Assembly (NCBI GenBank): GCA_021819035.1
Contig: JAKASL010000002.1
Span: 186,001-250,000, forward strand
DNA: 64,000 nucleotides
From: an archaeon
GTDB taxonomy: Archaea; Thermoproteota; Nitrososphaeria; Nitrososphaerales; Gagatemarchaeaceae
Reading direction: 5' to 3'
Below, in pieces: positions 1-64,000 of this stretch. Each line of letters begins with the position of its first letter. The stretch's first letter is position 1. The position numbers and the translations under genes are program-made. The notes below the pieces were generated by a model. That model was not told where the DNA came from. It saw only the letters and a program-made list of their open reading frames with translations, and made no database searches.

Positions 1-40
1 GAGGTATTAGCTAAGTTGGTAGTTAAGCGACCCTGTTTGC

Positions 41-76
41 TATAAGTTCATATAAGCTCTTATAAGATCTTATGGT
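41..76 (+). promoter_or_regulatory. Phased TATA-like repeats upstream of antitoxin-like gene
   Basis: TATAAG occurs at 41, 51 and 61 and a TATGG at 71, exactly 10 bp apart. The copy at 61 lies about 26 nt before the ATG at 89, the right spacing for a leaderless archaeal transcript. The 10-bp phasing places the copies on one face of the helix, so they could be overlapping TATA boxes or operator half-sites for the antitoxin-like product. The regulatory role is inferred. Confidence 0.5.
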
Positions 77-88
77 CGCTCAAGCCGA

Positions 89-325
89 ATGTCGCAAGAA
101 GCTGAGGAGGGGACTTCGAGCTTCAGGCCTCGAATGACGACGATCGCCATCGCGGCCTACGACAAAGCCAGGCTCGACAGGCTGAAACTTCACAGGTCGG
201 AACCTTATGGTGATGTCGTAAGCAGACTCATCGATCACGCGGAGAAGACCGGGAGCGTAGGGGGCCCACAATATCTTAGGGGATTAATCGACTCCCTCGC
301 AGATCAAACTCGGACGAAGCCCTGA
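89..325 (+). CDS. Small ribbon-helix-helix/VapB-like antitoxin family protein, orphan
   Basis: A 78-residue protein. Residues about 16-50 (MTTIAIAAYDKARLDRLK, then an E-P-Y-x-D-V-V-x-R-L-I pattern) match the beta strand plus two helices typical of small archaeal VapB/DUF7557-type antitoxins, which bind DNA and usually repress their own operon. The ATG at 89 is chosen because a TATAAG sits 26 nt upstream; ATG 134 would also give a complete domain. No PIN or other toxin ORF follows in the next 800 nt, so it looks orphaned. A similar pattern appears in the N-terminal extension of the citrate synthase at 56187-57428. Confidence 0.55.
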   Translation: MSQEAEEGTSSFRPRMTTIAIAAYDKARLDRLKLHRSEPYGDVVSRLIDHAEKTGSVGGPQYLRGLIDSLADQTRTKP

Positions 326-1006
326 GTCGAGAAATCGGGAAAGCTCCGCCGAGGGTCTGGCCAACTTTGTTCCTCCGGACCTTACACATCCCTGTTGGAG
401 AAACCAGGCTTGTCCGGTGCAGTTTGACACCCCAAGTGCCTTTCCAACTGAGTAGAAGGGGTTGCGCTTTGCTCGCGAAGAGACGCAGAGAGACGAGGGA
501 ATCCACTGGGAAGATTTCCTCGAAAAAAGCCCTGAAGTTCGCCTCAGAGCCCGACTCAAGGTCGGGGGTATTCCCGAAACACTTTCAGGTCAAGAATCCC
601 CTAGTGTATCATCGCTAGCGGAAGATCACCGACACGAAGACCTCCTATTCCCTGTCCCTTCTAGTTGTGGAGGCGCATTTGGGAGAGAAGAGCCGTAATT
701 GGATTTCAAAAAGGACACCCTTGAAGCGATGAGGAACACTCCGTATCATCAAAACGGCAACACCGAGTGTGCGGTTTACCCCAAGGACTTCGTTCTATCA
801 CCGTAGCCCTCCGCTAGACTGGGATTGACACGAAAACATTCACAAATCTGTATCAGAACCAATGTAGGCACGAAAAGTGTTACCCTAGCCGAGATGGCCC
901 CGCCGTCCGGGAGAACCGTGGTATTTTTAGCGCCCAGATGGGTTAATCGCTGATATATTGGAACCCCGAATTGACGAAAAGATCCGGGGAACCGACCTCG
1001 GGTGAG
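326..1006. other. Intergenic stretch without a recognisable gene
   Basis: About 680 nt. The open frames on both strands have no recognisable motif, no plausible promoter spacing and biased composition like shadow frames. The stretch lies in the accessory strip next to attachment-site-like repeats, so decayed mobile DNA is the likeliest content. Confidence 0.5.
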
Positions 1007-1072
1007 TGCGGGCCAGACGGGAACCGGTGCATTTTCGCAGCCAGAAGCGGTATCGAAATGAACGAGTCCGAT
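1007..1072. repeat. Degenerate copy of tRNA-Lys 3' end plus adjoining element sequence
   Basis: This 66-bp stretch aligns with 2006-2070. It starts with a mutated tRNA-Lys 3' end (TGCGGGCCAGACGGGAACCG, two changes against the tRNA) and continues into a shared non-tRNA sequence (GGTGCA, TCGCAGC, GGTATCGAAATG, CCGAT). It reads as the oldest of two attachment-site scars left by elements integrating at the tRNA gene. Confidence 0.6.
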
Positions 1073-1148
1073 TCTCACGGGCCTGACTCGAGGCATGATA
1101 GTCTAGAATGTGGTCGCCGGGACTTCTGACCGGTTCCCGGTCGGAGAT

Positions 1149-1571
1149 TCACTCGGTTTTCCTATTGCCGCCTACACGTTCAATCTTCAGGTCCTTTACT
1201 TGTTCGAACTCGACGTCGCTGCCTGTTACAAGCGTGCCCTTGTGCAGGAGTGCTGTCGAGGCTGCGAAGGCATCGGCAAGCGAGAGGGCGTTTCCGGCTT
1301 TAATGGCAGCAGCTTTCTTCCACAGTGGAGAATTATGAATTATAGGCACTATCCTCACTCCGAAGCTCAGCAGATTCCTCTCCTTCTCCTCAGCTACGCT
1401 TCCGTTCCTTCTCCGCAGAATGTAGTATAGTTCAGTGAGGTTGATGATGTTCATGTAGCCCCTCACCTTCAGTTCTGAGACACGTTCCAGATAGGCTTCG
1501 ACCTCCCCAGATCCTGCTTCTCCCAGATACAGGACTAACAGGGCTTGAGTGTCGAATACAATACTGCGCAA
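1149..1571 (-). CDS. vapC: VapC-like PIN-domain ribonuclease toxin
   Basis: A 140-residue PIN-domain protein, the usual size for VapC. The four acidic residues expected at the metal-dependent RNase site are visible: D7 in VFDTQALL, E47 in NLTELYYI, D100 in SLADAFAAS and D119 in LVTGSDVEF. VapC toxins cleave RNA, often tRNA, and are held inactive by the cognate antitoxin. The gene lies 3 nt downstream of the AbrB-type antitoxin gene and is surely co-transcribed with it. It is bracketed by attachment-site-like repeats, so it looks like cargo of an integrated element. Confidence 0.85.
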   Translation of the reverse strand: MRSIVFDTQALLVLYLGEAGSGEVEAYLERVSELKVRGYMNIINLTELYYILRRRNGSVAEEKERNLLSFGVRIVPIIHNSPLWKKAAAIKAGNALSLADAFAASTALLHKGTLVTGSDVEFEQVKDLKIERVGGNRKTE

Positions 1572-1574
1572 ACG

Positions 1575-1838
1575 CTACTTCGCTCGTCTTCGCGAGACCT
1601 TCTCTTCGTACATGGACTCCTCCCCCCTGACCTCGTCCATAATTTCTCCAGACCGCCTCCCCTTGAAAAGGGTCCGCAGAGAGCCCCTTTCCATCGAGGG
1701 GCTAGGAAGAGGCTTCAGCAGGACTCCTTCTTCGGTATCTTCAACAAGTGCCTTTCTGCCGATGCTATGCCTCTCGCGCATCTTCTTGGGTATCGTGGCC
1801 TGCCCCTTCTTCGTCACTGTAACGACAGCTTCGGCCAT
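1575..1838 (-). CDS. vapB: VapB antitoxin, AbrB/SpoVT swapped-hairpin family
   Basis: About 87 residues. The N-terminus (AVVTVTKKGQATIPKKMRER) is the classic AbrB/MazE swapped-hairpin DNA-binding motif; the charged C-terminal half would wrap the toxin. It neutralises the PIN toxin encoded immediately downstream and should bind its own promoter. An upstream ATG at 1850 adds four residues, but the TATA-like CTTAAG centred at 1865 predicts transcription starting at about 1838, so the second ATG is preferred. The mRNA would then be leaderless. A 7-bp inverted repeat at 1857-1881 is a likely operator. Confidence 0.8.
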   Translation of the reverse strand: MAEAVVTVTKKGQATIPKKMRERHSIGRKALVEDTEEGVLLKPLPSPSMERGSLRTLFKGRRSGEIMDEVRGEESMYEEKVSRRRAK

Positions 1839-1856
1839 GGTGGCTTTCATGGCTTG

Positions 1857-1881
1857 GTAATACTTAAGCCTGTGGTATTAC
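1857..1881 (-). promoter_or_regulatory. vapBC promoter with inverted-repeat operator
   Basis: GTAATAC (1857-1863) and GTATTAC (1875-1881) form a perfect 7-bp inverted repeat with an 11-nt spacer. The spacer contains the TTAAG core of the presumed TATA box. A protein bound here would block TBP, as expected for toxin-antitoxin autoregulation. Confidence 0.55.
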
Positions 1882-1939
1882 TACGTGGTCCAACGGAATG
1901 GAGTTGAGTGAAAGCGATCCTCCATGGCCGGGTTTGCAC

Positions 1940-2070
1940 GAGTTGGCCCTCAACCAGATAACCTGATTCTTGCCGTTATTAGCAAACAGAACCCTAATCA
2001 AGCTCTGCGGGCCCGACGGGAATCGGTGCAAAATCGCAGCTAAGAATGGTATCGAAATGGATGGACCGAT
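1940..2070. repeat. Second tRNA-Lys 3'-end scar (attachment site-like) with flanking homology
   Basis: The 20-mer TGCGGGCCCGACGGGAATCG at 2006-2025 is identical to 2769-2788 inside and just beyond the tRNA-Lys gene. Sequence to its left (about 1950-2005, including AACAGA and AATCAAGCT) resembles the DNA downstream of the tRNA at about 2720-2768. Sequence to its right (2026-2070) instead matches 1026-1072. This mosaic is what repeated integration at a tRNA 3' end leaves behind. Confidence 0.65.
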
Positions 2071-2306
2071 CACGCTGAGGGGACGAGCGCGTTAGCAGAT
2101 GTCGCCTCCTGGTCAGATGAAGCTGCCGACTGAATCGGTCGTCATGGCGCTTTCATATTCTTGTAATCTGCATTCACCACAATGACTGGACAACGCGCGC
2201 ACGCGGGTGCATCAACTAGGTTGGAAGTTGGTTAACTCTGGCGAAGTCGTTTCATCTTTCCCTTCTTGGGCAGGAGGGTTCAATTCGTCGGGCGGCATTG
2301 GAAGAC

Positions 2307-2600
2307 TTAGGCCTTTGGCAGCCTGGCTTCGAGTTCCGCAACCTTGGTCTGTAGGACTCCCAAGTCCCTGGCGAAATCAAGCCGCTTTTCGATGCCTTCA
2401 AACCTTGTGAGGCTCTCGTTCCTGAGCGAGTCGACCTTCTCGTCGAGCCGCCTGGTCTCTGAGTGGACGGCCCTGAACTCGCCCCCCATCTCTCCCCTGA
2501 GGCCATTTAGTTCGCCCTTAAGCCCCTTCAACTCGCCCTCTATGGAGCTCAACCTGGGTAGAAGAAGCCTTTCTATCCAGCCAGGAACCTTCTCGGCCAT
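2307..2600 (-). CDS. Small coiled-coil protein of unknown function
   Basis: A 97-residue protein dominated by heptad repeats from about residue 16 to 93 (LSSIEGELKGLKGELNGL, then ETRRLDEKVDSLRNES and LQTKVAELEARL). There is no signal peptide, membrane segment or catalytic motif. It probably forms a parallel or antiparallel coiled coil, so an oligomerisation or scaffold role is possible. It sits alone between two copies of the tRNA-Lys 3' end and may be cargo of the most recent integrated element. I do not recognise the family. Confidence 0.6.
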   Translation of the reverse strand: MAEKVPGWIERLLLPRLSSIEGELKGLKGELNGLRGEMGGEFRAVHSETRRLDEKVDSLRNESLTRFEGIEKRLDFARDLGVLQTKVAELEARLPKA

Positions 2601-2756
2601 TTGTGACCCGACAGCTGCGACTCCTATTTAATTCCCCACCCGAGGGAGCCCGACGCTTCGGGTAGCTGGGTCCTAAATCAATAGCCATCGGGACTTCCGC
2701 CCGGGTCCCCGAACTAGCTAATACCTTGATTCTGGCTTTTTCTGATAAACAGAGCT

Positions 2757-2788
2757 CAAATCAAGCTTTGCGGGCCCGACGGGAATCG
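2757..2788. repeat. Presumed intact attachment site at the 3' end of tRNA-Lys
   Basis: AAATCAAGCTTTGCGGGCCCGACGGGAATCG-like sequence at 2757-2788 covers the tRNA T-loop half, acceptor 3' strand and immediate flank, and is repeated almost exactly at 1994-2025. Archaeal tyrosine integrases commonly use this part of tRNA genes as the crossover site. Confidence 0.55.
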
Positions 2789-2878
2789 AACCCGTTTAGG
2801 GGCGTCGGCTGACCCTCGGGTTAAAAGCCCGATGCTCTACCTGAGTTCTCTCCAGTTGTGGAACTAAGCTACGGGCCC
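2771..2878 (-). tRNA. tRNA-Lys(UUU) with two probable mini-introns
   Basis: Acceptor strands GGGCCCG/CGGGCCC, D stem GCTT/GAGC, anticodon arm TCGGG-CTTTTAA-CCCGA and T arm ACGGG-TTCGATT-CCCGT are complete, giving anticodon UUU. The gene is 108 nt. About 18 nt (TCCACAACTGGAGAGAAC) interrupt the D loop and about 15 nt (AGCCGACGCCCCTAA) follow the variable loop; removing them leaves a normal 75-nt tRNA. Both insertions fold into short helices, as bulge-helix-bulge introns in non-canonical positions do. CCA is not encoded. Its 3' end is duplicated at 2006 and, degenerately, at 1007. Confidence 0.88.
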
Positions 2879-2921
2879 GCGCCACCCTTCGCCTCGCGCC
2901 CCGTATTTTACTGTGAGCAGC

Positions 2922-3773
2922 CTAAGGCAGCAAGCTCCGGACTACTTTCATGGTCTTTCTCTCGGCTGCCACGTCCTTGTAGGGAGTCTCCATTATGACC
3001 GGCCTCTCCGTTATCCCAGGGTAATGCAGGAATTCCTTGATTCCCTGACGCCCTATCTTTCCCTCCCCTATGTTCTCGTGGCGGTCGAGCCTGCTCCCGA
3101 GCGCCCCCTTCGAGTCGTTGAGGTGGACCGCCTTCAGCCTGTCCATCCCCACAATCTCGTCAAAGAGGCCCATCGAGTGCTCCACCGCATCCTTGGTTGC
3201 GAGGTCGAAGCCTGACGCATACATGTGGCAGGTATCGAGGCAAACTCCTACCCTCCCGTCTACCCTGACTTTCGCGAGTATCATCTCGAGCTCTTCGAAC
3301 CTCGCCCCCACACTGTTCTTCTGTCCCGCCATGTTCTCTAGGAGAATCGTCGTGTCCCCTTTGCTCCCGGCTATGGCTTCGTTGCACGCCTCAGCGACGT
3401 TGGCGACCCCCACCGCAGTCCCCTTCCCCAGATGACTCCCGAGGTGGATGACCAGATAGTCTATCCCGAGGGCATCGCAGCGCTTGACCTCCTCGTTGAT
3501 GGAGTACCGGCTGATCTTCATGGTAGACCTCTCCGGGGATGCCAAATTGGGGAGATACGGCATGTGGTCTACCACCCTCTCGAACCCTGACTCCCTCCTC
3601 TTCTCGCGGAACGCCGTGATCGACTCGTCTGGGATGGGTTTGAACTTCCACTGGTTCGGGTTCCTAGTGAAAATCTGGAAGGTGGTGGCACCAATCTCCT
3701 TTGCGCGGTCGAAGGCGAGGTCAATGGAGCCTGCTATGGAGACGTGCAGCCCGAGCATGGGCTCTGAAGTCAA
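2922..3773 (-). CDS. nfo: Endonuclease IV, AP endonuclease family 2
   Basis: A 283-residue TIM-barrel AP endonuclease that cuts 5' of abasic sites in base excision repair. Family motifs appear in order: LHVSIAG near the N-terminus, NPNQWK, VIHLGSHLG, ILLENMAGQ, VCLDTCHMYASGFD, HLNDSKG and HENIGEGKIG. These supply the His, Glu and Asp ligands of the three-zinc centre. Length is typical. The listed start is a TTG; ATG at 3758 (MLGLHVSIAG) is an equally good start by homology. A TATA-like CATAAA about 30 nt upstream favours a near-leaderless transcript from the TTG. Confidence 0.92.
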   Translation of the reverse strand: MTSEPMLGLHVSIAGSIDLAFDRAKEIGATTFQIFTRNPNQWKFKPIPDESITAFREKRRESGFERVVDHMPYLPNLASPERSTMKISRYSINEEVKRCDALGIDYLVIHLGSHLGKGTAVGVANVAEACNEAIAGSKGDTTILLENMAGQKNSVGARFEELEMILAKVRVDGRVGVCLDTCHMYASGFDLATKDAVEHSMGLFDEIVGMDRLKAVHLNDSKGALGSRLDRHENIGEGKIGRQGIKEFLHYPGITERPVIMETPYKDVAAERKTMKVVRSLLP

Positions 3774-3795
3774 TATGCGTCAAAAGAGGGAGAGT

Positions 3796-3813
3796 GTGGG
3801 TTTATGAACCCAC
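3796..3813. promoter_or_regulatory. Inverted repeat over the nfo TATA region
   Basis: GTGGGTT (3796-3802) and AACCCAC (3807-3813) are perfect 7-bp inverted repeats around TATG. On the minus strand the centre reads TTCATAAACC, a TATA-like box about 30 nt before the nfo start. It could be an operator for nfo or a hairpin ending transcription of the upstream gene, which stops at 3836. Confidence 0.4.
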
Positions 3814-3835
3814 GCTCACGCTTTGTTCTCTCGGT

Positions 3836-4255
3836 CTAGCGCTTCTTGGGCTTGGCGAGCGTCTTCTTGACACCGGTGGCACCCCTCACGGGGGCTGTCC
3901 TGCGCCTGTAGGTTCGGGTCGGCTTCTTCGCGAGCGAAGGCGCCGCGAATGATGTCGAAGACGGCGCGGAGTAGGTTATCGGCGCTGGCGCTGGCTGGAC
4001 AGTCTCATAGCGCGCTGGAGCTGGAGAAGGCGCAGGCTCTGCCGCGGCTGGCGTCTCCGCAGCTGGGACCTCCTTGGCCTGCTCCGTCGCCGTGGTGAAA
4101 GTGCTCGTGGTTGTGGCTGATGACGGCGCTGTCCTCGTCTTCCGGTGTCCGAGATAGCCCTTAGACCCCGCGTAGACAACGGCTACCGCGCCCACGCAGG
4201 TACCAAGCAAGATGGCTGCTATTTCTGGGACCATGCTGATGATACGCCCTATCAC
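3836..4255 (-). CDS. Single-pass membrane protein with Ala/Pro-rich basic tail
   Basis: A 139-residue protein with one hydrophobic segment at about residues 8-30 (VPEIAAILLGTCVGAVAVVY) followed by a low-complexity Thr/Ser/Pro/Ala region and a Lys/Arg-rich C-terminus (RRTAPVRGATGVKKTLAKPK). The tail resembles the basic disordered tails that bind nucleic acid or acidic lipid head groups. I recognise no family, and the function is unknown. Codon use is consistent with its neighbours, so it is probably a real gene. Confidence 0.55.
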   Translation of the reverse strand: MIGRIISMVPEIAAILLGTCVGAVAVVYAGSKGYLGHRKTRTAPSSATTTSTFTTATEQAKEVPAAETPAAAEPAPSPAPARYETVQPAPAPITYSAPSSTSFAAPSLAKKPTRTYRRRTAPVRGATGVKKTLAKPKKR

Positions 4256-4333
4256 GGCACTTCACCGCCTGAGTCAAACTGTATCAACAACTCCGTTATG
4301 TTGATTCGACCAAATCAACACGTCAGGGAGCGT

Positions 4334-4747
4334 CTAGAGTATGCCCAGCAGCGCGTCCAGTGACAACGCCCCGGACCCCAGCAGGAGGATCCCTAGGGAG
4401 AGTATCAGATAGACGTAGTCGAGTTCGAACCCTGGCTTCTCCCCGGCCGCCATGAACCCCGCCTTCATCTTGCTGCTCTTCATGACTATGATCGCGGCGA
4501 ACTGTATGACGAAGAAGGCAGCGACCAGAGGGACAAGAAGCCCCACGATGAGCAGGATCCCGCCGAAGAACTCCAGAAGCGTGACGAGCCTCGCCGCAGC
4601 GGGAGGGACCCCCATTGTGGCCACCCACGCCCCTGACTGCTTCCCCCACCCCCCTTTCACCTTCTGCACCCCATGGGCTATCATGGCGGCACCCACGGCT
4701 ACCCTGAGTATGAGCGACACATAATCCGGATTGATTAGAGCGGACAT
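4334..4747 (-). CDS. DoxX family integral membrane protein
   Basis: A 137-residue protein with four hydrophobic helices. The pattern LRVAVGAAMIAHGVQKVKGG in helix 1, LVTLLEFFGGILLIVGLL in helix 2 and VYLILSLGILLLGSGALS at the C-terminus is typical of DoxX/DoxD-like proteins. Some family members are quinol-oxidising subunits of archaeal terminal oxidases or thiosulfate:quinone oxidoreductase; many have no known activity. No oxidase genes lie beside it, so the specific role is open. Confidence 0.8.
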   Translation of the reverse strand: MSALINPDYVSLILRVAVGAAMIAHGVQKVKGGWGKQSGAWVATMGVPPAAARLVTLLEFFGGILLIVGLLVPLVAAFFVIQFAAIIVMKSSKMKAGFMAAGEKPGFELDYVYLILSLGILLLGSGALSLDALLGIL

Positions 4748-4885
4748 CGTGATCTGGTAAGCCGCTCAGACCTGGTTAAAGAACTTGACTGTGCCGCCTC
4801 CCGGGAGGCCAGGACCCTGTGCTGAGCGGCATGGGTGGTGGTGAGAACGCCTGCAGCGGCCATGGTCGAGAGTCCCCGCATGAGT

Positions 4886-5452
4886 AGCACTGGAATCGAC
4901 GAAACGAAGGTGGCGTTAGTCGCCATCTACCTGGAGGAAGGCATCTCTCAATGGAGACGCAGCCCAACCCAGTCAAGATTGTGGTCGACAACGCGGCGCT
5001 GCTGTCGGGGACGACCTGGAGGGCGGCATAACAGTCTATCTGGTTCACGCGACGCGGCCCAGGGGACGTCCCTGGCGACGCTCACTGACACGTCGTTCCC
5101 GTCGTGAGAGGAGGAGCCCATTGCCTGGGCAGATATGGCCCCAGAGCTCGCCCCTGCCTCTTCCGATGCAGCGATGACGGAGCACCGATGGGGTGGGTCC
5201 TACGGCACTGACCCCGAGTTGAGGCTTGGGAGAGGGCTCCGACACGATAGTCCTCTGCGGCGTCGCCACCACCTACGGCGTCGAAAGCACCGCCAGGTTC
5301 GCGTAGGGGTACGGTTTCCAGCAGTGTCCGTAGAGGACGCGATGTCCGACCGGTCGGCCGAGGCCTGCAGGTGCGCGATGGAGTTCGTTTTCAATAGGAT
5401 AGGCAGGGTGAGGCAGACCCAGGAAGTGATTGACGCCCTTCCCCGAACGTGA
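4886..5452 (+). pseudogene. Frameshifted isochorismatase-family cysteine hydrolase
   Basis: Pieces of one isochorismatase-like hydrolase lie in order but in different frames. ETKVALVAIYLEEGIS (about 4898-4945) is followed by METQPNPVKIVVDNAALLSG (from 4951, next frame) and VYLVHATR (about 5033-5060). Then come MAPELAPASSD and HRWGGSYGTDPELRL (5135-5230), DTIVLCGVATTYGVESTARF (about 5240-5305) and VEDAMSDRSAEA plus NRIGRVRQTQEVIDAL (to 5452). The family's CGVAT nucleophile motif survives. At least four frame changes and internal stops mean no functional protein. Decay appears recent because the motifs are still sharp. Confidence 0.8.
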
Positions 5453-5498
5453 TTGCCGGGGTTTCACTTATATCTCAGCGCGTGTCACTTGGAGGGCG

Positions 5499-5876
5499 AT
5501 GCTGCAGATTCAGTGGGACAAGATTATCACGGAAATCTACAAGTTTGACCGCAGGATAAGGTCTGCCCAAATCCTCGACCAAAGCGGCAGGCAGATCGCC
5601 GGAGGCATGAGGAAGGGGATTCCCTCCCTGGAGCCACAGAGCGAGGACATCAGGCTCATCGCGGGGATCACAATCCAGATCAACACCGACAGGACGTGGG
5701 ACCGCTACTTCGGAAAGAACCAGTACACCTTCAACAAGAGGGAGAGGTTGAACATCATGACATTCTATCTCGGGGATAAGCTCGTCCTCGTCTCAGCGGA
5801 GCCTGATTTCACCCTGCAACAGGCGCAGGATTTACGAAACCAGATAACAACGAACCACGCCGAGCTGGCGAGATAA
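5499..5876 (+). CDS. Conserved archaeal protein, possibly DUF6659-like
   Basis: A 125-residue soluble protein starting MLQIQWDKIITEIYK. The pattern of an amphipathic helix, the strand ILDQSGRQIAGGMRKG, and a later strand pair (LNIMTFYLGDKLVLVSAE) resembles small profilin-like/roadblock-type sensor folds found widely in Nitrososphaeria, sometimes labelled DUF6659; that label is from memory and unverified. The ATG at 5499 is chosen because CTTATATC at 5467-5474 gives leaderless spacing. It is convergent with the tiny gene at 5900-6079. Function unknown. Confidence 0.6.
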   Translation: MLQIQWDKIITEIYKFDRRIRSAQILDQSGRQIAGGMRKGIPSLEPQSEDIRLIAGITIQINTDRTWDRYFGKNQYTFNKRERLNIMTFYLGDKLVLVSAEPDFTLQQAQDLRNQITTNHAELAR

Positions 5877-5899
5877 AAACCGCCGAGAGAGTCTACGGC

Positions 5900-6079
5900 C
5901 TAGCTGAGGCCTAGCTCAGGGAACTTCGCCTTGACGAGACCAAGCTCGCCCTGGAGAGTCCTGATGCGCTCGGCATACTTCTTCATGTCTTCCGTGTTTT
6001 TCTGAACTTTGGCGACCTTGTACCCGCGCCAGGCCTTCTTCAAGGCGCCCCAGCTCTGACCTTTAGTATACTGAGACAT
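5900..6079 (-). CDS. 59-residue conserved mini-protein, paralogue of the one at 62759
   Basis: Reading from ATG 6079 gives MSQYTKGQSWGALKKAWRGY and continues to the end motif KFPELGLS. It aligns without gaps along its length with the mini-protein at 62759-62935 (MAEYQKGQVWGALRKAWKGY through FPNLGI). Shared features are a GQ-W-GAL-KAW-GY N-terminal helix, a K-Y-A-RI-TLQG-LG helix and a short Phe-Pro-x-Leu-Gly tail. Conservation between two loci is strong evidence that this short frame is translated. Basic and mostly helical; function unknown. It is convergent with the upstream gene, with 23 nt between stops. Confidence 0.75.
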   Translation of the reverse strand: MSQYTKGQSWGALKKAWRGYKVAKVQKNTEDMKKYAERIRTLQGELGLVKAKFPELGLS

Positions 6080-6185
6080 GTGGAAGTACCCGCGGCCCAG
6101 ACCATATAAGGCTTAACATCGTTTTTAGCGTGTCCCGCCCCGTCTGTCGCGATATCATCCCGCAGGAGCAGGCTCCGGCAGGCCT

Positions 6186-6569
6186 TCACTTCACTTCGAA
6201 CGGAATCCTGTTCCCGTTGTGGTCATAGACACCGAGGTTGTCGACAGTGGCGAAGGGGTACCCCATTATCACCATGAGCTTCCCGCTGGCATGCAGCAGG
6301 TCCTGGTGGGAGGGGTTGTAGTTCCCGGATGGGTGAGAGTGTGCGACGCCTAGATAAGAGAAGTCGACCGGGAGCATCCACCAGCTGAATGAAGAGAACG
6401 CGGCCCCGTGGCTGGCGAGGGGAGGGATTACGACCCCCGTCACCTCCACCACCCCCTTCTTCGACTTCCCCCTGAGGAGGAGGATCCCTTCGTTGGGGTA
6501 CGCCATGGCAGAGTAGCTGAAGAGGCTGTCTATGACCTGTTTGTGAAAGACGACCTTCTCTACGACCAT
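6186..6569 (-). CDS. JAMM/MPN-domain metalloprotease-like protein
   Basis: A 127-residue stand-alone JAMM domain. The zinc-site elements are present: the upstream catalytic Glu in PNEGILLLRG, and HSHPSGNYNPSHQD, giving the H-x-H-P and the downstream Ser and Asp. Archaeal JAMM proteins remove ubiquitin-like SAMP modifiers from proteins or process sulfur-carrier proteins. The proteasome alpha gene lies about 700 nt away on the other strand, which fits a protein-turnover role but is not proof. It follows the amidotransferase gene by 9 nt and is probably co-transcribed with it. Confidence 0.85.
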   Translation of the reverse strand: MVVEKVVFHKQVIDSLFSYSAMAYPNEGILLLRGKSKKGVVEVTGVVIPPLASHGAAFSSFSWWMLPVDFSYLGVAHSHPSGNYNPSHQDLLHASGKLMVIMGYPFATVDNLGVYDHNGNRIPFEVK

Positions 6570-6578
6570 CCCTTCCGC

Positions 6579-7166
6579 CTACTTCAGGAGCCCTATGAAG
6601 TTGGCCACAACCCTGTCCCCATCGGGATTGGCAGGGGTGAACCGCTCCGGATGGAACTGCACCCCGTAGAGGGTGCGGGCCTTGTGCTTCATGGCGGCGA
6701 CGGCACTGGTGTCGCTCCTGGCCAAGAGGATGAACCCCTCCGGGACCTCCTTGACCACCTCGTACCTGGACTCGAAGAGTTTGAGCGACCGGGAGAGGCC
6801 CCCGAAGAGCGGGTCGTCTCGCAGGACGGCGGTGTTCACCATCTCGAGGACATGCTTCTTGTCCTCGACAACCTCAGCGCCGTAGGCGTGGGCCATGAGC
6901 TGGTGCCCGAAGCAGATGCCTAGTATGGGGGCGCGTGAATCTAAGATGGCCTGGGCCTCGGCCCTGTACTTGGCCCTGGTCCCGGTGTCAGTCATCATCT
7001 CCGGGGAGCCGCTGAGGACCACCCCGTCGAACGAGTCGAACTTGGCGGCGGAGGACTCGTGCCACTCGATGGTGGTCACAGTTGCGCCGTTCGTCTGGAA
7101 GCACTTCTCCAGAACCCCGGCGCGCCCTTCCGTCGGATAGTTACTCACTACCAGGACTTTGGTCAA
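6579..7166 (-). CDS. Class I glutamine amidotransferase, GMP synthase-subunit type
   Basis: A 195-residue class I glutaminase domain. The oxyanion region VVLSGSPEMM, nucleophile motif LGICFGHQLMAHAYG with Cys at the elbow, and the catalytic VQFHPE near the C-terminus are intact. Size and motifs match the stand-alone glutaminase subunit of archaeal GMP synthase (GuaA-A), which feeds ammonia to the XMP-amidating subunit. No synthetase subunit is in the window, so another partner or a generic GATase role is possible. It leads a two-gene operon with the JAMM gene. Confidence 0.8.
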   Translation of the reverse strand: MTKVLVVSNYPTEGRAGVLEKCFQTNGATVTTIEWHESSAAKFDSFDGVVLSGSPEMMTDTGTRAKYRAEAQAILDSRAPILGICFGHQLMAHAYGAEVVEDKKHVLEMVNTAVLRDDPLFGGLSRSLKLFESRYEVVKEVPEGFILLARSDTSAVAAMKHKARTLYGVQFHPERFTPANPDGDRVVANFIGLLK

Positions 7167-7277
7167 CCCAGGTCAGGGCCCTGTCTTACGATAATAACTT
7201 TCGTGGAAAAAATGAGAACCGCAGAACAGTTTAAATGGCCAAGGAATTAGTTGGGCAAAAAGGAGCAAGGCAAGAAA

Positions 7278-8024
7278 ATGTTTGCACCTTCGGCAGGATA
7301 TGACAGGGCGATCACGATCTTTTCGCCCGACGGCAGGCTGTACCAAGTGGAGTACGCCCTCGAGACGGTCAGGAGGGGCAACCTGGCTGTAGGTGTCCAG
7401 ACGAGGCAGGGTGTGGTGCTGGCCGTAGAAGAGAAGCAGAGGAAGCTCCAGAGTGCCGAGTCGGTCATCAAGATGTTCCAGATCGACGACCACGTCGGAG
7501 CTGTCGGAGCCGGCTACATCCCGGACGCTCGGATACAGGTGGACAACGCGCGCGTCCTGGCGCAGAGCAACAGGCTGATCTATGACGAGCCGGTTGACAT
7601 CGAAGCCATAGCCAAGCGCATCGCCGACATGAACCAGCAATATACGCAGTACGCAGGCGTCAGGCCATTCGGGGTCTCTCTCATCATAGCCGGCGTCGAC
7701 GGAGCCGGGCCGGTGGTATACCTCGCCGACCCTACGGGGACTTACTCCGGGTTCCACGCCATAGCGATAGGGCAGGGGAGCGACCAGGTCAACGACTATC
7801 TCGAGAAGAACTATTCCTCAGACCTGGCACTCGACGAAGCCGTGACCCTGGCCATAGAATGCATCTATCTAGTCAGCGAGGACAAGAGCGGGACTTCGCA
7901 CATCAAGGTCGCCGTGGTGGACGCGGAGAGCAAGAAGTGGAGGCGCCTAGCCGAAGCCGAGGTAAGCAAGAGCGCGGCAGGGGCCAAGACCAGGTCAGAC
8001 AAGCCGCCGGCCAAGAGCTCCTGA
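7278..8024 (+). CDS. psmA: 20S proteasome alpha subunit
   Basis: A 248-residue proteasome alpha subunit. The signature MFAPSAGYDRAITIFSPDGR, then LYQVEYALETVRRG, is the N-terminal H0/gate segment; RPFGVSLIIAGVD is also typical. Alpha rings cap the beta rings and gate substrate entry for protein degradation. A TTG at 7251 would add nine residues, but the TATA-like GTTTAAAT at 7229-7236 predicts transcription starting near 7258, after that codon. ATG 7278 also matches family length. It heads the conserved block with SBDS and the exosome. Confidence 0.93.
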   Translation: MFAPSAGYDRAITIFSPDGRLYQVEYALETVRRGNLAVGVQTRQGVVLAVEEKQRKLQSAESVIKMFQIDDHVGAVGAGYIPDARIQVDNARVLAQSNRLIYDEPVDIEAIAKRIADMNQQYTQYAGVRPFGVSLIIAGVDGAGPVVYLADPTGTYSGFHAIAIGQGSDQVNDYLEKNYSSDLALDEAVTLAIECIYLVSEDKSGTSHIKVAVVDAESKKWRRLAEAEVSKSAAGAKTRSDKPPAKSS

Positions 8025-8039
8025 GAAGCGTCGGCTCAG

Positions 8040-8780
8040 ATGAGCGGGAACTTCGGTCGAGGCGGCGGGGGCTTCAAGCCGAGGACTCACGAATCGTCTA
8101 AGTTCACCACCGTCAGGCTGACCATAGCTGGGGAACACTATGAGATACTGGTCAACCCTGACTCGGCCCTGTCCTACAAGCAAGGGAGGAACGTCGAGCC
8201 TTCCGCAGTCATCGCCGTAGACGAGGTCTATTCTGACTCGCGGAAGGGGCTGAGGGCCGGCGGCGAGAAGCTGAAGCTCCACTTCGGGACCGACGACCCC
8301 GCCAAGGCTGCCCTTGAGGTACTGAAACGAGGGGAACTGAACCTCACCCAGGAGCAGAGGAAGAGGCTGACTGAAGAGAAGAGGCGTGCGATCATAGCTG
8401 CGATTTCGAAGAACTTCGTCGATCCGAAGACACTCCTCCCCCACCCGCCGATGAGGATAGACCAGGCCATGCTAGAGGCCAGGGTCTCGGTTGACCCGTT
8501 TCAGGACCCGAACGAGCAGATGAAGGCAGTGGTCGACGCCCTTAGGGCGATACTCCCGCTGAAGTCGGAGAAGGTCAGGCTGCAGGTGAAGGTGGCAGCC
8601 CAGTACACCGGTCAGGCCATAGGGACCCTGAAGGCCTTCGGCGAGATAGTCAAAGAGGACTGGCTGGCCGATGGGACGCTCTCTGCAATAGTAGAAATAC
8701 CAGCTGGCGGACAGCCCGGCCTGCTAGACCGCCTCGGCTCGACCACGAAGGGGGCTGCGCAGGTCACAGTGGTGAAATAG
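8040..8780 (+). CDS. sbds: Ribosome maturation protein SBDS
   Basis: A 246-residue SBDS orthologue. The N-terminal FYSH domain (FTTVRLTIAGEHYEILVNPD, SALSYKQGR, then VIAVDEVYSD with RKG) precedes the helical middle domain (LTQEQRKRLTEEKRRAIIAA) and a ferredoxin-like C-terminal domain. SBDS works with an EF-2-like GTPase to release anti-association factor aIF6 from the large ribosomal subunit. A Gly-rich, basic 15-residue start (MSGNFGRGGGGFKPR) precedes the domain. It lies 15 nt after psmA and 2 nt before rrp4, in the widely conserved archaeal order. Confidence 0.93.
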   Translation: MSGNFGRGGGGFKPRTHESSKFTTVRLTIAGEHYEILVNPDSALSYKQGRNVEPSAVIAVDEVYSDSRKGLRAGGEKLKLHFGTDDPAKAALEVLKRGELNLTQEQRKRLTEEKRRAIIAAISKNFVDPKTLLPHPPMRIDQAMLEARVSVDPFQDPNEQMKAVVDALRAILPLKSEKVRLQVKVAAQYTGQAIGTLKAFGEIVKEDWLADGTLSAIVEIPAGGQPGLLDRLGSTTKGAAQVTVVK

Positions 8781-8782
8781 AG

Positions 8783-9469
8783 ATGCCAATGATACAGAGG
8801 AAACAGGTAATCCCGGGAGACGTCGTAGCCAAGGGGAACTACCGCTACGGGAGCTACATCGAGAAGCGCGGAGAGGAGTACGTGGCCCTCCGGGTGGGGT
8901 TAGCCGAGGTTGGGAGAGACGAGATCAAGCTCAACCCATTCACCGGGCCTTATCTCCCCCGGACAGACGACGAGGTGATCGGGAAGGTGATAGACATCAA
9001 CGGCTTCGGCTGGGTCATAGACATCAACTCGTGCTTCGACGGCTTCCTCCCGGCCTCGTTCGTCTTCGGGAGGGACTTCTCCCCTGCCACCCACGACCTT
9101 TCGAGCAAGTTCAGGGTGGGGGACATCTTGGGGACCAGGATAGAGTCTTACGAGAGGTCCAGGGACCCGCAGCTTAGCATCAGGGGCGAGGGGTACGGGA
9201 AGATCTCGTCTGGGGAAATCGTTAAGATATCACCAACGAAGGTCCCCAGAGTAATCGGGAGAAGAGGTACGATGATCAACCTAATCAGCGAAAAGACTGG
9301 ATGCGACATCAGGGTGGGCCAGAACGGAGTTATTGTCGTGGACGGGAGCCCTGATGGGATCGTGAAGGCTATCAAGGCCATCCGGCTCGTGGAAGAGGAG
9401 ACTCACGCGCCGGACTTGATGTCCAAGGTAGAGGCAGCTCTGGGAGGGGGCGTCGTTGGCGGGAACTAA
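8783..9469 (+). CDS. rrp4: Exosome RNA-binding cap protein Rrp4
   Basis: A 228-residue exosome cap subunit. An N-terminal domain with [11 protein letters not shown] is followed by an S1 domain (about residues 65-140, starting [20 protein letters not shown]) and a KH domain near 145-205 ([20 protein letters not shown] with GxxG-like R-R-G-T). Rrp4 feeds RNA into the Rrp41/Rrp42 hexamer. Its stop overlaps the start of rrp41 by 14 nt, so translation is probably coupled. Confidence 0.93.
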
Positions 9470-10208
9470 GAAGCTCATAGACGAGAACGGCATCAGGCTC
9501 GACGGCAGAAAGTGGAACGAGCTCAGGCCGATAAAGCTGCAGGTGGGCGTCATGAAGAACGCCGACGGGTCCGCCTACATCGAGTGGGGGAAGAACAAGA
9601 TTATGGCCGCGGTTTACGGGCCGAAGGAGGTCCACCCCAAGCATCAGGTACTGCCGGACAGGGCCCTGCTCAGGTGCAGGTATCATATGGCGCCGTTCTC
9701 CGTGGACGAGAGGAAGAACCCGGCACCGTCCAGGAGGGAGATTGAGATCTCGAAGGTGATCAGGGAGGCGCTGGTCTCGGCGGTGATTGTGGAAGACTAT
9801 CCAAGGACGGCCATAGAAGTCTGGGTCGAGGTACTCCAGTCTGACGGGGGCTCGAGGGTCGCCGGCATCACGGCGGCCTCGTTGGCCCTGGCCGATGCAG
9901 GGATCAACATGAGGGACCTCGTCGTCGGTTGCTCCTGCGGCCTAATCGGGGAGCAGGTGGTTTCAGACCTGGACGACACCGAGGACAAGGAGGGGAACGG
10001 AGACATGCCTGTGGCCATCATGCCTAACTTAGGACTCGTGTCCCTCCTCCAGGTGGACGGGGTGTACACCCGGGAGAACTTCCAGAAGGCGTTCGAGCTG
10101 GCCATCGAAAAGGGGAAGCAGATCTATCAGATGCAGAGGGAGGCCCTGACGACCAGGTTCTTCGGGGGCGAAGCGCAGTCGACTGAAGTTGAGGAGGCGG
10201 CCGAGTAA
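9456..10208 (+). CDS. rrp41: Exosome catalytic subunit Rrp41
   Basis: A 250-residue RNase PH-fold protein. Markers are [14 protein letters not shown] at the N-terminus, the phosphate/RNA-binding region around [12 protein letters not shown] and [14 protein letters not shown], and [22 protein letters not shown], followed by VSDLDDTED with the catalytic Asp region. Rrp41 performs phosphorolytic 3'-5' RNA degradation in a ring with Rrp42. The start is a TTG at 9456 inside the end of rrp4. Length is normal. Confidence 0.93.
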
Positions 10209-11024
10209 ATGTCGATGATGAAGAAGAACCATGTGGTAGAGTCCATCACGAAGGAACGGATGGTCCAGCTGCTGGCGAGCGGGAAGCGCCTCGACGGGAG
10301 GGCCCTCGACCAGCCCAGGAACCTGAATATCGAGACCGGGGTCATCCCGAAGGCCAACGGCTCGGCCAGGGTGACCCTCGGGAACACCCTGGTGCTGGCA
10401 GGGGTGAAGATAGCCACGGGGATCCCATTCCCTGACACGCCTGACAAGGGGATATTGATGGTAAACGCCGAGATACTCCCGATGTCATCCCCCTACGCCG
10501 AGGCGGGGCCGCCTAGCGAAGATGCCATCGAGCTGGCAAGGGTGACTGACAGGGGGATACGCGAGTCCGAGATGGTCGACATGACCAAGCTGGGCCTCAT
10601 CCCGGGGAAGTCGGTCATCGCCGTGTTCGTGGACTGCAACATCATGAACGTAGACGGCAACCTGTTCGACGCCACCAGCTACGCCGTTGTGTCCGCCCTC
10701 AGGACCGCCAAGATGAACAGATACGTGGTCAAGGACGACAAGGCTGTAGCCACCGACGAGCTGATCCCCGTCCCGGTCGAGAGGACACCGGTGTCTGTCA
10801 CCATAGCCAGGATAGGCGACAAGCTCGTGGTCGACCCCAACTCGGAAGAGGAAGCGTCGATGGACATGAGGATCACCATCACCACGGACGACTACGGGAA
10901 CATCTGCGCGAGCCAGAAGGGGGAGGCGAGCACCATCAGCCCGGAACAGGTGCTGCAGGCCGCGGACACCTCCATCAGCGTAGGCAAGGCCATAAGGGCG
11001 AAGATACTCGAGGCGACGAGTTAG
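10209..11024 (+). CDS. rrp42: Exosome non-catalytic subunit Rrp42
   Basis: A 271-residue RNase PH-fold partner of Rrp41. RLDGRALDQPRNLNIETGVI and NGSARVTLGNTLVLAGVK at the N-terminus, and DCNIMNVDGNLFDATSYAVV mid-protein, are typical of Rrp42. It lacks the catalytic site but completes the composite RNA-binding ring. It starts at the base after the rrp41 stop and its own stop shares one base with the GTG of rpl37ae, so this is a tight operon. Confidence 0.93.
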   Translation: MSMMKKNHVVESITKERMVQLLASGKRLDGRALDQPRNLNIETGVIPKANGSARVTLGNTLVLAGVKIATGIPFPDTPDKGILMVNAEILPMSSPYAEAGPPSEDAIELARVTDRGIRESEMVDMTKLGLIPGKSVIAVFVDCNIMNVDGNLFDATSYAVVSALRTAKMNRYVVKDDKAVATDELIPVPVERTPVSVTIARIGDKLVVDPNSEEEASMDMRITITTDDYGNICASQKGEASTISPEQVLQAADTSISVGKAIRAKILEATS

Positions 11025-11248
11025 TGCCGAAGGCGAAGGAGAACATCAGGGGGCTCGGAGCGAAATACGGCGGCACCCTCAGGAAGAGGTACGCCAGGGT
11101 CTTCAGGACGTTGAAGCAGACCAGGTCGTGCCCGTCTTGCGCTAGCAAAAAGCTCGGCCGTACTTCTTCAGGCATCTGGAAGTGCAAGTCCTGTGGCTAC
11201 ACCGTTGCCGGAGGGGCCTTTGACCTCGCCCAGGCGAAGTCAAGGTAG
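11024..11248 (+). CDS. rpl37ae: Large-subunit ribosomal protein L37Ae (eL43)
   Basis: A 74-residue zinc-ribbon protein of the 50S subunit. Two CxxC pairs, SCPSCASKKLG and KCKSCGYTVAGGA, form the zinc finger; the basic N-terminus (GAKYGGTLRKRYARVFRTL) binds rRNA. It starts with GTG overlapping the last base of rrp42. Being in the exosome block is usual for archaea. Confidence 0.93.
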   Translation: MPKAKENIRGLGAKYGGTLRKRYARVFRTLKQTRSCPSCASKKLGRTSSGIWKCKSCGYTVAGGAFDLAQAKSR

Positions 11249-11459
11249 CCCCATCGAATCCGTCAGACTCACAGTCACGTTCCGTGCGGACAGACAGACG
11301 GCCGCGAAGATAGCCGAGAAGCTCCCATCCGCCGTGGTACGTGGGGGGAGGTGCGTCGTGAGCGTCGAAGGGAACAGCCCGGGAGAGATCGCCGAGAAGG
11401 CAAAGGCGTTGCTGGAGCAAGTGAGGTCCGTCGAGTCAGGCTTGAAAGGATTTAAGTAG
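11220..11459 (+). CDS. pcc1: KEOPS complex subunit Pcc1
   Basis: A short alpha/beta protein with the Pcc1 pattern. A first strand IESVRLTVTFRAD is followed by a helix (RQTAAKIAEKLPSAV), then a strand pair ending GGRCVVSVEGNSPGEI and a final helix. Pcc1 dimerises and activates Kae1 in synthesis of the t6A37 modification of ANN-decoding tRNAs, which include tRNA-Lys(UUU). The start is uncertain: TTG 11220, preceded by GGAGGGGCC, is preferred; GTG 11193 is further upstream. Either overlaps the end of rpl37ae. Confidence 0.75.
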   Translation: MTSPRRSQGSPIESVRLTVTFRADRQTAAKIAEKLPSAVVRGGRCVVSVEGNSPGEIAEKAKALLEQVRSVESGLKGFK

Positions 11460-11483
11460 AGACCGGAGCCGCTGTTCCGAAAG

Positions 11484-11867
11484 TTGAGTCAACCAGAACT
11501 TCCACCTCTCCTCAGAGAGCAGCTCGCGAGGTACGACCAGGCGCAGCAGAATCTGCAGGCGGTGCTGGCCCAGAAGCAGCAGGTGGAGCTCGAGCTCAGC
11601 GAGACGGAAAAGGCGCTGGAGGAGCTCGGAAAGGCAACAGACTCGGAACCGGTGTACAAGTTCGCCGGGAACCTGCTGATCAAGACCAAGAAGGAAGATG
11701 TGACGAAGGAGCTCATCGAGAAGAAGGAGCTGGCCAACACCAGGAAGATGGTCCTCGCGAAGCAAGAGTCGAGGTTCAGGGAGAGCCTCAAAGACCTCCA
11801 GGTCAAGATAGACGAGTCAATGAAGGCGAGGCCGTCGCAGACGCAGCAGCCGCCTGGGGACGCATAG
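11484..11867 (+). CDS. pfdB: Prefoldin beta subunit
   Basis: A 127-residue prefoldin beta. Two long coiled-coil helices (about residues 8-50 and 75-115) flank a beta-hairpin linker with SEPVYKFAGNLLIKTKKEDV, the family hallmark. Prefoldin holds unfolded proteins and passes them to the thermosome, here encoded at 45608-47278. It starts with TTG 25 nt after pcc1, as in many archaea. The C-terminal Pro/Gln tail is presumably disordered. Confidence 0.9.
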   Translation: MSQPELPPLLREQLARYDQAQQNLQAVLAQKQQVELELSETEKALEELGKATDSEPVYKFAGNLLIKTKKEDVTKELIEKKELANTRKMVLAKQESRFRESLKDLQVKIDESMKARPSQTQQPPGDA

Positions 11868-11880
11868 ACCGTGGCGACCC

Positions 11881-12885
11881 TTGGCTCTTGAATCGAAACC
11901 AGAGGAATTCCCTTTCATAGAGCCCTCGGCCCTCAGAAGAGCCGTCGTCGTGTGCCACAGGAACGCTGACGCCGACGCTTACCTCTCCGCCTACGCCCTC
12001 TCCAGACTCATCGAGTCCCTGGCCCCCAGGTGCCACGTCTCCATTGCCACGCCGGGAGGGATGACGACGCTCACCCAGAGGCTGAGTTCTCGATTCCCTC
12101 ATGACATCGCCGACGGGAGTGTGGGGGAGTACGACCTATACGTCGCGGTGGATGTGGGGGACGAGGAACTCCTCAACGAGTGGAGGGGGAAGCTGATGGA
12201 GAGCAAGGGGGTGAAGGTCTTGGTGGACCACCACCCGCGAAGGGATGGAGGCCTGTACGACCACTCTGTGGTCGACGAGGGCGCGACTTCGGCTGCCGAG
12301 GTGGTCTACGGGATTTTTGAGCGCCTGAATGCTACCCCGGACCCTCAGACGGCTCAGGCACTCCTCGATGCTATCCTCTTCGACTCTTCCCACCTCACGA
12401 TCGCTGGACGCTCCGGCCTCCAGGCGGCGGTCAGGCTGATGGACGCAGGGGCTGACATCGCCCAGGCCAGGCGGGAGCTCCGCAGCGAGCCGGACTACGG
12501 CGAGGTCATTGCGAAGCTGAAGGGGGCCCAGAGACTCTCGATATTCAAGGCAGGGGAGTGGGTGGTAGCGACCAGCCACATCGGCTCGTTCCAGGCACAC
12601 GTCGCGAGGTCCATGGTCTACCTCGGGGCGGACCTGGCCATGGTGAGCGGTGGGACGGACGGGGAGACGAGGGTCAGCCTCAGGTCGACCCAGAGGTTCC
12701 AGGAGTCTACCAAGGTGAAGCTTGGGTCCCAGGTCGCAGAGGAGATGGCGAGGAGGCTCGGTGGCCACGGCGGCGGGCACGCCACCGCAGCTTCTTTCTC
12801 CGCCCCCGCAGGGGAAGAGGAGACCGTGGAGGCGACCATGAAGCTGTTCGGAGAGCTCATCGGAGAGCTGAAGAAGATGGACTAG
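11881..12885 (+). CDS. DHH/DHHA1 family phosphoesterase
   Basis: A 334-residue DHH-superfamily protein. N-terminal HRNADADAYLSAYAL supplies the H-x-N-x-D-x-D metal motif, YVAVDVGD and VKVLVDHHPRR give the DHH centre, and the C-terminal GGHGGGHATAASF marks the DHHA1 substrate-binding domain. Relatives are RecJ-like exonucleases, NrnA oligoribonucleases or cyclic-dinucleotide phosphodiesterases. Its position after exosome and prefoldin genes suggests nanoRNA or DNA end trimming, but the substrate cannot be read from sequence. TTG start; its stop overlaps the convergent Nudix gene by 4 nt. Confidence 0.88.
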   Translation: MALESKPEEFPFIEPSALRRAVVVCHRNADADAYLSAYALSRLIESLAPRCHVSIATPGGMTTLTQRLSSRFPHDIADGSVGEYDLYVAVDVGDEELLNEWRGKLMESKGVKVLVDHHPRRDGGLYDHSVVDEGATSAAEVVYGIFERLNATPDPQTAQALLDAILFDSSHLTIAGRSGLQAAVRLMDAGADIAQARRELRSEPDYGEVIAKLKGAQRLSIFKAGEWVVATSHIGSFQAHVARSMVYLGADLAMVSGGTDGETRVSLRSTQRFQESTKVKLGSQVAEEMARRLGGHGGGHATAASFSAPAGEEETVEATMKLFGELIGELKKMD

Positions 12886-13451
12886 GTGTACCTCGATGAG
12901 GCCCCGCTCTTCAGGAAGCCCTCGAAAGAGAGCTTGAACCACGGCGTGTATGAGCCCGGGTTCGCCGCCAGATCCTTCGCCACCTCGGCCACGCTCGCCC
13001 ACCTTACCGAGGACATCTCGTCGCTGTTGGGGGTGATCGCCCCGTCGAAGTCGCCGACAAGTACCCGGCAGAACTCGTTCTCTGCGTTCTCCCCCTGTGG
13101 CGCGAAGTAGACGAAGGAGTGGACGTCCTCAAGCTCTCCTACCTTCGCGCCAAGCTCTTCATTCGCCCTGCGCGCGGCGGCCTGCTGGTAGGTCTCCCCG
13201 GGGTAGACATGACTCGTGAAAGAGACGTCCCAGGCGCCCGGCCAGAGCAGCTTCTTCCGGCTACGCTGCTGGAGCAGCATCTTGCCTCCGTGGAAGATGA
13301 GGGCGGTGTAGGCCCTGTGGCGCTTCCCCTTTCCTGCGTGACAGTTTTCGCGCGTGTCCGTCCCTATCTCCCTGTCGTTATCGTCCACGAGTATGAGTAT
13401 CTCTTGCTTGCCCAACACCCCCCGTGGGCTGGCGGTTTCTAGATAAGCCAA
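12882..13451 (-). CDS. Isopentenyl-diphosphate isomerase type I-like Nudix protein
   Basis: About 189 residues. The layout matches type I IDI: KRHRAYTALIF, LLQQRSRKKLLWPGAWDVSF, the relaxed Nudix helix PGETYQQAAARRANEELGA, ENEFC and PWFKLSF near the end. Type I IDI interconverts IPP and DMAPP for isoprenoid lipid synthesis. However, the segment that carries the catalytic Cys in E. coli IDI (NSVCGHPQ) reads VSFTSHVYP, a Thr in place of Cys while the metal-binding His is kept. It may therefore be a hydrolase or work differently. The start is a TTG; a later GTG is possible. Confidence 0.75.
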   Translation of the reverse strand: MAYLETASPRGVLGKQEILILVDDNDREIGTDTRENCHAGKGKRHRAYTALIFHGGKMLLQQRSRKKLLWPGAWDVSFTSHVYPGETYQQAAARRANEELGAKVGELEDVHSFVYFAPQGENAENEFCRVLVGDFDGAITPNSDEMSSVRWASVAEVAKDLAANPGSYTPWFKLSFEGFLKSGASSRYT

Positions 13452-13487
13452 TCGGACTTTTTATCTCGGCGGCATCGGGGGCCGCTC

Positions 13488-13910
13488 ATGCGCCTCTCGG
13501 TGGCAGGCACCGTGTTCAGCGGGATGGGGAAGGGGAAGTACTACGTGGGCCACCCCGAGTACCAGAGGCGATTCAGGGAGCGGCTGGGGTACCTCCCCTA
13601 CCCCGGCACCCTCAACGTGAAGCTCGACGACAGAGAAGTGATACGGAGGCTCGGGGAGGTCAGGTCCGCCGACGGGTTGAAGATAGAGGGGTTCACCCTG
13701 GGCGGCGAGGCGTTCAGCTCGCTGACAAGCTTCGAAGGGGAACTGAGGGGGGAGAGGGTCACCCTTCTCTTCATCGACGTCACCTACTACAACGAGACGG
13801 TTGCCGAGCTGATCTCCCCGACCTACCTCCGGGGCAAGCTCGGTCTGAAGGACGGCGACCCGGTTACCTTCAGCGTCGACGTGCCCACCCGTCCCCAAGG
13901 TAGACCATGA
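13488..13910 (+). CDS. ribK: CTP-dependent riboflavin kinase, single-domain
   Basis: A 140-residue archaeal riboflavin kinase domain. AGTVFSGMGKGKYYVGHPEY and YLPYPGTLNVKLDD provide the nucleotide-binding loops, and the cradle-loop barrel ends with VAELISPTYLRGKLGLKDGD. The enzyme makes FMN from riboflavin using CTP. TATA-like TTTTTATC lies about 30 nt upstream. Its 3' end overlaps the convergent rbkR gene by 41 nt, and that gene carries a second copy of the same domain. Both copies keep the PYPGTLN motif, so neither is obviously inactive. Confidence 0.88.
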   Translation: MRLSVAGTVFSGMGKGKYYVGHPEYQRRFRERLGYLPYPGTLNVKLDDREVIRRLGEVRSADGLKIEGFTLGGEAFSSLTSFEGELRGERVTLLFIDVTYYNETVAELISPTYLRGKLGLKDGDPVTFSVDVPTRPQGRP

Positions 13911-14583
13911 CGGCGCACTCGTCCCCGTCCTTCAGGCCGAGAGACCGCCTGAGGTTGATTGGAGAGATCACCTCGAGGACGGAACTGTCATGGTGCGTCC
14001 TTTCTATGGCGAGGACAGCCCCTGGATGTCTCCCTGCTACCTTGGCCCTGAAGCACTTCACGCCTCCATAGGACCTCGTCCCGTCGCTGAAGCCGGGGAC
14101 CTCGATCCCCTTCAGCAGCCCGAGGCGCCGGCGCTGCCCTACCATCGCCTCGCTGGTGAGACGGAGGTTGAGAGTCCCCGGGTATGGCTCGAAACCGAGG
14201 GCCCTGGCGAAGCCGTCGGCGTACCCCTTCAGCGAGAGGTAGTATGCCCCCTCCTTCAGCCCTGTGAACACGGCTCCGCGGAACTGCATTGTGTCCCTCC
14301 CCCTCTCCAGGTTTGCGCCCACGTCGGCCAGAAAGGTCTCCACGGCGTCGAGGCCCTCCTCCGACAGCCTGACGGCGAGCCCACGCCCTGAGTGGGCCCT
14401 CTCGGCCAGGCCCGCCCTCTGGAGGTCTGAGAGCCTCAGCGAAGCCGCCTGCTGGCTGAGCCCCATCGATTCCCCCAGCATCCCCGTGGTGACGTTGACG
14501 AAGGAGTTGACTGCACCCAGCCTCACCAAGTGGAGGAGGGTGGTGAGCTGTTCCGCGCTCGCGCCGGCGCCCTTTCCTGACAT
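13870..14583 (-). CDS. rbkR: RbkR-type regulator: winged helix fused to CTP-dependent riboflavin kinase
   Basis: A 237-residue two-domain protein. Residues about 8-95 are a winged helix (MGLSQQAASLRLSDLQRAGL as recognition region); residues about 100-235 are a riboflavin kinase domain (FTGLKEGAYYLSLKGYADGF, FEPYPGTLNLRL, LEVISPINLRRSLGLKDGDE). Archaeal RbkR proteins make FMN and repress riboflavin synthesis and uptake genes in response to flavin. Here it is divergent from a complete ECF transporter operon, its most likely target. It starts with ATG 14583. Confidence 0.9.
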   Translation of the reverse strand: MSGKGAGASAEQLTTLLHLVRLGAVNSFVNVTTGMLGESMGLSQQAASLRLSDLQRAGLAERAHSGRGLAVRLSEEGLDAVETFLADVGANLERGRDTMQFRGAVFTGLKEGAYYLSLKGYADGFARALGFEPYPGTLNLRLTSEAMVGQRRRLGLLKGIEVPGFSDGTRSYGGVKCFRAKVAGRHPGAVLAIERTHHDSSVLEVISPINLRRSLGLKDGDECAVMVYLGDGWARRR

Positions 14584-14599
14584 CTACAAGAATGCTGGT

Positions 14600-14620
14600 A
14601 ACTACTAAACCGTTATAAGA
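14600..14620. promoter_or_regulatory. Shared divergent promoter of rbkR and the ECF operon
   Basis: The 58-nt gap contains one strong AT-rich core, the palindrome TTATAA at 14613-14618. It is about 27 nt before ATG 14642 on the plus strand and about 32 nt before ATG 14583 on the minus strand, so it can serve both directions. Adjacent GGTAACTACTAAACC (14597-14611) is a candidate RbkR site; that assignment is a guess. Confidence 0.5.
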
Positions 14621-14641
14621 ATAGTGGGTTCGGCGCCGAGC

Positions 14642-15340
14642 ATGGGTACCGTCTCGAGGGGCCGCCTTGACACGGCCTCCATCGCAGGGAGCGCCATATT
14701 CAGCGCCCTCGCGATCATCCTCGCAGCCGGCTCCCAGGCGATGGGCCTGAACTTCCCCCTGGTGCCATACCTGCAGTTCGACATGGGGGAGGTCGCCATC
14801 ATACTCGCGTTCTTCATCTTCGGGCCCGCCCCAGCGCTCGTAGCCTCCTTCGTGGAGTTCGGCGGTCTGATGGCCTTCGGCCAGAATATACCCGTCGGTC
14901 CTGTTCTGAAGCTGATAGCACTGGTGTCCACGGTAGCGGGTCTCTGGGCAGGTACGAGGATCGCCGCGCGCAGTGGCAGGACCAGCTTCCTCAGGCTCGC
15001 CGGGTGGACCACCGTGCTAGGGAGCGCGGTCCGGGCCGTGGCGATGACAGTCCCCAACTTCTACCTCGTCGTCTACATCTATGGCCTAGCGGCCATCGAA
15101 GGCTTCGTCAGGGCCCCATTCGCGGCCGTCGGGATCGGGCTGACCTCATCCAACGCCCTGCTGGTGATCCTCGCGTTCACGGCCGTGTTCAACGTCATTC
15201 AGCTTGTGGTCGTGATGGGGATCTCGTCCCTTGTCCTGAGAGTCCCGTCGGTCCCCAGGCTGAGGGTCGGAGGGAGGACCCCGTGGTTCGCCGACGTCGT
15301 ACAGATGCCCGCCGTGACAGTCCAAAGGCAAAGGCCCTGA
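14642..15340 (+). CDS. ECF transporter substrate-binding (S) subunit, probably riboflavin
   Basis: A 232-residue integral membrane protein with about six hydrophobic helices (starting SIAGSAIFSALAIILAAGSQ; also FDMGEVAIILAFFIFGPAPA and FNVIQLVVVMGISSLVL). The pattern of an early Ala-rich helix, PLVPYLQFDMGEV and a Gly/Pro-rich third helix is that of ECF S components of the RibU/HmpT type. Riboflavin is inferred from divergence from rbkR; thiamine or its precursor is the alternative. ATG 14642 is chosen over an upstream GTG because it sits 27 nt from TTATAA. Confidence 0.8.
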   Translation: MGTVSRGRLDTASIAGSAIFSALAIILAAGSQAMGLNFPLVPYLQFDMGEVAIILAFFIFGPAPALVASFVEFGGLMAFGQNIPVGPVLKLIALVSTVAGLWAGTRIAARSGRTSFLRLAGWTTVLGSAVRAVAMTVPNFYLVVYIYGLAAIEGFVRAPFAAVGIGLTSSNALLVILAFTAVFNVIQLVVVMGISSLVLRVPSVPRLRVGGRTPWFADVVQMPAVTVQRQRP

Positions 15341-15362
15341 GCCCGGCCAGGTAGCGGCAGCC

Positions 15363-16214
15363 ATGGCGGACATACTCAAGGTCGAGGGGTTGAGCTTCAG
15401 GTATCCGGACTCGCCGAAGAACGCGGTCTCCGACTTCGAGCTGTCGATACCCGAAGGCGAGATAGTGGTGCTCGCCGGCCCGTCGGGGTGTGGCAAATCC
15501 ACGTTGCTCAGGACAGTGAACGGGCTGATCCCCCACATGTATGGCGGGGAGTACTCCGGAGACGTCCTCGTGGCAGGGTCGAGCGTCAAGAGGTCGAGCA
15601 TGCGCGACCTCGCCCAGACGGTCGGGTTCCTCTTCCAGAACCCGGAGAACCAGATATTCATGTTCAGCGTCGAGAGGGACGTCGCCTTCGGACTGGAGAA
15701 CCTCGGGGTCCCCCGGGAGGAGATGAGGGCCAGGGTGGACGAGGCCCTCCGGCTCCTGCGGATAGGCGACCTGGCGCAGCGGGCCCCCCACGAGCTTTCT
15801 GACGGGCAGAAGCAGAGGGTCGCCCTGGCGGGGGTCCTCGCGATGCGGCCGAAGCTGGTGATACTCGACGAGCCTACGTCCCTGCTCGACCCCAAGACGG
15901 CTTCCGAGCTTGTCGCACTGGTGGCGAGGCTCAGGAAAGAGCTAGGGACCACCTTCGTCGTGGTCGAGCACCGCTTGGACCTCCTCGTTGGGGTGGCAGA
16001 CAGGCTCGTCGTGATGGACGGGGGGAGGAAGGTGCTCGAAGGGACCCCCAGGGACGTGCTCTTCCGCGACGAGGCCGAGGCCCACGGGGTGGCCGTCCCC
16101 GCGGTCACCAAGGTGCAGAAGCTGCTCGCAGAGAGGGAGACGGGGAGGGCGGCCGCAGGGAGGCTACTGACCCCGTCCGGGCTGGCCTCAGCCGTGGAGG
16201 GGAGGCAAGCATGA
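15363..16214 (+). CDS. ecfA1: ECF transporter ATPase subunit A
   Basis: A 283-residue ABC ATPase. Walker A GPSGCGKST (about residue 40), Q-loop FLFQNPENQIF, signature LSDGQKQRVALAG, Walker B LVILDEPTSLLD and switch His in VVVEHRLD are all intact. The Q-loop FQNPENQ is typical of EcfA subunits. A C-terminal region of about 50 residues follows, as in EcfA dimerisation domains. It powers uptake together with the next two genes; its stop overlaps ecfA2 by 4 nt. Confidence 0.9.
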   Translation: MADILKVEGLSFRYPDSPKNAVSDFELSIPEGEIVVLAGPSGCGKSTLLRTVNGLIPHMYGGEYSGDVLVAGSSVKRSSMRDLAQTVGFLFQNPENQIFMFSVERDVAFGLENLGVPREEMRARVDEALRLLRIGDLAQRAPHELSDGQKQRVALAGVLAMRPKLVILDEPTSLLDPKTASELVALVARLRKELGTTFVVVEHRLDLLVGVADRLVVMDGGRKVLEGTPRDVLFRDEAEAHGVAVPAVTKVQKLLAERETGRAAAGRLLTPSGLASAVEGRQA

Positions 16215-17023
16215 TAGAGTTCAGGGACGTCTCCTTCGCCCACCAGAGCGGCGTCAGAGCCTTGGATGGGGTCAGCCTCAGGGTGGAGGCGGGCGAGTTC
16301 GTCGCCCTGGTGGGGGAGAACGGCGCAGGGAAGACGACCCTCGTCAAGCACGTGACGGGGCTCCTGAAGCCTGCGTCCGGGAGCGTCCTCGTCGACGGCG
16401 TCGACACCCGGGAGGCGAGCACGGCTCAGCTGTCCCGAAAGGTCGGAGTCGCCTTCCAGAATCCCGACCACCAGCTCTTCTCAGAGACCGTGGAGGAGGA
16501 GATGTCGTTCGCGCTCCGGAACTTCGGGTTTCCACCGGAGCTGGTGAGAGACCGCGTCTCCTGGGGGCTGGAGCTCTTCGGCCTGGGGGAGTACAGGAAG
16601 TCGTCTCCGCTGATCCTCAGCGGGGGGGAGAAGAAGAGGCTGACCCTGGCGTGCATCCTGGCGTGGGACCCGCAGGTGGTGATCCTCGACGAGCCCACTG
16701 TGGGACAGGATGCCATCCAGAAGGAGAAGCTGGCTGGGACGATACAGATGCTGAAGTCGGCCGGGAAGACCGTGGTGGTGGTCTCCCACGACATCGAGTT
16801 CCTCTGGCCGATACAGCCCAGGGTGGTGGTGATGAAGGGCGGGAGGGTCGTAGGGGACGGCCCTGCGACGGCCATCATGCAGGACAGGGACCTGCTCGGG
16901 TCGGCGCGGGTCGCCCAGCCGCAGCTGGTGGAGTTCTACCAGGAGCTCCACCGCAGGCCGGGGACCCCGTTCGTCCACCCTCTCGACGCCGCTCGATGGG
17001 CCGAGGAGGCAATGCGACCATGA
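16211..17023 (+). CDS. ecfA2: ECF transporter ATPase subunit A'
   Basis: A 270-residue ABC ATPase, the second EcfA. Walker A GENGAGKTT, Q-loop AFQNPDHQLFS, signature LSGGEKKRLTLAC, Walker B VVILDEPTVGQD and VVSHDIEFLW are present. Two different ATPases, one T and one S subunit make a complete group I-like ECF importer. It overlaps ecfA1 by 4 nt at its start and ecfT by 4 nt at its end (ATGA), indicating translational coupling. Confidence 0.9.
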   Translation: MIEFRDVSFAHQSGVRALDGVSLRVEAGEFVALVGENGAGKTTLVKHVTGLLKPASGSVLVDGVDTREASTAQLSRKVGVAFQNPDHQLFSETVEEEMSFALRNFGFPPELVRDRVSWGLELFGLGEYRKSSPLILSGGEKKRLTLACILAWDPQVVILDEPTVGQDAIQKEKLAGTIQMLKSAGKTVVVVSHDIEFLWPIQPRVVVMKGGRVVGDGPATAIMQDRDLLGSARVAQPQLVEFYQELHRRPGTPFVHPLDAARWAEEAMRP

Positions 17024-17766
17024 TGTGGCTGAGCGGGGGCTTCATCTTCAGGAGAGGGGACTCGTTCTACCACAGGCTGGACCCACGCGCGAAGCTCCTG
17101 AACTCTGTGCTGATGTTCGTGACGACGCTCCTCGCGAGGTCCATCTTCGAGATGGTCCTGGTGATCGTGTTCATGGTCGGGCTTTCGGCGGCGGCCACCG
17201 TCCTGAAGCGGGTGGCCAGGACCATGGCTTTCACGGCGCTCTTCTCTGGGTTCATCTTCGTTGTGAACGTGCTGTTCACCAGGGACCTGGAGACGTCCGT
17301 CCTCTACGCCATACGGTTCATCGCCATAGTGGTGTCGACCAGCATCTTCTTCATCACCACTTCGCCGGACGAGCTCGAGCAGGTCATGAAGATGTTCAGG
17401 CTCCCCAGAGACGTCGTCTTCGCCTTCGTCACCGCGGTCAGGTTCATACCTGTCATGATGCTCGACACCATCCAGATCATGGACGCCCAGAAGTCAAGAG
17501 GGCTGGAGCTCGAGAAGGGGAACCTCATCCGCAGGGTCAGGAACATGATTCCGATACTTATCCCCTTGGTGGTCAACTCGGTGGTGAGAAGCGGAGAGCT
17601 GGCCGAGGCCATGGAGGCGAGGGCATACGGCGCTGTCCCGAGGCCCACGTCCCTCCTGGTCTACAGGGCGAGGCGTGCGGACGTCGGGGTCGTGTGCGCC
17701 GCAGTCGCGCTCTTCGCGATAGCCGCCTACTCCTTTTATTTCGTCGTCCCGGTGCGGTTCCCGTGA
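17020..17766 (+). CDS. ecfT: ECF transporter transmembrane (T) subunit
   Basis: A 248-residue integral membrane protein with hydrophobic helices and the conserved HRLDPRAKLLNSVLMF opening of EcfT. The two coupling motifs that contact the ATPases are recognisable: AQKSRGLELE and EAMEARAYGAV, each ending in an Ala/Ser-Arg-small-residue pattern. EcfT links the S subunit to the ATPases. The longer open frame upstream is a shadow of ecfA2; ATG 17020 overlapping the ecfA2 stop is the natural start. Confidence 0.9.
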   Translation: MMWLSGGFIFRRGDSFYHRLDPRAKLLNSVLMFVTTLLARSIFEMVLVIVFMVGLSAAATVLKRVARTMAFTALFSGFIFVVNVLFTRDLETSVLYAIRFIAIVVSTSIFFITTSPDELEQVMKMFRLPRDVVFAFVTAVRFIPVMMLDTIQIMDAQKSRGLELEKGNLIRRVRNMIPILIPLVVNSVVRSGELAEAMEARAYGAVPRPTSLLVYRARRADVGVVCAAVALFAIAAYSFYFVVPVRFP

Positions 17767-18449
17767 TCCCCGCCCGGGTCGTGGTCGACGAGAGGGAGAA
17801 GGCGAGCGGCGTCCCAGACGAGCTTACCAAGCTCAACGTCAGGGTGTACTTCAGCAGGCTCCCGGTAGCGGACTACGTCCTCAACCCAGAGATCGCCATA
17901 GAGAGGAAGTCGGTGACGGACCTGGTCTCATCGGTCTACGACTCGCGCCTGTTCGACCAAGCCGCTAGGATCTCTGCCGCCTATGCGAAGCCGTTCCTGC
18001 TGGTCGAAGGTGACTCCAAGGAGGTGGGCAGCCTGGCACGGAACCTGAAGTCGTACTACGGGGCCATCGCGAACGTATCCATCGCCTACGGGCTGAGGGT
18101 GCTCTACACGGCGAACCCGAAGGAGACAGCCCTGGCGATCTCCGAGCTCCTCGTCCACGCAAGGGCGAAGCCCCTCTCAAGGATGCCCTCCGAGGTCCCC
18201 CGCAAGGCGAAGAGCACCCCCCTACAGCAGGTCTACCTGGTGTCGTCCCTCCCGGGGGTCGGGAGGAGGCTGGCGGAGAGGCTCCTGTCGAAGTACGGCA
18301 CCCCAAGGCGTGTCATGTCCCTCACCCCAGGGGAGCTGGCGATGACCGGGGGGATAGGCTGGAAGAGGGCGGAGAAGGTCAAGGAGGTGCTGGATTCGAA
18401 GTACTCGAGGTACGTCGAATCGTCCCCGCAGTCGAGGTTGGAAGGATGA
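17763..18449 (+). CDS. xpf: XPF/Mus81-type structure-specific nuclease (short form)
   Basis: A 228-residue protein with an ERCC4 nuclease domain (ARVVVDEREKASGVP, AIERKSVTDLVSSVYDSRLF carrying the ERK-x3-D site, then PFLLVEGD) followed by a tandem helix-hairpin-helix region (LVSSLPGVGRRLAERLL and MTGGIGWKRAEKVKEVL). Short XPF without the helicase domain is typical of Thermoproteota, where PCNA stimulates cutting of flaps and forks. It starts at GTG 17763 overlapping the ecfT stop, so this repair gene is coupled to the transporter operon. Start 17763 places the Asp-Glu-Arg motif at the usual distance. Confidence 0.9.
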   Translation: MIPARVVVDEREKASGVPDELTKLNVRVYFSRLPVADYVLNPEIAIERKSVTDLVSSVYDSRLFDQAARISAAYAKPFLLVEGDSKEVGSLARNLKSYYGAIANVSIAYGLRVLYTANPKETALAISELLVHARAKPLSRMPSEVPRKAKSTPLQQVYLVSSLPGVGRRLAERLLSKYGTPRRVMSLTPGELAMTGGIGWKRAEKVKEVLDSKYSRYVESSPQSRLEG

Positions 18450-19084
18450 AGGTCGCGGTCCTAGGAGGGACGGGGAGGATGGGCAGGGCCATCGCTAGGC
18501 AGCTTTCCCGGGACAATGAGGTCGTGATCGGGTCGCGGGACCCGGCGAGGGCCTCAGAGGCGGCCAGGCTGATCCATGGGGCGGCAGGAGCTAGCTACCT
18601 CGGGGCGTCCGAGGCCGCGGAGATAGCCGTCTTCGTGGTCCCCTACGAGGCCCTTGGCGGGGCTGCGGAGCTCGCCGCGGCTCTCGCTGGGAAAGTTGTG
18701 GTCTCCGCTGTCAACCCCCTGAGGCTGGAGGCTGGACGGCTGCAGTATGGGCTGGAAGAGGGGTCGGCGGCTGAAGAGCTGGCCGAGATGCTCCCGGGGA
18801 GCAGGGTGGCTACGGCGTTCAACCATGTATCTTCCCTCTTCTTCGAGAAGGACGAACCGGTCGCCATGGACATACTCGTGGCTGCGGAGGCCAGAGAGAC
18901 GTTCGAGGTGGTCGGGAGGCTGGTGAAGTCCATCCCGAACCTGAGGCCGCTCTACGCCGGGCCCCTTTCCCAGGCCAGGGTCATCGAAAGGATGACGCCC
19001 CTGGTGCTCAGCCTCTCAAAGCTCAACAACACGGGGAGCCTGACGACGAAGTTTGTATCCGTAAGGGACAAGGGCCAGGCCTAG
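18446..19084 (+). CDS. npdG: F420H2:NADP oxidoreductase
   Basis: A 212-residue Rossmann protein. The N-terminus MKVAVLGGTGRMGRAIARQL carries the GGTGxMG NADP-binding loop followed by VIGSRDPARA for the 2'-phosphate. SAVNPLRLE, FNHVSS and NLRPLYAGPLSQARVIERMTP match the F420-dependent NADP reductase family. It moves hydride between F420 and NADP in the cytosol. It overlaps xpf by 4 nt (ATGA) and is last in the six-gene ECF-xpf-npdG run. Two PPOX-type flavin/F420-binding proteins occur elsewhere in the window. Confidence 0.9.
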   Translation: MKVAVLGGTGRMGRAIARQLSRDNEVVIGSRDPARASEAARLIHGAAGASYLGASEAAEIAVFVVPYEALGGAAELAAALAGKVVVSAVNPLRLEAGRLQYGLEEGSAAEELAEMLPGSRVATAFNHVSSLFFEKDEPVAMDILVAAEARETFEVVGRLVKSIPNLRPLYAGPLSQARVIERMTPLVLSLSKLNNTGSLTTKFVSVRDKGQA

Positions 19085-19101
19085 GCTTTCGGGGCCCGCG
19101 C

Positions 19102-19629
19102 CTAGTACCCCGGGTACTCGGCCAGCCTGTCCTGCCATCCTGCATAGAGGACCGGCCTATACCTGCGGTAGTCCCAGAACCCGCTGAAGGCGTCTGTCGC
19201 GCGGGCGGCTTCGACGCGTGCGACCAAGAGCTGGTGGTCGCCGATGCGGCGGGTCGCCTGCAACCTGCATTCCAGGGTCGCCAGCGCCGCCTCGAGGACC
19301 GGGACGCCCAGCCTCTTTCCTTCAGAGTGCCGCAGGCCTGCCTCGGCGAGTTTGTCCTTCACTCTCGCACCGCTGGCGGTGGCCAGCTTCGAGAGGGCGG
19401 AGGCGTTCTCTCTCCCAACGACGGAAAGCGAGAAGCAACGCGCTCTCCTGGCGAGCCTGTAGGTGAAGCCCCGAGGGGCGCACGCCACTGCCACCATGGG
19501 GGGGTCCTCGGAGACGGATAGGTAGGACACCACGGGCATGGCAGACACCCTCACCCCCGCCTTCGCGGCCATCACAAGAGGGACCTGCGGGTAGAAGAGG
19601 CGATGGATCAGGGAGGGAGGCACATCCAC
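19102..19629 (-). CDS. Flavin reductase-like FMN-binding protein
   Basis: About 175 residues with the split-barrel flavin reductase pattern. VDVPPSLIHRLFYPQVPLVMAA is followed by SAMPVVSYLSVSEDPPMVAV, FTYRLARRARCFSLSV and GDHQLLVARVEAARATD. Such proteins bind FMN and reduce it, or act in two-component oxygenases. The open frame upstream runs antisense into the aminopeptidase gene and is not coding; GTG 19629 (or 19623) just before the conserved VDVPPS is the plausible start, with GGTTAGTTAA about 25-30 nt upstream. Confidence 0.8.
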   Translation of the reverse strand: MDVPPSLIHRLFYPQVPLVMAAKAGVRVSAMPVVSYLSVSEDPPMVAVACAPRGFTYRLARRARCFSLSVVGRENASALSKLATASGARVKDKLAEAGLRHSEGKRLGVPVLEAALATLECRLQATRRIGDHQLLVARVEAARATDAFSGFWDYRRYRPVLYAGWQDRLAEYPGY

Positions 19630-19694
19630 GAGCCGGGCACTGGCTCCTCGGTTAGTTAAGGGGGGCGCGGCCGCCGGCTGCTGGGCCTGCGGGG

Positions 19695-22100
19695 CTACCT
19701 TCGCGGTCTCTTCAGGAGGCGCTTGCGGACGCCGGAGTTGATCTCCAGACGTTCGAGGGCCCTGGTGAGGCTTGAACCGCCCAGCTTCATCCTCCTCCCT
19801 GCGAGGAACCTCTTCACCTCTGACTCCCTCCCCACCCCGCAGACCGGGAGTATGCGCATCATGTAGAGGTAGAACTGCTGCGACCCCCCGTACATGGCAT
19901 AGATGGCGTCGTAGTGCCTGGTAAGCCACTTCCAATAGACGTCCCGGGCGTTTGTGTTGAAGGCGCCGAAGGCCATCGGATAGGCTGAGTCAGAGCGGCT
20001 GACCTCCCCGCTCAACCCCAGGTCCAGGGTCTTCTCGACCAGCTCGGGCTCCTTGAACGAGCAGAGGGCGCCGTAGATCTTGGCCCTGTCCACCTCCCCC
20101 TGCATCGTCTTCACCATCTCCACCAAAGGCCCCACGGCCTTCTCCCCGTAGGTTATGGCATAGGCCGAAGCGACGGCCCCCCTGAGGTTCGGGTCCAGGT
20201 CGTGGTAGTGGCCGAATCTCTGGGCGAGCTTAGCGGCGTAGGCGTCGTCGACGTCGACATACTGGGAGGTGAGCGCCTCCCTCGCGGCGCCTAGATACTC
20301 GGGTTCGCCAGGCTTCTGGTCCTCCCCTATGCTCTCTATGAGAGGCCTGTAGAACCTCGGATAGACGGAGCGGAGCCCCGGAGAGTCCCAGGCGATGGCG
20401 CTGAGATGCTGGAGCTGTTCGGCAGCCACTTGTATCGTGACGTTGTCTGGGGTCCCGCCGCATAGGGCTATGAACCTGAAGTACTCGTCTGGGTCGACCT
20501 CGCCCGCCTGCAGGAAGAGATACAGGTCGTTGATAAGGCCGGCCCTGTCGTAGGGGCTCAGGCGGGCGAACCCGGCTGCCAGCCTTTCATACCCCTCCCT
20601 GTCGTATCGGGTGACGTGGAAGCTCCCCCTCCCTGGGTTGAGGAGGACGTCGTCCCCCCCGACGTCGAGGGTCATGGTCTTCTTGTCGAAGAGTATCTTG
20701 GTCTCCTTCCCGCCCGCTCTGACCGCGGTCGTGATCGGCCATGGAGGGGCGGAGACGCTCCCGGTGATCATGAACCGCCTCTGGGTGAGCTTGACCTTCT
20801 TCCCTGCAGAGCTGACCTCCACCACGGGGAAGCCCGGCCTCGTGAGCCATGCCTTGGCGACCTTCGTCACCGGGAGGCTGGAGGCCCTGCCTAGCGAGTA
20901 CCAGAGGTCCTTGCCCGAGGCGTTGGAGAAGCTGAACTTCTTGAGGTAGTCAGACACCCCCCTCCTGAAGGCGTCCTCCCCCACGTACGACTCGAGCATC
21001 CTCAGTATGCTCCCTCCTTTGTTGTAGCTCACCTGGTCGAATATGTGCATGGCATCCTCGACCCTCCTGACGTGGGCCTGGACGGGGTGCGTGTTCTTGA
21101 CCGCGTCGAGGTTGAGCGCCAGGAGCGTCTCGTCCACGAGGAAGATGCTCATGGTGTCCCATTCTGGCCTGAGCCTGTCCAGCATCTTGTATCCCATGAA
21201 TGTGGCGAAGCTCTCGTTCAGCCAGAGGTCGTCCCACCACTTCATGGTCACGAGGTCGCCGAACCACTGGTGCGCCACCTCATGGACGATAGACATCGCC
21301 CCCCTGTTCTTCTGGCGGAAGGCGGCGTCCTCTGTCACCAGGGCATAGCTCTCCCTGGAGGAGATCGCGCCCCAGTTCTCCATCGCCCCGGTGTGATACT
21401 CGGGGAGCGCGACGATGTGGAGCTTCTTCAGCGGATAGGGGACGCCGTAGTACTCTGCGAAGTCATGGACGGAGCCGGCAGCCACCTTGAGCGCAAGCTC
21501 GGAGTTCTTGGCCTGGCCAGGCCGGGTGGCGGTGATGACCTCTACTTCACCTGAGCGGGTCCGGGTCTCCTCCATTTCGCCGATGGCGAAGAAGAAGAGG
21601 TAGGTGGACATCCTGGGGGTCTCTTCGAACACGTGCCTCGTCCTCCCGCCTCCAACCTCCTCCGCACGGAGCTCCTGGGCGTTGGCGATCACCTTCAGCC
21701 CAGACTCTGTGGTTATCTCCAACCTGAACACGGCCTTGTACGAGGGCTCGTCGACGCATGGGAAGACGGTCCTGGCCTCTGCAGGCTCCAGGTCGGTCGC
21801 GAGGATGTAGTCCTTGCCGTACTTCGACTTGTAGAGCCCGAACATGACGTCGTCGCCCACCTGCTTGCTGTAGGATATCTCCACCTTCGACTGTCTCTTG
21901 GGGACACCCTGGATGACCAGCTTGGACCTCTTCTTGTCGTGGCGGAACCTCGCCGCCTTCCCGCCGACACTGACCGACGCGACCTCGAGCGCCGAGCAGT
22001 CCAGCGACAGCGGGGCCGGAGCTCCCCTCACCGCCAGGGTCTCCTCTCCTTTCACGTGGGCCTTCCGGAAGTCGACGTCGAGCCTGAGGTCGTAGGACAA
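19695..22100 (-). CDS. M1 family zinc aminopeptidase
   Basis: An 801-residue gluzincin aminopeptidase. The exopeptidase motif GAMENWGAISSRE and zinc site HEVAHQWFGDLVTMKWWDDL with downstream NESFATFMG are intact (about residues 235-310). An N-terminal beta domain binds the substrate amino group and a long helical C-terminal domain closes the cavity, as in tricorn-interacting factors F2/F3 and aminopeptidase N. It degrades peptides released by the proteasome. It is 65 nt from the start of EF-2's downstream end and probably transcribed alone. Confidence 0.93.
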   Translation of the reverse strand: MSYDLRLDVDFRKAHVKGEETLAVRGAPAPLSLDCSALEVASVSVGGKAARFRHDKKRSKLVIQGVPKRQSKVEISYSKQVGDDVMFGLYKSKYGKDYILATDLEPAEARTVFPCVDEPSYKAVFRLEITTESGLKVIANAQELRAEEVGGGRTRHVFEETPRMSTYLFFFAIGEMEETRTRSGEVEVITATRPGQAKNSELALKVAAGSVHDFAEYYGVPYPLKKLHIVALPEYHTGAMENWGAISSRESYALVTEDAAFRQKNRGAMSIVHEVAHQWFGDLVTMKWWDDLWLNESFATFMGYKMLDRLRPEWDTMSIFLVDETLLALNLDAVKNTHPVQAHVRRVEDAMHIFDQVSYNKGGSILRMLESYVGEDAFRRGVSDYLKKFSFSNASGKDLWYSLGRASSLPVTKVAKAWLTRPGFPVVEVSSAGKKVKLTQRRFMITGSVSAPPWPITTAVRAGGKETKILFDKKTMTLDVGGDDVLLNPGRGSFHVTRYDREGYERLAAGFARLSPYDRAGLINDLYLFLQAGEVDPDEYFRFIALCGGTPDNVTIQVAAEQLQHLSAIAWDSPGLRSVYPRFYRPLIESIGEDQKPGEPEYLGAAREALTSQYVDVDDAYAAKLAQRFGHYHDLDPNLRGAVASAYAITYGEKAVGPLVEMVKTMQGEVDRAKIYGALCSFKEPELVEKTLDLGLSGEVSRSDSAYPMAFGAFNTNARDVYWKWLTRHYDAIYAMYGGSQQFYLYMMRILPVCGVGRESEVKRFLAGRRMKLGGSSLTRALERLEINSGVRKRLLKRPRR

Positions 22101-22164
22101 TATCTCCGTTCCTGACCACCGGCCGCTGGGCCTGCGGGAGCCCCCTTAAAGGATGCCTGACGCC

Positions 22165-24357
22165 CTACTCCTTGTCGATGAACTCTTCGGCCTTCGGCGG
22201 ATCAGGCGGGAGCCCCTTGCGCTTCCTGATCTCCGTGACAAGCCCCCAGAGCATGTTCTGAGGGACGGCCTGCCAGGTCTTGAAGTGGGTGTTCCAGACT
22301 GCCTTGCCGGCCGTCGCCCCTCTCATCTTCTCGCTCAGGTCGAACGTCTCGGCCGCGGGGATCTCCCCCTCCACCACCGTCATGACCTCCTTCTGGTCTA
22401 TCCTGACAAGCTTCCCCCTCTTCGCGCTGATGACCCCGGTCACCGCGCCTATGAGGTCTGACGGCCCCTTCACCTCTATCCCCAGTATGGGCTCCAGGAG
22501 AGTGGGGTTGGCTGACAGCATGGCCCCGAGTATGGCCCTCCGTGAAGCGGGCATGAGCTGGGCATAGGTCCGGTGGGCGGGGTCCTCGTGGGGGACGAAG
22601 TTGGTGAGCGCCACCTTGACCCCTCGGGTGAACTCGTAGGCGAGCGGCCCGTTCTTCATGATGTCGTCGAAGCCAGCCCTGATGGAGTCCATGGACTCCT
22701 GCAGGAACTGGACCCCCTTGGTGACCTCGGTCAGGATGTTGCCCCTCTCGTCGATGGCCTGGAAGTTGCGGGCCTGGTCGGGGTCCCATCCGTGGTCGCG
22801 GAGGGTCTTGATCACACCCTTCGTCTCCACGTTTTCGCTTATGGTCCCGTTGCGGATGAGCTCGACGACGTCGGGCTCAAGAGGCTCGACCTCGATGAAG
22901 ATCTTGTTGTGCCTGTTAGGGGACCTGGCCATGATGGGGCCGGCGCGCGCGCGGATGGTCTCCCTGTAGTTGATTATAGGGGGTGAGGTGATGATCTCCA
23001 GCCCCGCCTGCTGGATCTGCGTGGTGGCTATCTCGAGGTGGAGGACCCCCATTCCTGCCATGAGGGTCTCCCCTGACTCCTGGTTGATCGTTATGACGAG
23101 GTTCGGATCCTCGATGTTGAGCCTCCGCATCACCTCGACGAGCTTGGGGAGGTCTCTCGGGTGCTTCGCCTCCACCGCCACGGTGACGACGGGCTCGCTG
23201 ACATAGTGGATGGACTCGAACGTGGCGACCCCCTTCTGGTTCGAGATGGTCTCCCCCGACCTGATGTCCAGGCCGAGGAGGGCCGGGATGTTCCCCGCCG
23301 GGAGCGAGTCGACTATCTCCCTCTGGAACCCCATGAATATCTGCACCGACTGTATCTTCCCCTCCCTCTTCGAGTTGAGGAGGTAGACCTGGTCGCCGTT
23401 GCTTACGCTCCCCGAGAAGAGCCTCCCCGTGGCCACCAGCCCCGCCGCCGGGTCCACGACCACGTTGGTGACCATCATCACTGTGGGGCCGTTCTCGTCG
23501 CAGGCGAGGAGGGCCTTGCCTACGTCGCTGGTCAGGTCCCCCTGCGGCCATATCTTGGGGATGCGGTACGCCTGGGCGACGTGAGGGGGCGGGTGGTGCC
23601 TGACGACCATGCCGAGGAGGGCCTCGTGGAGCGGGAGCTTCTTGCCGAGCTCCTCCGGAGTCGAACTCTGATACGCGTTGATGATGTCCTTGAACGACAT
23701 CCCCGCGGCCTTCGCCATGTCGAAGTTGAATCCCCACTTGTCCTTCGATGACCCGAACGCGACCTGGGCGTCCTGGACTGAGACCTTCCACTTCTGCTTG
23801 TACTCCGGTTCGGCGTATGTCTCGACGAGACGGTTGAAGTCTTTGACGATGCCGAACAGCCACTCCTGCATCCTCTCCGGGCTGAGACGGAGCTCCTTGA
23901 TCAGCCGGTCGATCTTGTTGATGTACATGACAGGGCGGACGCGCTCTTCAAGCGCCTGGCGGGTGACAGTGTCGGTCTGCGTCATGATGCCCTCAACTGC
24001 ATCAACGACAACAATCGCCCCATCGACAGCTCGCAAACTGCGTGTGACTTTACCAGTGAAATCTATGTGCCCCGGGGTGTCGATGAGGTTAATGACGTAG
24101 GGCTTGCCAGCCGATTCGTAGTAGAGCGTGACGTTGGCGGCCTTGATCGTCATTTGCCTCTGCTGCTCTAGCTCCATGTAGTCGAGAGCTAACGCTTGCC
24201 CTGCGACCGAAGGCGACAACATTCCCGTGGCTGCCAGGAGGCTGTCGCTCGTAGTAGTCTTCCCGTGGTCCACATGAGCGATGATCCCGATGTTCCGTAT
24301 CTGCTCCTTGTTGTGGACAATCTTAAGAGCCTCTGCGGTAGTCTTGAATTTCGGCAT
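22165..24357 (-). CDS. fusA: Translation elongation factor 2
   Basis: A 730-residue aEF-2. GTPase motifs are present: G1 HVDHGKTTTSD with AHVDHGK, G3 DTPGHIDF, G4 NKIDRL; domains II to V follow at normal length. EF-2 translocates the ribosome. In the domain IV loop where His is normally modified to diphthamide, the sequence is HEDPAHRTYAQ: His595 is kept but the usual Gly after HR is Thr. A TATA-like TTCATATCC lies about 40 nt before the start. Confidence 0.93.
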   Translation of the reverse strand: MPKFKTTAEALKIVHNKEQIRNIGIIAHVDHGKTTTSDSLLAATGMLSPSVAGQALALDYMELEQQRQMTIKAANVTLYYESAGKPYVINLIDTPGHIDFTGKVTRSLRAVDGAIVVVDAVEGIMTQTDTVTRQALEERVRPVMYINKIDRLIKELRLSPERMQEWLFGIVKDFNRLVETYAEPEYKQKWKVSVQDAQVAFGSSKDKWGFNFDMAKAAGMSFKDIINAYQSSTPEELGKKLPLHEALLGMVVRHHPPPHVAQAYRIPKIWPQGDLTSDVGKALLACDENGPTVMMVTNVVVDPAAGLVATGRLFSGSVSNGDQVYLLNSKREGKIQSVQIFMGFQREIVDSLPAGNIPALLGLDIRSGETISNQKGVATFESIHYVSEPVVTVAVEAKHPRDLPKLVEVMRRLNIEDPNLVITINQESGETLMAGMGVLHLEIATTQIQQAGLEIITSPPIINYRETIRARAGPIMARSPNRHNKIFIEVEPLEPDVVELIRNGTISENVETKGVIKTLRDHGWDPDQARNFQAIDERGNILTEVTKGVQFLQESMDSIRAGFDDIMKNGPLAYEFTRGVKVALTNFVPHEDPAHRTYAQLMPASRRAILGAMLSANPTLLEPILGIEVKGPSDLIGAVTGVISAKRGKLVRIDQKEVMTVVEGEIPAAETFDLSEKMRGATAGKAVWNTHFKTWQAVPQNMLWGLVTEIRKRKGLPPDPPKAEEFIDKE

Positions 24358-24734
24358 GTCCCTGACGATCTTTGAAACGACCCTTTGGAATTGGGATATG
24401 AAGCTTTCCGTGATCCTTGGCGTTTAGACCCAAATCAAGAGAACAAGAACAAGCGGCAGCTACTGATGACGCCGCTCGCGAGGGAGGGTGAAGCGGCGGT
24501 CGAGGTAACCAAGGAAAAGTTCCGCCCTGGCGTGGCGAGCCGGTTCGTACCATAATCTCGGAGAGATGCAGCGGACTGGTTGCCCCAGCCAAGACCTGCG
24601 TCAGTTTGAACTAGAGCGAGGGACCGAAGACAGCCGCCATTGCATTGCGCGTCGTTTCCATGAAGTCTGCTCGAACAAGGACCTCGAGCATTCTGAACGC
24701 CCTCCCGAACCCAAGCGCAGAGCCGACTCCCGAA
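24358..24734. other. Intergenic region upstream of EF-2
   Basis: About 375 nt. It holds the presumed EF-2 promoter (TTCATATCC on the minus strand near 24395-24404). I see no gene with recognisable motifs and no clear hairpin in the rest; the plus-strand frames look like chance. Confidence 0.5.
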
Positions 24735-25775
24735 TCACCCATAGACCCTCGCCACTGCCCTCAGCTGCGCCCTGGTGAGCTTCACCTCGGCCCCCTCCGG
24801 GGCCTCGACAGACACCTTCCCTTCCGCCTCCCCCCTGGCCACGACCCTGTCGGAGAACGGCTCCGCCCTCGAGGCGTCCAGGGCGGCGAGGAAGGGGGAG
24901 AACTCGTCGGGGCCGGGCCAGCCGTGCCTCTCCTGGATCTCCTCGACGAGCTCGGCGAAGAGGGGGCGCCTGGCGGGGGCGAGGTCGGAGTGGGGTATGA
25001 AGGGGGGGCCCGCGGGCTCGGAGACCCTGAACGCGCGGTGGGAGACGACCAGCCCCTCCTCGGTCCTCACAGCGAAGACGTCGAAGGGGAGGGACGACAC
25101 GGCCTCCAGGTCCTGGGTCCCGACGTCGAGGCGTTCGAGGGTCAGGGAGAGCCTCTTGGCTGCGTCGCGGCTGTCCAGGGGGAGGAGGTGGGCCCCCCTC
25201 TGCGAGAGCGTCCGCGTCTCCCGCCGCAGGGCCCTGAGGACCTTCTCCTCGGCAGCACTGTAGCCGAGGGCGTAGACGCTCACGACCTGGAACGCGGAGG
25301 GCGACCTCCCCGCGAAGACGAGGAGCCGGCCGTCGAGCGCGGCGACCCCTCTCGGTTGGTCCTGGGCCTCGAGCTTCACCTCCGCGAGCGCGTGCCACCG
25401 CAGGGGGAAGAGCCTGCTCCTCAGGAGTATCGAGTCTGTCATCGGGACCACCCTCCCCCCCACCCCGCTCCTGCGCGCGAGGGGCCAGAGGAAGACCGCA
25501 AGCCAGCCCGCGGAGAAGGCGACAGGCGAAAGCGTCCCCCCTGCCGCCACGGCGGCGAGCGCCAGCAGGAGGAGGGCGCATCCGAGCGCACATCTCCCCC
25601 AGGGGCGCCCGGGCCTAGCCAAGACCTGCTGCTTGACTATGACCGCGCGCTTGGCCCGTGGCTTGCGGAAGGAGTAGGCCAGGTAGACCAGCCCGAGGAG
25701 GAAGATGGGCCAGGCGCCGAGGGCCAGGGCGACGAGCCCGGCCAGGACCACGAGCAGCCGCGCCCCCCACCCCAT
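24735..25775 (-). CDS. Two-helix membrane protein of unknown function, last gene of pseudo-ATPase operon
   Basis: A 346-residue protein. Two hydrophobic stretches near residues 6-35 and 62-97 anchor it in the membrane, separated by a basic loop (RKPRAKRAVIVKQQ). The remaining 245 residues are cytoplasmic or external and mixed alpha/beta, with ERLDVGTQDLEAVSSLPFDV and EGAEVKLTRAQLRAVARVYG near the end. I recognise no enzyme motif. Its ATG shares the last base of the RadA-like gene's stop region, so the two are translationally coupled. The operon suggests it tethers the ATPase to the membrane; this is inference. Confidence 0.65.
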   Translation of the reverse strand: MGWGARLLVVLAGLVALALGAWPIFLLGLVYLAYSFRKPRAKRAVIVKQQVLARPGRPWGRCALGCALLLLALAAVAAGGTLSPVAFSAGWLAVFLWPLARRSGVGGRVVPMTDSILLRSRLFPLRWHALAEVKLEAQDQPRGVAALDGRLLVFAGRSPSAFQVVSVYALGYSAAEEKVLRALRRETRTLSQRGAHLLPLDSRDAAKRLSLTLERLDVGTQDLEAVSSLPFDVFAVRTEEGLVVSHRAFRVSEPAGPPFIPHSDLAPARRPLFAELVEEIQERHGWPGPDEFSPFLAALDASRAEPFSDRVVARGEAEGKVSVEAPEGAEVKLTRAQLRAVARVYG

Positions 25776-26785
25776 CAGTGGAACCCCTCCCCGTCCTGTC
25801 GGGCGTAGGCGAACCTGGTGTACTCCTCGAGCGCGGGGTGCCTTGCGGCCCAGAAGGCCTTGGTGCTCCCCTCCTTCTCGCCGGGGTTGAGGGCCTCCGG
25901 GTTCCTGTCCTTGTTCCTCGACGCGGTGGACTTCGTCAGCTCGAGGGAGAACTTCGCGTCGTGGCCGAGGATGACACCGCCGTATGGGATCCTGTCCCAG
26001 GGGTTGATGGGGTCGATGGAGACGTGGCTGGTGACGAGGACGGCTATGCCGAACTCGACGCAGAGACGCTGGGCGTGGGCGAGGAGCATGGCGAGCCCGG
26101 CGCTCCGGGCGGGGAGGTCTTGCGTGCTGGGGAAGGATGACTTGAAGGGGGCGGAGATCGAGTCGTAGACGAGCAGCCTTGCCCCGCTCTCGCGGATGAT
26201 CTGGTGGAGGGCAGACTGGTAGGTGGGGGTCTGCCTCAGCCTCAGCTCGACCCGGCCGCCGCTGGAGACCTCCTTGGCGGCGTCGACGCCGTGGAGGTTC
26301 AGGAGGTCGACGACCTCGGGGGTCTGGAGGACCAGGACGGAGGGCCCCTTGGGGGGGAGCTCGACGTGGAAGTCAGGGGAGAAGATGTCTGCGACTGCGC
26401 TGAGATGCGCGTCGGTGTAGGAGACCCCCAGGTGGCTGAGGGCCGCGTCGACGGCGTTGATGAGCTGGCCCCTGGTGACGGGCTTCCGCTTCGGCGAGAC
26501 TTTGGGCGCCCTCTCGAGCTTCACCTCTGCGACGCTGAACTCCCTCTCAAACCTCTTGGACATCCTGTCCCGCCAGTAGGGGACGAGGTAGCTCGAGTAC
26601 GACTGCTCTGTGTCGAGGATCACCGAGCTCCCTCCGGCGGCGGCCACCGAGCATGCGGCCTGGAAGGAGATGATGCTCTTCCCCAGGGCCTTCTCCCCGA
26701 ATATCTGGGTGACCGTCCCCGTGGCCAGGCCTCCGTCCGTCAGGGCGTCCACGGCGGAGCAGCCGGTGGCGAGGTGCTCCATCAC
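25775..26785 (-). CDS. RadA/RadB-like RecA-superfamily ATPase
   Basis: A 336-residue RecA-fold protein. Walker A is GEKALGKS at residues 30-37, Walker B LLVYDSIS with D208, and IAVLVTSHVS near 250 is the RecA motif that senses nucleotide. YGGVILGHDAKFSLEL resembles the RadA C-terminal strand. There is no N-terminal helix-hairpin-helix domain, as in RadB. An extra 80-100 residues between Walker A and B (about 75-170) are rich in charged residues and not seen in RadB. ATP binding is likely; the partner is probably the degenerate ATPase encoded just upstream with a 4-nt overlap. Confidence 0.75.
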   Translation of the reverse strand: MMEHLATGCSAVDALTDGGLATGTVTQIFGEKALGKSIISFQAACSVAAAGGSSVILDTEQSYSSYLVPYWRDRMSKRFEREFSVAEVKLERAPKVSPKRKPVTRGQLINAVDAALSHLGVSYTDAHLSAVADIFSPDFHVELPPKGPSVLVLQTPEVVDLLNLHGVDAAKEVSSGGRVELRLRQTPTYQSALHQIIRESGARLLVYDSISAPFKSSFPSTQDLPARSAGLAMLLAHAQRLCVEFGIAVLVTSHVSIDPINPWDRIPYGGVILGHDAKFSLELTKSTASRNKDRNPEALNPGEKEGSTKAFWAARHPALEEYTRFAYARQDGEGFH

Positions 26786-28008
26786 CTGCTCAGCCCCTGC
26801 AGGAGCCGCCTCCCCGGCTCCGTCACAGTGTAGGCGAGCATCTTGGGGCCGGACCCGTTCTGCTTGGGCTCCAGGATGATGTACCCTTCAGAGTGGAGCC
26901 TGTCTATCTCGGCCGCGACGTCCGCCGGGAGGAACTGCGGTGAAAGATAAGAGACTATGGACTGCCTGTTGGCAGAGTCGAACCGTGAGACCTCCTCGAG
27001 GATCGTCCTCGTGAGCTCCGGGAGTGCTCGCCTGGCCGGGCCCGGCGGCAGGGCGCCTGGGGCGCGCTTCGGCCTGATGAACCGGGGGACGAACCCCAGG
27101 GATGCGCCGGAGCGGTCGTCGCAGACGACGTAGGAGCATGCGAGGGCGGCGGCCTGCCTCCAGTTCCTCCGGGCGTTCCACGCTTCGCTGGAGTAGACCC
27201 TGACCGGCACCGACTCGATTAGCTGTTCGCTCAGGAGGGCGGGGAGAGGGGTGGCGAGGACCAGGGGGAGACTGGACTCCAGGAGCCGCGCCAGGAGCCT
27301 CCCCGAGTGCTGGAAGCGGGTGAGGGCCCTGAAGAGGCGGTGGGCCCCGGTGATGAGGAGGGCGTGGGGGGACGAGCCGGGGTGGGAGACGAGGTGGAGG
27401 AGCTTGGCGACGTAGAGCCCTGCGGCGAGGTCTGCGGCCTGAGGGTAGGGGGCGGAGGAGAAGCTCACCATGGTCCCGCCTGAGGTCAAGGCGTCGAAGC
27501 CCTCCCCCCTGGCGGCGTCGAGGAGGCGGAGGGCCCCCACCCTCCCCCTCAGCTTGTCGACGTAGAAGCCCCTGAACCCTTCGACGGCACCAAGGGCGTC
27601 ATAGAGGGCGGCGGGGGTGGCCAGGTCGTTCTGCTCGGACAGCCTCTGGAGGGCAGCGGAGAGGACGGCCTCCTCCTCTGAGGTGAGGTCGAGGGCAGCG
27701 GCATAGGCGGAGGCGACGAGCTGGCCGTGCATAGCGTCCTCCCCCTCGAGGTGGAACGCTTCGTAGAGGAGCGACCGGTAGTCGAAGCAGCTGAAGCGGC
27801 CGCGGACCTCGGGGGACACGGACCCGTCGACGTCGAGGACCGCGAGCCTCGACCCCGCCTCCGCGGCTGCGTAGGCGAAAAGGGTCGCCATGGCCCCCGC
27901 CTGCCTGCCCAGGAGGAGGACGCGCTCGCCGAGCTCCCGTATCCCGACGTGGCCCCTGGCCCTGTCGAGGGAGTACCCGAGCCAGCCTGCTGCTCCTTGT
28001 GCGCTCAA
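26782..28008 (-). CDS. Degenerate HerA/FtsK-like pseudo-ATPase with C-terminal winged helix
   Basis: A 408-residue protein. The P-loop position reads LLLGRQAGAMATL (residues 31-43), with the loop glycine but no Lys-Ser/Thr. The Walker B position reads HALLITGAHRLF (215-226), with Thr-Gly where Asp-Glu is expected. SSLPLVLATPLPALLSEQL resembles the sensor strand of HerA-type ATPases. Residues about 335-405 form a winged helix (FDSANRQSIVSYLSPQFLPA, then GYIILEPKQ). It therefore looks like an inactive ATPase fused to a DNA-binding domain. It leads a three-gene operon; TTAAG centred near 28036 suits leaderless transcription. Confidence 0.65.
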   Translation of the reverse strand: MSAQGAAGWLGYSLDRARGHVGIRELGERVLLLGRQAGAMATLFAYAAAEAGSRLAVLDVDGSVSPEVRGRFSCFDYRSLLYEAFHLEGEDAMHGQLVASAYAAALDLTSEEEAVLSAALQRLSEQNDLATPAALYDALGAVEGFRGFYVDKLRGRVGALRLLDAARGEGFDALTSGGTMVSFSSAPYPQAADLAAGLYVAKLLHLVSHPGSSPHALLITGAHRLFRALTRFQHSGRLLARLLESSLPLVLATPLPALLSEQLIESVPVRVYSSEAWNARRNWRQAAALACSYVVCDDRSGASLGFVPRFIRPKRAPGALPPGPARRALPELTRTILEEVSRFDSANRQSIVSYLSPQFLPADVAAEIDRLHSEGYIILEPKQNGSGPKMLAYTVTEPGRRLLQGLSR

Positions 28009-28072
28009 CGGGGAGCTGCGCGCATGGTTCGCTTAAGGCGCTGACGCACGAGTAGGGAGCACGACTCGGGAG

Positions 28073-28085
28073 CACAACTTGTTCA
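28073..28085. promoter_or_regulatory. Palindromic operator candidate, copy 1
   Basis: CACAACTTGTTCA contains the perfect 9-bp palindrome ACAAcTTGT. It sits just before the TATA-like CATATC (28084-28089) of the winged-helix gene at 28114. The exact reverse complement of all 13 bases occurs at 28375-28387, on the other side of that gene. Confidence 0.55.
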
Positions 28086-28113
28086 TATCAGGCAGGGTCG
28101 GTCCTCAGGGCGG

Positions 28114-28377
28114 TTGAGGAACCGGGACACGACCGTGATCTACTGGGAGCTCCTCAGGGCCATGGCCCCCGGCCCGCAGCTCCCCACCAGGCTGGCCCGT
28201 GCGACCAACATACCATACGATAGGCTCGGTCAATACCTGGATTTTCTCACTGCGGGTGCATTGGTCGAGGTCGAACCTTCGGAGGGCCACGAGAGGTATT
28301 CGCTTACGCCGAAGGGTATGGAGGCGCTCGGCCGCCTCGACGCCGGCCTGAGGTTGCTCTTCCCCGCCTTGGAGTGA
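28114..28377 (+). CDS. Small winged-helix transcriptional regulator
   Basis: An 87-residue winged helix. YWELLRAMAPGPQLPTRLAR, then YDRLGQYLDFLTAGALVEVE forms helices 1-3, and the wing is followed by RYSLTPKGMEALGRLDAGL, the pattern of small archaeal ArsR/PadR-like regulators with TPKG. TTG 28114 is 27 nt from the CATATC box, so the transcript is leaderless. Identical palindromes lie before its promoter and at the start of the next gene, implying autoregulation of this pair and possibly of the divergent ATPase operon about 100 nt away. Confidence 0.75.
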   Translation: MRNRDTTVIYWELLRAMAPGPQLPTRLARATNIPYDRLGQYLDFLTAGALVEVEPSEGHERYSLTPKGMEALGRLDAGLRLLFPALE

Positions 28378-28387
28378 ACAAGTTGTG
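28375..28387. promoter_or_regulatory. Palindromic operator candidate, copy 2
   Basis: TGAACAAGTTGTG, the exact reverse complement of 28073-28085, spans the stop codon of the winged-helix gene and the GTG start (28385) of the next gene. Bound protein here would lie within the operon, or the site may form a local loop with copy 1. Confidence 0.5.
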
Positions 28388-28828
28388 AGCGTGGATTATA
28401 AGGCAGACGAGGGCCTGGACCAGGCGTTGTCCGAGGACGAGGACCCGGGGGTCTCCATCATCGAGCTCCAGGAGGAGTTCATCCAGCACATGGAGCGTGG
28501 AGGGAGGAAGATTAGGATGCTCGCCCTCGTAGCCACGGTCGCTGGCGCTTACTTTGCGGCCAGCTACTTTGCGCAGCTGGTCGTCGTCCCTTACGGTCTG
28601 GGGGTCACGAGCCAGACCGTGGACCTGGTGGACCCGGGGGTGGTGGCGGCTGGGGTCCTGAGCCTGGCCGTCTCGATCCTCTGGTTTTACGCAGGGGCCA
28701 GGGACCTCTTGTTTGAGAGAAGGCTCGCTAGGAGGATAGGGGAAGTGAGGAGGCTCCAGTCTGATATCGCCAAGAGATACGGACTCGAGGGGCTGGCGCC
28801 GGCCCCCAGGCCCGCTCCGCAAGATTAA
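28385..28828 (+). CDS. Two-helix membrane protein downstream of winged-helix gene
   Basis: A 147-residue protein. An acidic N-terminal stretch (ADEGLDQALSEDEDPG) and a short helix precede two membrane helices, about residues 43-67 (IRMLALVATVAGAYFAASYF) and 88-106 (VVAAGVLSLAVSILWFYAGA). A charged C-terminal helix (RRLARRIGEVRRLQSDIAKR) and a Pro/Ala tail follow. It starts with GTG 7 nt after the regulator and is surely in its operon. Function unknown; it may be regulated membrane partner of that regulator. Confidence 0.65.
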   Translation: MSVDYKADEGLDQALSEDEDPGVSIIELQEEFIQHMERGGRKIRMLALVATVAGAYFAASYFAQLVVVPYGLGVTSQTVDLVDPGVVAAGVLSLAVSILWFYAGARDLLFERRLARRIGEVRRLQSDIAKRYGLEGLAPAPRPAPQD

Positions 28829-28855
28829 TCTCGCAGGCTGCGGCCCCGCCTGCCT

Positions 28856-29239
28856 ATGCGACTTTCAAGCCAGGCGAAGGAGCTCATAGACGGGAAGAAC
28901 TTCGCGTGCGTCGCGACGGTCATGCCCGACGGCTCCCCCCAGGTGGCACCAGTCTGGATCGAGAGGGACGGGGACACGGTGGTGCTCAACGCCACCGAGT
29001 CGAGGCAGAGGACCAAGAACCTCAGGCGGGACCCCCGGGTGGCCATCGCGGTGTTCGACCTCAAGAACCCGTACAAGAAGGTGCTGTTACGCGGCAAGGC
29101 CGTCGAGATAACCAGGGACGGAGCCGAGGACCACATCGACAAGCTGTCGATGAAATACAATGGCAGGAGGTACCCGGACCACAACCCCGCTGACCCCAGG
29201 ACGATCATCAAGATAGTCCCTGAACGCGTCACACACTAA
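28856..29239 (+). CDS. Pyridoxamine-phosphate-oxidase-like flavin/F420-binding protein
   Basis: A 127-residue split-barrel protein. FACVATVMPDGSPQVAPVWIE and TKNLRRDPRVAIAVFD are signatures of the PPOX/F420-dependent reductase class, which bind FMN or F420. The short length and absence of extra domains fit F420-binding members, and an F420:NADP reductase is encoded at 18446. The substrate is not predictable. GATTAATC about 30 nt before the ATG suggests its own leaderless promoter. Confidence 0.85.
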   Translation: MRLSSQAKELIDGKNFACVATVMPDGSPQVAPVWIERDGDTVVLNATESRQRTKNLRRDPRVAIAVFDLKNPYKKVLLRGKAVEITRDGAEDHIDKLSMKYNGRRYPDHNPADPRTIIKIVPERVTH

Positions 29240-29284
29240 GGGCGCCGGACAGGCGTCCCTTGCGGCTCGGAGGCGCCTGCCCGG

Positions 29285-30745
29285 CTAGCTCCGCGGTTGC
29301 TTCCTGAAGACGTAGTTCCTGGTAGCCAGAGAGAAGAGGATGGCCACGAACATCGCAACTATCCCTAAGTAGAACACGTAGTCGAAAGCGGTGGAGTCGG
29401 GGAAGGAGACAGGTATCAGGAACCCATCATGGAGGACGGGGACGGTAGCGGTGTAGGTCGCCATGATGGAAGTCGCGACCACCGGCCCGATGGCCCCTCC
29501 TATGTTCCTGAGCATCGTGTTGAGTCCCAGACCTGTGGCCACAGTCTCCCGCGGGAGAGAGACGCTGATCATGTTGACTATGGGTATGATTACAGCCACG
29601 GCCCCGACCATCGATACCGACGTCGCTATGACCACGTCGGTGGCCGTCGCCCTGTTGAAGATGAAGAGCGAGAAGCCGACTATCGCTACCGCGCCTCCAG
29701 TCACCAGGGCGGGCTTGGGCCCTGCTTTGGTGACGAGCCTGCCGATGAGTGGGCCTGCTATGAGCATGAGGACAGCGGCGGGCCCTATGGTGAGCCCTGC
29801 CGATATGGGGTCCAGGCCGAGTCCAAGCGGCTTCGGGTCCTCGGCGTAGAAGGTGACTGCGAAGAAGAGCATGAAGAGCCCGATCCCCGAGATTATGCCG
29901 ATGCCGTTTGCCACCAGGACGTTCCTTATACGGAGGAGGCTGAGCTGGATCAGAGGGTTAGACCTCCTGCTCTCGGCGACGAAGAAGCCGGCGGTGAGGG
30001 CGATCCCCGCCGCCAGGGCCGCCAGGCCGTAGGTGGAATACCACCCCTCGTAGGGCCCCTCGGTCAGGTAGAGGAGGACGAGCGAGACCCCTGCCATGAG
30101 CAGGACCACCGTCTCATAACCCACCTTGAGGCCCGTCCCAGGGCTCCCCCGGGGGAGGAACTTGGCGACCGCCGCGAAGAGGATGAGGCTCAGGATGAAG
30201 GCCGAGTGGAAGGCCCACTGCCAGCCGAAGTCCTGGATGATGTACGCCCCTCCTATGAGCCCGGCGGCAGCGCCGATGGCGAAGGTCGCGCTGACCACTC
30301 CCTGGGCGGCTGCGATGCGCTCGTTGGGGAAGGTCTCCGCTATGATAGCCAGTGCCAGCGGGACTATGGCGAACCCTATGCCCTGGACCGCCCTGGCTGC
30401 TATGAGGAAGTAGATGGAAGGCGAGAAACCCCCCATCCCCACCCCGGCGGTGTAGAAGACGAGGGCGACCAGGAACATCCTCTTCTTGCCGTAGCTGTCC
30501 CCCCACTTCCCGAAGAGCGGAGACACGGCAGAGCCGACGATAAGGAACGCCGATGTCACCCAGGCCACGGTCCCTTCCGTGGTAGAGAAGAAAGTCTGGA
30601 TGGTGAGAATCCCAGGGATTATCATGGTCTCGACGTAGTTCAGGAGCAGCGCCACCCCGACCATGGCTAGGAGCGCCCTGAGCTGATGGGAGGTGGTCCC
30701 CGAGGGGGCTCCTGATTGCGGCGCGTCGGCGGGCTGCGGCTGCAT
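29285..30745 (-). CDS. Major facilitator superfamily transporter, DHA2-like
   Basis: A 486-residue transporter with about 14 hydrophobic helices. Motif A is FGKWGDSYGKKRMFLVALVF between helices 2 and 3; RAVQGIGFAIVPLALAII is the motif B region; and NERIAAAQGVVSATFAIGAAAGLIGG the motif C region of proton-driven drug antiporters. It probably exports toxic organic compounds. A much longer open frame extends upstream but is antisense to the arginase gene; ATG 30745 (MQPQPADAPQSG) is the sensible start. Confidence 0.9.
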   Translation of the reverse strand: MQPQPADAPQSGAPSGTTSHQLRALLAMVGVALLLNYVETMIIPGILTIQTFFSTTEGTVAWVTSAFLIVGSAVSPLFGKWGDSYGKKRMFLVALVFYTAGVGMGGFSPSIYFLIAARAVQGIGFAIVPLALAIIAETFPNERIAAAQGVVSATFAIGAAAGLIGGAYIIQDFGWQWAFHSAFILSLILFAAVAKFLPRGSPGTGLKVGYETVVLLMAGVSLVLLYLTEGPYEGWYSTYGLAALAAGIALTAGFFVAESRRSNPLIQLSLLRIRNVLVANGIGIISGIGLFMLFFAVTFYAEDPKPLGLGLDPISAGLTIGPAAVLMLIAGPLIGRLVTKAGPKPALVTGGAVAIVGFSLFIFNRATATDVVIATSVSMVGAVAVIIPIVNMISVSLPRETVATGLGLNTMLRNIGGAIGPVVATSIMATYTATVPVLHDGFLIPVSFPDSTAFDYVFYLGIVAMFVAILFSLATRNYVFRKQPRS

Positions 30746-30825
30746 CTTTTCGCACCCCCTTTTCGGGTTCGTTATAAAACGCCCTGACCTTCCGCCCCTC
30801 CTGGCTGGGGGTGGCCGGGGGACGA

Positions 30826-31746
30826 CTATCCGATTATCTTCTTGCCGAAGAGAGAGAGGGCGAGCTCGACCACGAGCTCGGCGGTCTGATTGGCAACGTC
30901 CAGGATCGGGTTCACTTCTACGAATTCGGCAGAGGTCACCTGGCCTGACTCGAAGAGCATCTCCATCGCGAGCTGCGCCTCGCGGTAGGTGAGCCCCCCC
31001 TTCACCTGGGTCCCTGTCCCCGGCGCCTCCCGCGGGTCCACGGAGTCCACGTCGAAACTGAGGTGGACCTGGTCCACGCCGGTCCCGGCTATCCTTATTG
31101 CATCCCTCATCACCGACCTCATGCCGAGCTCGTCGATCTCTTTCATGGTGAAGACAGCCATCTTCGAGCGGGCTATCGCCTTCGCCTCCTCCCGGTCGAA
31201 GTCGCGGCATCCGACGAGGACGGTGTTCTTCTCCACCGCCTTCGGGGAGACACCACCTAACCCCGTCAGTCGGGGGTCCCCATACCCTAGGATGGCCGCA
31301 AGCGCCATCCCGTGGATGTTCCCCGAGGGCGTCGTCTTCGGCGTGTTGAAGTCGCCGTGGGCGTCGAGCCAGACTATCCCCCTCTCTGCGCTCGTCCGGG
31401 CCAGCCCTGCCAGGGTGCCTACGGACACGCTCTGGTCCCCCCCGAGGACCAGCGGGAGGGACCCCTGCTTCAGGCAGGTCGAAACCTTGTCCGCCAGCGT
31501 GCCGCACTGCTTCAGGACGTCGGTGAGATAGCGCTCCCTCTGGTCCCCCACGCGCGCGGTGGCCATGTCAGCCACGGGGACGTTCCCATAATCCTTCACG
31601 GCGTGCCCCAGGGCTTCGAGCCGCGCCTCCAGGTTTGCTATCCTTATCGCACTCGGACCCATGTCTACCCCCCGCCGCTGCTGCCCGAGGTCGACAGGGG
31701 CGCCGATGATGCCTATGTTCAAGCCGCCCGCTTCCGTTTCCGCCAT
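30826..31746 (-). CDS. Arginase/agmatinase family ureohydrolase
   Basis: A 306-residue ureohydrolase. The dimanganese ligands lie in GGDQSVSVG, WLDAHGDFNTP and LSFDVDSVDP, and the N-terminal GAPVDLGQQRRGVDMGPSAIR is typical of arginase proper rather than agmatinase. The product would be ornithine plus urea from arginine. ATG 31746 is chosen because the CTATTTATCC box at about 31775-31784 predicts transcription starting close to it; a start at 31776 would overlap that box. Confidence 0.88.
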   Translation of the reverse strand: MAETEAGGLNIGIIGAPVDLGQQRRGVDMGPSAIRIANLEARLEALGHAVKDYGNVPVADMATARVGDQRERYLTDVLKQCGTLADKVSTCLKQGSLPLVLGGDQSVSVGTLAGLARTSAERGIVWLDAHGDFNTPKTTPSGNIHGMALAAILGYGDPRLTGLGGVSPKAVEKNTVLVGCRDFDREEAKAIARSKMAVFTMKEIDELGMRSVMRDAIRIAGTGVDQVHLSFDVDSVDPREAPGTGTQVKGGLTYREAQLAMEMLFESGQVTSAEFVEVNPILDVANQTAELVVELALSLFGKKIIG

Positions 31747-31807
31747 GTTATTAATCGGTCCGGCGGGATGCTCCACAGGATAAATAGCGCCCGATGCGCG
31801 CCATCAT

Positions 31808-32029
31808 GTGCGCAGGTCTCAGGTGGCGGGGGTGCTGATGATCCTCCTCGGGGCGGCCATACTCGTCCTCCTGGCCGGCTTCGTGGTGAGCATCATCGTG
31901 GTCATCCTGCAGCTCCTCGCGGTGTTGATAGCCGTGGTCCTAGTGCTGGGGGGGATCGCGATGATCCTGTTCGGGAGGCGCCTCTTGGGCGGGGGCGCCT
32001 GGGGCTGGACGCACGTGGCAGACGGATAG
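31808..32029 (+). CDS. Small hydrophobic membrane protein
   Basis: A 73-residue protein with two nearly continuous membrane helices (about residues 7-30 and 31-55: VAGVLMILLGAAILVLLAG and LLAVLIAVVLVLGGIAMILFG) and a basic, Gly/Trp-rich tail. GTG start 31808 lies about 27 nt after GATAAATAG, a leaderless arrangement. It is 43 nt upstream of the ABC exporter operon, which has its own TATA box. Function unknown. Confidence 0.6.
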   Translation: MRRSQVAGVLMILLGAAILVLLAGFVVSIIVVILQLLAVLIAVVLVLGGIAMILFGRRLLGGGAWGWTHVADG

Positions 32030-32072
32030 GGCACCTACTCCATTTATACCCAAAGCGGGCCTCTGCCCTGAA

Positions 32073-32993
32073 GTGCCTGCCATCGAAGTGAGCGGTCTCA
32101 AGAAGAAGTACGGCGACATCCAGGCCGTGGACGGGACTTCGTTCTCGGTGGAGGAGGGGGAGGTCTTCTCCCTGCTGGGGCCCAACGGGGCGGGGAAGAC
32201 CACCACCATCGAGATCCTCGAGGGGCTGAGGAACAAGGACTCGGGGACCGCCAAGGTCCTGGGGCTCGACCCATGGGCGTCGGGGTACGAGCTGCACAAG
32301 AGAATAGGCGTCATCCCCCAGGGGTTCAAGTTTCTGGACTACCCTACCCCCAGGGAGGCCATCTCCTACTACGGTGCGCTCTTCGGGAAAAAGGTGGACC
32401 CAGACGAGCTTCTGAGGAGGGTGATTCTTGACGACGCTTCCAACGTCTGGTTCCAGAACCTTTCGGGGGGGCAGAAGCAGAAGCTGGGCATGGCGCTCTC
32501 GCTTGTCAACGACCCACAGGTCATCTTCCTGGACGAGCCTACGACAGGCCTGGACCCGCAGGCGCGGAGGGCAGTCTGGGAGGTGGTCAGGAAGCTCAAG
32601 GACGAAGGGAGGACTGTGATGCTGACCACCCACTACCTCGAGGAGGCAGAGGAGCTTGCCGACAGGGTCGCGATAATGAAGCATGGGAAGATCGTGGCCA
32701 TGGGGACCACTGAGGAGATAGAGTCAAGGTTCGGGTCGGGGCAGCGGATGGTGGTGAAGGGGGGCGACGACCTCTTGAAGTATCTCAGGGAGAACACGAG
32801 GCTGCGTGCGGAAGGCGGCGCGGGCGAAGTGACCATCTTCCTGAGGGACAAGGCCGACGCCATGGTGGCGCTCGGCGCCATCGAGGAGTCCGGGGCCGCC
32901 TGGGAAGACCTCACGGTCAGGAGGGACAGCCTGGAAGACGTCTTCCTCAAGCTGGTCGGCGAAAGCGAGGGCATCGGGGAGGGGGGAGAGTGA
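32073..32993 (+). CDS. ABC-2 type exporter ATPase
   Basis: A 306-residue ABC ATPase. Walker A GPNGAGKTT, signature LSGGQKQKLGMAL, Walker B VIFLDEPTTGLDPQARR and TTHYLEEAEELADR are all complete. After residue 220 comes a regulatory region seen in DrrA/CcmA-type drug or lipid exporters. It energises the membrane partner encoded next with a 1-nt overlap. GTG 32073 lies 27 nt after TTTATACC, giving a leaderless start. Confidence 0.9.
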   Translation: MPAIEVSGLKKKYGDIQAVDGTSFSVEEGEVFSLLGPNGAGKTTTIEILEGLRNKDSGTAKVLGLDPWASGYELHKRIGVIPQGFKFLDYPTPREAISYYGALFGKKVDPDELLRRVILDDASNVWFQNLSGGQKQKLGMALSLVNDPQVIFLDEPTTGLDPQARRAVWEVVRKLKDEGRTVMLTTHYLEEAEELADRVAIMKHGKIVAMGTTEEIESRFGSGQRMVVKGGDDLLKYLRENTRLRAEGGAGEVTIFLRDKADAMVALGAIEESGAAWEDLTVRRDSLEDVFLKLVGESEGIGEGGE

Positions 32994-34117
32994 TGAGGTT
33001 CAGCCTGAGCAGGACGATGTCCGACCTGAAGGTCTATGGCAGGTCGAGCCTCAGGAGCAGGGAGGGCTTCTTCTTCACGCTTGTCTTCCCGGTCATACTC
33101 ATCCTGCTCTTCGGGGCGATCTTCTCCGGGGGAGGGGTCAGCCAGTCAACGGTCTATGTGCAGAACAATGACACGGGCCCGGTGGGGGCGGCCTTCGTTT
33201 CCGCCCTGAACAGCACGTCGAACTACTGCAGCAACGGCAGCAGCGCGGGCCTCTGCCTGAGACCCGTCCCGATGGACGTTAACTTCTCGCAGTACCTCTC
33301 TTCGAAGTCAGCCTCAGACGGCATAGTCATCCCTGCCAACTTCAGCCTTGCCTTCGAGTCGGGCCAGGAGGTGAACGTGACTGTCTTCGGCAATCCCTCG
33401 TCGACCACAAGCGCCGTGGTCTCAGGGGTAGTCGCAGAGGTGGTCAACGGGTTCAACGTGCGTGGCGCCGCCGGGGTGCATCATGTGGGCATAGCGTCGC
33501 GGACCGCCGTGTCTTCCAACTACAAGTACATCGACTTCCTCGTCCCCGGCCTCATAGGGTTCGCCGCCCTTACCAGCCCCATGTTTGCGATGGTCAACAT
33601 GAGCTCCACCTACCGACGCGACAAGGTGTTCAAACTGCTGTCGCTCACGCCCCTCACCAAGACGGAGTGGCTGCTGTCGAAGATAATCTGGTACGTCTGC
33701 ACCACCGTGGTCTCCTTCATCCTGATGACAGCGGTCGGGGTCTACGTGTTCGGCGCTCACATAGCGCTGAACTGGGGGATAGGCATATTCCTTCTGCTAG
33801 GGCCGTTCTTCTTCGTCTCCCTTGGGATGTTGGTGGGGACCGTCTCCAACACCCCTGAAGCGGCGTCGGTCGTAGGCAACCTCGTGACGTTCCCTATGAT
33901 GTTTCTCTCGGGGACGTTCTTCCCCGTGAGCTCTATGCCCAAGTATCTCCAGGCGGTCGCCCACGTCCTGCCTCTCTATTACATGATCGACGGGTTGAAC
34001 GAGGTGATGATCTACGGCAACTTCGAAGCCGCCTACATAGACATGGCGCTGCTGCTGGCTATCTCGGTGGTGGTCTTCGCCCTGGCTGTGAAGTTCTTCC
34101 GTTGGCGCGAGGACTGA
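32993..34117 (+). CDS. ABC-2 type exporter membrane subunit
   Basis: A 374-residue ABC-2 permease. An N-terminal helix (REGFFFTLVFPVILILLFGA) is followed by a large Asn/Ser-rich external domain of about 160 residues containing NNDTG, NSTS and NVTV sequons. Five more helices follow, with the hallmark FLSGTFFPVSSMPKYLQAVA near the end. It exports a drug, lipid or glycan with the ATPase before it. ATG 32993 overlaps the ATPase stop by one base; a GTG three bases earlier is the alternative. Confidence 0.88.
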   Translation: MRFSLSRTMSDLKVYGRSSLRSREGFFFTLVFPVILILLFGAIFSGGGVSQSTVYVQNNDTGPVGAAFVSALNSTSNYCSNGSSAGLCLRPVPMDVNFSQYLSSKSASDGIVIPANFSLAFESGQEVNVTVFGNPSSTTSAVVSGVVAEVVNGFNVRGAAGVHHVGIASRTAVSSNYKYIDFLVPGLIGFAALTSPMFAMVNMSSTYRRDKVFKLLSLTPLTKTEWLLSKIIWYVCTTVVSFILMTAVGVYVFGAHIALNWGIGIFLLLGPFFFVSLGMLVGTVSNTPEAASVVGNLVTFPMMFLSGTFFPVSSMPKYLQAVAHVLPLYYMIDGLNEVMIYGNFEAAYIDMALLLAISVVVFALAVKFFRWRED

Positions 34118-34130
34118 CAGGCTCTTCGCA

Positions 34131-34874
34131 TCAGCCCACGTACGCTAGCGGATGCCTGGCGAGCTCCTCGTTGAGCTTCATGAAGGTCGAGACGGTGCCG
34201 ACGTCGAACCACTCCTTCTCGGTGTAGAAGGCGCTCACCCTCCCGCCCCTGTGGATTATCTCAGGGACGAAGTCTGTCATGAGGTCTGGTCGCTTGCGGC
34301 CGGCCAATTTGTTCATCAGGGCCATCCCATTCGGGCCGACGACCATCGGTCCGGTTGTCACTGTCAGGTCGAGCCTCGGCTTCTCCCGGAATGACGTCAC
34401 CTGCCCGTCATTGACATCGGCCACCCCCACGGGGAGGGAGTAGCCCCTGTCGAGGACGAGCGTGAGGTCCGCCTTGGTCCGGCGGTGGGTCGCGAGGAGC
34501 TGGGTGGCGTCAAGGTCCGTCAGGATGTCTCCATAGTAGACTAGGAGCTCGTCACAGCGTATGGCGCCGTCTCGCAGGGCGTGAGCCACCGCGTTCAGGC
34601 TCCCCTTCAGCCCCTTCGGGTCCTCAGAGTAGGACAACTTCACCCCATGCTGCGAGCCGTCGCCGAAGTACCGCCTTATGTCCTCAGACCTGTATCCTGT
34701 AAGCAGGGCGATGTTCGTGATCCCATGGCGCTTCAGGATCGCTATGGTGTAGGCTAGGAGCGGGAGCTTCTTTGGCCCGATGGGTATCATGACCTTCTGG
34801 AAGTAGTCTGTGAGGGGTTTCAGCCGTTCCCCCCTCCCGCCGCACAGTATGGCGGCCTGGGTGACGCGGCGCAT
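34131..34874 (-). CDS. Sugar-phosphate nucleotidyltransferase
   Basis: A 247-residue GT-A fold nucleotidyltransferase. AAILCGGRGERLKPLTDYFQK is the nucleotide-binding signature, KLPLLAYTIAILKRHGI follows, and the metal-binding Asp is in VYYGDILTD. REKPRLDL and TGPMVVGP are further family features. It would activate a hexose 1-phosphate (glucose, mannose or similar) for surface glycans. No left-handed beta-helix acyltransferase domain is present. The ATG lies about 27 nt after GTTTATACC, so the transcript is leaderless. Confidence 0.88.
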   Translation of the reverse strand: MRRVTQAAILCGGRGERLKPLTDYFQKVMIPIGPKKLPLLAYTIAILKRHGITNIALLTGYRSEDIRRYFGDGSQHGVKLSYSEDPKGLKGSLNAVAHALRDGAIRCDELLVYYGDILTDLDATQLLATHRRTKADLTLVLDRGYSLPVGVADVNDGQVTSFREKPRLDLTVTTGPMVVGPNGMALMNKLAGRKRPDLMTDFVPEIIHRGGRVSAFYTEKEWFDVGTVSTFMKLNEELARHPLAYVG

Positions 34875-35022
34875 GGCCCCCCCGCCGGGCTTTCGGTATA
34901 AACGGTTGGCGGGGGCCGGCCCTCGCTATGGGTGGCTCAGGGCTGGGCGCGAAGGCTGCCTGAGACGACGGCGTGGAACGCCAAGAGCGGGCGACGAGCC
35001 GCTTCGTCATGTGGACGGTCGG

Positions 35023-36036
35023 TCAGCCCAGTCTCCCCTGGGACTGCAGGAGAGGAGGCGCGTCCGTCGGGCTGACGTCAAACGGCCCGGTCCGCCCGAG
35101 CCTGTTGACCTCGAGCCTGATGCGGCCGCCTGCCTGGGACCTCGAGACCGCCAGCAGGAGGTCCTTGGTCTGCTTGACCTCGGCGCCGTCGGCGGCTACT
35201 ATGACGTCTCCGTTTCGGAGCCCCGAGTAGTACGCTGGGCTCCTGGGGACAACCTCGGCCACGAGGAACCCTCGGTCGACCTGCAGGTTGTATCTGCGGG
35301 CCAGTTGAGGGGTCACATCGACCCCTGAGATTCCGATCCACCGCCGGCTGACCCTGCCGCTCTCGAGTATCTCCTTGGCGATCATCTTGACCGTGTTGAT
35401 CGGGATGGCGAACCCCATCCCCTGGGCGTACGGGATCATCATGGTGGTCATCCCTATGATCTTTCCGCCGAGGTCCGCCAGGGGCCCTCCGCTGTTGCCA
35501 GGGTTGACCGCCGCGTCGGTCTGCAGGAGGCCTTCGAAGATGAAATCGGTCCCCGGGAGAGGCCTCCCCTTCGCGCTTAGTACGCCCATCGAGATGGTAG
35601 GTCCGCCGGGCAGAGCCAGGGCATTGCCGATGGCGAGGACGAACTGCCCCACCCGGACCGACTCAGAGTCGCCGAGATCTGCCGCCGGGAGCTGCGAGTC
35701 ATCCACCCTGATGACGGCTACGTCCGTGGCCTCATCGGAGCCGACCACCGCCCCCGTGAAGGTCCGGCCGTCCTTGAGGGTGGCCTGGACCTGGCTCGCT
35801 CCGTCGATGACGTGGTTGTTCGTGACGATGAGCCCGCCCCTGTCTAGGACGATCCCTGACCCTTGCCCTTCGAACGGGACCAAGCCGAAGAACCGCCGTT
35901 CCAGCCTCGTGCTTGATATGCTGACGATGCTTTCGCTGACCTTCTCCACCGCTTCGGTCACCTGGTGCTCGAATCCTGAAAGCGCCATGGCGAGCCCGTC
36001 GCAGACCGCACTATTGTTGAGTGGCTTCACGCACAT
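35023..36036 (-). CDS. HtrA/DegP-like serine protease, cytoplasmic form
   Basis: A trypsin-like protease with one PDZ domain, about 337 residues from ATG 36036. The catalytic triad is visible: His in TNNHVIDGA, Asp in ATDVAVIRVD, Ser in VNPGNSGGPLAD. The PDZ (GFLVAEVVPRSPAYYSGLRNGD) covers the last 90 residues. There is no signal peptide or membrane segment, unlike bacterial DegP, so it likely acts inside the cell. The open frame continues upstream but the TTTAAA box at 36119-36124 predicts transcription starting near 36095; ATG 35988 is another option. Confidence 0.88.
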   Translation of the reverse strand: MCVKPLNNSAVCDGLAMALSGFEHQVTEAVEKVSESIVSISSTRLERRFFGLVPFEGQGSGIVLDRGGLIVTNNHVIDGASQVQATLKDGRTFTGAVVGSDEATDVAVIRVDDSQLPAADLGDSESVRVGQFVLAIGNALALPGGPTISMGVLSAKGRPLPGTDFIFEGLLQTDAAVNPGNSGGPLADLGGKIIGMTTMMIPYAQGMGFAIPINTVKMIAKEILESGRVSRRWIGISGVDVTPQLARRYNLQVDRGFLVAEVVPRSPAYYSGLRNGDVIVAADGAEVKQTKDLLLAVSRSQAGGRIRLEVNRLGRTGPFDVSPTDAPPLLQSQGRLG

Positions 36037-36151
36037 GTCGCTCACACCTTGGCGCAGGGACAAACGTGTCGGTCGCGTCCTCCGCCTTGCGCTCTGTATG
36101 GAGCGGGCCCAGGTACACTTTAAAGCAAGCGCGGCCCGCATGAGTCCAGCC

Positions 36152-36535
36152 ATGGTCAGTCTAGCCAAGTCAGAACAGCTCGACCGGAAGGTTCTGGACT
36201 CTTGTGCGGTCGTACATCAGACATGGAACGAGATCACCAGGACCTGGACCTTGCCGACGATTCATATGCTGGGCCAGATAGAGCCAACCAGATTCAACGA
36301 GCTGAAACGGCACATAGTCGGGATAAGCGCCACCTCGCTTGCAGAGCGCCTCTCGCAGTTGGAGAAGTTCGGCGTTGTGCAGAGGAAGGTGTATGCGGAA
36401 GAGAAGCCTAGGATAGAGTATTCTCTCACCGTGAAGGGGCATGAAATCTACAAGATTCTACTGGAGCTGGCTTCGTGGTCGAAGCGCTGGGCTGGCAAGG
36501 AACCTAACAGCAGAGAGTTCCTGGTCCCCAAGTGA
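36152..36535 (+). CDS. HxlR-family winged-helix regulator
   Basis: A 127-residue winged helix. WTLPTIHMLGQIEPTRFNEL then HIVGISATSLAERLSQLEKFG forms the HTH, and RIEYSLTVKGHEIYKILLEL is the HxlR wing and C-terminal helix. HxlR proteins often respond to oxidative or aldehyde stress. ATG 36152 is chosen over 36140 because TTTAAA at 36119-36124 places transcription near 36148. It is divergent from the HtrA gene and may share that promoter region. Confidence 0.8.
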   Translation: MVSLAKSEQLDRKVLDSCAVVHQTWNEITRTWTLPTIHMLGQIEPTRFNELKRHIVGISATSLAERLSQLEKFGVVQRKVYAEEKPRIEYSLTVKGHEIYKILLELASWSKRWAGKEPNSREFLVPK

Positions 36536-36653
36536 GAAGGTCCCCCAGACCGCCGGACCTGCCAGACCGGCACGGAGGCCTTGGGCTCGACATCACCCCC
36601 AGGAAGTGGCAAACCCCGACAGCCGTATTAACCGGGGAGGGAGCGAAGCCTCC

Positions 36654-37094
36654 ATGGAGAAGTTCACAGTCATTCCAGTCGAAGTGATGAGGCAGTACAG
36701 GACAATAGCGGTTGTCGGGGCGTCGAAGAACCCGGAGAAAGAGGCGTTCACCGTCCCCGCGTACCTCCAGGCGCAGGGCTACACCATCATCCCCGTCAAC
36801 CCTACCGCGGACGTGGTGAACGGGAACAAGGCGTATCCGACGCTCGCTGGGATCCCCAGAGAGGTGGCAGAGAAGGTGGAGGTGGTCGACGTGTTCAGGC
36901 CAGCGGAGGAGTTCCCCGAGATAGCCAGGCAGGTGGCGGAGATGAAGAAGAGCACGGGACGGCCTTTCGTCTTCTGGGGCCAGCTGGGGCTGGAGAACGA
37001 GGAGGCGAAGAGGATCCTATCGGACGCGAAGATAGACTACGTGATGGACAGGTGCATGCGAGTGGAGCACCGGGTCTTGGTTGGATGGAAGTGA
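36654..37094 (+). CDS. CoA-binding domain protein
   Basis: A 146-residue single CoA-binding Rossmann domain. TIAVVGASKNPEKEAFTVP, QGYTIIPVNPTADVVNG and VEVVDVFRPAEEFPEIA match the YccU/CoA_binding family, and the conserved Cys is in MDRCMRVEH. These small proteins bind CoA or acetyl-CoA; their role is not well defined. A TATTAACC box 26 nt before ATG 36654 gives leaderless transcription; the upstream open frame is not coding. Confidence 0.85.
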   Translation: MEKFTVIPVEVMRQYRTIAVVGASKNPEKEAFTVPAYLQAQGYTIIPVNPTADVVNGNKAYPTLAGIPREVAEKVEVVDVFRPAEEFPEIARQVAEMKKSTGRPFVFWGQLGLENEEAKRILSDAKIDYVMDRCMRVEHRVLVGWK

Positions 37095-37665
37095 CCGAAA
37101 GGCGCGGCTCTCCATGCAACCCTGATAGGTAGCCGCTTCCCGTTCGAGGGTGCCCGCACCGCTGCGTCCAGCTGGCTGTGGCAGGTCTGGGCGGGCAGGG
37201 AAGGCTGGTCGCGCATTCTTGCCTGTAGGGGTTTGCCCTGTCCTTGCGAGAGCCCTGTCTGATACCTGGACGGATGGCCGGTCAGTTTGAGACGGGATCT
37301 GTCTTGACGTGCACGAGGCCCTCTGCCCGGCGCGGTCATGCTCCGACTTCGACCGTTCGCCGTCCTCAGCGCGACCGCTGAGGTGCAAAGGCAAGCCCAT
37401 CTGGACCGGACGCATGCTGGACCTTCGTCCGCTTTCGAACACCCTGACGGCCCCTGAAGGCAGCCGTGAACTGGTCAGGTTGAGCTCGCCGGAGGACGAC
37501 TCGCCGTTTTTGCGTCCCCATTGACCCTGAGCGCCAAGAAACAGGAGCGGATTAGCCCGTATTCATCTGCTCTATGGCAGTCTGTGTCCCTGGAAACACG
37601 GCGGCAGAGACAGACTGCGCCCCATAAGACACACTTATCCGAAACTCGTGTGAGGGACGCCAAAC
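37095..37665. other. 570-nt intergenic region with no recognised gene
   Basis: No reading frame here has a recognisable motif. I looked for RNase P and SRP RNA signatures and did not see them. The last 30 nt hold the promoter of the MFS gene (ACTTATCC near 37633-37640). An unrecognised structured RNA is possible given the size and GC content. Confidence 0.45.
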
Positions 37666-39135
37666 TTGGGTCTCCAGTACAAGTACGTGGTCCTCATCAA
37701 CACCACCATAGGCGCGTTCATGGCGGTCCTCGACTCAAACATAGTGCTCATCGCCCTCCCGACCATCACCAAGGACCTCCACGCGACCCCCTTCGAAGCG
37801 GTCTGGATCATAATGGGGTACGTTCTGGTGACCGCTTCCCTCTTGATGACGTTCGGGAGGCTCTCGGACATCTTCGGGAGGGTGAAGCTCTACAACCTCG
37901 GCTTCGCCCTCTTCACCGTCGGCTCTGCCCTGTGCAGCGTCGCGCCGACCGGGCTGGCCCTCGTTGGGTTCAGGCTGGTGCAGGGGTCCGGCGGGGCGCT
38001 CATCTTCTCCAACGCCGCCGCCCTCCTCACCGACGCGTTCCCTGCCACAGAGCGTGGGAGGGCCCTGGGGCTCAACCAGGTCGCCGGGACCGTCGGGTCC
38101 GTCTTCGGCCTGGCGCTCGGCGGGATACTCGCGGGCTCGTTCCTGGGGTGGAGGTCGATATTCTGGATCAATATCCCCTTCGGGTCTTTCGCCACCGTCT
38201 GGGCTTACTTCAAGCTCAAGGAGCTTTCTGAGCCGCGCCGGGGCGAGAGGCTGGACATCCTGGGGAACGTTCTCTTTTCAGGGGGTCTGACGGCATTCCT
38301 TGTCGGTCTGATGCTCGGTGCCCTTGTCGGCTGGGCCCCTGCCTATCTGGGAGTGATGCTGGTGGGGGTAGTCATGGTGGCGGGCTTCGTGGTCGCTGAG
38401 ACGAAGGTGCGGTATCCACTGATGGACCTGTCTCTGTTCAAGATCAAGGCATTCGCCACGGGGATGGCGAGCAACCTTCTCGCTTCAATCGCCAGGGGAG
38501 GGGTTTCACTGGTCCTCGTCTTCTATTTCCAGGGGGTGCTCCTCCTCGACGCCTTCACGGCGGGTCTCTGGCTCATCCCGTTTTCGGTCGCCTTCGTTAC
38601 GCTCGGCCCCTTGAGCGGTTACCTTTCAGACAAGGCATGGTCCAGGGGGCTGACAACGGGGGGGCTGCTCGTCATTTCGGTGGCGCTGTTCTGGTTCGGG
38701 CTTTTCCCCTTCGGGAACTCGTCTGACTATCTTGAGCTGCTGGTGCCCATGGTGCTGGCGGGGGCCGGCGGCGGCATGTTCGTGGCACCCAACGTGGCTT
38801 CGGTGATGAATGCGACTCCTGCGGCTAGAAGGGGGATAGCGTCGGGGATGAACTCGACGCTGGTGAACACCGGCTTCCTGCTCAGCCTCGGGCTCGCGTT
38901 CGCCGTGATGGCGACCAGCGTCCCTACCTCGGTCCTCCAGGGGATCTTCGCCGGGACGGCCTCTTCGATCTGCCCGCCGGCCGGGCCCTGCGTCGTCCTG
39001 GAACGGTTCGTCGGGTCGCTGCACAGCGTATTCTTGATAATGGGCTTCATCAGCCTGTTCGCGGCGGTCCCGGCCTACATGACGAAGAGACAGAAGGTGG
39101 GATATACATCAGAACGTGGCGTTCCGCCCGAGTGA
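37666..39135 (+). CDS. Major facilitator superfamily drug transporter, EmrB/QacA-like
   Basis: A 489-residue transporter with about 14 membrane helices. MAVLDSNIVLIALPTITKDL is the DHA2 helix 1 signature with the membrane Asp, FGRLSDIFGRVKLYNLGFA is motif A, FRLVQGSGGALIFSNAAALL motif B and GLNQVAGTVGSVFGLALGG motif C. It should expel hydrophobic drugs against protons. TTG 37666 lies about 28 nt after ACTTATCC. It is not closely similar to the other MFS protein at 29285 apart from the family motifs. Confidence 0.9.
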   Translation: MGLQYKYVVLINTTIGAFMAVLDSNIVLIALPTITKDLHATPFEAVWIIMGYVLVTASLLMTFGRLSDIFGRVKLYNLGFALFTVGSALCSVAPTGLALVGFRLVQGSGGALIFSNAAALLTDAFPATERGRALGLNQVAGTVGSVFGLALGGILAGSFLGWRSIFWINIPFGSFATVWAYFKLKELSEPRRGERLDILGNVLFSGGLTAFLVGLMLGALVGWAPAYLGVMLVGVVMVAGFVVAETKVRYPLMDLSLFKIKAFATGMASNLLASIARGGVSLVLVFYFQGVLLLDAFTAGLWLIPFSVAFVTLGPLSGYLSDKAWSRGLTTGGLLVISVALFWFGLFPFGNSSDYLELLVPMVLAGAGGGMFVAPNVASVMNATPAARRGIASGMNSTLVNTGFLLSLGLAFAVMATSVPTSVLQGIFAGTASSICPPAGPCVVLERFVGSLHSVFLIMGFISLFAAVPAYMTKRQKVGYTSERGVPPE

Positions 39136-39157
39136 CCCTCGGAGAGGCGACTGGGGC

Positions 39158-40957
39158 TCACTTCAGGTACTCGTCCAGGATTTCTTCGTTGTTCTCGGCG
39201 TGGAAGAACACGGGGATGTTCTGAGTGGCCGTCGCCTTGAAGCTGGTCAGGAGCCAGTCTCCGTTCTGGAAGGCGAGCGTCCGTTCCATGAAGGCGTCGT
39301 CAATGGCGAAGGTGTCCGAGACTAGTTGCCTGTCGTAGGGCCTCGGCATCGTCGACACGAAGTAGCTGTGAAGCTGCTGGAGGGCGTTGGTGTTCAGGTT
39401 GGCGACCCTCTGGGTCCCTATCCAGCAGTTGAGATGGTATTTCCTCCCGTGCCTGAGGAGTCGCTCCAAGGCTCTGCTCGACGCGTCCGTGCCGTCTTCT
39501 TTCCTGGTGCTCTGTGGGATGAACTCCTGCGCCTCGTCGACTATGAACAGCACTCTGGGGGAGAGGGTGAAGCTCCGCTTGCGCTTTCTGAAGACCTCGT
39601 TGATGACGTTGGCGGTCTCGAGCCTGGCGTCTTCGGCCTCTGGGAGATTGATGACGAACACCCTTGGTGAATCCTTGTCGGTGGAGAGTATCTCCTCTGA
39701 GAGTTTGCTCCAGCTGTAACCTTCCTCCTCCTCTTCTACCTCGGGGATTGACTCCACGATCCGCGCCAGGCTGTCGAAGGCCTTCTTCAGCGCGCTGTTC
39801 GCCGGGAGGTCTGCGAGCAACGGCTGGATCTTGCGGATGAGGTCCATGGTCCTGGCGCTGAACCTGGCCTCTATCTCGAGCTTGTTCTCGCGGAGGAACC
39901 CCTTGATTAGCTCGATCACCTGGGGGACGAGTATCTTCTGCTGGACGGGTCCGTACTTCTCGTTGAGTGTGTTCGACAGGACCTCGACGAGCCCCTCGTA
40001 GGTGCTGAACCTCGCTGCGTCCTCCTCCCCGGCCATCCGGGTCTGGAGGAACTCTACCTTCCCCGCCGCAAAGAGCTGGGCTATCTTGGGGCGGAAGTCC
40101 TTCTCTCTCCTGGCAAGCGCTTCGGGGGTGGCGTGGCGCTTGAAGTATTCAGCCTCTGGGCTCTTGCTGTCCTTGAACGAGTCGGTGAAGAGAACCCGGC
40201 TCGGGAGGCGGTTGAGGACGTCGAGGATGTGGATCCCGTATTCTGCCGATACGTCGAAGATCACCACCTTGAGGTCTGGGATGGCGTGAAGCGCCTTGCG
40301 TATGACTGTGGCAGTGAGATTGGACTTGCCGCTGCCGGTGAAGGCGAAGGTGCCGCTCATGTAGTGAATCAGCTGCTCTAAGTTGACCGAAAACGGTATG
40401 GAGCCGTCGGTGAAGCCTAGTAGCTTTCCCAGCGAGTAGTCGTTCGCATCGCCCCCCCGCGGCTTGAAGCAGATGAGCCCCTCTATCGCCTCCTTGCTCA
40501 GTAGCCTCACCTGGCTCCCTGTGAGGGGGGCCAACGCCCCCCTTTCGTAGGAGACGCCAGCTGCCGTCGTCTTCATCACGTACCCTATCGGCGCAGCGAC
40601 TATCTCTATCCATGTGCTCTTTGAGCCCTTCTCCCATTCTTTCTGGATGAGGTCCATGAACTCTGTCCTGATCGCCGCAGGCTGAGAGCGGTCGAGGGTG
40701 AGCATCGAATAGTGCATGGGATAGACGTCGGCGATCTCATAGAGTGAATAGGAGCTGCTTCCCCCCAGCGCCTGGACATTGGGGATGGCTACCAGCTGCC
40801 CCATCGCGAGTCGCTTGACTACGTTGGGGGTGTATTCGGAGTCAATCCTTGCGGTGCGGAACGTGACGGTCGAGTTGTCCACCGTGGAGCGGGTGGTGGT
40901 CGCAATCTCTCTGAGCCGGGCCTTGAACTCGCCGTCCAGGTCATCAAATGGCTCCAT
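39158..40957 (-). CDS. HerA-type hexameric DNA-translocating ATPase
   Basis: A 599-residue DUF87/HerA ATPase. An N-terminal beta region (about 1-110) corresponds to the HAS barrel. Walker A is FTGSGKSN at about residues 206-213, the Walker B region RVLFIVDEAQEFIPQ lies near 480, and NCWIGTQRVANL near 530 is the sensor/arginine-finger region. HerA pumps DNA and in archaea pairs with NurA nuclease to resect DNA ends. Here it follows a NurA-like gene by 2 nt. It has an extra acidic segment EVEEEEEGYSW near 410. No mre11/rad50 lies alongside. Confidence 0.85.
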   Translation of the reverse strand: MEPFDDLDGEFKARLREIATTTRSTVDNSTVTFRTARIDSEYTPNVVKRLAMGQLVAIPNVQALGGSSSYSLYEIADVYPMHYSMLTLDRSQPAAIRTEFMDLIQKEWEKGSKSTWIEIVAAPIGYVMKTTAAGVSYERGALAPLTGSQVRLLSKEAIEGLICFKPRGGDANDYSLGKLLGFTDGSIPFSVNLEQLIHYMSGTFAFTGSGKSNLTATVIRKALHAIPDLKVVIFDVSAEYGIHILDVLNRLPSRVLFTDSFKDSKSPEAEYFKRHATPEALARREKDFRPKIAQLFAAGKVEFLQTRMAGEEDAARFSTYEGLVEVLSNTLNEKYGPVQQKILVPQVIELIKGFLRENKLEIEARFSARTMDLIRKIQPLLADLPANSALKKAFDSLARIVESIPEVEEEEEGYSWSKLSEEILSTDKDSPRVFVINLPEAEDARLETANVINEVFRKRKRSFTLSPRVLFIVDEAQEFIPQSTRKEDGTDASSRALERLLRHGRKYHLNCWIGTQRVANLNTNALQQLHSYFVSTMPRPYDRQLVSDTFAIDDAFMERTLAFQNGDWLLTSFKATATQNIPVFFHAENNEEILDEYLK

Positions 40958-40959
40958 CG

Positions 40960-42780
40960 TCAGCCCCCCCTCCGTCGTCCCTCTATTTGGCTGCGGTAGT
41001 CTCTGAACCTACGGGAGAACAGCACCTGCTGGTCCAGGTCCGATTTCGCCATTTCTACCGCCACGGCCCCGAGGTAAGCCTGGCGGGTCTCTTCCAGGAT
41101 CGACTTCGCCTTCTTGTCGGCGAGGAAGAGCGGGTAGTTGTGCCCTAGGGCTTCGGGGATCACCTCTTCCGCCATCTCAGCCAGCATGGCCATCACCACG
41201 TTTGTGAGGTCGGAGCCCCTTTGGAAGTGGAGCACCGGGTGGATCCTGACGTCGGCCGGGCCATCCTTGTTGAACAAGGTGACCTCGTCCCAGTGGTCGT
41301 AGCCCGGGTACACGGGCCTGTCGTATGTGAAGACGTGGCTCCTCACGCTGGGGGTCGATTCGCTGCTCCACAGCTGGACATAGGATTTCAGGTAGACCCT
41401 CTCCTGGTAGATGACGTTCTCGAAGGCGCCGTTCACGCGGGCCTCTCCGCCGGCCAGACTGGGGTCGTCCCTGGGGGCCATCGTCCTGAAGGAAGCGTCG
41501 ATCTCTGGGGTATACCAGGGGGTCGGGGTGGTTGCTGCGTTGACGACGCTGTTCGTCTGCAGGAGCATCTTGTCGCTGTTGAAGTTGGGGAACCTCTCTG
41601 ATTCGATCAGCCCGGCACGACATAGGATGGGGACGACCGCTTTGACCAGCTCGAAGGCGTTGGTGTCCTTGATGAATCCAATCGGGAGGACTCTGTCCGA
41701 CCAGGCTTTCCTGACAAGAGCCCTGACCAGGACAAGGACCATGAAGTCGAGGTCGTCAGCGGTGACCCAGCGCTCTGACCCCCCGTTCTTCACACGGAGC
41801 GGATGCCCTCCTTCTGGGGCGAACACGTGGCTTGCGACCGCGAGGGTGGCCGCGAGCACCCTGTCCCAGTAGTCCGAAGCTCCTGGCTTGAGCTTGAAGG
41901 CTGGAGAAGTCTGCTCGAAGCCCCCGAACTGGCCGTCGAGCTCGAGGAGGTCCCCGTTCAGCCTTTCGGTCCATTTGGGATCGGCCCCCAAGCGGGCGAC
42001 AAGCTCGCTAGGGGTGAGCGCTTCGCCGCCAAAGAGCGCGAGGACGGCCGCGAACTTCAGGAGCTGGCTCCTCGGCGTTGGGGTGGCGAGTTGGTCATTG
42101 GGAAGGAGCATCCGGGCCAGCTCGAGGTCGAGTGCTGTGACCTTGCCATAGGGTGTGTCCAGCCCTTCCAGGATACATCGCCTGTCTTCTATGAGATCCC
42201 TGGTGCTCCAGACCAGGTGGGCGACGTCCCCTGCCATGGTCCTGTCTACCAGGACTATCTTCCTCGCCGGGTCTCCCAAGATGCCCCGGAAGGCGAGGTA
42301 ATATTCGGCCATGTGCATCAGGGCGTTCGGCAGCCGTTCTGGGTCGACCTCCACGCCAGACTCGCGTTTCTGGCCGAACACCTGTGCGGCGTCCTCTTCC
42401 GACAGAGGGATCGCCGCAGAAGCCGAAAGGCCACCGTCCGTAGCACGTGGCGTCCCCACCTCGACCCCGCCTTCCCGGAAAGTCACCGTCCCTGAGTAGG
42501 CGAAGGCGCCCACGTAGAACACGATGAGGTCGAGCTGCTGGTCCATGGAGTTGGTCCCGTCGATGGCGATGTAGCCGACCGTATCGCTTCCGAAGAAACG
42601 CTCGGCAGTCGACGCGGCCCCCTTGAAGTCCACCCCGAACCTGAGCAGCGCCTTGATCTCCGGGGCGCAGTCCTCCAGCGCGCGCATCTTGGCCTTGAAG
42701 GAGTCAAGCAGGAAGCGGGTGGAGGCCTGCACCCCAGCGATGGTCCTGGACTCTGCACCCGCGGCGTCTGTCCCAGACAA
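40960..42780 (-). CDS. Large NurA-like nuclease-fold protein
   Basis: A 606-residue protein, almost twice the size of ordinary archaeal NurA. Residues 69-78 (GYIAIDGTNS, D74) match the first acidic motif of NurA, and KIVLVDRTMAGD with D179 matches the second strand-Asp motif. A NurA-like C-terminal segment (YPLFLADKKAKSILEETRQA) lies near 560. Between are about 350 residues with no recognised domain. It is encoded immediately before the HerA-type ATPase, so a HerA-NurA machine is likely. Whether the nuclease site is complete cannot be judged by eye. Confidence 0.65.
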   Translation of the reverse strand: MSGTDAAGAESRTIAGVQASTRFLLDSFKAKMRALEDCAPEIKALLRFGVDFKGAASTAERFFGSDTVGYIAIDGTNSMDQQLDLIVFYVGAFAYSGTVTFREGGVEVGTPRATDGGLSASAAIPLSEEDAAQVFGQKRESGVEVDPERLPNALMHMAEYYLAFRGILGDPARKIVLVDRTMAGDVAHLVWSTRDLIEDRRCILEGLDTPYGKVTALDLELARMLLPNDQLATPTPRSQLLKFAAVLALFGGEALTPSELVARLGADPKWTERLNGDLLELDGQFGGFEQTSPAFKLKPGASDYWDRVLAATLAVASHVFAPEGGHPLRVKNGGSERWVTADDLDFMVLVLVRALVRKAWSDRVLPIGFIKDTNAFELVKAVVPILCRAGLIESERFPNFNSDKMLLQTNSVVNAATTPTPWYTPEIDASFRTMAPRDDPSLAGGEARVNGAFENVIYQERVYLKSYVQLWSSESTPSVRSHVFTYDRPVYPGYDHWDEVTLFNKDGPADVRIHPVLHFQRGSDLTNVVMAMLAEMAEEVIPEALGHNYPLFLADKKAKSILEETRQAYLGAVAVEMAKSDLDQQVLFSRRFRDYRSQIEGRRRGG

Positions 42781-42897
42781 TGACTCAGCGTGAAGGGCAA
42801 AGAGTTTAAACTTTGGAGGAGGGCCGAAAGCGAGAGGAGGGACGCCGGCGAAAGTGATGAGACAACCCTTATTGGGGGTACGGGGACCGATCCACCG

Positions 42898-43206
42898 ATG
42901 AAGTTCATGCTAGAGCACAAACTTCCCAGGCGGCTGAGGTACGCCAGGATATACTTCCAGGCGGGTGCTACCTCGGTCCTCTTTTCGCTTGATGGCGCGA
43001 GCGCTGACTGGCACGCGAGCATCGGGAAGAAGCGGAGCGTCGGCATGACCGACCCCGAGTATGCTAGGTTCAGGGCAGAAGTCCCAGCTGTGGAGCTCCT
43101 GGACTCTGATGGAGAGAGGGTGCTCATCAGAGACTCGGCGGGGTATGAAGAGCTCTGGGAGAAGCCGCACTGGACTCTCGAAGGCGCGCGAAAGAGGAAG
43201 GACTAG
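42898..43206 (+). CDS. Small protein of unknown function
   Basis: A 102-residue soluble basic protein starting MKFMLEHKLPRRLRYARIYF with a later VELLDSDGERVLIRDSAGYE. No recognisable family. A weak CCTTATTG box about 30 nt before ATG 42898 is the reason for this start over the longer open frame beginning at 42790. It is divergent from the NurA-like/HerA operon and could be part of the same locus. Confidence 0.5.
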   Translation: MKFMLEHKLPRRLRYARIYFQAGATSVLFSLDGASADWHASIGKKRSVGMTDPEYARFRAEVPAVELLDSDGERVLIRDSAGYEELWEKPHWTLEGARKRKD

Positions 43207-43370
43207 GGGGCCAGGAAGACGGGCCCGGTCTTGTGCTGGACCCCTGCGGAGCACTCGCCGAGAGGACTGCCCTGGCATTGCCGCCTGTCGAAGTTTCTCA
43301 TTTCTGGTCTTGTTCAACACGATGATGCAAAAGACATCTTAAATCAGAAAGATGCCGGTTCGAATCTCGT

Positions 43371-44135
43371 ATGGAGAGGCTAGTCTTGCTTCCGAATGAC
43401 GCCCTGGAGGCTGCGACGCAGATCATCGACACTGCGGAGTCCAAGGGCGTCCGCCTCAGGCTCCTCGGGGGCCTTGCGTTCAAGAAACTCTGCGCAAGTT
43501 CTAGAGACCCGCGCTACTTCAGGGAGAACAAGGACATCGACCTCATGGGGAGGCGGGAGGACTCGCGTGCGATAATGAAAGTCTTGGAAGACCTCGGTTA
43601 CAGGCCCAGAGAGCTGTTCAACAAGCTGAACATGGGACAGAGGCTGATCTACTACGACATGACGAACAAGAGGAGGGTGGATCTCTTTCTGGACGAGTTC
43701 GTCATGTGCCACAAGTTCAACTTCAAGGAGAACATCCTGGCCGGCACATACACCCTGCCGGTCACTCAGCTCCTGATGACCAAGCTCCAGGTCGTGGAGA
43801 AGACCGACAAAGAGTACAAGGACATGGTGGTCGCGTTCCGCGACTTCGACGTGACTTCCGGACCGGATGGCATCAGAGGGGACGAGATAGCCCAGCTGTG
43901 CTCCAAGGATTGGGGAATCTACACGACGTTCTGGAAGACCCTCGAGTCGGTGATGGCCAGAGCGCCGGAGCTGGCCGGAGAAGATGGCGACTTGGTCCGC
44001 TCGCGTGTCCAGAAGCTCATGGCGATGATGGAAGCCGCTCCGAAGAGTTTCGGGTGGAGGATGCGTGCGAGGGTAGGCGAGAGGACAAAGTGGTATGACC
44101 TCCCTGACTCCGACGGCGACGCCATGCTGAAGTAG
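43371..44135 (+). CDS. Nucleotidyltransferase-fold protein
   Basis: A 254-residue protein. LRLLGGLAFKKL then ENKDIDLMGRRED gives the GG and D-x-D of the minimal nucleotidyltransferase fold, and KRRVDLFLDEF supplies the third acidic strand. The helical remainder resembles AbiEii/MNT-type or hypothetical NTase proteins that transfer NMP to protein or RNA. TATA-like TCTTAAAT at 43337-43344 gives leaderless spacing. Its neighbours include a HerA/NurA pair on one side and small unknown genes on the other; a defence or modification role is only a suggestion. Confidence 0.7.
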   Translation: MERLVLLPNDALEAATQIIDTAESKGVRLRLLGGLAFKKLCASSRDPRYFRENKDIDLMGRREDSRAIMKVLEDLGYRPRELFNKLNMGQRLIYYDMTNKRRVDLFLDEFVMCHKFNFKENILAGTYTLPVTQLLMTKLQVVEKTDKEYKDMVVAFRDFDVTSGPDGIRGDEIAQLCSKDWGIYTTFWKTLESVMARAPELAGEDGDLVRSRVQKLMAMMEAAPKSFGWRMRARVGERTKWYDLPDSDGDAMLK

Positions 44136-44136
44136 G

Positions 44137-44520
44137 TTAGGCCTTCCTGAGGCGGAGGACCGCGCCCCCTTCCCTCCCAACGCCATAGTAGACCTTGGGG
44201 TCAGATACTCTCAACTTACTGCCCACGCCTGCGACCGTCAGATCCACAGCCTGGCTCGAAGCGCCCTCGAGCACCAGGGTCAACCTAGAGCCTTCGTTCA
44301 CCCGCAGGCGGACTGCCATCTCAGATGTCAGAAAGATCCCGTCGCCCTTGTCGTCGAACTCCAGATTCACGCGGTCCCCCTGGTACCGCGTGGCGCCCAC
44401 GAAGCCGTCTTCAGTGAACGAAGACACGTCGACGACGAAGACCAGCTCCGCCTCGGCCCCGCTCGGCTCCGGCGTGCTGCTAGGGCTCTTCTTCGGGCCC
44501 GCCGTCTTCCTCGAGCTCAA
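44137..44520 (-). CDS. Beta-rich protein of unknown function
   Basis: A 127-residue protein with a Ser/Pro/Lys-rich N-terminus (KKSPSSTPEPSGAEAE) and a beta-rich body. FVVDVSSFTEDGFVGATRYQ and GIFLTSEMAVRLRVNEGSRL suggest a small barrel. No family recognised. It overlaps the upstream gene by 41 nt, so the two are probably co-expressed, and its stop lies 1 nt from the convergent nucleotidyltransferase-fold gene. Confidence 0.55.
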   Translation of the reverse strand: MSSRKTAGPKKSPSSTPEPSGAEAELVFVVDVSSFTEDGFVGATRYQGDRVNLEFDDKGDGIFLTSEMAVRLRVNEGSRLTLVLEGASSQAVDLTVAGVGSKLRVSDPKVYYGVGREGGAVLRLRKA

Positions 44521-44773
44521 TCGGTATCTCTTCCTCCACTATCTTCTCGCCGTTCTCGCCCGTGAGGTCCTCGATGGGGTACCAGTGGCTGCGACCGTCG
44601 AGTTTCTTCATCTCCACCTCGCAGAACCCGACAAGGGTGCGGCCGGTCATGACCCCGGCTCTGACGCCGTTCCCTATCGCGACCTTCCTGACATCGACTG
44701 ACTCGTCCCCGAAGACCGCCTCGCGCTGGGCGTTGACCCAGACCTTGAGCCCCTTCGACGGCTTTTGCTCCAT
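44480..44773 (-). CDS. Small acidic-tailed protein of unknown function
   Basis: A 97-residue protein. The body (KVWVNAQREAVFGDESVDVR, VEMKKLDGRSHWYPIEDL) looks like a compact beta fold with a PRC-barrel-like turn, and the C-terminus is strongly acidic (EEEIPIELEEDGGPEEEP). Its 3' end overlaps the next gene by 41 nt. ATTTAAG-like sequence (minus strand, about 44797-44805) fits a leaderless start at 44773. Function unknown. Confidence 0.55.
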   Translation of the reverse strand: MEQKPSKGLKVWVNAQREAVFGDESVDVRKVAIGNGVRAGVMTGRTLVGFCEVEMKKLDGRSHWYPIEDLTGENGEKIVEEEIPIELEEDGGPEEEP

Positions 44774-44798
44774 CAGTCGCGCGGGGAGCGGCGGTTAC

Positions 44799-45155
44799 TT
44801 AAATCCTAAACGACTGGATTTCGCGGAGGATCTTCCTTGTTTCTGTCGCGATGTCTGCGATTTTCGTAGGCTCTTTTTTCTTTAAGGCGAACGAAGAAGC
44901 GAGGAGGGCCACCCCTGCCACGCCTGTCACAGGGTCGGGAGCGGCGATCAGCGCGATCCCCGCCTTCTTCATCGTCGATGAAGGGGACTTCGGCTTCGTG
45001 AGCCCTTCCATATGTCGGGCCAGGTTGGACGCCTCAGTCTTCTTCGCGACTTCAGACTTGGCCTCTGCGACACGCACGAGAGACTCTGCCGCGGTTTGCA
45101 GCACCTTTTTGTCTTGCAACGCTCCGCGTGTATTCGAGGCTGGGCGCGTTAACAC
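44799..45155 (-). CDS. Helical protein with one hydrophobic segment, unknown function
   Basis: A 118-residue protein. The N-terminal half is a charged helix (LQTAAESLVRVAEAKSEVAK), then residues about 64-92 are hydrophobic (KAGIALIAAPDPVTGVAGVA, VALLASSFAL), followed by a charged C-terminal helix. The Pro-Asp in the middle makes a re-entrant or two-helix hairpin possible. GTG 45155 lies about 33 nt from the AT-rich core at 45185-45193 shared with the divergent pterin dehydratase gene. Function unknown. Confidence 0.55.
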   Translation of the reverse strand: MLTRPASNTRGALQDKKVLQTAAESLVRVAEAKSEVAKKTEASNLARHMEGLTKPKSPSSTMKKAGIALIAAPDPVTGVAGVALLASSFALKKKEPTKIADIATETRKILREIQSFRI

Positions 45156-45181
45156 GTTTTGTCAAATCGCGTTGCTGGTTC

Positions 45182-45193
45182 GCTAAATTAAAG
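45182..45193. promoter_or_regulatory. Shared divergent TATA element
   Basis: GCTAAATTAAAG is the only AT-rich core between the GTG starts at 45155 (minus) and 45218 (plus). It is about 29 nt from the plus start and 33 nt from the minus start and is near-palindromic (TAAATTA), so it can direct both leaderless transcripts. Confidence 0.5.
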
Positions 45194-45217
45194 ACCAGGC
45201 CAGAGCGAAAGGGGCGC

Positions 45218-45565
45218 GTGCCAATTCTCCTGGGCCGGGCTGAGGTCGACGCCAAGCTGAAGAGGCTGGACGGATGGAAGAGAGATGGGAGTTTCATTAC
45301 CAAGACGTACGAGTTCGAGGAGTTCATGGACGGGATCGAGTTCATCCGCGAGGTCGCGAGGGTGGCCGAGGAGCGGGAACACCATCCGGATATCCACTTG
45401 AGGTACACAAAGGTGACGCTGGCCCTTCAGACCCACTCCGCCGGTGGGGTCACCGCTTTGGACTTGGGGTTGGCAGGAGCGATTGAGAGGTCAGTCCGCG
45501 CCAAGCCGACGAAGCGGCGCGGGCGGGCAGGACCCCCCTCTTCGGGAGAGGAGCGCTCCAAGTAA
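45218..45565 (+). CDS. phhB: Pterin-4a-carbinolamine dehydratase
   Basis: A 115-residue PCD/DCoH protein. The active-site signature EEREHHPDIHLRYTKVTLAL supplies the His-His-Pro and downstream His, followed by THSAGGVTALDLGLAGAIE. The body up to residue 95 is the whole fold; the C-terminal 20 residues are basic and disordered. In archaea the enzyme is used in pterin recycling or molybdopterin-related metabolism. GTG 45218 is 29 nt after an AT-rich box. It precedes the thermosome gene, which has its own promoter. Confidence 0.88.
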   Translation: MPILLGRAEVDAKLKRLDGWKRDGSFITKTYEFEEFMDGIEFIREVARVAEEREHHPDIHLRYTKVTLALQTHSAGGVTALDLGLAGAIERSVRAKPTKRRGRAGPPSSGEERSK

Positions 45566-45567
45566 CA

Positions 45568-45577
45568 CTAATATACC
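45568..45577 (+). promoter_or_regulatory. Thermosome gene promoter
   Basis: CTAATATACC lies about 31-35 nt before the thermosome ATG at 45608; a second TGTATACC follows at about 45584. Either could be the TATA box; the first gives the usual spacing with a short leader. Confidence 0.5.
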
Positions 45578-45607
45578 ACCGGTTGTATACCGCCCCCAAG
45601 ATTCAAT

Positions 45608-47278
45608 ATGTCGACGACCGCTATTCCAGCCGTTACCCAGTCGGGGCAGCCCGTCCTGATTCTTAAGGAGGGGTCTAGCCAGAGCAGAGGAAGAGACGCG
45701 CAGCGGAACAACATATCAGCCGCCAAGCTGATCTCCGAGATTGTAAGGACTTCCATCGGCCCGCGTGGCATGGACAAGATGCTCGTGGATTCGCTGGGCG
45801 ACGTCACCATAACTAACGACGGCGCGACCATGCTGAAGGAGATAGACGTGCAGCACCCTGCGGCCAAGATGCTCGTAGAAGTCTCGAAGACCACCGACAA
45901 CGAAGTAGGCGACGGCACGACCTCGGCCGTCGTACTTGCGGGGGCCCTCCTCGAGAAGGCGGAAGAGCTCTTGGACAAGGACGTCCATCCTACCGTGATC
46001 GTTGACGGGTACTCGAAGGCGTCGCGGAAGGCGATAGAGGCGCTAGAGGCCGTCGCAGAGAAGGTCGCGCCGGACAACAAGGAGTGGCTCACGAAGGTCG
46101 CACGGACAAGCATGCAGACCAAGCTGGTCTCCAAGGAAGCACAGGGCCTTGCCGAGATGGTTGTGGACGCCACTCTCTCAGTCGCAGAGAAGACGGAGAA
46201 CGGATACCGCGTCGACATCGACAACATAAAGGTAGAGAAGAAGCCTGGAGGCTCTCTCAAAGACACAAGGCTGATCAAGGGGATCGTCCTCGACAAGGAG
46301 GTAGTCCATTCGGGGATGCCGAAAGTGGTGGAGAAGGCCAAGATTGCGCTGATCAGCGCGCCCTTCGAGATAGAGAAGACGGAGTTCGACGCGAAGCTCA
46401 ACATCAACGACCCGTCCATGATGAAGAAGTTCCTGGACGAGGAGACGAAGATGCTGAAGGGAATGGTCGACAAGATAGCTTCGGTAGGCGCCAACGTAGT
46501 GGTCTGTCAGAAGGGCATCGACGACATCGCCCAGCACTACCTCGCAAAGGCAGGGATTCTTGCAGTGAGGAGAGCGAAGGAATCAGACATGACCAAGCTG
46601 GCCAAGGCCACCGGCGGGAGGGTTGTGAATAACTTCGAAGACCTCTCGGCGGCGGACTTGGGCTACGCGGGCCACGTCGAAGAAAGGAAGGTCGAGGAGG
46701 ACAGGTGGGTCTTCATCGAAGAAGCGAAGAACCCGAAGGCTGTGACCATCCTCGTGAGAGGTGGGACCCAGCGCATAGTGGATGAAGGGGAAAGATCCCT
46801 CCATGACGCGCTGATGGTGACGAAGGACGTCATCGAGAGGCCTGCCATCGTCGCCGGCGGAGGCGCCGCCGAGGCGGAGGCTGCGTCGCAGGTTCTGAAG
46901 TGGGCGGACAAGCTGTCAGGTAGGGAGCAACTGGCTGCGCAGAAGTTCGCAGAAGCCCTTGAGGCAATCCCGCTCGCCCTCGCGCTCAACGCGGGGATGG
47001 ACCCCATCGACGCGCAGGTGGAGTTCAGAGCCAAGCACGCCACGGAGAACGGCAAGTGGTACGGCGTAGAAGCTGCTGACGCGAAGATCAAGGACATGTA
47101 CCAGCGACAGGTCTTCGAGCCTCTGGCGGTCAAGATCCAGATCATCAGGTCGGCCACAGAGGCCGCTTCGATGATACTCAGGATAGACGACGTCATCGCC
47201 GCAGGCAAGTCGAAGGCCCCTGCCACTCCTCCCGGCGGGGGAGGAGGGATGGGCGGCGAGGGCGGCGACTTCGACTAG
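45608..47278 (+). CDS. thsA: Thermosome (group II chaperonin) subunit
   Basis: A 556-residue group II chaperonin subunit. RTSIGPRGMDKMLVDSLGDV, TNDGATML and EVGDGTTSAVVLAGALL give the nucleotide-binding P-loop and catalytic Asp; GGGAAEAEAASQVLKWADKL lies in the C-terminal equatorial domain. The C-terminus is a Gly-rich GGGGGMGGEGGDFD tail as in archaeal thermosomes. It folds proteins in an ATP-driven double ring and receives clients from prefoldin (gene at 11484). Confidence 0.95.
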   Translation: MSTTAIPAVTQSGQPVLILKEGSSQSRGRDAQRNNISAAKLISEIVRTSIGPRGMDKMLVDSLGDVTITNDGATMLKEIDVQHPAAKMLVEVSKTTDNEVGDGTTSAVVLAGALLEKAEELLDKDVHPTVIVDGYSKASRKAIEALEAVAEKVAPDNKEWLTKVARTSMQTKLVSKEAQGLAEMVVDATLSVAEKTENGYRVDIDNIKVEKKPGGSLKDTRLIKGIVLDKEVVHSGMPKVVEKAKIALISAPFEIEKTEFDAKLNINDPSMMKKFLDEETKMLKGMVDKIASVGANVVVCQKGIDDIAQHYLAKAGILAVRRAKESDMTKLAKATGGRVVNNFEDLSAADLGYAGHVEERKVEEDRWVFIEEAKNPKAVTILVRGGTQRIVDEGERSLHDALMVTKDVIERPAIVAGGGAAEAEAASQVLKWADKLSGREQLAAQKFAEALEAIPLALALNAGMDPIDAQVEFRAKHATENGKWYGVEAADAKIKDMYQRQVFEPLAVKIQIIRSATEAASMILRIDDVIAAGKSKAPATPPGGGGGMGGEGGDFD

Positions 47279-47327
47279 GCCAGACCTCGCCAATCCTTAA
47301 TAGTAGAACCTGCCCCGTCGGGAGACG

Positions 47328-47912
47328 ATGCAGGCCGAGGAGCACCCCGCGACCGCCGAGAAGATACTACAGGCGGCCTCGCGGATGTTCGCGGCGAGGG
47401 GTTTCGCCAACGTCTCCGTCAGAGACATCTGCAAGGACGCCGAAACCACTGCCCCTGTGATCTATTACTACTACGGGAGCAAGAAGGGGCTCTTCGATGC
47501 GGTGGTCCGCAGGCAGATTTCCATGCAGGATTTCATCGGGAAGCTGTCGCACGCGTCGAAGGCCGCCGACCCCCGGGACGGGCTGGAGTCCTTCATATCG
47601 ACGTACCTGACAACGTTCCCGGAGCACACCTTCGATATGGGGCTCTACATGCGCGACTCTGCGACGCTAGACAAGCAGAGCGCCGAGAGGGTGTCCGAGG
47701 ACCTGGAGAAGATCAAAGGCATCGCTGCCATGATGGTCGAGAGGGCCATGACCAGGGGGTTCTTCCGCAGGACTGACTCGGTACTGGCTGTCGACTGCCT
47801 GCTGGGGATGCTCAACCGGGTGATCTTCCAGCATATCCACTTCGCCAAGAGCCAGGACAGGGGGGCATACAGCAGGTTCGTTACCGACTTCTTCTTCCGT
47901 GCGATGAAATGA
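47328..47912 (+). CDS. TetR-family transcriptional regulator
   Basis: A 194-residue TetR protein. ILQAASRMFAARGFANVSVR and ICKDAETTAPVIYYYYGSKKGLF form the DNA-binding helix-turn-helix; the remaining helices form a ligand pocket. TATA-like CTTAATAG lies about 27 nt before the ATG, so leaderless. Its stop abuts the stop of the convergent PPOX-type gene. Target unknown; the divergent or nearby thermosome is not an obvious target. Confidence 0.85.
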   Translation: MQAEEHPATAEKILQAASRMFAARGFANVSVRDICKDAETTAPVIYYYYGSKKGLFDAVVRRQISMQDFIGKLSHASKAADPRDGLESFISTYLTTFPEHTFDMGLYMRDSATLDKQSAERVSEDLEKIKGIAAMMVERAMTRGFFRRTDSVLAVDCLLGMLNRVIFQHIHFAKSQDRGAYSRFVTDFFFRAMK

Positions 47913-48311
47913 CTAGAGGTCTACAACCACCCGTTGCGGGGTTATCTCCACAGAGACGCGAGGCTCCTTCCAGAACCGCGTCCTGGCCGCCTTGGTCCCA
48001 GCCTCTTTGCCGGTGTATCTGACGGCCAGCCTCTCGATGTCCTTCATGGTGTCCCTCTCCTTGGCGACCCTCGCCGTCCCGAAGATGACCACGTAGGGAT
48101 AGCCGTCGTCGACCAGGAAGCAAACCCTGCCGTCACGCTTCATGTTCCTATACTTCACCCTTGTAGTGGTGGTGTTGATCACGATCTTGTCTCCCTCTCT
48201 CATGTACCAGATGGGGGTGACTTGGGGAGAACCGTCTCCCATTATAGTGGCAAGTTTGCCGATGTGGACTCCGTCGAGGAACTTCCTGACCCGAGGTGTG
48301 AGTGAGCCCAT
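47913..48311 (-). CDS. PPOX-class FMN/F420-binding protein
   Basis: A 132-residue split-barrel protein. HIGKLATIMGDGSPQVTPIW and RVKYRNMKRDGRVCFLVDDG are the PPOX/F420-reductase signatures; VVIFGTARVAKERD follows. It resembles the protein at 28856-29239 in layout and probably binds FMN or F420. Its last base is adjacent to the last base of the TetR gene, with zero intergenic nucleotides between convergent genes. Confidence 0.82.
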   Translation of the reverse strand: MGSLTPRVRKFLDGVHIGKLATIMGDGSPQVTPIWYMREGDKIVINTTTTRVKYRNMKRDGRVCFLVDDGYPYVVIFGTARVAKERDTMKDIERLAVRYTGKEAGTKAARTRFWKEPRVSVEITPQRVVVDL

Positions 48312-48338
48312 GGAGCGTCTTCCGACCGCGGGCTATAT

Positions 48339-49814
48339 CTAGTTCGCTATGTCGAGGGGCTTGAACCTCTCGACGGTCTCTCTGAGCTCGCCGACGAGGC
48401 GCCTCTGCCACTCCTCGAATCCCTGCGGGGTCGATGGATATGCCAGGTTGATCGCCACGAGCGCAGCGCTCTTCTTCACGGTGTACCTCAGGCCCCTTGC
48501 CAAGGACAGCTGCCCTAACACGCGGTACCACATGGCTGGGTTCATGAACCTGGCTTGGTTGAACTCGGGGTGCTTCCTCTCCGTGATCGCGGCCACATCC
48601 TCTTCCGAAAGGAAGTGCTTCATCCCGTAGTCGATCTGGTCGTTGGTGACGGTCTGAAGGTACCTCCTGAGGACCTCAAAGCTCGCCATCGGATAGCCGT
48701 GGGTGTTCATGTACTCCACGTTGTACTTCCAGAGGCCGGCCTCGCTGGTGTCCCCGGCCTCCAGAGCCTCCGCCACCACCTTCCCGAGTATGGTCCCGCC
48801 GTAGATTGACGGGCTGATCCCGCCGGCGTCGATGGGCCTCGGCATCCATGCGGCGTCGCCTACCACGGCGAACCCGTTGGCCACCATGCAGTCGTTGTGG
48901 CGCCTCACCGGGACCTGCCAGTTCCCCTTCGTGTTTCCTGCGTTCGCGTCGTCAGATGGCTGCACGTAGCCCTTGATCACGGGGTTCTCGGCGAGGTACT
49001 TGTCGATGAGCGTCTGGAGGTTGTCGTTGAGACCGAAGCGCCTGTTCCGCCTGGCGAGCCCCGAGTGGGACACCCCGAGGCCGATGTTGACCTTCTTCTT
49101 GCCCTTCGGGAAGACCCACGCGTACCCTGCAGGGGCGATGAACTGGTCCAGGTGTATGATGCAGTAATCGGGTGAGAAGAACGAGGGCTGGTCCGCTGCT
49201 GGCTCGAAGTCCAGGATGTACCTGCCTGTCCCCACCACGTCGTCCGGGTCGATCTCTTTTTCGATTTTCGAGGGGATGGGCATGAACCGCCTCAGCGTCG
49301 AGGATGAGCCGGTGGCGTCGATGACGACCTTGGCAGTCAGCGTGAAAGCGGAACCGTCAGCCCTCCTCCCAGAGACCCCTGTGATCTTCCCGTCCTCTCC
49401 AAGCAGACGCTCGGCGGTCGCCCCGAACATGAATTCGGCGCCGTTCTTCCTGGCGTCCCTGACCTGCCTCCTCGGCGCGAGCTTGCGGTTGAAGAGGTAC
49501 CCTTCTCCTTCGAACAGGACCTTCGTCTGCCTGTCTGGGGAGTAGACATAGACCCCTTTGACGGGGTGCTCGAGCTCAGGGGGGCCGTATCGGATCCCGA
49601 TGTGTTCCGCGAGGTAGTCCAACGAGCGCTTGCTTGTTGCGTCGCCGCAGGTCCATCCATTGTTGGTCTTCTTGCCCGGCTCGTCCTCCTTGTTCCTGTC
49701 GACGACGAGTATCCGCGCCTTCCCCTTTGAGTGGTGCCCGATGGAGGCGGCTGTTATCAGACCTGCCATCCCTCCGCCCGCTATGATGACGTCGTAGTCA
49801 ATGTCCCCAGGCAA
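48339..49814 (-). CDS. Geranylgeranyl reductase-family flavoprotein
   Basis: A 491-residue FAD enzyme. The dinucleotide-binding IIAGGGMAGLITAASIG, the CGDATSKRSL loop with Cys, VVIDATGSSSTLRRF and NGFAVVGDAAWMPRPIDAGG are as in archaeal digeranylgeranylglycerophospholipid reductases, which saturate membrane isoprenoid chains. A C-terminal helical region of about 100 residues follows. It is divergent from a TrmB-type regulator with an inverted repeat between them. A second, shorter family member is encoded at 57539-58564. Confidence 0.85.
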   Translation of the reverse strand: MPGDIDYDVIIAGGGMAGLITAASIGHHSKGKARILVVDRNKEDEPGKKTNNGWTCGDATSKRSLDYLAEHIGIRYGPPELEHPVKGVYVYSPDRQTKVLFEGEGYLFNRKLAPRRQVRDARKNGAEFMFGATAERLLGEDGKITGVSGRRADGSAFTLTAKVVIDATGSSSTLRRFMPIPSKIEKEIDPDDVVGTGRYILDFEPAADQPSFFSPDYCIIHLDQFIAPAGYAWVFPKGKKKVNIGLGVSHSGLARRNRRFGLNDNLQTLIDKYLAENPVIKGYVQPSDDANAGNTKGNWQVPVRRHNDCMVANGFAVVGDAAWMPRPIDAGGISPSIYGGTILGKVVAEALEAGDTSEAGLWKYNVEYMNTHGYPMASFEVLRRYLQTVTNDQIDYGMKHFLSEEDVAAITERKHPEFNQARFMNPAMWYRVLGQLSLARGLRYTVKKSAALVAINLAYPSTPQGFEEWQRRLVGELRETVERFKPLDIAN

Positions 49815-49835
49815 TAGTAGTCGTGAATGCTACTA
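49815..49835. promoter_or_regulatory. Inverted repeat between reductase and TrmB-like gene
   Basis: TAGTAG (49815-49820) and CTACTA (49830-49835) form a perfect 6-bp inverted repeat, 9 nt apart. It begins right at the start codon of the geranylgeranyl reductase gene and ends 6 nt before the TATATAAG box of the regulator gene, so one bound protein could control both. Confidence 0.5.
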
Positions 49836-49874
49836 AAATGCTATATAAGAGCTTTGCCGTCCTTTCGCCCGGCC

Positions 49875-50573
49875 GTGCACAGGAACGACGTCATAAGCGA
49901 GCTGCAGGACCTGGGGCTCACAAGCTACGAGGCCAGGTGCTACGTCTCGTTGGCGTCTTTGGGGCCCGCCGACCCAGGGAAGGTAGCCGCGGACGCCGAC
50001 ATCCCTAAGCCGAGCGCATATACCGCGCTGAGGGTACTCGCATCGAAAGGGTGGGCAGACCTGGTGGTGAAGAAGCCCGCGACGTACAGGGCGAAGGAGC
50101 CGGCGAGCATCAAGGCGATGGTGGAGTCGAAGGCCGAGGAGACGTTCGACGCCCTGGAGAGGCTTTACAGCCCCCAACCTGCGCAGGAGGCCGAGCTGGT
50201 CTACACCGTCAGGGGGAGCGAGAGGGTCCGTGCCAAGGTGTACGAGCTTCTCAGGGGGGCGAAGGAGACGGTTGTCGTTGTGTCGCCCGCCATGGGGTTG
50301 CACGACGCGAAGACGATGGAGCTTCTCTCGGAGGCGGTGGACAGAGGTGTCAGAGTGAGGGCCATATGCGACGATGGAGGGGTGGGACTCCTCCCCCCCG
50401 GTGTGGGGATAAGGACAGGGAACCAGATAGCGTTCGACCTGCTCGTCGACGATAAGGTGGCGCTCATCGGCCTTCCAGACCATTCGGCCTGCGGGTGGAT
50501 AGACAGCCCGGCCGTGGCTAGCCATTTCAGGCAGTTCATCGAGCTCCTCTGGAACACTTCCTCCCCTCCTTAG
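49875..50573 (+). CDS. TrmB-family transcriptional regulator
   Basis: A 232-residue regulator. LQDLGLTSYEARCYVSLASL then GKVAADADIPKPSAYTALRVLASKGW is the TrmB winged helix, and the C-terminal half (RAKVYELLRGAKETVVVVSP, VRVRAICDDG, AFDLLVDDKVALIGLP) is the phospholipase-D-like ligand domain. TrmB proteins usually sense sugars or other metabolites. GTG 49875 lies 30 nt after CTATATAAG, a strong leaderless promoter; the open frame upstream includes that promoter. It is divergent from the reductase gene. Confidence 0.87.
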   Translation: MHRNDVISELQDLGLTSYEARCYVSLASLGPADPGKVAADADIPKPSAYTALRVLASKGWADLVVKKPATYRAKEPASIKAMVESKAEETFDALERLYSPQPAQEAELVYTVRGSERVRAKVYELLRGAKETVVVVSPAMGLHDAKTMELLSEAVDRGVRVRAICDDGGVGLLPPGVGIRTGNQIAFDLLVDDKVALIGLPDHSACGWIDSPAVASHFRQFIELLWNTSSPP

Positions 50574-50614
50574 CGTCGCGCTCGGACGAGACGCCGATGC
50601 GGGGAGGACCCAGC

Positions 50615-51259
50615 CTATTCGCTTGTGAAGATCGACTGGTCTGCGCTGGTGGTCGGGACCTCAGGGAGGGAGTCAGCCATGCGCTTCTCCGCCACCGCAG
50701 ACGCTTCGGCGAGGATCCTGTTGGCTTCCTCGCTGTTCTCAGCCTGGTAGAAGGTCGTGCCAGTTATCTGGCCGACGTCCACCATTATGGAGTTGAGCTG
50801 CGCGCCTATCTCGCCCAGGGTCCCCTGGGCGTCTGGCATCGCTTCGCCCAGCGTGGCGCGGACGTTCTTGATCACGCCGATGGCGGGGGCGATGGTGGAT
50901 GCGAAGTCGCCTATCTCGGTGACTGTCTGGAGCCGGGTGTTGATCTGCTCCAGGGCTATCCTCGACTGGGTCACAATCTTCTCCATCTTGCGGACTTCTG
51001 CGAGCTCGTTGGAGTATGCTTTGCTCGATTCCTGGTCGTGCGCCTGGACGGCGGTGACCGTCTTCTTGAATATAGCACTCTCCCGCTGTTTGAGCCTGCC
51101 CATGGCCTGGTCCAGGCGGCCGACTTCCTTTGTAAGCTGGTCTGCGGCCTTCTGTATCTGTGGGCGCATTGGCGGGGATCCGCGGACCGTCTCGCGGACC
51201 ATCTTCCCGAATGGCTCCTTCTCCTGCGTCGTCCAACCCTTCTCGAACTTGCTGCTCAA
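50615..51259 (-). CDS. cdvB: ESCRT-III/CdvB-like cell division protein
   Basis: About 214 residues. The body is a long helical hairpin typical of Snf7/ESCRT-III: PQIQKAADQLTKEVGRLDQA, FKKTVTAVQAHDQESSKAYS, ELAEVRKMEKIVTQSRIALE and later MVDVGQITGTT. Archaeal CdvB proteins form the constricting polymer in cell division. The start is uncertain: TTG 51259 (LSSKFEKGW) begins the conserved part, while the frame stays open further upstream. No cdvA or cdvC is nearby. No clear C-terminal winged helix for CdvA binding is present, so it may be a CdvB paralogue. Confidence 0.8.
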   Translation of the reverse strand: MSSKFEKGWTTQEKEPFGKMVRETVRGSPPMRPQIQKAADQLTKEVGRLDQAMGRLKQRESAIFKKTVTAVQAHDQESSKAYSNELAEVRKMEKIVTQSRIALEQINTRLQTVTEIGDFASTIAPAIGVIKNVRATLGEAMPDAQGTLGEIGAQLNSIMVDVGQITGTTFYQAENSEEANRILAEASAVAEKRMADSLPEVPTTSADQSIFTSE

Positions 51260-51375
51260 CCTGAGTCCCGGGTCCGACGTCGCGGGCTGGGGACATGACC
51301 AACCCAGGCAATTAGCGTTGACACTGTGCTTAACGATTCGCACATGGCCCAAGCGAAAAAGCACGGGGGAGCTCG

Positions 51376-51765
51376 CTACTGTATCTTGTAGCGGTTGGCC
51401 ACCTTCACGATGAGAAAGACCACGAAGGCGACGATGACGAAGGTGATGACGGCTATGAGGAAGCCGCCGATCTGGAAGTTCTGCCTTGCGTATTTCACAG
51501 AGTAGGTGGCTAGGTTGCCTATGCCGCTCAGGGGTATGCCTATGGCTGGAAGTATCAGGTCTGTGACCAGGGCCTGGACCAGGCTCCCGAGATAGACTCC
51601 GAGGATGAAGGCCACGGCGAGCCCGAGGACCTTGTAGTTGCTGAGGAAAGCCTTGAACTCCGCTGCCGTCCCCTTTGGGGGAGGCGGAGCTGGCGGAACT
51701 GGCTTGGGTGTTAGAAGCTCCCTTATCTTCTGAAGTTCTGCGATGATCTCCTTGTCGGAGGACAT
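51376..51765 (-). CDS. mscL: Large-conductance mechanosensitive channel
   Basis: A 129-residue MscL. FKAFLSNYKVLGLAVAFILG is the amphipathic N-helix and first membrane helix, VQALVTDLILPAIG follows, and FQIGGFLIAVITFVIVAFVV is the second helix. The channel opens under membrane tension to release solutes. The N-terminus has an unusual 30-residue extension with a short helix (IIAELQKIRELL) and a Pro stretch (PKPVPPAPPPPK). The Arg/Lys-rich C-terminal helix is short. Confidence 0.9.
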   Translation of the reverse strand: MSSDKEIIAELQKIRELLTPKPVPPAPPPPKGTAAEFKAFLSNYKVLGLAVAFILGVYLGSLVQALVTDLILPAIGIPLSGIGNLATYSVKYARQNFQIGGFLIAVITFVIVAFVVFLIVKVANRYKIQ

Positions 51766-51841
51766 CGCGCGCTCTGCACTTTCCGCGGGCTTAAGGGTTG
51801 TCTGCCGACGCTAGTCGCTTCACCCCGTGGAGACCGCAGCG

Positions 51842-51857
51842 CGTAAGCTCGCTTACG
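51842..51857. promoter_or_regulatory. Perfect inverted repeat upstream of EamA transporter gene
   Basis: CGTAAGC (51842-51848) and GCTTACG (51851-51857) are perfect 7-bp inverted repeats around TC. GGTTAATTC follows immediately and could be the TATA box of the EamA gene (ATG 51898). It may be an operator or a small hairpin. Confidence 0.4.
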
Positions 51858-51897
51858 GTTAATTCTAGAACACACCAGCCCTCGCACTGGGGCGCTG

Positions 51898-52818
51898 ATG
51901 GGAGAGAACACCCGGCGGACGGAGACGAGGCAGGGTTACATCTATGCATTCTTGGGCTCTATCTGCGCAGGCTCGGTGTCGGCGCTGACCAAGATCTCTC
52001 TCGCAAGTAACGGGCCGCTCGTGGTCACCGGCGTCACGTTCCTCCTCTCCGGGCTCATCCTGCTGCTGTACCAGCCCAGGAGGACACCTCAGCCTGGGAG
52101 CTACAGATACCTCGTGTTCTTCGGGCTCGTGGGGGCGGGCCTCGCTCCGCTGATGTACACCCTGGGCCTGAGCCAGACCACCGTCGTGAACGCGTCACTT
52201 CTCGCCAACGGCGAGGTCCTGTTTACCACGGTGATCGCCTTCGCGATCTTTGGAGAGAGGCTGGGGCGCGGACAGGCCGCCCGCGGACTACTCATCGTGG
52301 CGGGGCTCCTGGTTGTCTCGACCAACCTTGACCTCTCCCACATCGCGTTCCTCCAGGGGCTGGCCGGGAACATGCTGATCCTCGGCTCCGGGGCCTGGTG
52401 GGCGATAGAGAACAACATAATCGTGCTCGCAACGAAGAAGTTCGACACGGCCCTTCTGAGCAAGTTCCGCAACCTCATCGGAGGATGCGTCCTAACCGCC
52501 GTGTTCCTCGTCGGAGGATTCCCCTTCGGGTTCTCTGCCTACTCCTCCGCCGTCATGCTCCTATTGGCGCTCGCGGTCTCTGGGGCGACGATTCTGTTCA
52601 TCGCCGCGGTCAAGCGGCTCGGAGCGATTAGGATGCTTCTTGTGTGGTCTACGTCCACGCTGTTCGGCGCATTCTTCGGGCTCACCGTTCTAGGAGAGCA
52701 GATTACGGCTGTCCAGGTCTTCGGGGGGGCGCTGATATTGCTTGGCGTCTATCTCCTCAGGAGAGGCGAGAGATTCCCGGAGGCCGAGCCCTTCGTCGCG
52801 CCGGTTGGGGAGCTGTGA
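51898..52818 (+). CDS. EamA-family (drug/metabolite) transporter
   Basis: A 306-residue protein with ten hydrophobic helices arranged as two EamA repeats. YIYAFLGSICAGSVSALTKI opens the first; APLMYTLGLSQTTVVNASLL and FGERLGRGQAARGLLIVAGL are typical; the second ends TLFGAFFGLTVLGEQITAVQ with GGALILLGVYLLRR. It exports or imports small metabolites such as amino acids; the substrate cannot be read. Pro/Glu-containing tail at the C-terminus. Confidence 0.85.
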   Translation: MGENTRRTETRQGYIYAFLGSICAGSVSALTKISLASNGPLVVTGVTFLLSGLILLLYQPRRTPQPGSYRYLVFFGLVGAGLAPLMYTLGLSQTTVVNASLLANGEVLFTTVIAFAIFGERLGRGQAARGLLIVAGLLVVSTNLDLSHIAFLQGLAGNMLILGSGAWWAIENNIIVLATKKFDTALLSKFRNLIGGCVLTAVFLVGGFPFGFSAYSSAVMLLLALAVSGATILFIAAVKRLGAIRMLLVWSTSTLFGAFFGLTVLGEQITAVQVFGGALILLGVYLLRRGERFPEAEPFVAPVGEL

Positions 52819-52914
52819 CACCTGCCGCGCCGGGTCGCACCGCAGCGAAAGGACAGGGGGTCGGATGATACCTGCCAGGGGAAGCCCTCGCTCGCAGACC
52901 ATGCACTGGGCGGC

Positions 52915-54039
52915 CTATCGGTCCGCTTCGACAGGCCAGTAGTTCAGGCTCCAATAGATTACCGGGATGTCGGCCACATGGACGTTCCTCAGCAGGTGCG
53001 GTAGGGCCCTGAGGTTCTTCGCCGAAGGGACTCCGATCTTCAGCCGATAGGGGCGCGGTGAGCCGTCGCTGACTATGTAGTATGACATCTCCCCTCTGGC
53101 GGCCTCTGTCCTGGAGTACGCCTCCCCCGCGGGGACCCTCGGCTGTGGGCCGAGCTTGAGGCGTACCGGGCCCTGAGGGAGTCTTTTGAGCGCCTGCCTG
53201 ATTATCTTTACCGACTCGCGCATGTCGAGCAGCGCGACGTAGGCCCGAGCCCAGGAGTCACCCTGCGTGAGCACCGGCGTCTTGAACTCGAAGTCCTGAT
53301 AAGAGCTGTAGGGTTCGTCCTTACGCACGTCGAGGGCGAGCCCGGACGCCCTTGCTACTGTCCCCGTCGCGCCGAAGGCGACGGCCTCTTCCCTGGACAG
53401 GACACCGACGCCGTCCGACCTCTGGTGGACCATGGGGTTGTCGTAGAATATCTTCTCATACTCGTCCATGCGCTTCTCGAACCAGTCGCAGGTTCTGAGG
53501 CCCTTCTCGATGGCGAACTCAGGGATGTCGTTCCTCACCCCGCCAGGTATGATGTAGGCGAAAGTCACCCTCGCCCCCGCTATTCTCTCGCCGAGGTCGA
53601 TCCAAAAGTCCCTGTCGCCCATGCACCAGGTGATCATCGTGGTGTGGCCCAGGAAGAGCCCCTGGATGGCGATGAAGTACATGTGTGAGATGATGCGGTT
53701 GATTTCAGACATGATGACCCGGAGGTACTGCCCTCGGGAGGGGATCTTGCTGTTCATGAGCTCGTCGACCCCCAGGGAATATGCGAAAAGTATGTTCGAG
53801 CTGTCTAGTATCACCGGCCGCTCCAGGTGTGGGACGTTCTGGATGTAGTTCCTGTACTCGCCCATCTTCTCCTCGCCCCTGTGGACATAACCTGCGTCGG
53901 GGAGTGCCTTGACGACGTAGTCGCCGTCCAGCCAGAGCCTGATGCGGAAGTGGCCGGCCCCCGGATGCTGGGGGCCCAGAGAGACGGCCATGATCCGGTC
54001 GGCGTCGGGTGAGTACTCGGTCTCGAGGGCCATTTTCAT
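52915..54039 (-). CDS. nuoD: Complex I-type dehydrogenase subunit D
   Basis: A 374-residue NuoD/49-kDa subunit. SLGPQHPGAGHFRIRLWLDG and GYVHRGEEKMGEYRN are the quinone-site signatures; SEINRIISHMYFIA and GGVRNDIPE follow; the C-terminus ends SLNYWPVEADR. With NuoB it forms the quinone-reduction site of a proton-pumping complex like Fpo or Ndh. Gene order is nuoA-B-C-D, each joined by overlaps. NuoEFG are not in the window, as expected for archaeal F420H2- or ferredoxin-linked complexes. Confidence 0.93.
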   Translation of the reverse strand: MKMALETEYSPDADRIMAVSLGPQHPGAGHFRIRLWLDGDYVVKALPDAGYVHRGEEKMGEYRNYIQNVPHLERPVILDSSNILFAYSLGVDELMNSKIPSRGQYLRVIMSEINRIISHMYFIAIQGLFLGHTTMITWCMGDRDFWIDLGERIAGARVTFAYIIPGGVRNDIPEFAIEKGLRTCDWFEKRMDEYEKIFYDNPMVHQRSDGVGVLSREEAVAFGATGTVARASGLALDVRKDEPYSSYQDFEFKTPVLTQGDSWARAYVALLDMRESVKIIRQALKRLPQGPVRLKLGPQPRVPAGEAYSRTEAARGEMSYYIVSDGSPRPYRLKIGVPSAKNLRALPHLLRNVHVADIPVIYWSLNYWPVEADR

Positions 54040-54629
54040 CTACCCGGCGAAACGTAGTCCTTGCGGAGGGGCGGCAGGTCGTTCCAGTCCTCCGGGAGGA
54101 AGAGGTGGCTCTGGTCGGGGTGCCCCTGGAAGTTGAGCCCGAACATCTCGTGCGTCTCGCGCTCGTGGTACTCCGCGCCCATCCATACTTCGATCAGGGT
54201 CGGGACTACTGGGTTGTCTCTGGGCACCCTCTCGGAGAGCGCTAGGACGAACCCCTCCTGGCCCGGGGCCGTGGAACCGACGAAGTAGACTACTTCCAGA
54301 GCGCTCTTCGCAATCCAGTCGACCCCGCTCACCGTGCTGATGTGGTCGAACCCTAGCGAATCCCTGGCGAAGAGCGCGACGTCCTTTATCATGCCCGACG
54401 GGACGGATACTTTCAGCCGGCGCGGCTTCACCCACTCCAGCTTGGACCCAGGGTATTTCGACGTTATCCTGTCGGCGATGTCCTTTGCCCTGTCCAGATC
54501 AGGATTAGGCGCAGCCGGGGCTGCCGCCGAAGACTGGTTGGAGGGGACCTTGGCCTGCTGTGGAGGGGCAGTTACCTGTGGAGGGGCTGGGATGGCTGGC
54601 TCGCTGGCCTTGCTCGTGGGTTCCGTCAC
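54036..54629 (-). CDS. nuoC: Complex I-type dehydrogenase subunit C
   Basis: About 197 residues. The C-terminal part has the NuoC signature region: HISTVSGVDWIAKSALEVVY, RVPRDNPVVPTLIEVWMGAE and YHERETHEMFGLNFQGHPD. GTG 54629 overlaps the nuoB stop; the longer frame upstream is a nuoB shadow. The first 45 residues are Pro/Ala/Gln/Ser-rich (PPQVTAPPQQAKVPSNQSSA) and disordered, an unusual N-terminal extension. Its stop overlaps the nuoD ATG by 4 nt (ATGA). Confidence 0.9.
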   Translation of the reverse strand: MTEPTSKASEPAIPAPPQVTAPPQQAKVPSNQSSAAAPAAPNPDLDRAKDIADRITSKYPGSKLEWVKPRRLKVSVPSGMIKDVALFARDSLGFDHISTVSGVDWIAKSALEVVYFVGSTAPGQEGFVLALSERVPRDNPVVPTLIEVWMGAEYHERETHEMFGLNFQGHPDQSHLFLPEDWNDLPPLRKDYVSPGR

Positions 54630-55153
54630 CTGCCGCTCAGGGTGGGCATCCTCCTGATCTTCTCCTGCAGGAGGACTATCCCTTGAATCAGCGCCTCCGC
54701 CCTCGGAGGGCAGCCCGGGACGTACACGTCTACCGGTATGATGTCGTCGATGCCCCTGAGGACGTTGTAGGAGTCGAAGTAGAGACCCCCCGTTATCGAG
54801 CACGCCCCCATGGCTATCACCCACTTCGGCTCCGCCATCTGGTCGTAGATTAGCTTCAGCCTGGGGGCCAGCTTCCTGGTCACTGTCCCCATCACTATTA
54901 TGAGGTCGCAGGCTCGGAGGGAGCCGAAGGCCTCCAGGGTGCCGAATCGTTCTATGTCGAAGCGGGAGCCTGCAGCCGCCCCTACCTCGACGGAGCAGCA
55001 GGCCGTCTCGAGGTGGACAGGCCAGAGCGAGTAGAGACGCCCCCAGTTTGCCAGGTAGCGGAGTGGGTCCCCGATGGCGTACTGAAGGACTTCGTCTATC
55101 TTGCCCACTAGGACCTGGAAAGTCCCAGCCTTCTGCCGCTCGGCGACTACCAT
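54626..55153 (-). CDS. nuoB: Complex I-type dehydrogenase subunit B
   Basis: About 175 residues. The cluster N2 cysteines are visible: ETACCSVEVGA (tandem Cys-Cys), MGACSITGG and VPGCPPRAEALI. NuoB carries the last iron-sulfur cluster before quinone. ATG 55153 overlaps the end of nuoA by 7 nt and gives family length; an earlier ATG in the frame is a nuoA shadow. The operon is read from nuoA to nuoD. Confidence 0.92.
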   Translation of the reverse strand: MVVAERQKAGTFQVLVGKIDEVLQYAIGDPLRYLANWGRLYSLWPVHLETACCSVEVGAAAGSRFDIERFGTLEAFGSLRACDLIIVMGTVTRKLAPRLKLIYDQMAEPKWVIAMGACSITGGLYFDSYNVLRGIDDIIPVDVYVPGCPPRAEALIQGIVLLQEKIRRMPTLSGR

Positions 55154-55518
55154 AGCTCTCTCTTCCCCGCTAGGACCAGGGCGAAGCCCATTGGGACGAA
55201 GAGCATCCCCATGAAGAGCGTCATCGTCCAATCGGAAGACGGCCCCAGGGCGAGCGGCGTGTAAGCCGACGCCCAGGCGTATAGGAACATTGAAAGGACG
55301 TCGAATACTATGAACATGAGGAGGTAGGCGTAGTACTGCATCATGAAGTGCATCTTGCCGGCTCCCTGGGGGACTTGACCTGCCTCGAAGGGCAGGTTCT
55401 TGATCGGGTTGGGTCGCCGTGGTGCGAACAGACGCGGGATTATCATGACAGCCCCCGTGAGCCCCACAGCGACGAGAGCCATCACGAAGATTGTCCCTAT
55501 GTCGCCAAAGAGAGCCAT
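55147..55518 (-). CDS. nuoA: Complex I-type dehydrogenase subunit A
   Basis: A 123-residue membrane protein with three helices (IGTIFVMALVAVGLTGAVMI; HFMMQYYAYLLMFIVFDVLS; MTLFMGMLFVPMGFALVLAG). The motif KMHFMMQYYAYLLMFIVFDV with FDVLSMFLYAW is the NuoA hallmark next to the quinone cavity. It is first in the nuoABCD operon. GTTATTTAAG-like sequence about 25 nt upstream of ATG 55518 is a suitable TATA box. Confidence 0.9.
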   Translation of the reverse strand: MALFGDIGTIFVMALVAVGLTGAVMIIPRLFAPRRPNPIKNLPFEAGQVPQGAGKMHFMMQYYAYLLMFIVFDVLSMFLYAWASAYTPLALGPSSDWTMTLFMGMLFVPMGFALVLAGKRELW

Positions 55519-55764
55519 TCTCGAAGTTCAGAGCCCCTTTACGTTATTTAAGATTGGTGGGGCAGCAACCACCCTTTCTCTTGGATGCATGGAAATACAG
55601 CCGATGGGGGCCTACACCGAAGCGCTTTGTATGCCATAGAGACCAGGTCCCTTGCGAAGAGTTAGGAGGGTGCGGAAGTTGCGGCGACCTGTCGCCGAGG
55701 GTAGAGAGAGGAAACGGCTCTGGCTCTCTCGGCGCACGCAAGGACCCACGGGCTAGATCGCGGC

Positions 55765-56190
55765 CTAATCGATGCCGTGGACCTCTTGGTCCTCTTCCCT
55801 GAGGAACGACCTGAGGAGCTTCCCCTCGCGGAAGAAGTCCTTGATCGAGAGGACCCCGAACAGGGTCCCGTCGTCGTTCTCCACTACCAGGTGCCGTATC
55901 CCGTTTTCCGCCATGAGCCTGACCGCAGTAGAGGGCCGGTCAGACCGCTTGACGCTGATCAGCTTCTTGGTCGACACGGCGTCCAGCCGCCCCGAGAGGG
56001 CCACGCCCTTGGCCACCGCCCTGACCACGTCCCTTTCAGAGAGCACTGCCTCCGCCCTTACAGGGCTTACAGAAGACGCGACCACGAGGAGGCCGATCTT
56101 CTCCCGGGCGAAGACCTCCGCTGCCTGCTTTATGGTGGCTCCAGGGCTTATGGTCACGGGCCTCCGCTTGACCAGGGCCTCGACCCTCAA
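55765..56190 (-). CDS. CBS-domain pair protein
   Basis: A 141-residue protein of two CBS domains. The first runs LVKRRPVTISPGATIKQAAE to VLSERDVVRAVA (about residues 5-60), the second KLISVKRSDRPSTAVRLMAE to FGVLSIKDFFRE (70-130). CBS pairs bind adenosine nucleotides and regulate partner proteins. TTG 56190 overlaps the citrate synthase stop (TTGA), so the CBS protein is translationally coupled to citrate synthase and may regulate it or the neighbouring complex; this is inference. Confidence 0.8.
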   Translation of the reverse strand: MRVEALVKRRPVTISPGATIKQAAEVFAREKIGLLVVASSVSPVRAEAVLSERDVVRAVAKGVALSGRLDAVSTKKLISVKRSDRPSTAVRLMAENGIRHLVVENDDGTLFGVLSIKDFFREGKLLRSFLREEDQEVHGID

Positions 56191-57428
56191 GGCCTCGCCC
56201 CCTTGAAGACACGATTTTCCATGGGGACGTATGGGGTGAGCTGCGGGCCTACGTAGTCTGCGATAGGCCTGATTATCCTGTTGTCGGAATACTGTTCCAT
56301 GACGTGGGCGAGCCATCCCGGAGCTCTGCCTATGGCGAACACAGGGGTGAATAGGTACGGAGGAACCCCTATGTGGTTGAAGGCCAGCCCGGAGAAGAGG
56401 TCTACGTTGGGGTAAAGGTTCTTCTCCTTCAGGAGGATGGCCTCGGTCCGCTGGATGATCTCCAGCGACTCCTTCTCCTTCGAAGTCTGTGCGAAGTGCT
56501 CTGCCATGTCGCTCAGGATCTTCGCCCGGGGGTCCATGGTCTTGTAGACCCTGTGGCCGAAGCCGTTGATCTTCGCCTTGCTGGCCAGCTTCCTGTGTAT
56601 GTAGGCGTCCACCTTGGCAGGGGTGCCTATCTCGGCGGTCGTCTCGACCACCTTCTCGTTCGCACCGCCGTGGAGAGGGCCCTTCAGAGCTCCCACCGCG
56701 CCGGTGATGGCGGAGTAGACGTCCGAGAGGGTCGAAGCTATGACCCGGGCGGTGAAGGTCGAAGCGTTGAACTCGTGGTCTGCATGGAGTATCAACAGGA
56801 CGTCCATCAGCTTCGAATCTTCTTCGGAAGGGGCCTTGCCTGACAGCATGTAGAGGAAGTTGGCCGCGAAGGAGAGGTCTTCGCGAGGGACGACCATCTC
56901 CTGGTCGTGTTTGTGCCTGTGGATCGCCGCCACTATCGTCCCCATCTTCGCCGCTATGGACATAGCCTTCTCCTGCTGCGAGTACATGGGGTCGTCGAAG
57001 ACTCCGAGAGCGGCGACACCTACCCTAAGCGCGTCCATGGTGTCGCAGTTCTGAGGAAGGGTGGTGAGGATCGACGCCAGTTCACGAGGTATCGCGCGCT
57101 TCGTGCTGAGCTCTTCGGTGAAACCCTTGAGCTCGTTCACCGTCGGGAGATGGCCGTTCCAGAGGAGGAACGCAGTCTCCTCGAAATTTGAGTTGGCCGC
57201 GAGGTCTGCGATGTCATAGCCGCGGTAGAGCAGACGTCCTTCGCGCCCGTCGATGAAGGTGATGGAGCTCTTCCCGGCTACGACGTCTTGGAGCCCCTTC
57301 GCCTGGGTGGTCAGGCGCTGGATGATCTGGTCCATGGTTTCTGAATATTTGCCGAGGGCTGCGAGTTTGGAATAGGTGTCCCTCGACAGCTTCACAGTCG
57401 TGGATTCGGCTTCGGGATTCTTGGGCAT
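56187..57428 (-). CDS. gltA: Citrate synthase with N-terminal antitoxin-like extension
   Basis: A 413-residue citrate synthase. Catalytic elements are intact: His in GALKGPLHGGANEKV, His in GFGHRVYKTMDPRAK, and LFSGLAFNHIGVP. It condenses acetyl-CoA with oxaloacetate. The core begins at GLQDVVAGKSSITFIDG (about residue 45). Before it lies TTVKLSRDTYSKLAALGKYS, then TMDQIIQRL, a pattern of small ribbon-helix-helix/VapB-like antitoxins. The TATTAG-like box near 57460 predicts transcription starting at about 57436, so ATG 57428 and the extension are transcribed and probably translated. Confidence 0.88.
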   Translation of the reverse strand: MPKNPEAESTTVKLSRDTYSKLAALGKYSETMDQIIQRLTTQAKGLQDVVAGKSSITFIDGREGRLLYRGYDIADLAANSNFEETAFLLWNGHLPTVNELKGFTEELSTKRAIPRELASILTTLPQNCDTMDALRVGVAALGVFDDPMYSQQEKAMSIAAKMGTIVAAIHRHKHDQEMVVPREDLSFAANFLYMLSGKAPSEEDSKLMDVLLILHADHEFNASTFTARVIASTLSDVYSAITGAVGALKGPLHGGANEKVVETTAEIGTPAKVDAYIHRKLASKAKINGFGHRVYKTMDPRAKILSDMAEHFAQTSKEKESLEIIQRTEAILLKEKNLYPNVDLFSGLAFNHIGVPPYLFTPVFAIGRAPGWLAHVMEQYSDNRIIRPIADYVGPQLTPYVPMENRVFKGARP

Positions 57429-57538
57429 CGGCAAGGCAGTGATATAATCAATATCTTCAGTATATTAGGCTTTGCCCTTCGCGGAAGTGAAAACGGTTAT
57501 GGCCGACAGGTAAAAAGAGCACCCAAGTTGAGGAAGAG

Positions 57539-58564
57539 GTGGTGTCTTCTCTGACTAGAGTGGCCGTCGTGGGCACCGGGGTGGCAGGGGCATATCTGCT
57601 CAATCGACTCCCGGCCGACGTAGAGGCAGAGGGTTTCGAGATGCGGACGGAGAAGAACTGGTATACGGTGTGCGCCTGGGGGACCAGCCAGCCTTTCATC
57701 TCGGACCTGGTAAAGCAGGCGGGGTTCAACTTTGACGACTATATCCTGCACAGGGGGAAGAAGATGCGCGTGGACCTCGGAGACGAGGAGGTCTCCATAC
57801 CGCTCAGGGGGCTCGTAACCTACGACAAGCACAAGCTCACGGAGGACATGCTGAAGGGGAAGAAGGTGCACTGGGGGGCGCAGGTCAAGGAGGCCAACGG
57901 GGACTTCGGGGGCTTCGACCACGTGGTGGACGCCACCGGCCTGCACAGATCTCTCCTCCCGAAGGTCCAGGGCGACATGATGATACCTACACTCGAGTAC
58001 CAGGTGAAGTCCAAGGAACTCCCCTACGATGACTTCGTGATCAAGCCGTACCCAGGCCTCGCTGGCTACTGGTGGTATTTCCCTCTGGGGGACGGGATGG
58101 CCCACGTGGGGGGCGGCGATCTCCGCCGCAGGTATCAGGGCGACCTCGACGAGTTTGTGAAGAAGTATCACTGTGAGGTGGTGAGGAAGATAGGGAGGCC
58201 CGTCAGGGTGACCCCCCCTCAGTTCATGGAGCCGTTCTTCGACGGGAAGGTCACCGGGGTGGGCGAGTCCATCGGCACCGTCTACCCGATGCTAGGGGAG
58301 GGGATAATCCCAAGCATGCAGTGCGTCAACCTGTTCGTGGACCACCTGGACGACAGGGAGGGGTACAGGAGGGCCGTCCTGGACAAGTACTCGGAATATG
58401 CGAAGGTCTACCGGTTCATCAAGGCCAAGGTGGAGGACAGGTTCAGCCTGATGAAGATGTGGCCATCTCTCCTGTCCGTCTATCTGTACATGAGGAGGAA
58501 CGAGAGGCGCTTCGGCCTTCAGACCAGGTTCAATGACTTCTTCAAGGTCATCACGAGGCTATAG
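57539..58564 (+). CDS. Second FAD-dependent reductase of geranylgeranyl-reductase type
   Basis: A 341-residue flavoprotein. VAVVGTGVAGAYLLNRLPAD is the FAD-binding loop; FDHVVDATGLHRSLLPK and GYWWYFPLGDGMAHVGGGDL with GESIGTVYPMLGEGIIPSMQ match the geranylgeranyl reductase/PHBH class. It is 150 residues shorter than the protein at 48339 and has different cofactor loops, so substrates may differ. Two GTG starts (57539, 57542) follow GAGGAAGAGG. It ends one base before the AlaX-like gene. Confidence 0.8.
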   Translation: MVSSLTRVAVVGTGVAGAYLLNRLPADVEAEGFEMRTEKNWYTVCAWGTSQPFISDLVKQAGFNFDDYILHRGKKMRVDLGDEEVSIPLRGLVTYDKHKLTEDMLKGKKVHWGAQVKEANGDFGGFDHVVDATGLHRSLLPKVQGDMMIPTLEYQVKSKELPYDDFVIKPYPGLAGYWWYFPLGDGMAHVGGGDLRRRYQGDLDEFVKKYHCEVVRKIGRPVRVTPPQFMEPFFDGKVTGVGESIGTVYPMLGEGIIPSMQCVNLFVDHLDDREGYRRAVLDKYSEYAKVYRFIKAKVEDRFSLMKMWPSLLSVYLYMRRNERRFGLQTRFNDFFKVITRL

Positions 58565-59017
58565 TTGAGCGCCGAAGAGCTCAAGACCCACTCTGCAGTC
58601 CACGTTCTCAAGGGTGCCGTTCAGGAGGTACTGGGCGCGAAGTGGACTTCGTCGGTGCACGTCTCAGGGAGTCACGGGAGGCTGACCGTGAAGTTCGACA
58701 GGGAACCAGCGCCCGAGGAGCTGTCCAAGATAGAGCGGCTTGCCAACGATAAGATTTCAGAGGGGGCTGAGGTGCTGGAGTTCGAGATGGAGAGGCCGGA
58801 GGCCGAGGGGCACTTCGGGGACGCCATCTACGACCTGTTCCCGGTCCCCCCGGAAGTGACGCTGCTGAAGATCGTCAGGATCCCTGATTGGAACATCAAC
58901 TGTTGCAACGAGCCACACGTCGACAACACCCTCCAGATAGGGGCGATCAGGCTCGGGGGGCCCCGTTTCAGGCGCGCCAAGGGGGAGCTCGAGCTGGAGT
59001 TCGACCTAGCTGAATGA
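58565..59017 (+). CDS. AlaX-like tRNA-editing domain protein
   Basis: A 150-residue protein related to the second additional domain of threonyl/alanyl-tRNA synthetases. HSAVHVLKGAVQEVLG supplies an H-x3-H, and NCCNEPHVDNTLQIGAIRLG supplies the Cys and His of the Zn-binding CxxxH site with the typical NT-x-x-IG. AlaX proteins deacylate mischarged tRNA-Ala. It is shorter than most AlaX. TTG 58565 follows the previous stop directly, and a tRNA-Arg gene starts 41 nt after it. Confidence 0.75.
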   Translation: MSAEELKTHSAVHVLKGAVQEVLGAKWTSSVHVSGSHGRLTVKFDREPAPEELSKIERLANDKISEGAEVLEFEMERPEAEGHFGDAIYDLFPVPPEVTLLKIVRIPDWNINCCNEPHVDNTLQIGAIRLGGPRFRRAKGELELEFDLAE

Positions 59018-59058
59018 GCAGGAACAGGTAATATCCTGGTTCTTTTCGGGCCATGGCT

Positions 59059-59165
59059 GGGCCCGTAGCGCAGATCCATGCTCGAGCGAAATACGGATAG
59101 CGCGGCAGCCTCCTACACCGCGTGGAGTGAGCTGTAGGTCGTGCGTTCAAATCGCACCGGGCCCG
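59059..59165 (+). tRNA. tRNA-Arg(CCU) with two probable introns
   Basis: Acceptor GGGCCCG/CGGGCCC, D stem GCGC/GCGC, anticodon arm GCAGC...GCTGT and T arm GTGCG-TTCAAAT-CGCAC define tRNA-Arg with anticodon CCU. The gene is 107 nt. About 14 nt (CACCGCGTGGAGTG) sit between positions 37 and 38, the canonical intron site. A second insertion of about 18 nt (near CATGCTCGAGCGAAATAC) lies in the D loop. Removing both leaves 75 nt. No CCA is encoded. Confidence 0.87.
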
Positions 59166-59594
59166 TGACTTCTTTCTACCGCTTCAGACGAAGCGCGGAG
59201 TTGCCGACGGCCATGCAGGCGGCATCTTCACGCACCGCGGACTGACTGTACAGAGAGGCGCTGCCATGGCAACATTTGGAGAACTGTTTGACCGATCTGC
59301 AGGCGCTCGAGGCGGGATCTGATCGGACGCCGCTTTGACCACCTTCGTCAGCAGGGGAGGGGGCGGACCGCGTGCACTGCGCCTGCGGCGGGACGCCGCG
59401 ACTCTGCGTTACCTCAGAGGTGCGCAGGGCGACAGATTGGGCCGGTCCCGGACAGGCGCGTCGAGTTTGGAAGCGGCCGCAACGGAGTCGCGAGCTGTGC
59501 CAGGTCGAGACCTAACTCCCATGGAGCAGTATTCAAGAGGCTTTCCTCGTCGTTCAACGCCGTAGGATTAAGTCAGGGCGCAAAGACTCGTCCC
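59166..59594. other. Intergenic region with no recognised gene
   Basis: About 430 nt after the tRNA-Arg gene. Open frames have no motifs. The final 35 nt contain GGATTAAG, the likely promoter of the gene at 59595. The rest could hold tRNA flanking or decayed sequence; nothing definite is seen. Confidence 0.45.
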
Positions 59595-60380
59595 ATGAGA
59601 ATGAACAAAATCGTAGCCGTTTCAGCACTTGTACTGCTGGCGACCCTCGGGTTTTCAGCTTACGCCTACACAATCTACTTCCCAAGCGTCTCCAACACCT
59701 CCCAGGCCGGACCTGGTTCCGGCTCGCTGAACATCTACCTCTCTGACCCGCCGCCCAGCAGCCCCAACCTCAGCTACCTACTCGTCAACGTGACGAGCGT
59801 CACCATCAAGTACTCGGCGAACGTCACGGCGGTCACCACCTCGGAGTCTTCCTCGAGTTCTTCCAGCTCCGAAGCTTCGAGCACGAACGCTACCAGCATC
59901 AGCACGAGCACCACGTCCTTTGCGTCGTCCTCGACGGTCTCCATCTCATCCACCGCCCTGCCTAGTTCCGTGAACCGGTACGTCTACAATGTGCCGGCCA
60001 GCGTGGGGGACAACGTGAACCTCACCAAGCTCCAGGGTAGTTCCATCCTTCTGGGTGCCACGAAGGTCCCGTCGGGGAACGTGACGGGCATCGTCCTCCA
60101 AATCACCGGGGCCAAGGCCTTCTGGACAGACGGGACGTCGACCCAGCTCAAAGTGGTGGCGGACGGGAAGCTGTTCGTCAACGTACACTTCACCATCCAG
60201 TCCGGCGGCTCCGCGGACCTGACATTCAACCTCTCGCCTGGGGACATACACATCAGCCCCGGGAAGGCGTCTGTGCTCACCCCTGTCATCCACGTGACCG
60301 AGGTCAGCACCGGAGCGAGAGGGACGCAGACAGTAGAGACCACAGTCAGCGAGTCGGAGAGTTCTTCCAGCACGACCTAG
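59595..60380 (+). CDS. Secreted DUF4382-like protein with Ser/Thr-rich linker
   Basis: A 261-residue exported protein. Residues 1-28 are a signal or anchor (MNKIVAVSALVLLATLGFSA). SGSLNIYLSDPPP and LLVNVTSVTIKYS are typical DUF4382 strands, interrupted by a 50-residue Ser/Thr-rich stretch (SSSSSSSEASSTNATSISTS) that may be heavily glycosylated. The beta domain resumes (VTGIVLQITGAKAFW, LTFNLSPGDIHISPGKASVL) and the C-terminus is again Ser-rich. It likely sits on the cell surface; no C-terminal anchor is seen. Confidence 0.7.
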   Translation: MRMNKIVAVSALVLLATLGFSAYAYTIYFPSVSNTSQAGPGSGSLNIYLSDPPPSSPNLSYLLVNVTSVTIKYSANVTAVTTSESSSSSSSSEASSTNATSISTSTTSFASSSTVSISSTALPSSVNRYVYNVPASVGDNVNLTKLQGSSILLGATKVPSGNVTGIVLQITGAKAFWTDGTSTQLKVVADGKLFVNVHFTIQSGGSADLTFNLSPGDIHISPGKASVLTPVIHVTEVSTGARGTQTVETTVSESESSSSTT

Positions 60381-60438
60381 GCGTCGAGGACCGGGCGGTC
60401 CTCGACCTCCCGCTTTTTGTGAAGCCTGGATATGGGCC

Positions 60439-61947
60439 CTAGAACCCCGAAGGGATGCCGTCTCCGCGCACGTCGCACACTGCTTTCCTATAACCTTCTG
60501 ATACTTCGACCGCCTGACAGACGCCGGTCCGTCCTGGGAGCGGGAGCCTCTGGATGTCGTAGTCAGCGTCTGAGGGTAGCTCGTAACCGTCCTCTACCAG
60601 CAGGCTCTTCCCCCCTCCCCACAGGAACCTGGGGTGAGCCACGTTCTCTTCGGCCGGCATGGAGTAGTCTACCGAGTTTGTCACGAACAGAGCATGCTGA
60701 AGCGGGCGATAATCTGCGCCGCTTGCCCCTATCGCGAGGTAGGGGCGTCCCTGGCGCTCCAGGATGAGCGAAGAGAGGGTGTGCAGAGGCCGTTTGCGTG
60801 GCTCCACCTTGTTCGGGCCTTCGGTTCGGAAGGCAGACGCCCTGTTGCTCAGAGCAATCCCGCACTCCTTTACGAACACGCGAGATCCGAAGTGATGGAA
60901 CAGGCTCTGTATCCCCGACACGATGTTGCCCTCGGCGTCCGCGATGGAGAAAGCTGTAGTGTCACCCTTCCTGACGACCCCGGGCGCAGGAGGCGTGCCC
61001 TTCTTGGTTGACATGAACGCCTCCATGTCGATGGGGGCGAAGCGCGGGTCACCGAGCATCTCATCCCTGCGGCCGTAGGCGACTAGGACCGCCTTCATCG
61101 TCTTCTCAATCCGATCCCGAGAAAGAGGGCCTGCGGAGGAGAGGTCGGCATCGGCCAGTTGCTTCAGGATCAGCAGGCTGGTCGCGCCCATGCTGTTGGG
61201 AGGGACCTCATAGACGGTGGTCCCCCTGTAGTCGAGGGTCAGCGGCTCGACCCACTCGGGCTTGAACTCAGAGAAGTCGCTCTTGGTGCACGGGACCCCG
61301 AGGGACTCCAGCGTCGATGCGATCTTCTCTGCGGGCCACCCAGAGTAGAACGCTCCCGGACCGCCTTCGGCCACTTCAGATATCACCCTCCCCAGGGCTT
61401 CCTGCCTTATGCGCTCCCCCGGGACCGGGAGCTTTCCGTCGGGGGCGAAAACCTTCTTGGCGTCGTCGGAGAAATCCGAATATGCGCCCGCGATGGACCT
61501 GCACATCGCGGCGCCGGCCGGGAACCCTTCTGACGCTAGCCTGGCGGCTGGCTCCAGGAGCTCCTTGAATTCCAGGGCGCCGAACTTCCTGTGCATCTCC
61601 CACACCCCCGCCGTGAGCCCTGGCACGACGCAGGTCAATGCCCCATACAGGGGGAGCCTGCCGCCGGCTCGCCCCTTGACTAGGTCGAGTGTGAGTCCTG
61701 AAGGGGCCCAGCCGCTGGCGTTCAAGCAGTGCACCCGGCCCGTCTTCGCTTCGTAGAGCATGCCGAAGAAGTCCCCTCCCATCCCTCCGGCGGGGTGGAA
61801 GGTCACGGCAAGGGCGAAGCTCGTCGCGGCCGCCGCGTCGAACGCGTTCCCACCTCTCCGAAGGACGTCGTAGCCGACCATCGAAGCCAACGGCTGTTCG
61901 CTCGCCACGGCCGCGCGTTCGCCTATCAGCGTCCTGCTCAGTGCCAT
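60439..61947 (-). CDS. ggt: Gamma-glutamyltransferase family protein
   Basis: About 502 residues. RRGGNAFDAAAATSFALAVTFHPAGGMGGDFF is the large-subunit signature (split here: GGNAFDAAAATSFALAV, then HPAGGMGGDF). The nucleophile Thr starts the small subunit in KGDTTAFSIADAEGN, and ASGADYRPLQ and EENVAHPRF follow. GGT cleaves gamma-glutamyl amides after self-processing. No signal peptide is seen, so it may act in the cytosol. ATG 61947 begins MALSRTLIGERAAVASE; it lies opposite the ArsR-like gene whose promoter is in between. Confidence 0.87.
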   Translation of the reverse strand: MALSRTLIGERAAVASEQPLASMVGYDVLRRGGNAFDAAAATSFALAVTFHPAGGMGGDFFGMLYEAKTGRVHCLNASGWAPSGLTLDLVKGRAGGRLPLYGALTCVVPGLTAGVWEMHRKFGALEFKELLEPAARLASEGFPAGAAMCRSIAGAYSDFSDDAKKVFAPDGKLPVPGERIRQEALGRVISEVAEGGPGAFYSGWPAEKIASTLESLGVPCTKSDFSEFKPEWVEPLTLDYRGTTVYEVPPNSMGATSLLILKQLADADLSSAGPLSRDRIEKTMKAVLVAYGRRDEMLGDPRFAPIDMEAFMSTKKGTPPAPGVVRKGDTTAFSIADAEGNIVSGIQSLFHHFGSRVFVKECGIALSNRASAFRTEGPNKVEPRKRPLHTLSSLILERQGRPYLAIGASGADYRPLQHALFVTNSVDYSMPAEENVAHPRFLWGGGKSLLVEDGYELPSDADYDIQRLPLPGRTGVCQAVEVSEGYRKAVCDVRGDGIPSGF

Positions 61948-62046
61948 CCCGAACCCTCCACTTCCTCCAGGGAAACGGCCCAAAGACAGTCCAACGCGCG
62001 GGAGCGTTCGGGAACCTATTTATAGAACAAACGGAATGTATACAAC

Positions 62047-62065
62047 CATTGGTCGATAACCAATG
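62047..62065. promoter_or_regulatory. Perfect inverted repeat over the start codon of ArsR-like gene
   Basis: CATTGGT (62047-62053) and ACCAATG (62059-62065) form a 7-bp inverted repeat around CGATA; the last three bases are the ATG of the regulator gene. TTTATAG at 62019-62025 is the TATA box, so the repeat covers the predicted start of transcription. This is a strong candidate for autoregulation. Confidence 0.6.
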
Positions 62066-62731
62066 AGCGAAGCTGAACTCGACGCCGTTCTGGGGACCGT
62101 AGAGAATGCCACCCGGAGGATGATAATCTCCAGGCTCAGCGAAGAGCCCAACTATCAGCTTCAGCTGTCGAAGGAGCTGAAGATCAGCCAGCAACTCGTA
62201 GCGAAACACCTGATGGCCATGGAGAGGGCAGGACTGGTGAGCACCGTATCACAGGACAGTCCGCGGGGCCCCCAGCGGAAAGAGTACATGCTGAAGAGCA
62301 GCTTCTCCGTTACCGTTGACCTGGCTCCCAACCTCTTCAGGACGAGGATATTCTCGTTCGGTGCCCCTCCCGGGGTCGCGGAGACGGACGGGCATGCACA
62401 GGCGATGACCCAGATCAGCGAGGCCCTCAGGTACCCAGATGGCGCGTCGAGGATTCGCCCGCTCACCCATGTGGTGGCCGAAGTAGACAGGAAGCTGAAG
62501 GCGATGGAGGAGGAGAGGGCGGTCCTCCTCTACATCAGGAGCCTTGCTCTGAGGGAGGCCGCACGCATAGGGACGTCGCTCCCCATGGCCGACCGCAGGA
62601 GGATCCTCAGGTATCTCGTCAGAGAGGAGGAAGACGGCGTAGGAGCTATCTGCGCCTCTTTGGGCCTGAAGAAGCAGGTGGTCGGCGACATCCTGGAAGA
62701 GATCGAAAGGGAAATTGGAAGCTCCGAGTAA
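62063..62731 (+). CDS. ArsR-like winged-helix regulator with C-terminal helical domain
   Basis: A 222-residue regulator. VENATRRMIISRLSEEPNYQ, then LSKELKISQQLVAKHLMAMERAGLV is an ArsR-type winged helix (residues 8-65), and KEYMLKSSFSVTVDLAPNLF completes the wing. The C-terminal half has helices and a second possible HTH (ADRRRILRYLVREEEDG, GLKKQVVGDILEEIE). Such two-HTH proteins are common in archaea. It is divergent from gamma-glutamyltransferase and its start lies in a perfect inverted repeat. Confidence 0.82.
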   Translation: MSEAELDAVLGTVENATRRMIISRLSEEPNYQLQLSKELKISQQLVAKHLMAMERAGLVSTVSQDSPRGPQRKEYMLKSSFSVTVDLAPNLFRTRIFSFGAPPGVAETDGHAQAMTQISEALRYPDGASRIRPLTHVVAEVDRKLKAMEEERAVLLYIRSLALREAARIGTSLPMADRRRILRYLVREEEDGVGAICASLGLKKQVVGDILEEIEREIGSSE

Positions 62732-62739
62732 AAAAGGAA

Positions 62740-62760
62740 AGAGGAGCGCTGAGCTCCTCT
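62740..62760. terminator. Hairpin between convergent genes
   Basis: AGAGGAGC (62740-62747) and GCTCCTCT (62753-62760) pair perfectly around GCTGA. AAAAAAGG precedes it and TATATT follows, giving weak T-runs in both directions. It lies between the stops of the ArsR-like gene and the mini-protein gene and may terminate both transcripts. Confidence 0.45.
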
Positions 62761-62935
62761 ATATTCCCAGGTTCGGGAAGCTGGCCTGAGGTACGCCCAG
62801 CTGGCCCTGGAGGGTCTTTATGCGCGTGGCATATTCCCTCATCCGGGCGTTGTCGCCCTGGACCTTAGCGATGCGGTAGCCCTTCCACGCCTTGCGGAGG
62901 GCGCCCCAGACTTGCCCTTTTTGGTATTCGGCCAT
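62759..62935 (-). CDS. 58-residue conserved mini-protein, paralogue of the one at 5900
   Basis: From ATG 62935 the protein reads MAEYQKGQVWGALRKAWKGY and ends SFPNLGI; it aligns end to end with the mini-protein at 5900-6079. Both have a Trp-rich basic helix, a second charged helix (REYATRIKTLQGQLG here) and the same tail. The frame continues upstream to 62965 but the conserved part starts at 62935. Both copies are convergent with a plus-strand gene. Predicted function unknown; small basic helical proteins of this kind could bind nucleic acid. Confidence 0.75.
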   Translation of the reverse strand: MAEYQKGQVWGALRKAWKGYRIAKVQGDNARMREYATRIKTLQGQLGVPQASFPNLGI

Positions 62936-63035
62936 TTTGTCTGACCTGATGAGTTCAGGCCTCACTTGGTATTTTGCGAGAGGGGTCTATGTTAATTGAG
63001 CCAGTTATCAACGGCGGCTACCGCCGGAGCCGGCC

Positions 63036-63902
63036 CTAGACCACCGAACGTAGGAGGAGCCAAACGTTGCTCGGGTGCTCGGCTATCCTCCGCTTCGAGT
63101 AAGCCCACCATTGGCTCCCATATGGGAGATACTCCGAGACGGCGTACCCCGATTTGACTAAATCGGTCTTCAGCTCGTCTCTGACCCCCTTGAGAAACTC
63201 GAACCTGAACTTCGCGTGGCTGGACTCGGCGAGAGCCTTCGCACGCTCTATCAGCGCCCCGTCATGGGTGGCGATGGCGAACCCTTCCCCCCTCTCGAAG
63301 AGGGACGCCATAAGACGTTCGTAGCTCTTGCTGATCTCGGCTCTGGTGGGGAAGGCGAAGTCTGGACCCTCTCTGTAAGCGCCTTTGACCAGTCTCACCA
63401 TCCCCCCCTGGTCCAGAATCAGCTTCATGTCGGTCTCGCTGCGCCTGGCGTAGGCCTGGATCGCCACGCCGAGGCCCGGGTGGCTGCTGTGGGCGTCGAG
63501 GTAGGTGGACACGGTCTTTTCTGTGGACAAAGAGCTCTCCATGTCGATCCAGAGGAGCTGGGCGAGCCTTTCAGCGCCCTCCAGGACCTTGTCAAGCCTC
63601 CGCCCCATCGCTCCATCGTCAGAACCCATCCCCAACTGGGTCAGCTTCACCGACGCGAACCCCCTTACGCCGCCGTCGCAGAGAGCTTGCTGGAGTCTGA
63701 GATACTCGTCCACCTGAGCGTCTGCGGCAACCTGGTCGGTGATCTCTTCTCCGAGGAAGTTAACGACGACCCCCATCCCCCTCGAGTTCGCATCCTTCGC
63801 GTCCTCCATGGCAGCGTGCAGGTCTGCCCCTGAGATCCATCTTTTCGCCACAGGCAGGACGAGCTTTTCTTTGATGCCCAAGGCGTCGCTGCGCCGGAAC
63901 AA
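63036..63902 (-). CDS. putA: Proline dehydrogenase
   Basis: A 288-residue FAD-dependent proline dehydrogenase. WIDMESSLSTEKTV, LGVAIQAYARRSETDMKLIL and MVRLVKGAYREGPDFAFP are the barrel strands around FAD; ATHDG and the C-terminal YLPYGSQWWAYSKRRIAEHP bind the substrate (the Y-x-x-RR motif). It oxidises proline to pyrroline-5-carboxylate and passes electrons to the quinone pool. This monofunctional form lacks the P5C dehydrogenase domain, which is not in the window. TATA-like AATATGTAG overlaps the start region. Confidence 0.9.
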   Translation of the reverse strand: MFRRSDALGIKEKLVLPVAKRWISGADLHAAMEDAKDANSRGMGVVVNFLGEEITDQVAADAQVDEYLRLQQALCDGGVRGFASVKLTQLGMGSDDGAMGRRLDKVLEGAERLAQLLWIDMESSLSTEKTVSTYLDAHSSHPGLGVAIQAYARRSETDMKLILDQGGMVRLVKGAYREGPDFAFPTRAEISKSYERLMASLFERGEGFAIATHDGALIERAKALAESSHAKFRFEFLKGVRDELKTDLVKSGYAVSEYLPYGSQWWAYSKRRIAEHPSNVWLLLRSVV

Positions 63903-63937
63903 CTACATATTAACGGTGTGTGCTGGAATCGCCCCTT

Positions 63938-64000
63938 ATGATGCTCCGCAGAGGACTCCATGCGACGAGGCTCAAGCGGCTGAGAGCAGGGCTCGCAAGT
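63938..64000 (+). CDS. Possible start of a gene running off the window
   Basis: ATG 63938 opens a frame with no stop to the window end; 21 codons are visible (MMLRRGLHATRLKRLRAGLA), strongly basic. CATATTAAC lies about 28 nt upstream, matching leaderless spacing, and the region is divergent from proline dehydrogenase. Too short to identify. Confidence 0.35.
   Translation, partial: MMLRRGLHATRLKRLRAGLAS

Follow-up and report, generated by a model that had tools for sequence, protein, structure and literature searches.

HerA, the archaeal end-resection translocase that works with NurA, shares its fold with the first protein (A) of the gene set presented here, and the closest live relatives of A are HerA-like (L124 and L044). 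However, A lacks a P-loop, ends in a winged helix, and has as partners a RadA paralogue (B) and a membrane protein (C) rather than NurA. Thus, of the features that mark HerA, the HerA/FtsK-type RecA fold is present in A, and the Walker A and B motifs and an operon with NurA are not. VirB4 and TrwB from type IV secretion, as well as CedB, CedD and TedB from archaeal DNA import, have the same fold as A and are membrane-associated. They differ in that A is dead, no pilin or channel gene is conserved with it, and C has no significant match to the N-terminal part of VirB4. The genes conserved at the locus include no live VirB4-like ATPase, VirB6/CedA-like channel or VirB2/CedA1-like pilin of the kind that Ced/Ted import would call for.

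RadB, aRadC and the eukaryotic Rad51 paralogues resemble B in being RadA-family cores that lack the N-terminal domain and carry live ATPase motifs, whereas B forms its own clade, contains an insert of about 100 residues and has its gene in a fixed operon with those for a membrane protein and a dead protein of the HerA fold. KaiC and ArlH are, like B, RecA-fold ATPases encoded beside a membrane protein, but B scores far closer to RadA, and the shared gene set has no archaellum-type partners. A preliminary description of this DNA had allowed that the set might already be characterized; no description of A-B-C was found in the open-licence literature. Because the tests for HerA, RadA proper, the RadB-like clade and, on the conserved genes, Ced/Ted all failed, the core genes gave no defense match and no published description was found, we rate the arrangement as new at the level of the system; the proteins of which it is built come from known superfamilies.

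Layout of the locus

The window, that is, the whole stretch of 64,000 nucleotides analyzed here, belongs to an archaeal draft genome of 1.67 Mb that is assembled into three contigs. Positions 24735-28828 hold five ORFs, with A, B and C on the minus strand and a regulator (Reg) and a second membrane protein (Mem) divergent from them on the plus strand:

26782-28008, minus strand: gene A, 408 aa, a pseudo-ATPase of the HerA/VirB4 fold that ends in a winged helix (AlphaFold model, Foldseek PDB and profile matches, P-loop absent in 47 homologues)
27880-27909, minus strand: degenerate P-loop of A, GRQAGAMATL, residues 34-43 (sequence and homologue comparison)
27331-27360, minus strand: degenerate Walker B of A, LLITGAHRLF, residues 217-226 (sequence and homologue comparison)
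26785-27027, minus strand: winged helix of A, about residues 328-408 (model secondary structure, PadR/MarR-type profile matches)
25775-26785, minus strand: gene B, 336 aa, RadA-family ATPase of a separate paralogue clade (Pfam Rad51, hhalign to RadA, tree)
26675-26698, minus strand: intact P-loop of B, GEKALGKS, residues 30-37 (45/45 homologues, alignment)
26204-26563, minus strand: extra stretch of B, about residues 75-194, partly missing in RadA (hhalign against RadA and RadB-like sets)
24735-25775, minus strand: gene C, 346 aa, a soluble alpha/beta domain preceded by as many as four membrane helices (AlphaFold, alignment)
28114-28377, plus strand: Reg, 87 aa, winged-helix regulator (HTH_45/Sso10a-like) with TTG start (profile matches)
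28427-28828, plus strand: Mem, two-helix membrane protein; its ORF opens at 28385, and the likely start is TTG 28427
28073-28085, plus strand: operator CACAACTTGTTCA, in the gap that separates A from Reg and next to a TATA-like element
28375-28387, minus strand: inverted operator copy over the Reg stop codon, just upstream of the TATA-like element of Mem (28395-28403)

The preliminary description had reported a 4-nt overlap of A and B, which is found both in the window and in most loci. It had also described B as overlapping a two-helix membrane protein; the overlap stands, at 1 nt, and the helix number does not, since up to four helices are predicted in C. The start of B may be its second codon. 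Mem probably starts at TTG 28427 because the ORF start at 28385 falls inside an operator and relatives use this later codon.

A dead HerA/VirB4-fold protein, a RadA-family ATPase and a membrane protein

The AlphaFold model of A is confident (pLDDT 87.2, pTM 0.76) and gave 73 PDB matches at E<=1e-3 in Foldseek, the best of them being HerA (E 1.5e-7), the DndH C-domain, TrwB and VirB4. A Pfam search with the window protein returned no match to its core, just a weak PadR-like winged helix. Profiles of A did match live HerA-like proteins in hmmsearch (L124, 3e-7; L044, 1.5e-7), and hhalign aligned A with L124 (94.7%, E 6e-8; shuffled controls <=1%). Since profile and AlphaFold/PDB fold matches agree, the HerA/FtsK-like layout originally proposed for A is correct. 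The loss of its P-loop and Walker B, also claimed at the outset, extends to the relatives, which had been considered a possible source of intact residues. None of 47 A proteins from four families keeps a GxxxxGK[ST] P-loop, and the two looser P-loop-like matches among them both lie in the C-terminal winged helix. Walker B acidic residues are mostly gone, with a lone Glu at the position in 9/30 family members, and Arg224 within the degenerate motif is invariant in the family. As dN/dS between close relatives is 0.21-0.29, the dead protein is maintained under purifying selection. Loss in all relatives together with this selection rules out sequencing error or recent decay; the motifs were lost long ago.

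The winged helix that had been noticed at the end of A is supported by a helix-helix-helix-strand-strand-helix order in the model and by weak profile matches to PadR/MarR-type proteins. In families beyond that of the window it is the part of A most visible to the profile. We conclude that A belongs to the HerA/VirB4 fold class, carries a winged helix and is catalytically dead. It is not the HerA of this genome, which has live HerA-like genes elsewhere. One of them (599 aa, Pfam DUF87 2.1e-10) lies in the window, separated by three bases from a gene of 606 aa that Pfam does not match; the two, together at 39158-42780 on the minus strand, are a candidate HerA partner pair.

B matches Pfam Rad51 (4.4e-18) and aligns with RadA by hhalign (E 5.6e-18) from RadA residue 86 onward, so that it starts at the core and lacks the N-terminal helix-hairpin-helix domain. 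Its P-loop is intact in 45/45 homologues checked and the Walker B Asp is conserved in the alignment, as expected from the first reading of B as a RadA-like ATPase with intact Walker motifs. The insert of 80-100 residues proposed in the same reading was also recovered: compared with RadA, B has additional sequence within residues 75-194. B is thus an ATPase of the RadA family that retains its catalytic motifs. Other Rad51-family genes were present in 11/11 genomes tested, canonical RadA in each and RadB-like genes in most. In a maximum-likelihood tree whose RadB-like sequences were those of the same genomes, B proteins of five families formed one group (support 99/97, 100% of bootstrap trees), and the RadA and RadB-like proteins of the same genomes fell outside it. 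B is thus not the main RadA, which is a separate gene in a separate clade and has the N-terminal domain that B lacks, nor is it the RadB-like protein of these genomes.

The RadA gene of the host genome (G000:C3:332615-334831; L216, L228) is itself split by a probable intein, whose sequence (CVAGDT...) follows at once on the Lys of the P-loop (GEFGSGK). An interruption of this kind was also found in two further genomes tested (L215 in G016 and L218 in G123).

Because KaiC and ArlH profiles also match B, albeit weakly, and the winged helix of A resembles PadR/MarR regulators, one could picture a membrane signaling switch in which C or Mem senses, B acts as a nucleotide-dependent switch in the manner of KaiC/ArlH, and A is in effect a transcription factor. 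This is rather improbable in our view: RadA/Rad51 profiles match B far better than KaiC does, hhalign shows that B keeps RadA-like regions after Walker B, and the DNA-motor fold of A would be unneeded.

C is a membrane protein. Its model (pLDDT 82.3) consists of a soluble alpha/beta domain and, at the N-terminus, four helices. Helices 1 and 2 are short and perhaps make up a single kinked segment, so that the chain may cross the membrane two to four times. A family search with C gave no match and a fold search no significant one, the best hit being a chain of the ESX-3 translocon (E 0.027). VirB4/TrwK ranked third, again without significance (E 0.3, probability 0.38). This match, and the fact that A matches VirB4 and TrwB as well as HerA, would fit a role in DNA transfer or uptake, with C as the membrane/N-terminal part and A as the dead motor part of a split ATPase of the VirB4 type, and with B receiving incoming single-stranded DNA. 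There is a parallel in Sulfolobales, where CedB and CedD jointly resemble the VirB4 N-terminal domain (PMC11868833), and one lineage has the gene of a live, membrane-bound HerA-like protein directly after C. Such a role is nevertheless unlikely: hhalign of C against a live HerA-like protein found no match, genes of the pilin or VirB6/CedA type are not conserved near A-B-C across 20 loci, and a dead motor could not drive transport by itself.

Conservation, distribution and regulation

A, B, C, Reg and Mem are exactly the five genes common to 20/20 diverse Gagatemarchaeaceae (Group I.1c) loci. Two further entries in the locus comparison, at 18/20 and 7/20, are shadow ORFs antisense to the shared genes, real neighbors other than the five reach at most 6/20 loci, and no constant DNA-repair neighbor was found at the loci compared. 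In five or six loci the Reg-Mem pair lies 3-6 kb from A. The suggestion that this pair might belong to the set is therefore supported within this family; no Reg or Mem was found in other families with the profiles used. The A-B-C order recurs in families f18 and f20 in different surroundings, so the three-gene linkage that the preliminary description had anticipated holds, and the converse, that the genes would prove unlinked elsewhere, was not observed. The C proteins of f18 and f20 match those of f1 weakly by sequence; we assigned them as C on their position, their membrane helices and the similarity of a C-terminal motif. The gene directly preceding B in f19 is A-like, encodes 388-419 aa and is matched by the A profile (95%, E 5.5e-8). 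The C position there is taken by a small membrane gene and a soluble gene without sequence match to C, which may be its counterparts by position. The C of f24 is clear by sequence (E 1.7e-5).

In one lineage the operon has a fourth gene, 7 nt downstream of C, whose 974-aa product is a live HerA-like ATPase predicted to have five membrane helices at its N-terminus (L044:4431-7355, minus strand); the same gene occurs in broken frames in L058 (about 4386-7320, minus strand). The single f24 genome (L177:4125-7304) carries B and C without detectable A and has a 2.2-kb A-less gap upstream of B, which may reflect loss, decay or assembly error. Three genomes (G009, G010 and G023) contain two to four B matches each, with one G023 copy having broken A and B frames; as contamination in these genomes is 4-8%, mixed bins are likelier than B paralogues.

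B was found in 46/400 genomes of the class, in 17/82 genera, and was confined to the genus of the window in two phylum samples (398 and 320 genomes). Near-complete genomes of f10, presumably an ammonia-oxidizer family to judge by kinship and genome size, that are listed in the phylum samples lack B. Carriers of B include AcS1-13, AcS1-27, SubAcS15-15, SubAcS15-57 and palsa_1368, which have been placed in Gagatemarchaeaceae (Group I.1c, non-ammonia-oxidizing Thaumarchaeota) (PMC10640624). The genome of the window carries the family label f1 and presumably belongs to Gagatemarchaeaceae as well. Between A, B and C, pairwise distances are correlated (0.88-0.93); shared vertical descent alone would produce this correlation, which is therefore no proof of interaction. 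A-B-C is an anciently assembled, vertically inherited and membrane-associated set of non-ammonia-oxidizing Nitrososphaeria.

Most members of the family have the set, and the divergence of its genes matches, which speaks against an anti-phage defense module. HerA-type proteins do appear in several defense systems among the PDB matches, but PADLOC profiles matched none of A, B, C and Mem, Reg was matched weakly through its winged helix, and the core genes have no viral relatives. A defense role is hence very improbable, and a viral origin has no support either, as the two viral matches of B cover only residues 2-64. The same wide presence, with all five genes in 20/20 loci, would suit a chromosome tether or segregation device, in which A uses its winged helix to bind DNA, either generally or at particular sites, C attaches it to the membrane and the ATPase B drives ATP-dependent release or movement. 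However, no link to known segregation genes was seen and a shallow search found no centromere-like repeats, and we give this explanation little credence.

The palindrome thought to control the regulator is real: the exact 13-mer CACAACTTGTTCA occurs twice in the genome, and both copies flank Reg (28073-28085 and, inverted, 28375-28387) and adjoin TATA-like elements, those of Reg and of Mem. A genome search for further regulon members found no other exact operator, and one-mismatch matches stayed at the level of reversed-pattern controls. Some other lineages share a different word at the same two places, e.g., TAGGTAAGT or CTTGACGTGAG, as expected when regulator and operator co-evolve. A shared word is not a feature of every relative; it exceeded shuffles in about half of 30 loci, mostly where Reg directly adjoins A. 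Reg probably regulates itself, and would repress its own divergent promoter region and Mem.

A possible membrane platform for a RadA paralogue

The anatomy of the operon is near certain; its function, whether recombination mediation, DNA transfer, tethering or signaling, we infer. Of the DNA-positioning, segregation or repair machine suggested at the outset, the parts and their linkage hold, and the role is still a proposal. The reading that we tentatively prefer, as a real possibility short of a probable one, is a membrane-tethered complex of a recombinase paralogue with A as DNA-binding scaffold and B as motor or switch. A, B and C would form one complex. In it, A would be a fixed scaffold that binds DNA via its winged helix, C would tether the assembly to the membrane, and B would provide ATP-driven switching, in the way that RadB and the Rad51 paralogues aid the main recombinase. 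Such a complex would keep broken ends, forks or incoming strands of DNA at the membrane and would there assist in loading or regulating RadA. This last step draws on the analogy with RadB, which has been reported or proposed as a recombination mediator (PMC5480776).

We count in favor of such a mediator the fold and profile evidence for A, its maintenance without P-loops, the RadA-family identity of B with its own clade, the five genes in 20/20 loci, the A-B-C order elsewhere, the operators found only here, and the live membrane HerA-like gene 7 nt downstream of C in one lineage. Against it stand the missing RadA N-terminal domain in B, the lack of a constant DNA-repair neighbor, the lack of a recognized fold in C, and f24 with B-C and no detectable A. 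More broadly, the set may represent a new class of machine, a membrane-fixed dead HerA/VirB4-type winged-helix platform for a dedicated RadA paralogue that couples recombination or incoming DNA to the membrane, old within Nitrososphaeria and absent from the sampled ammonia oxidizers; we put this forward as a doubtful proposal.

Because the set is sharply defined, cleanly distributed and provided with dedicated regulation, its function is directly testable. In the open-licence literature we found no account of archaeal recombination machinery attached to the membrane in this manner, and the retention of a dead HerA-type subunit next to a live RadA paralogue combines two well-studied superfamilies in a new way. 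If the set is indeed a recombinase-loading or DNA-receiving platform, it would bear on how archaeal recombination is organized at the membrane and on how inactive motors turn into scaffolds.
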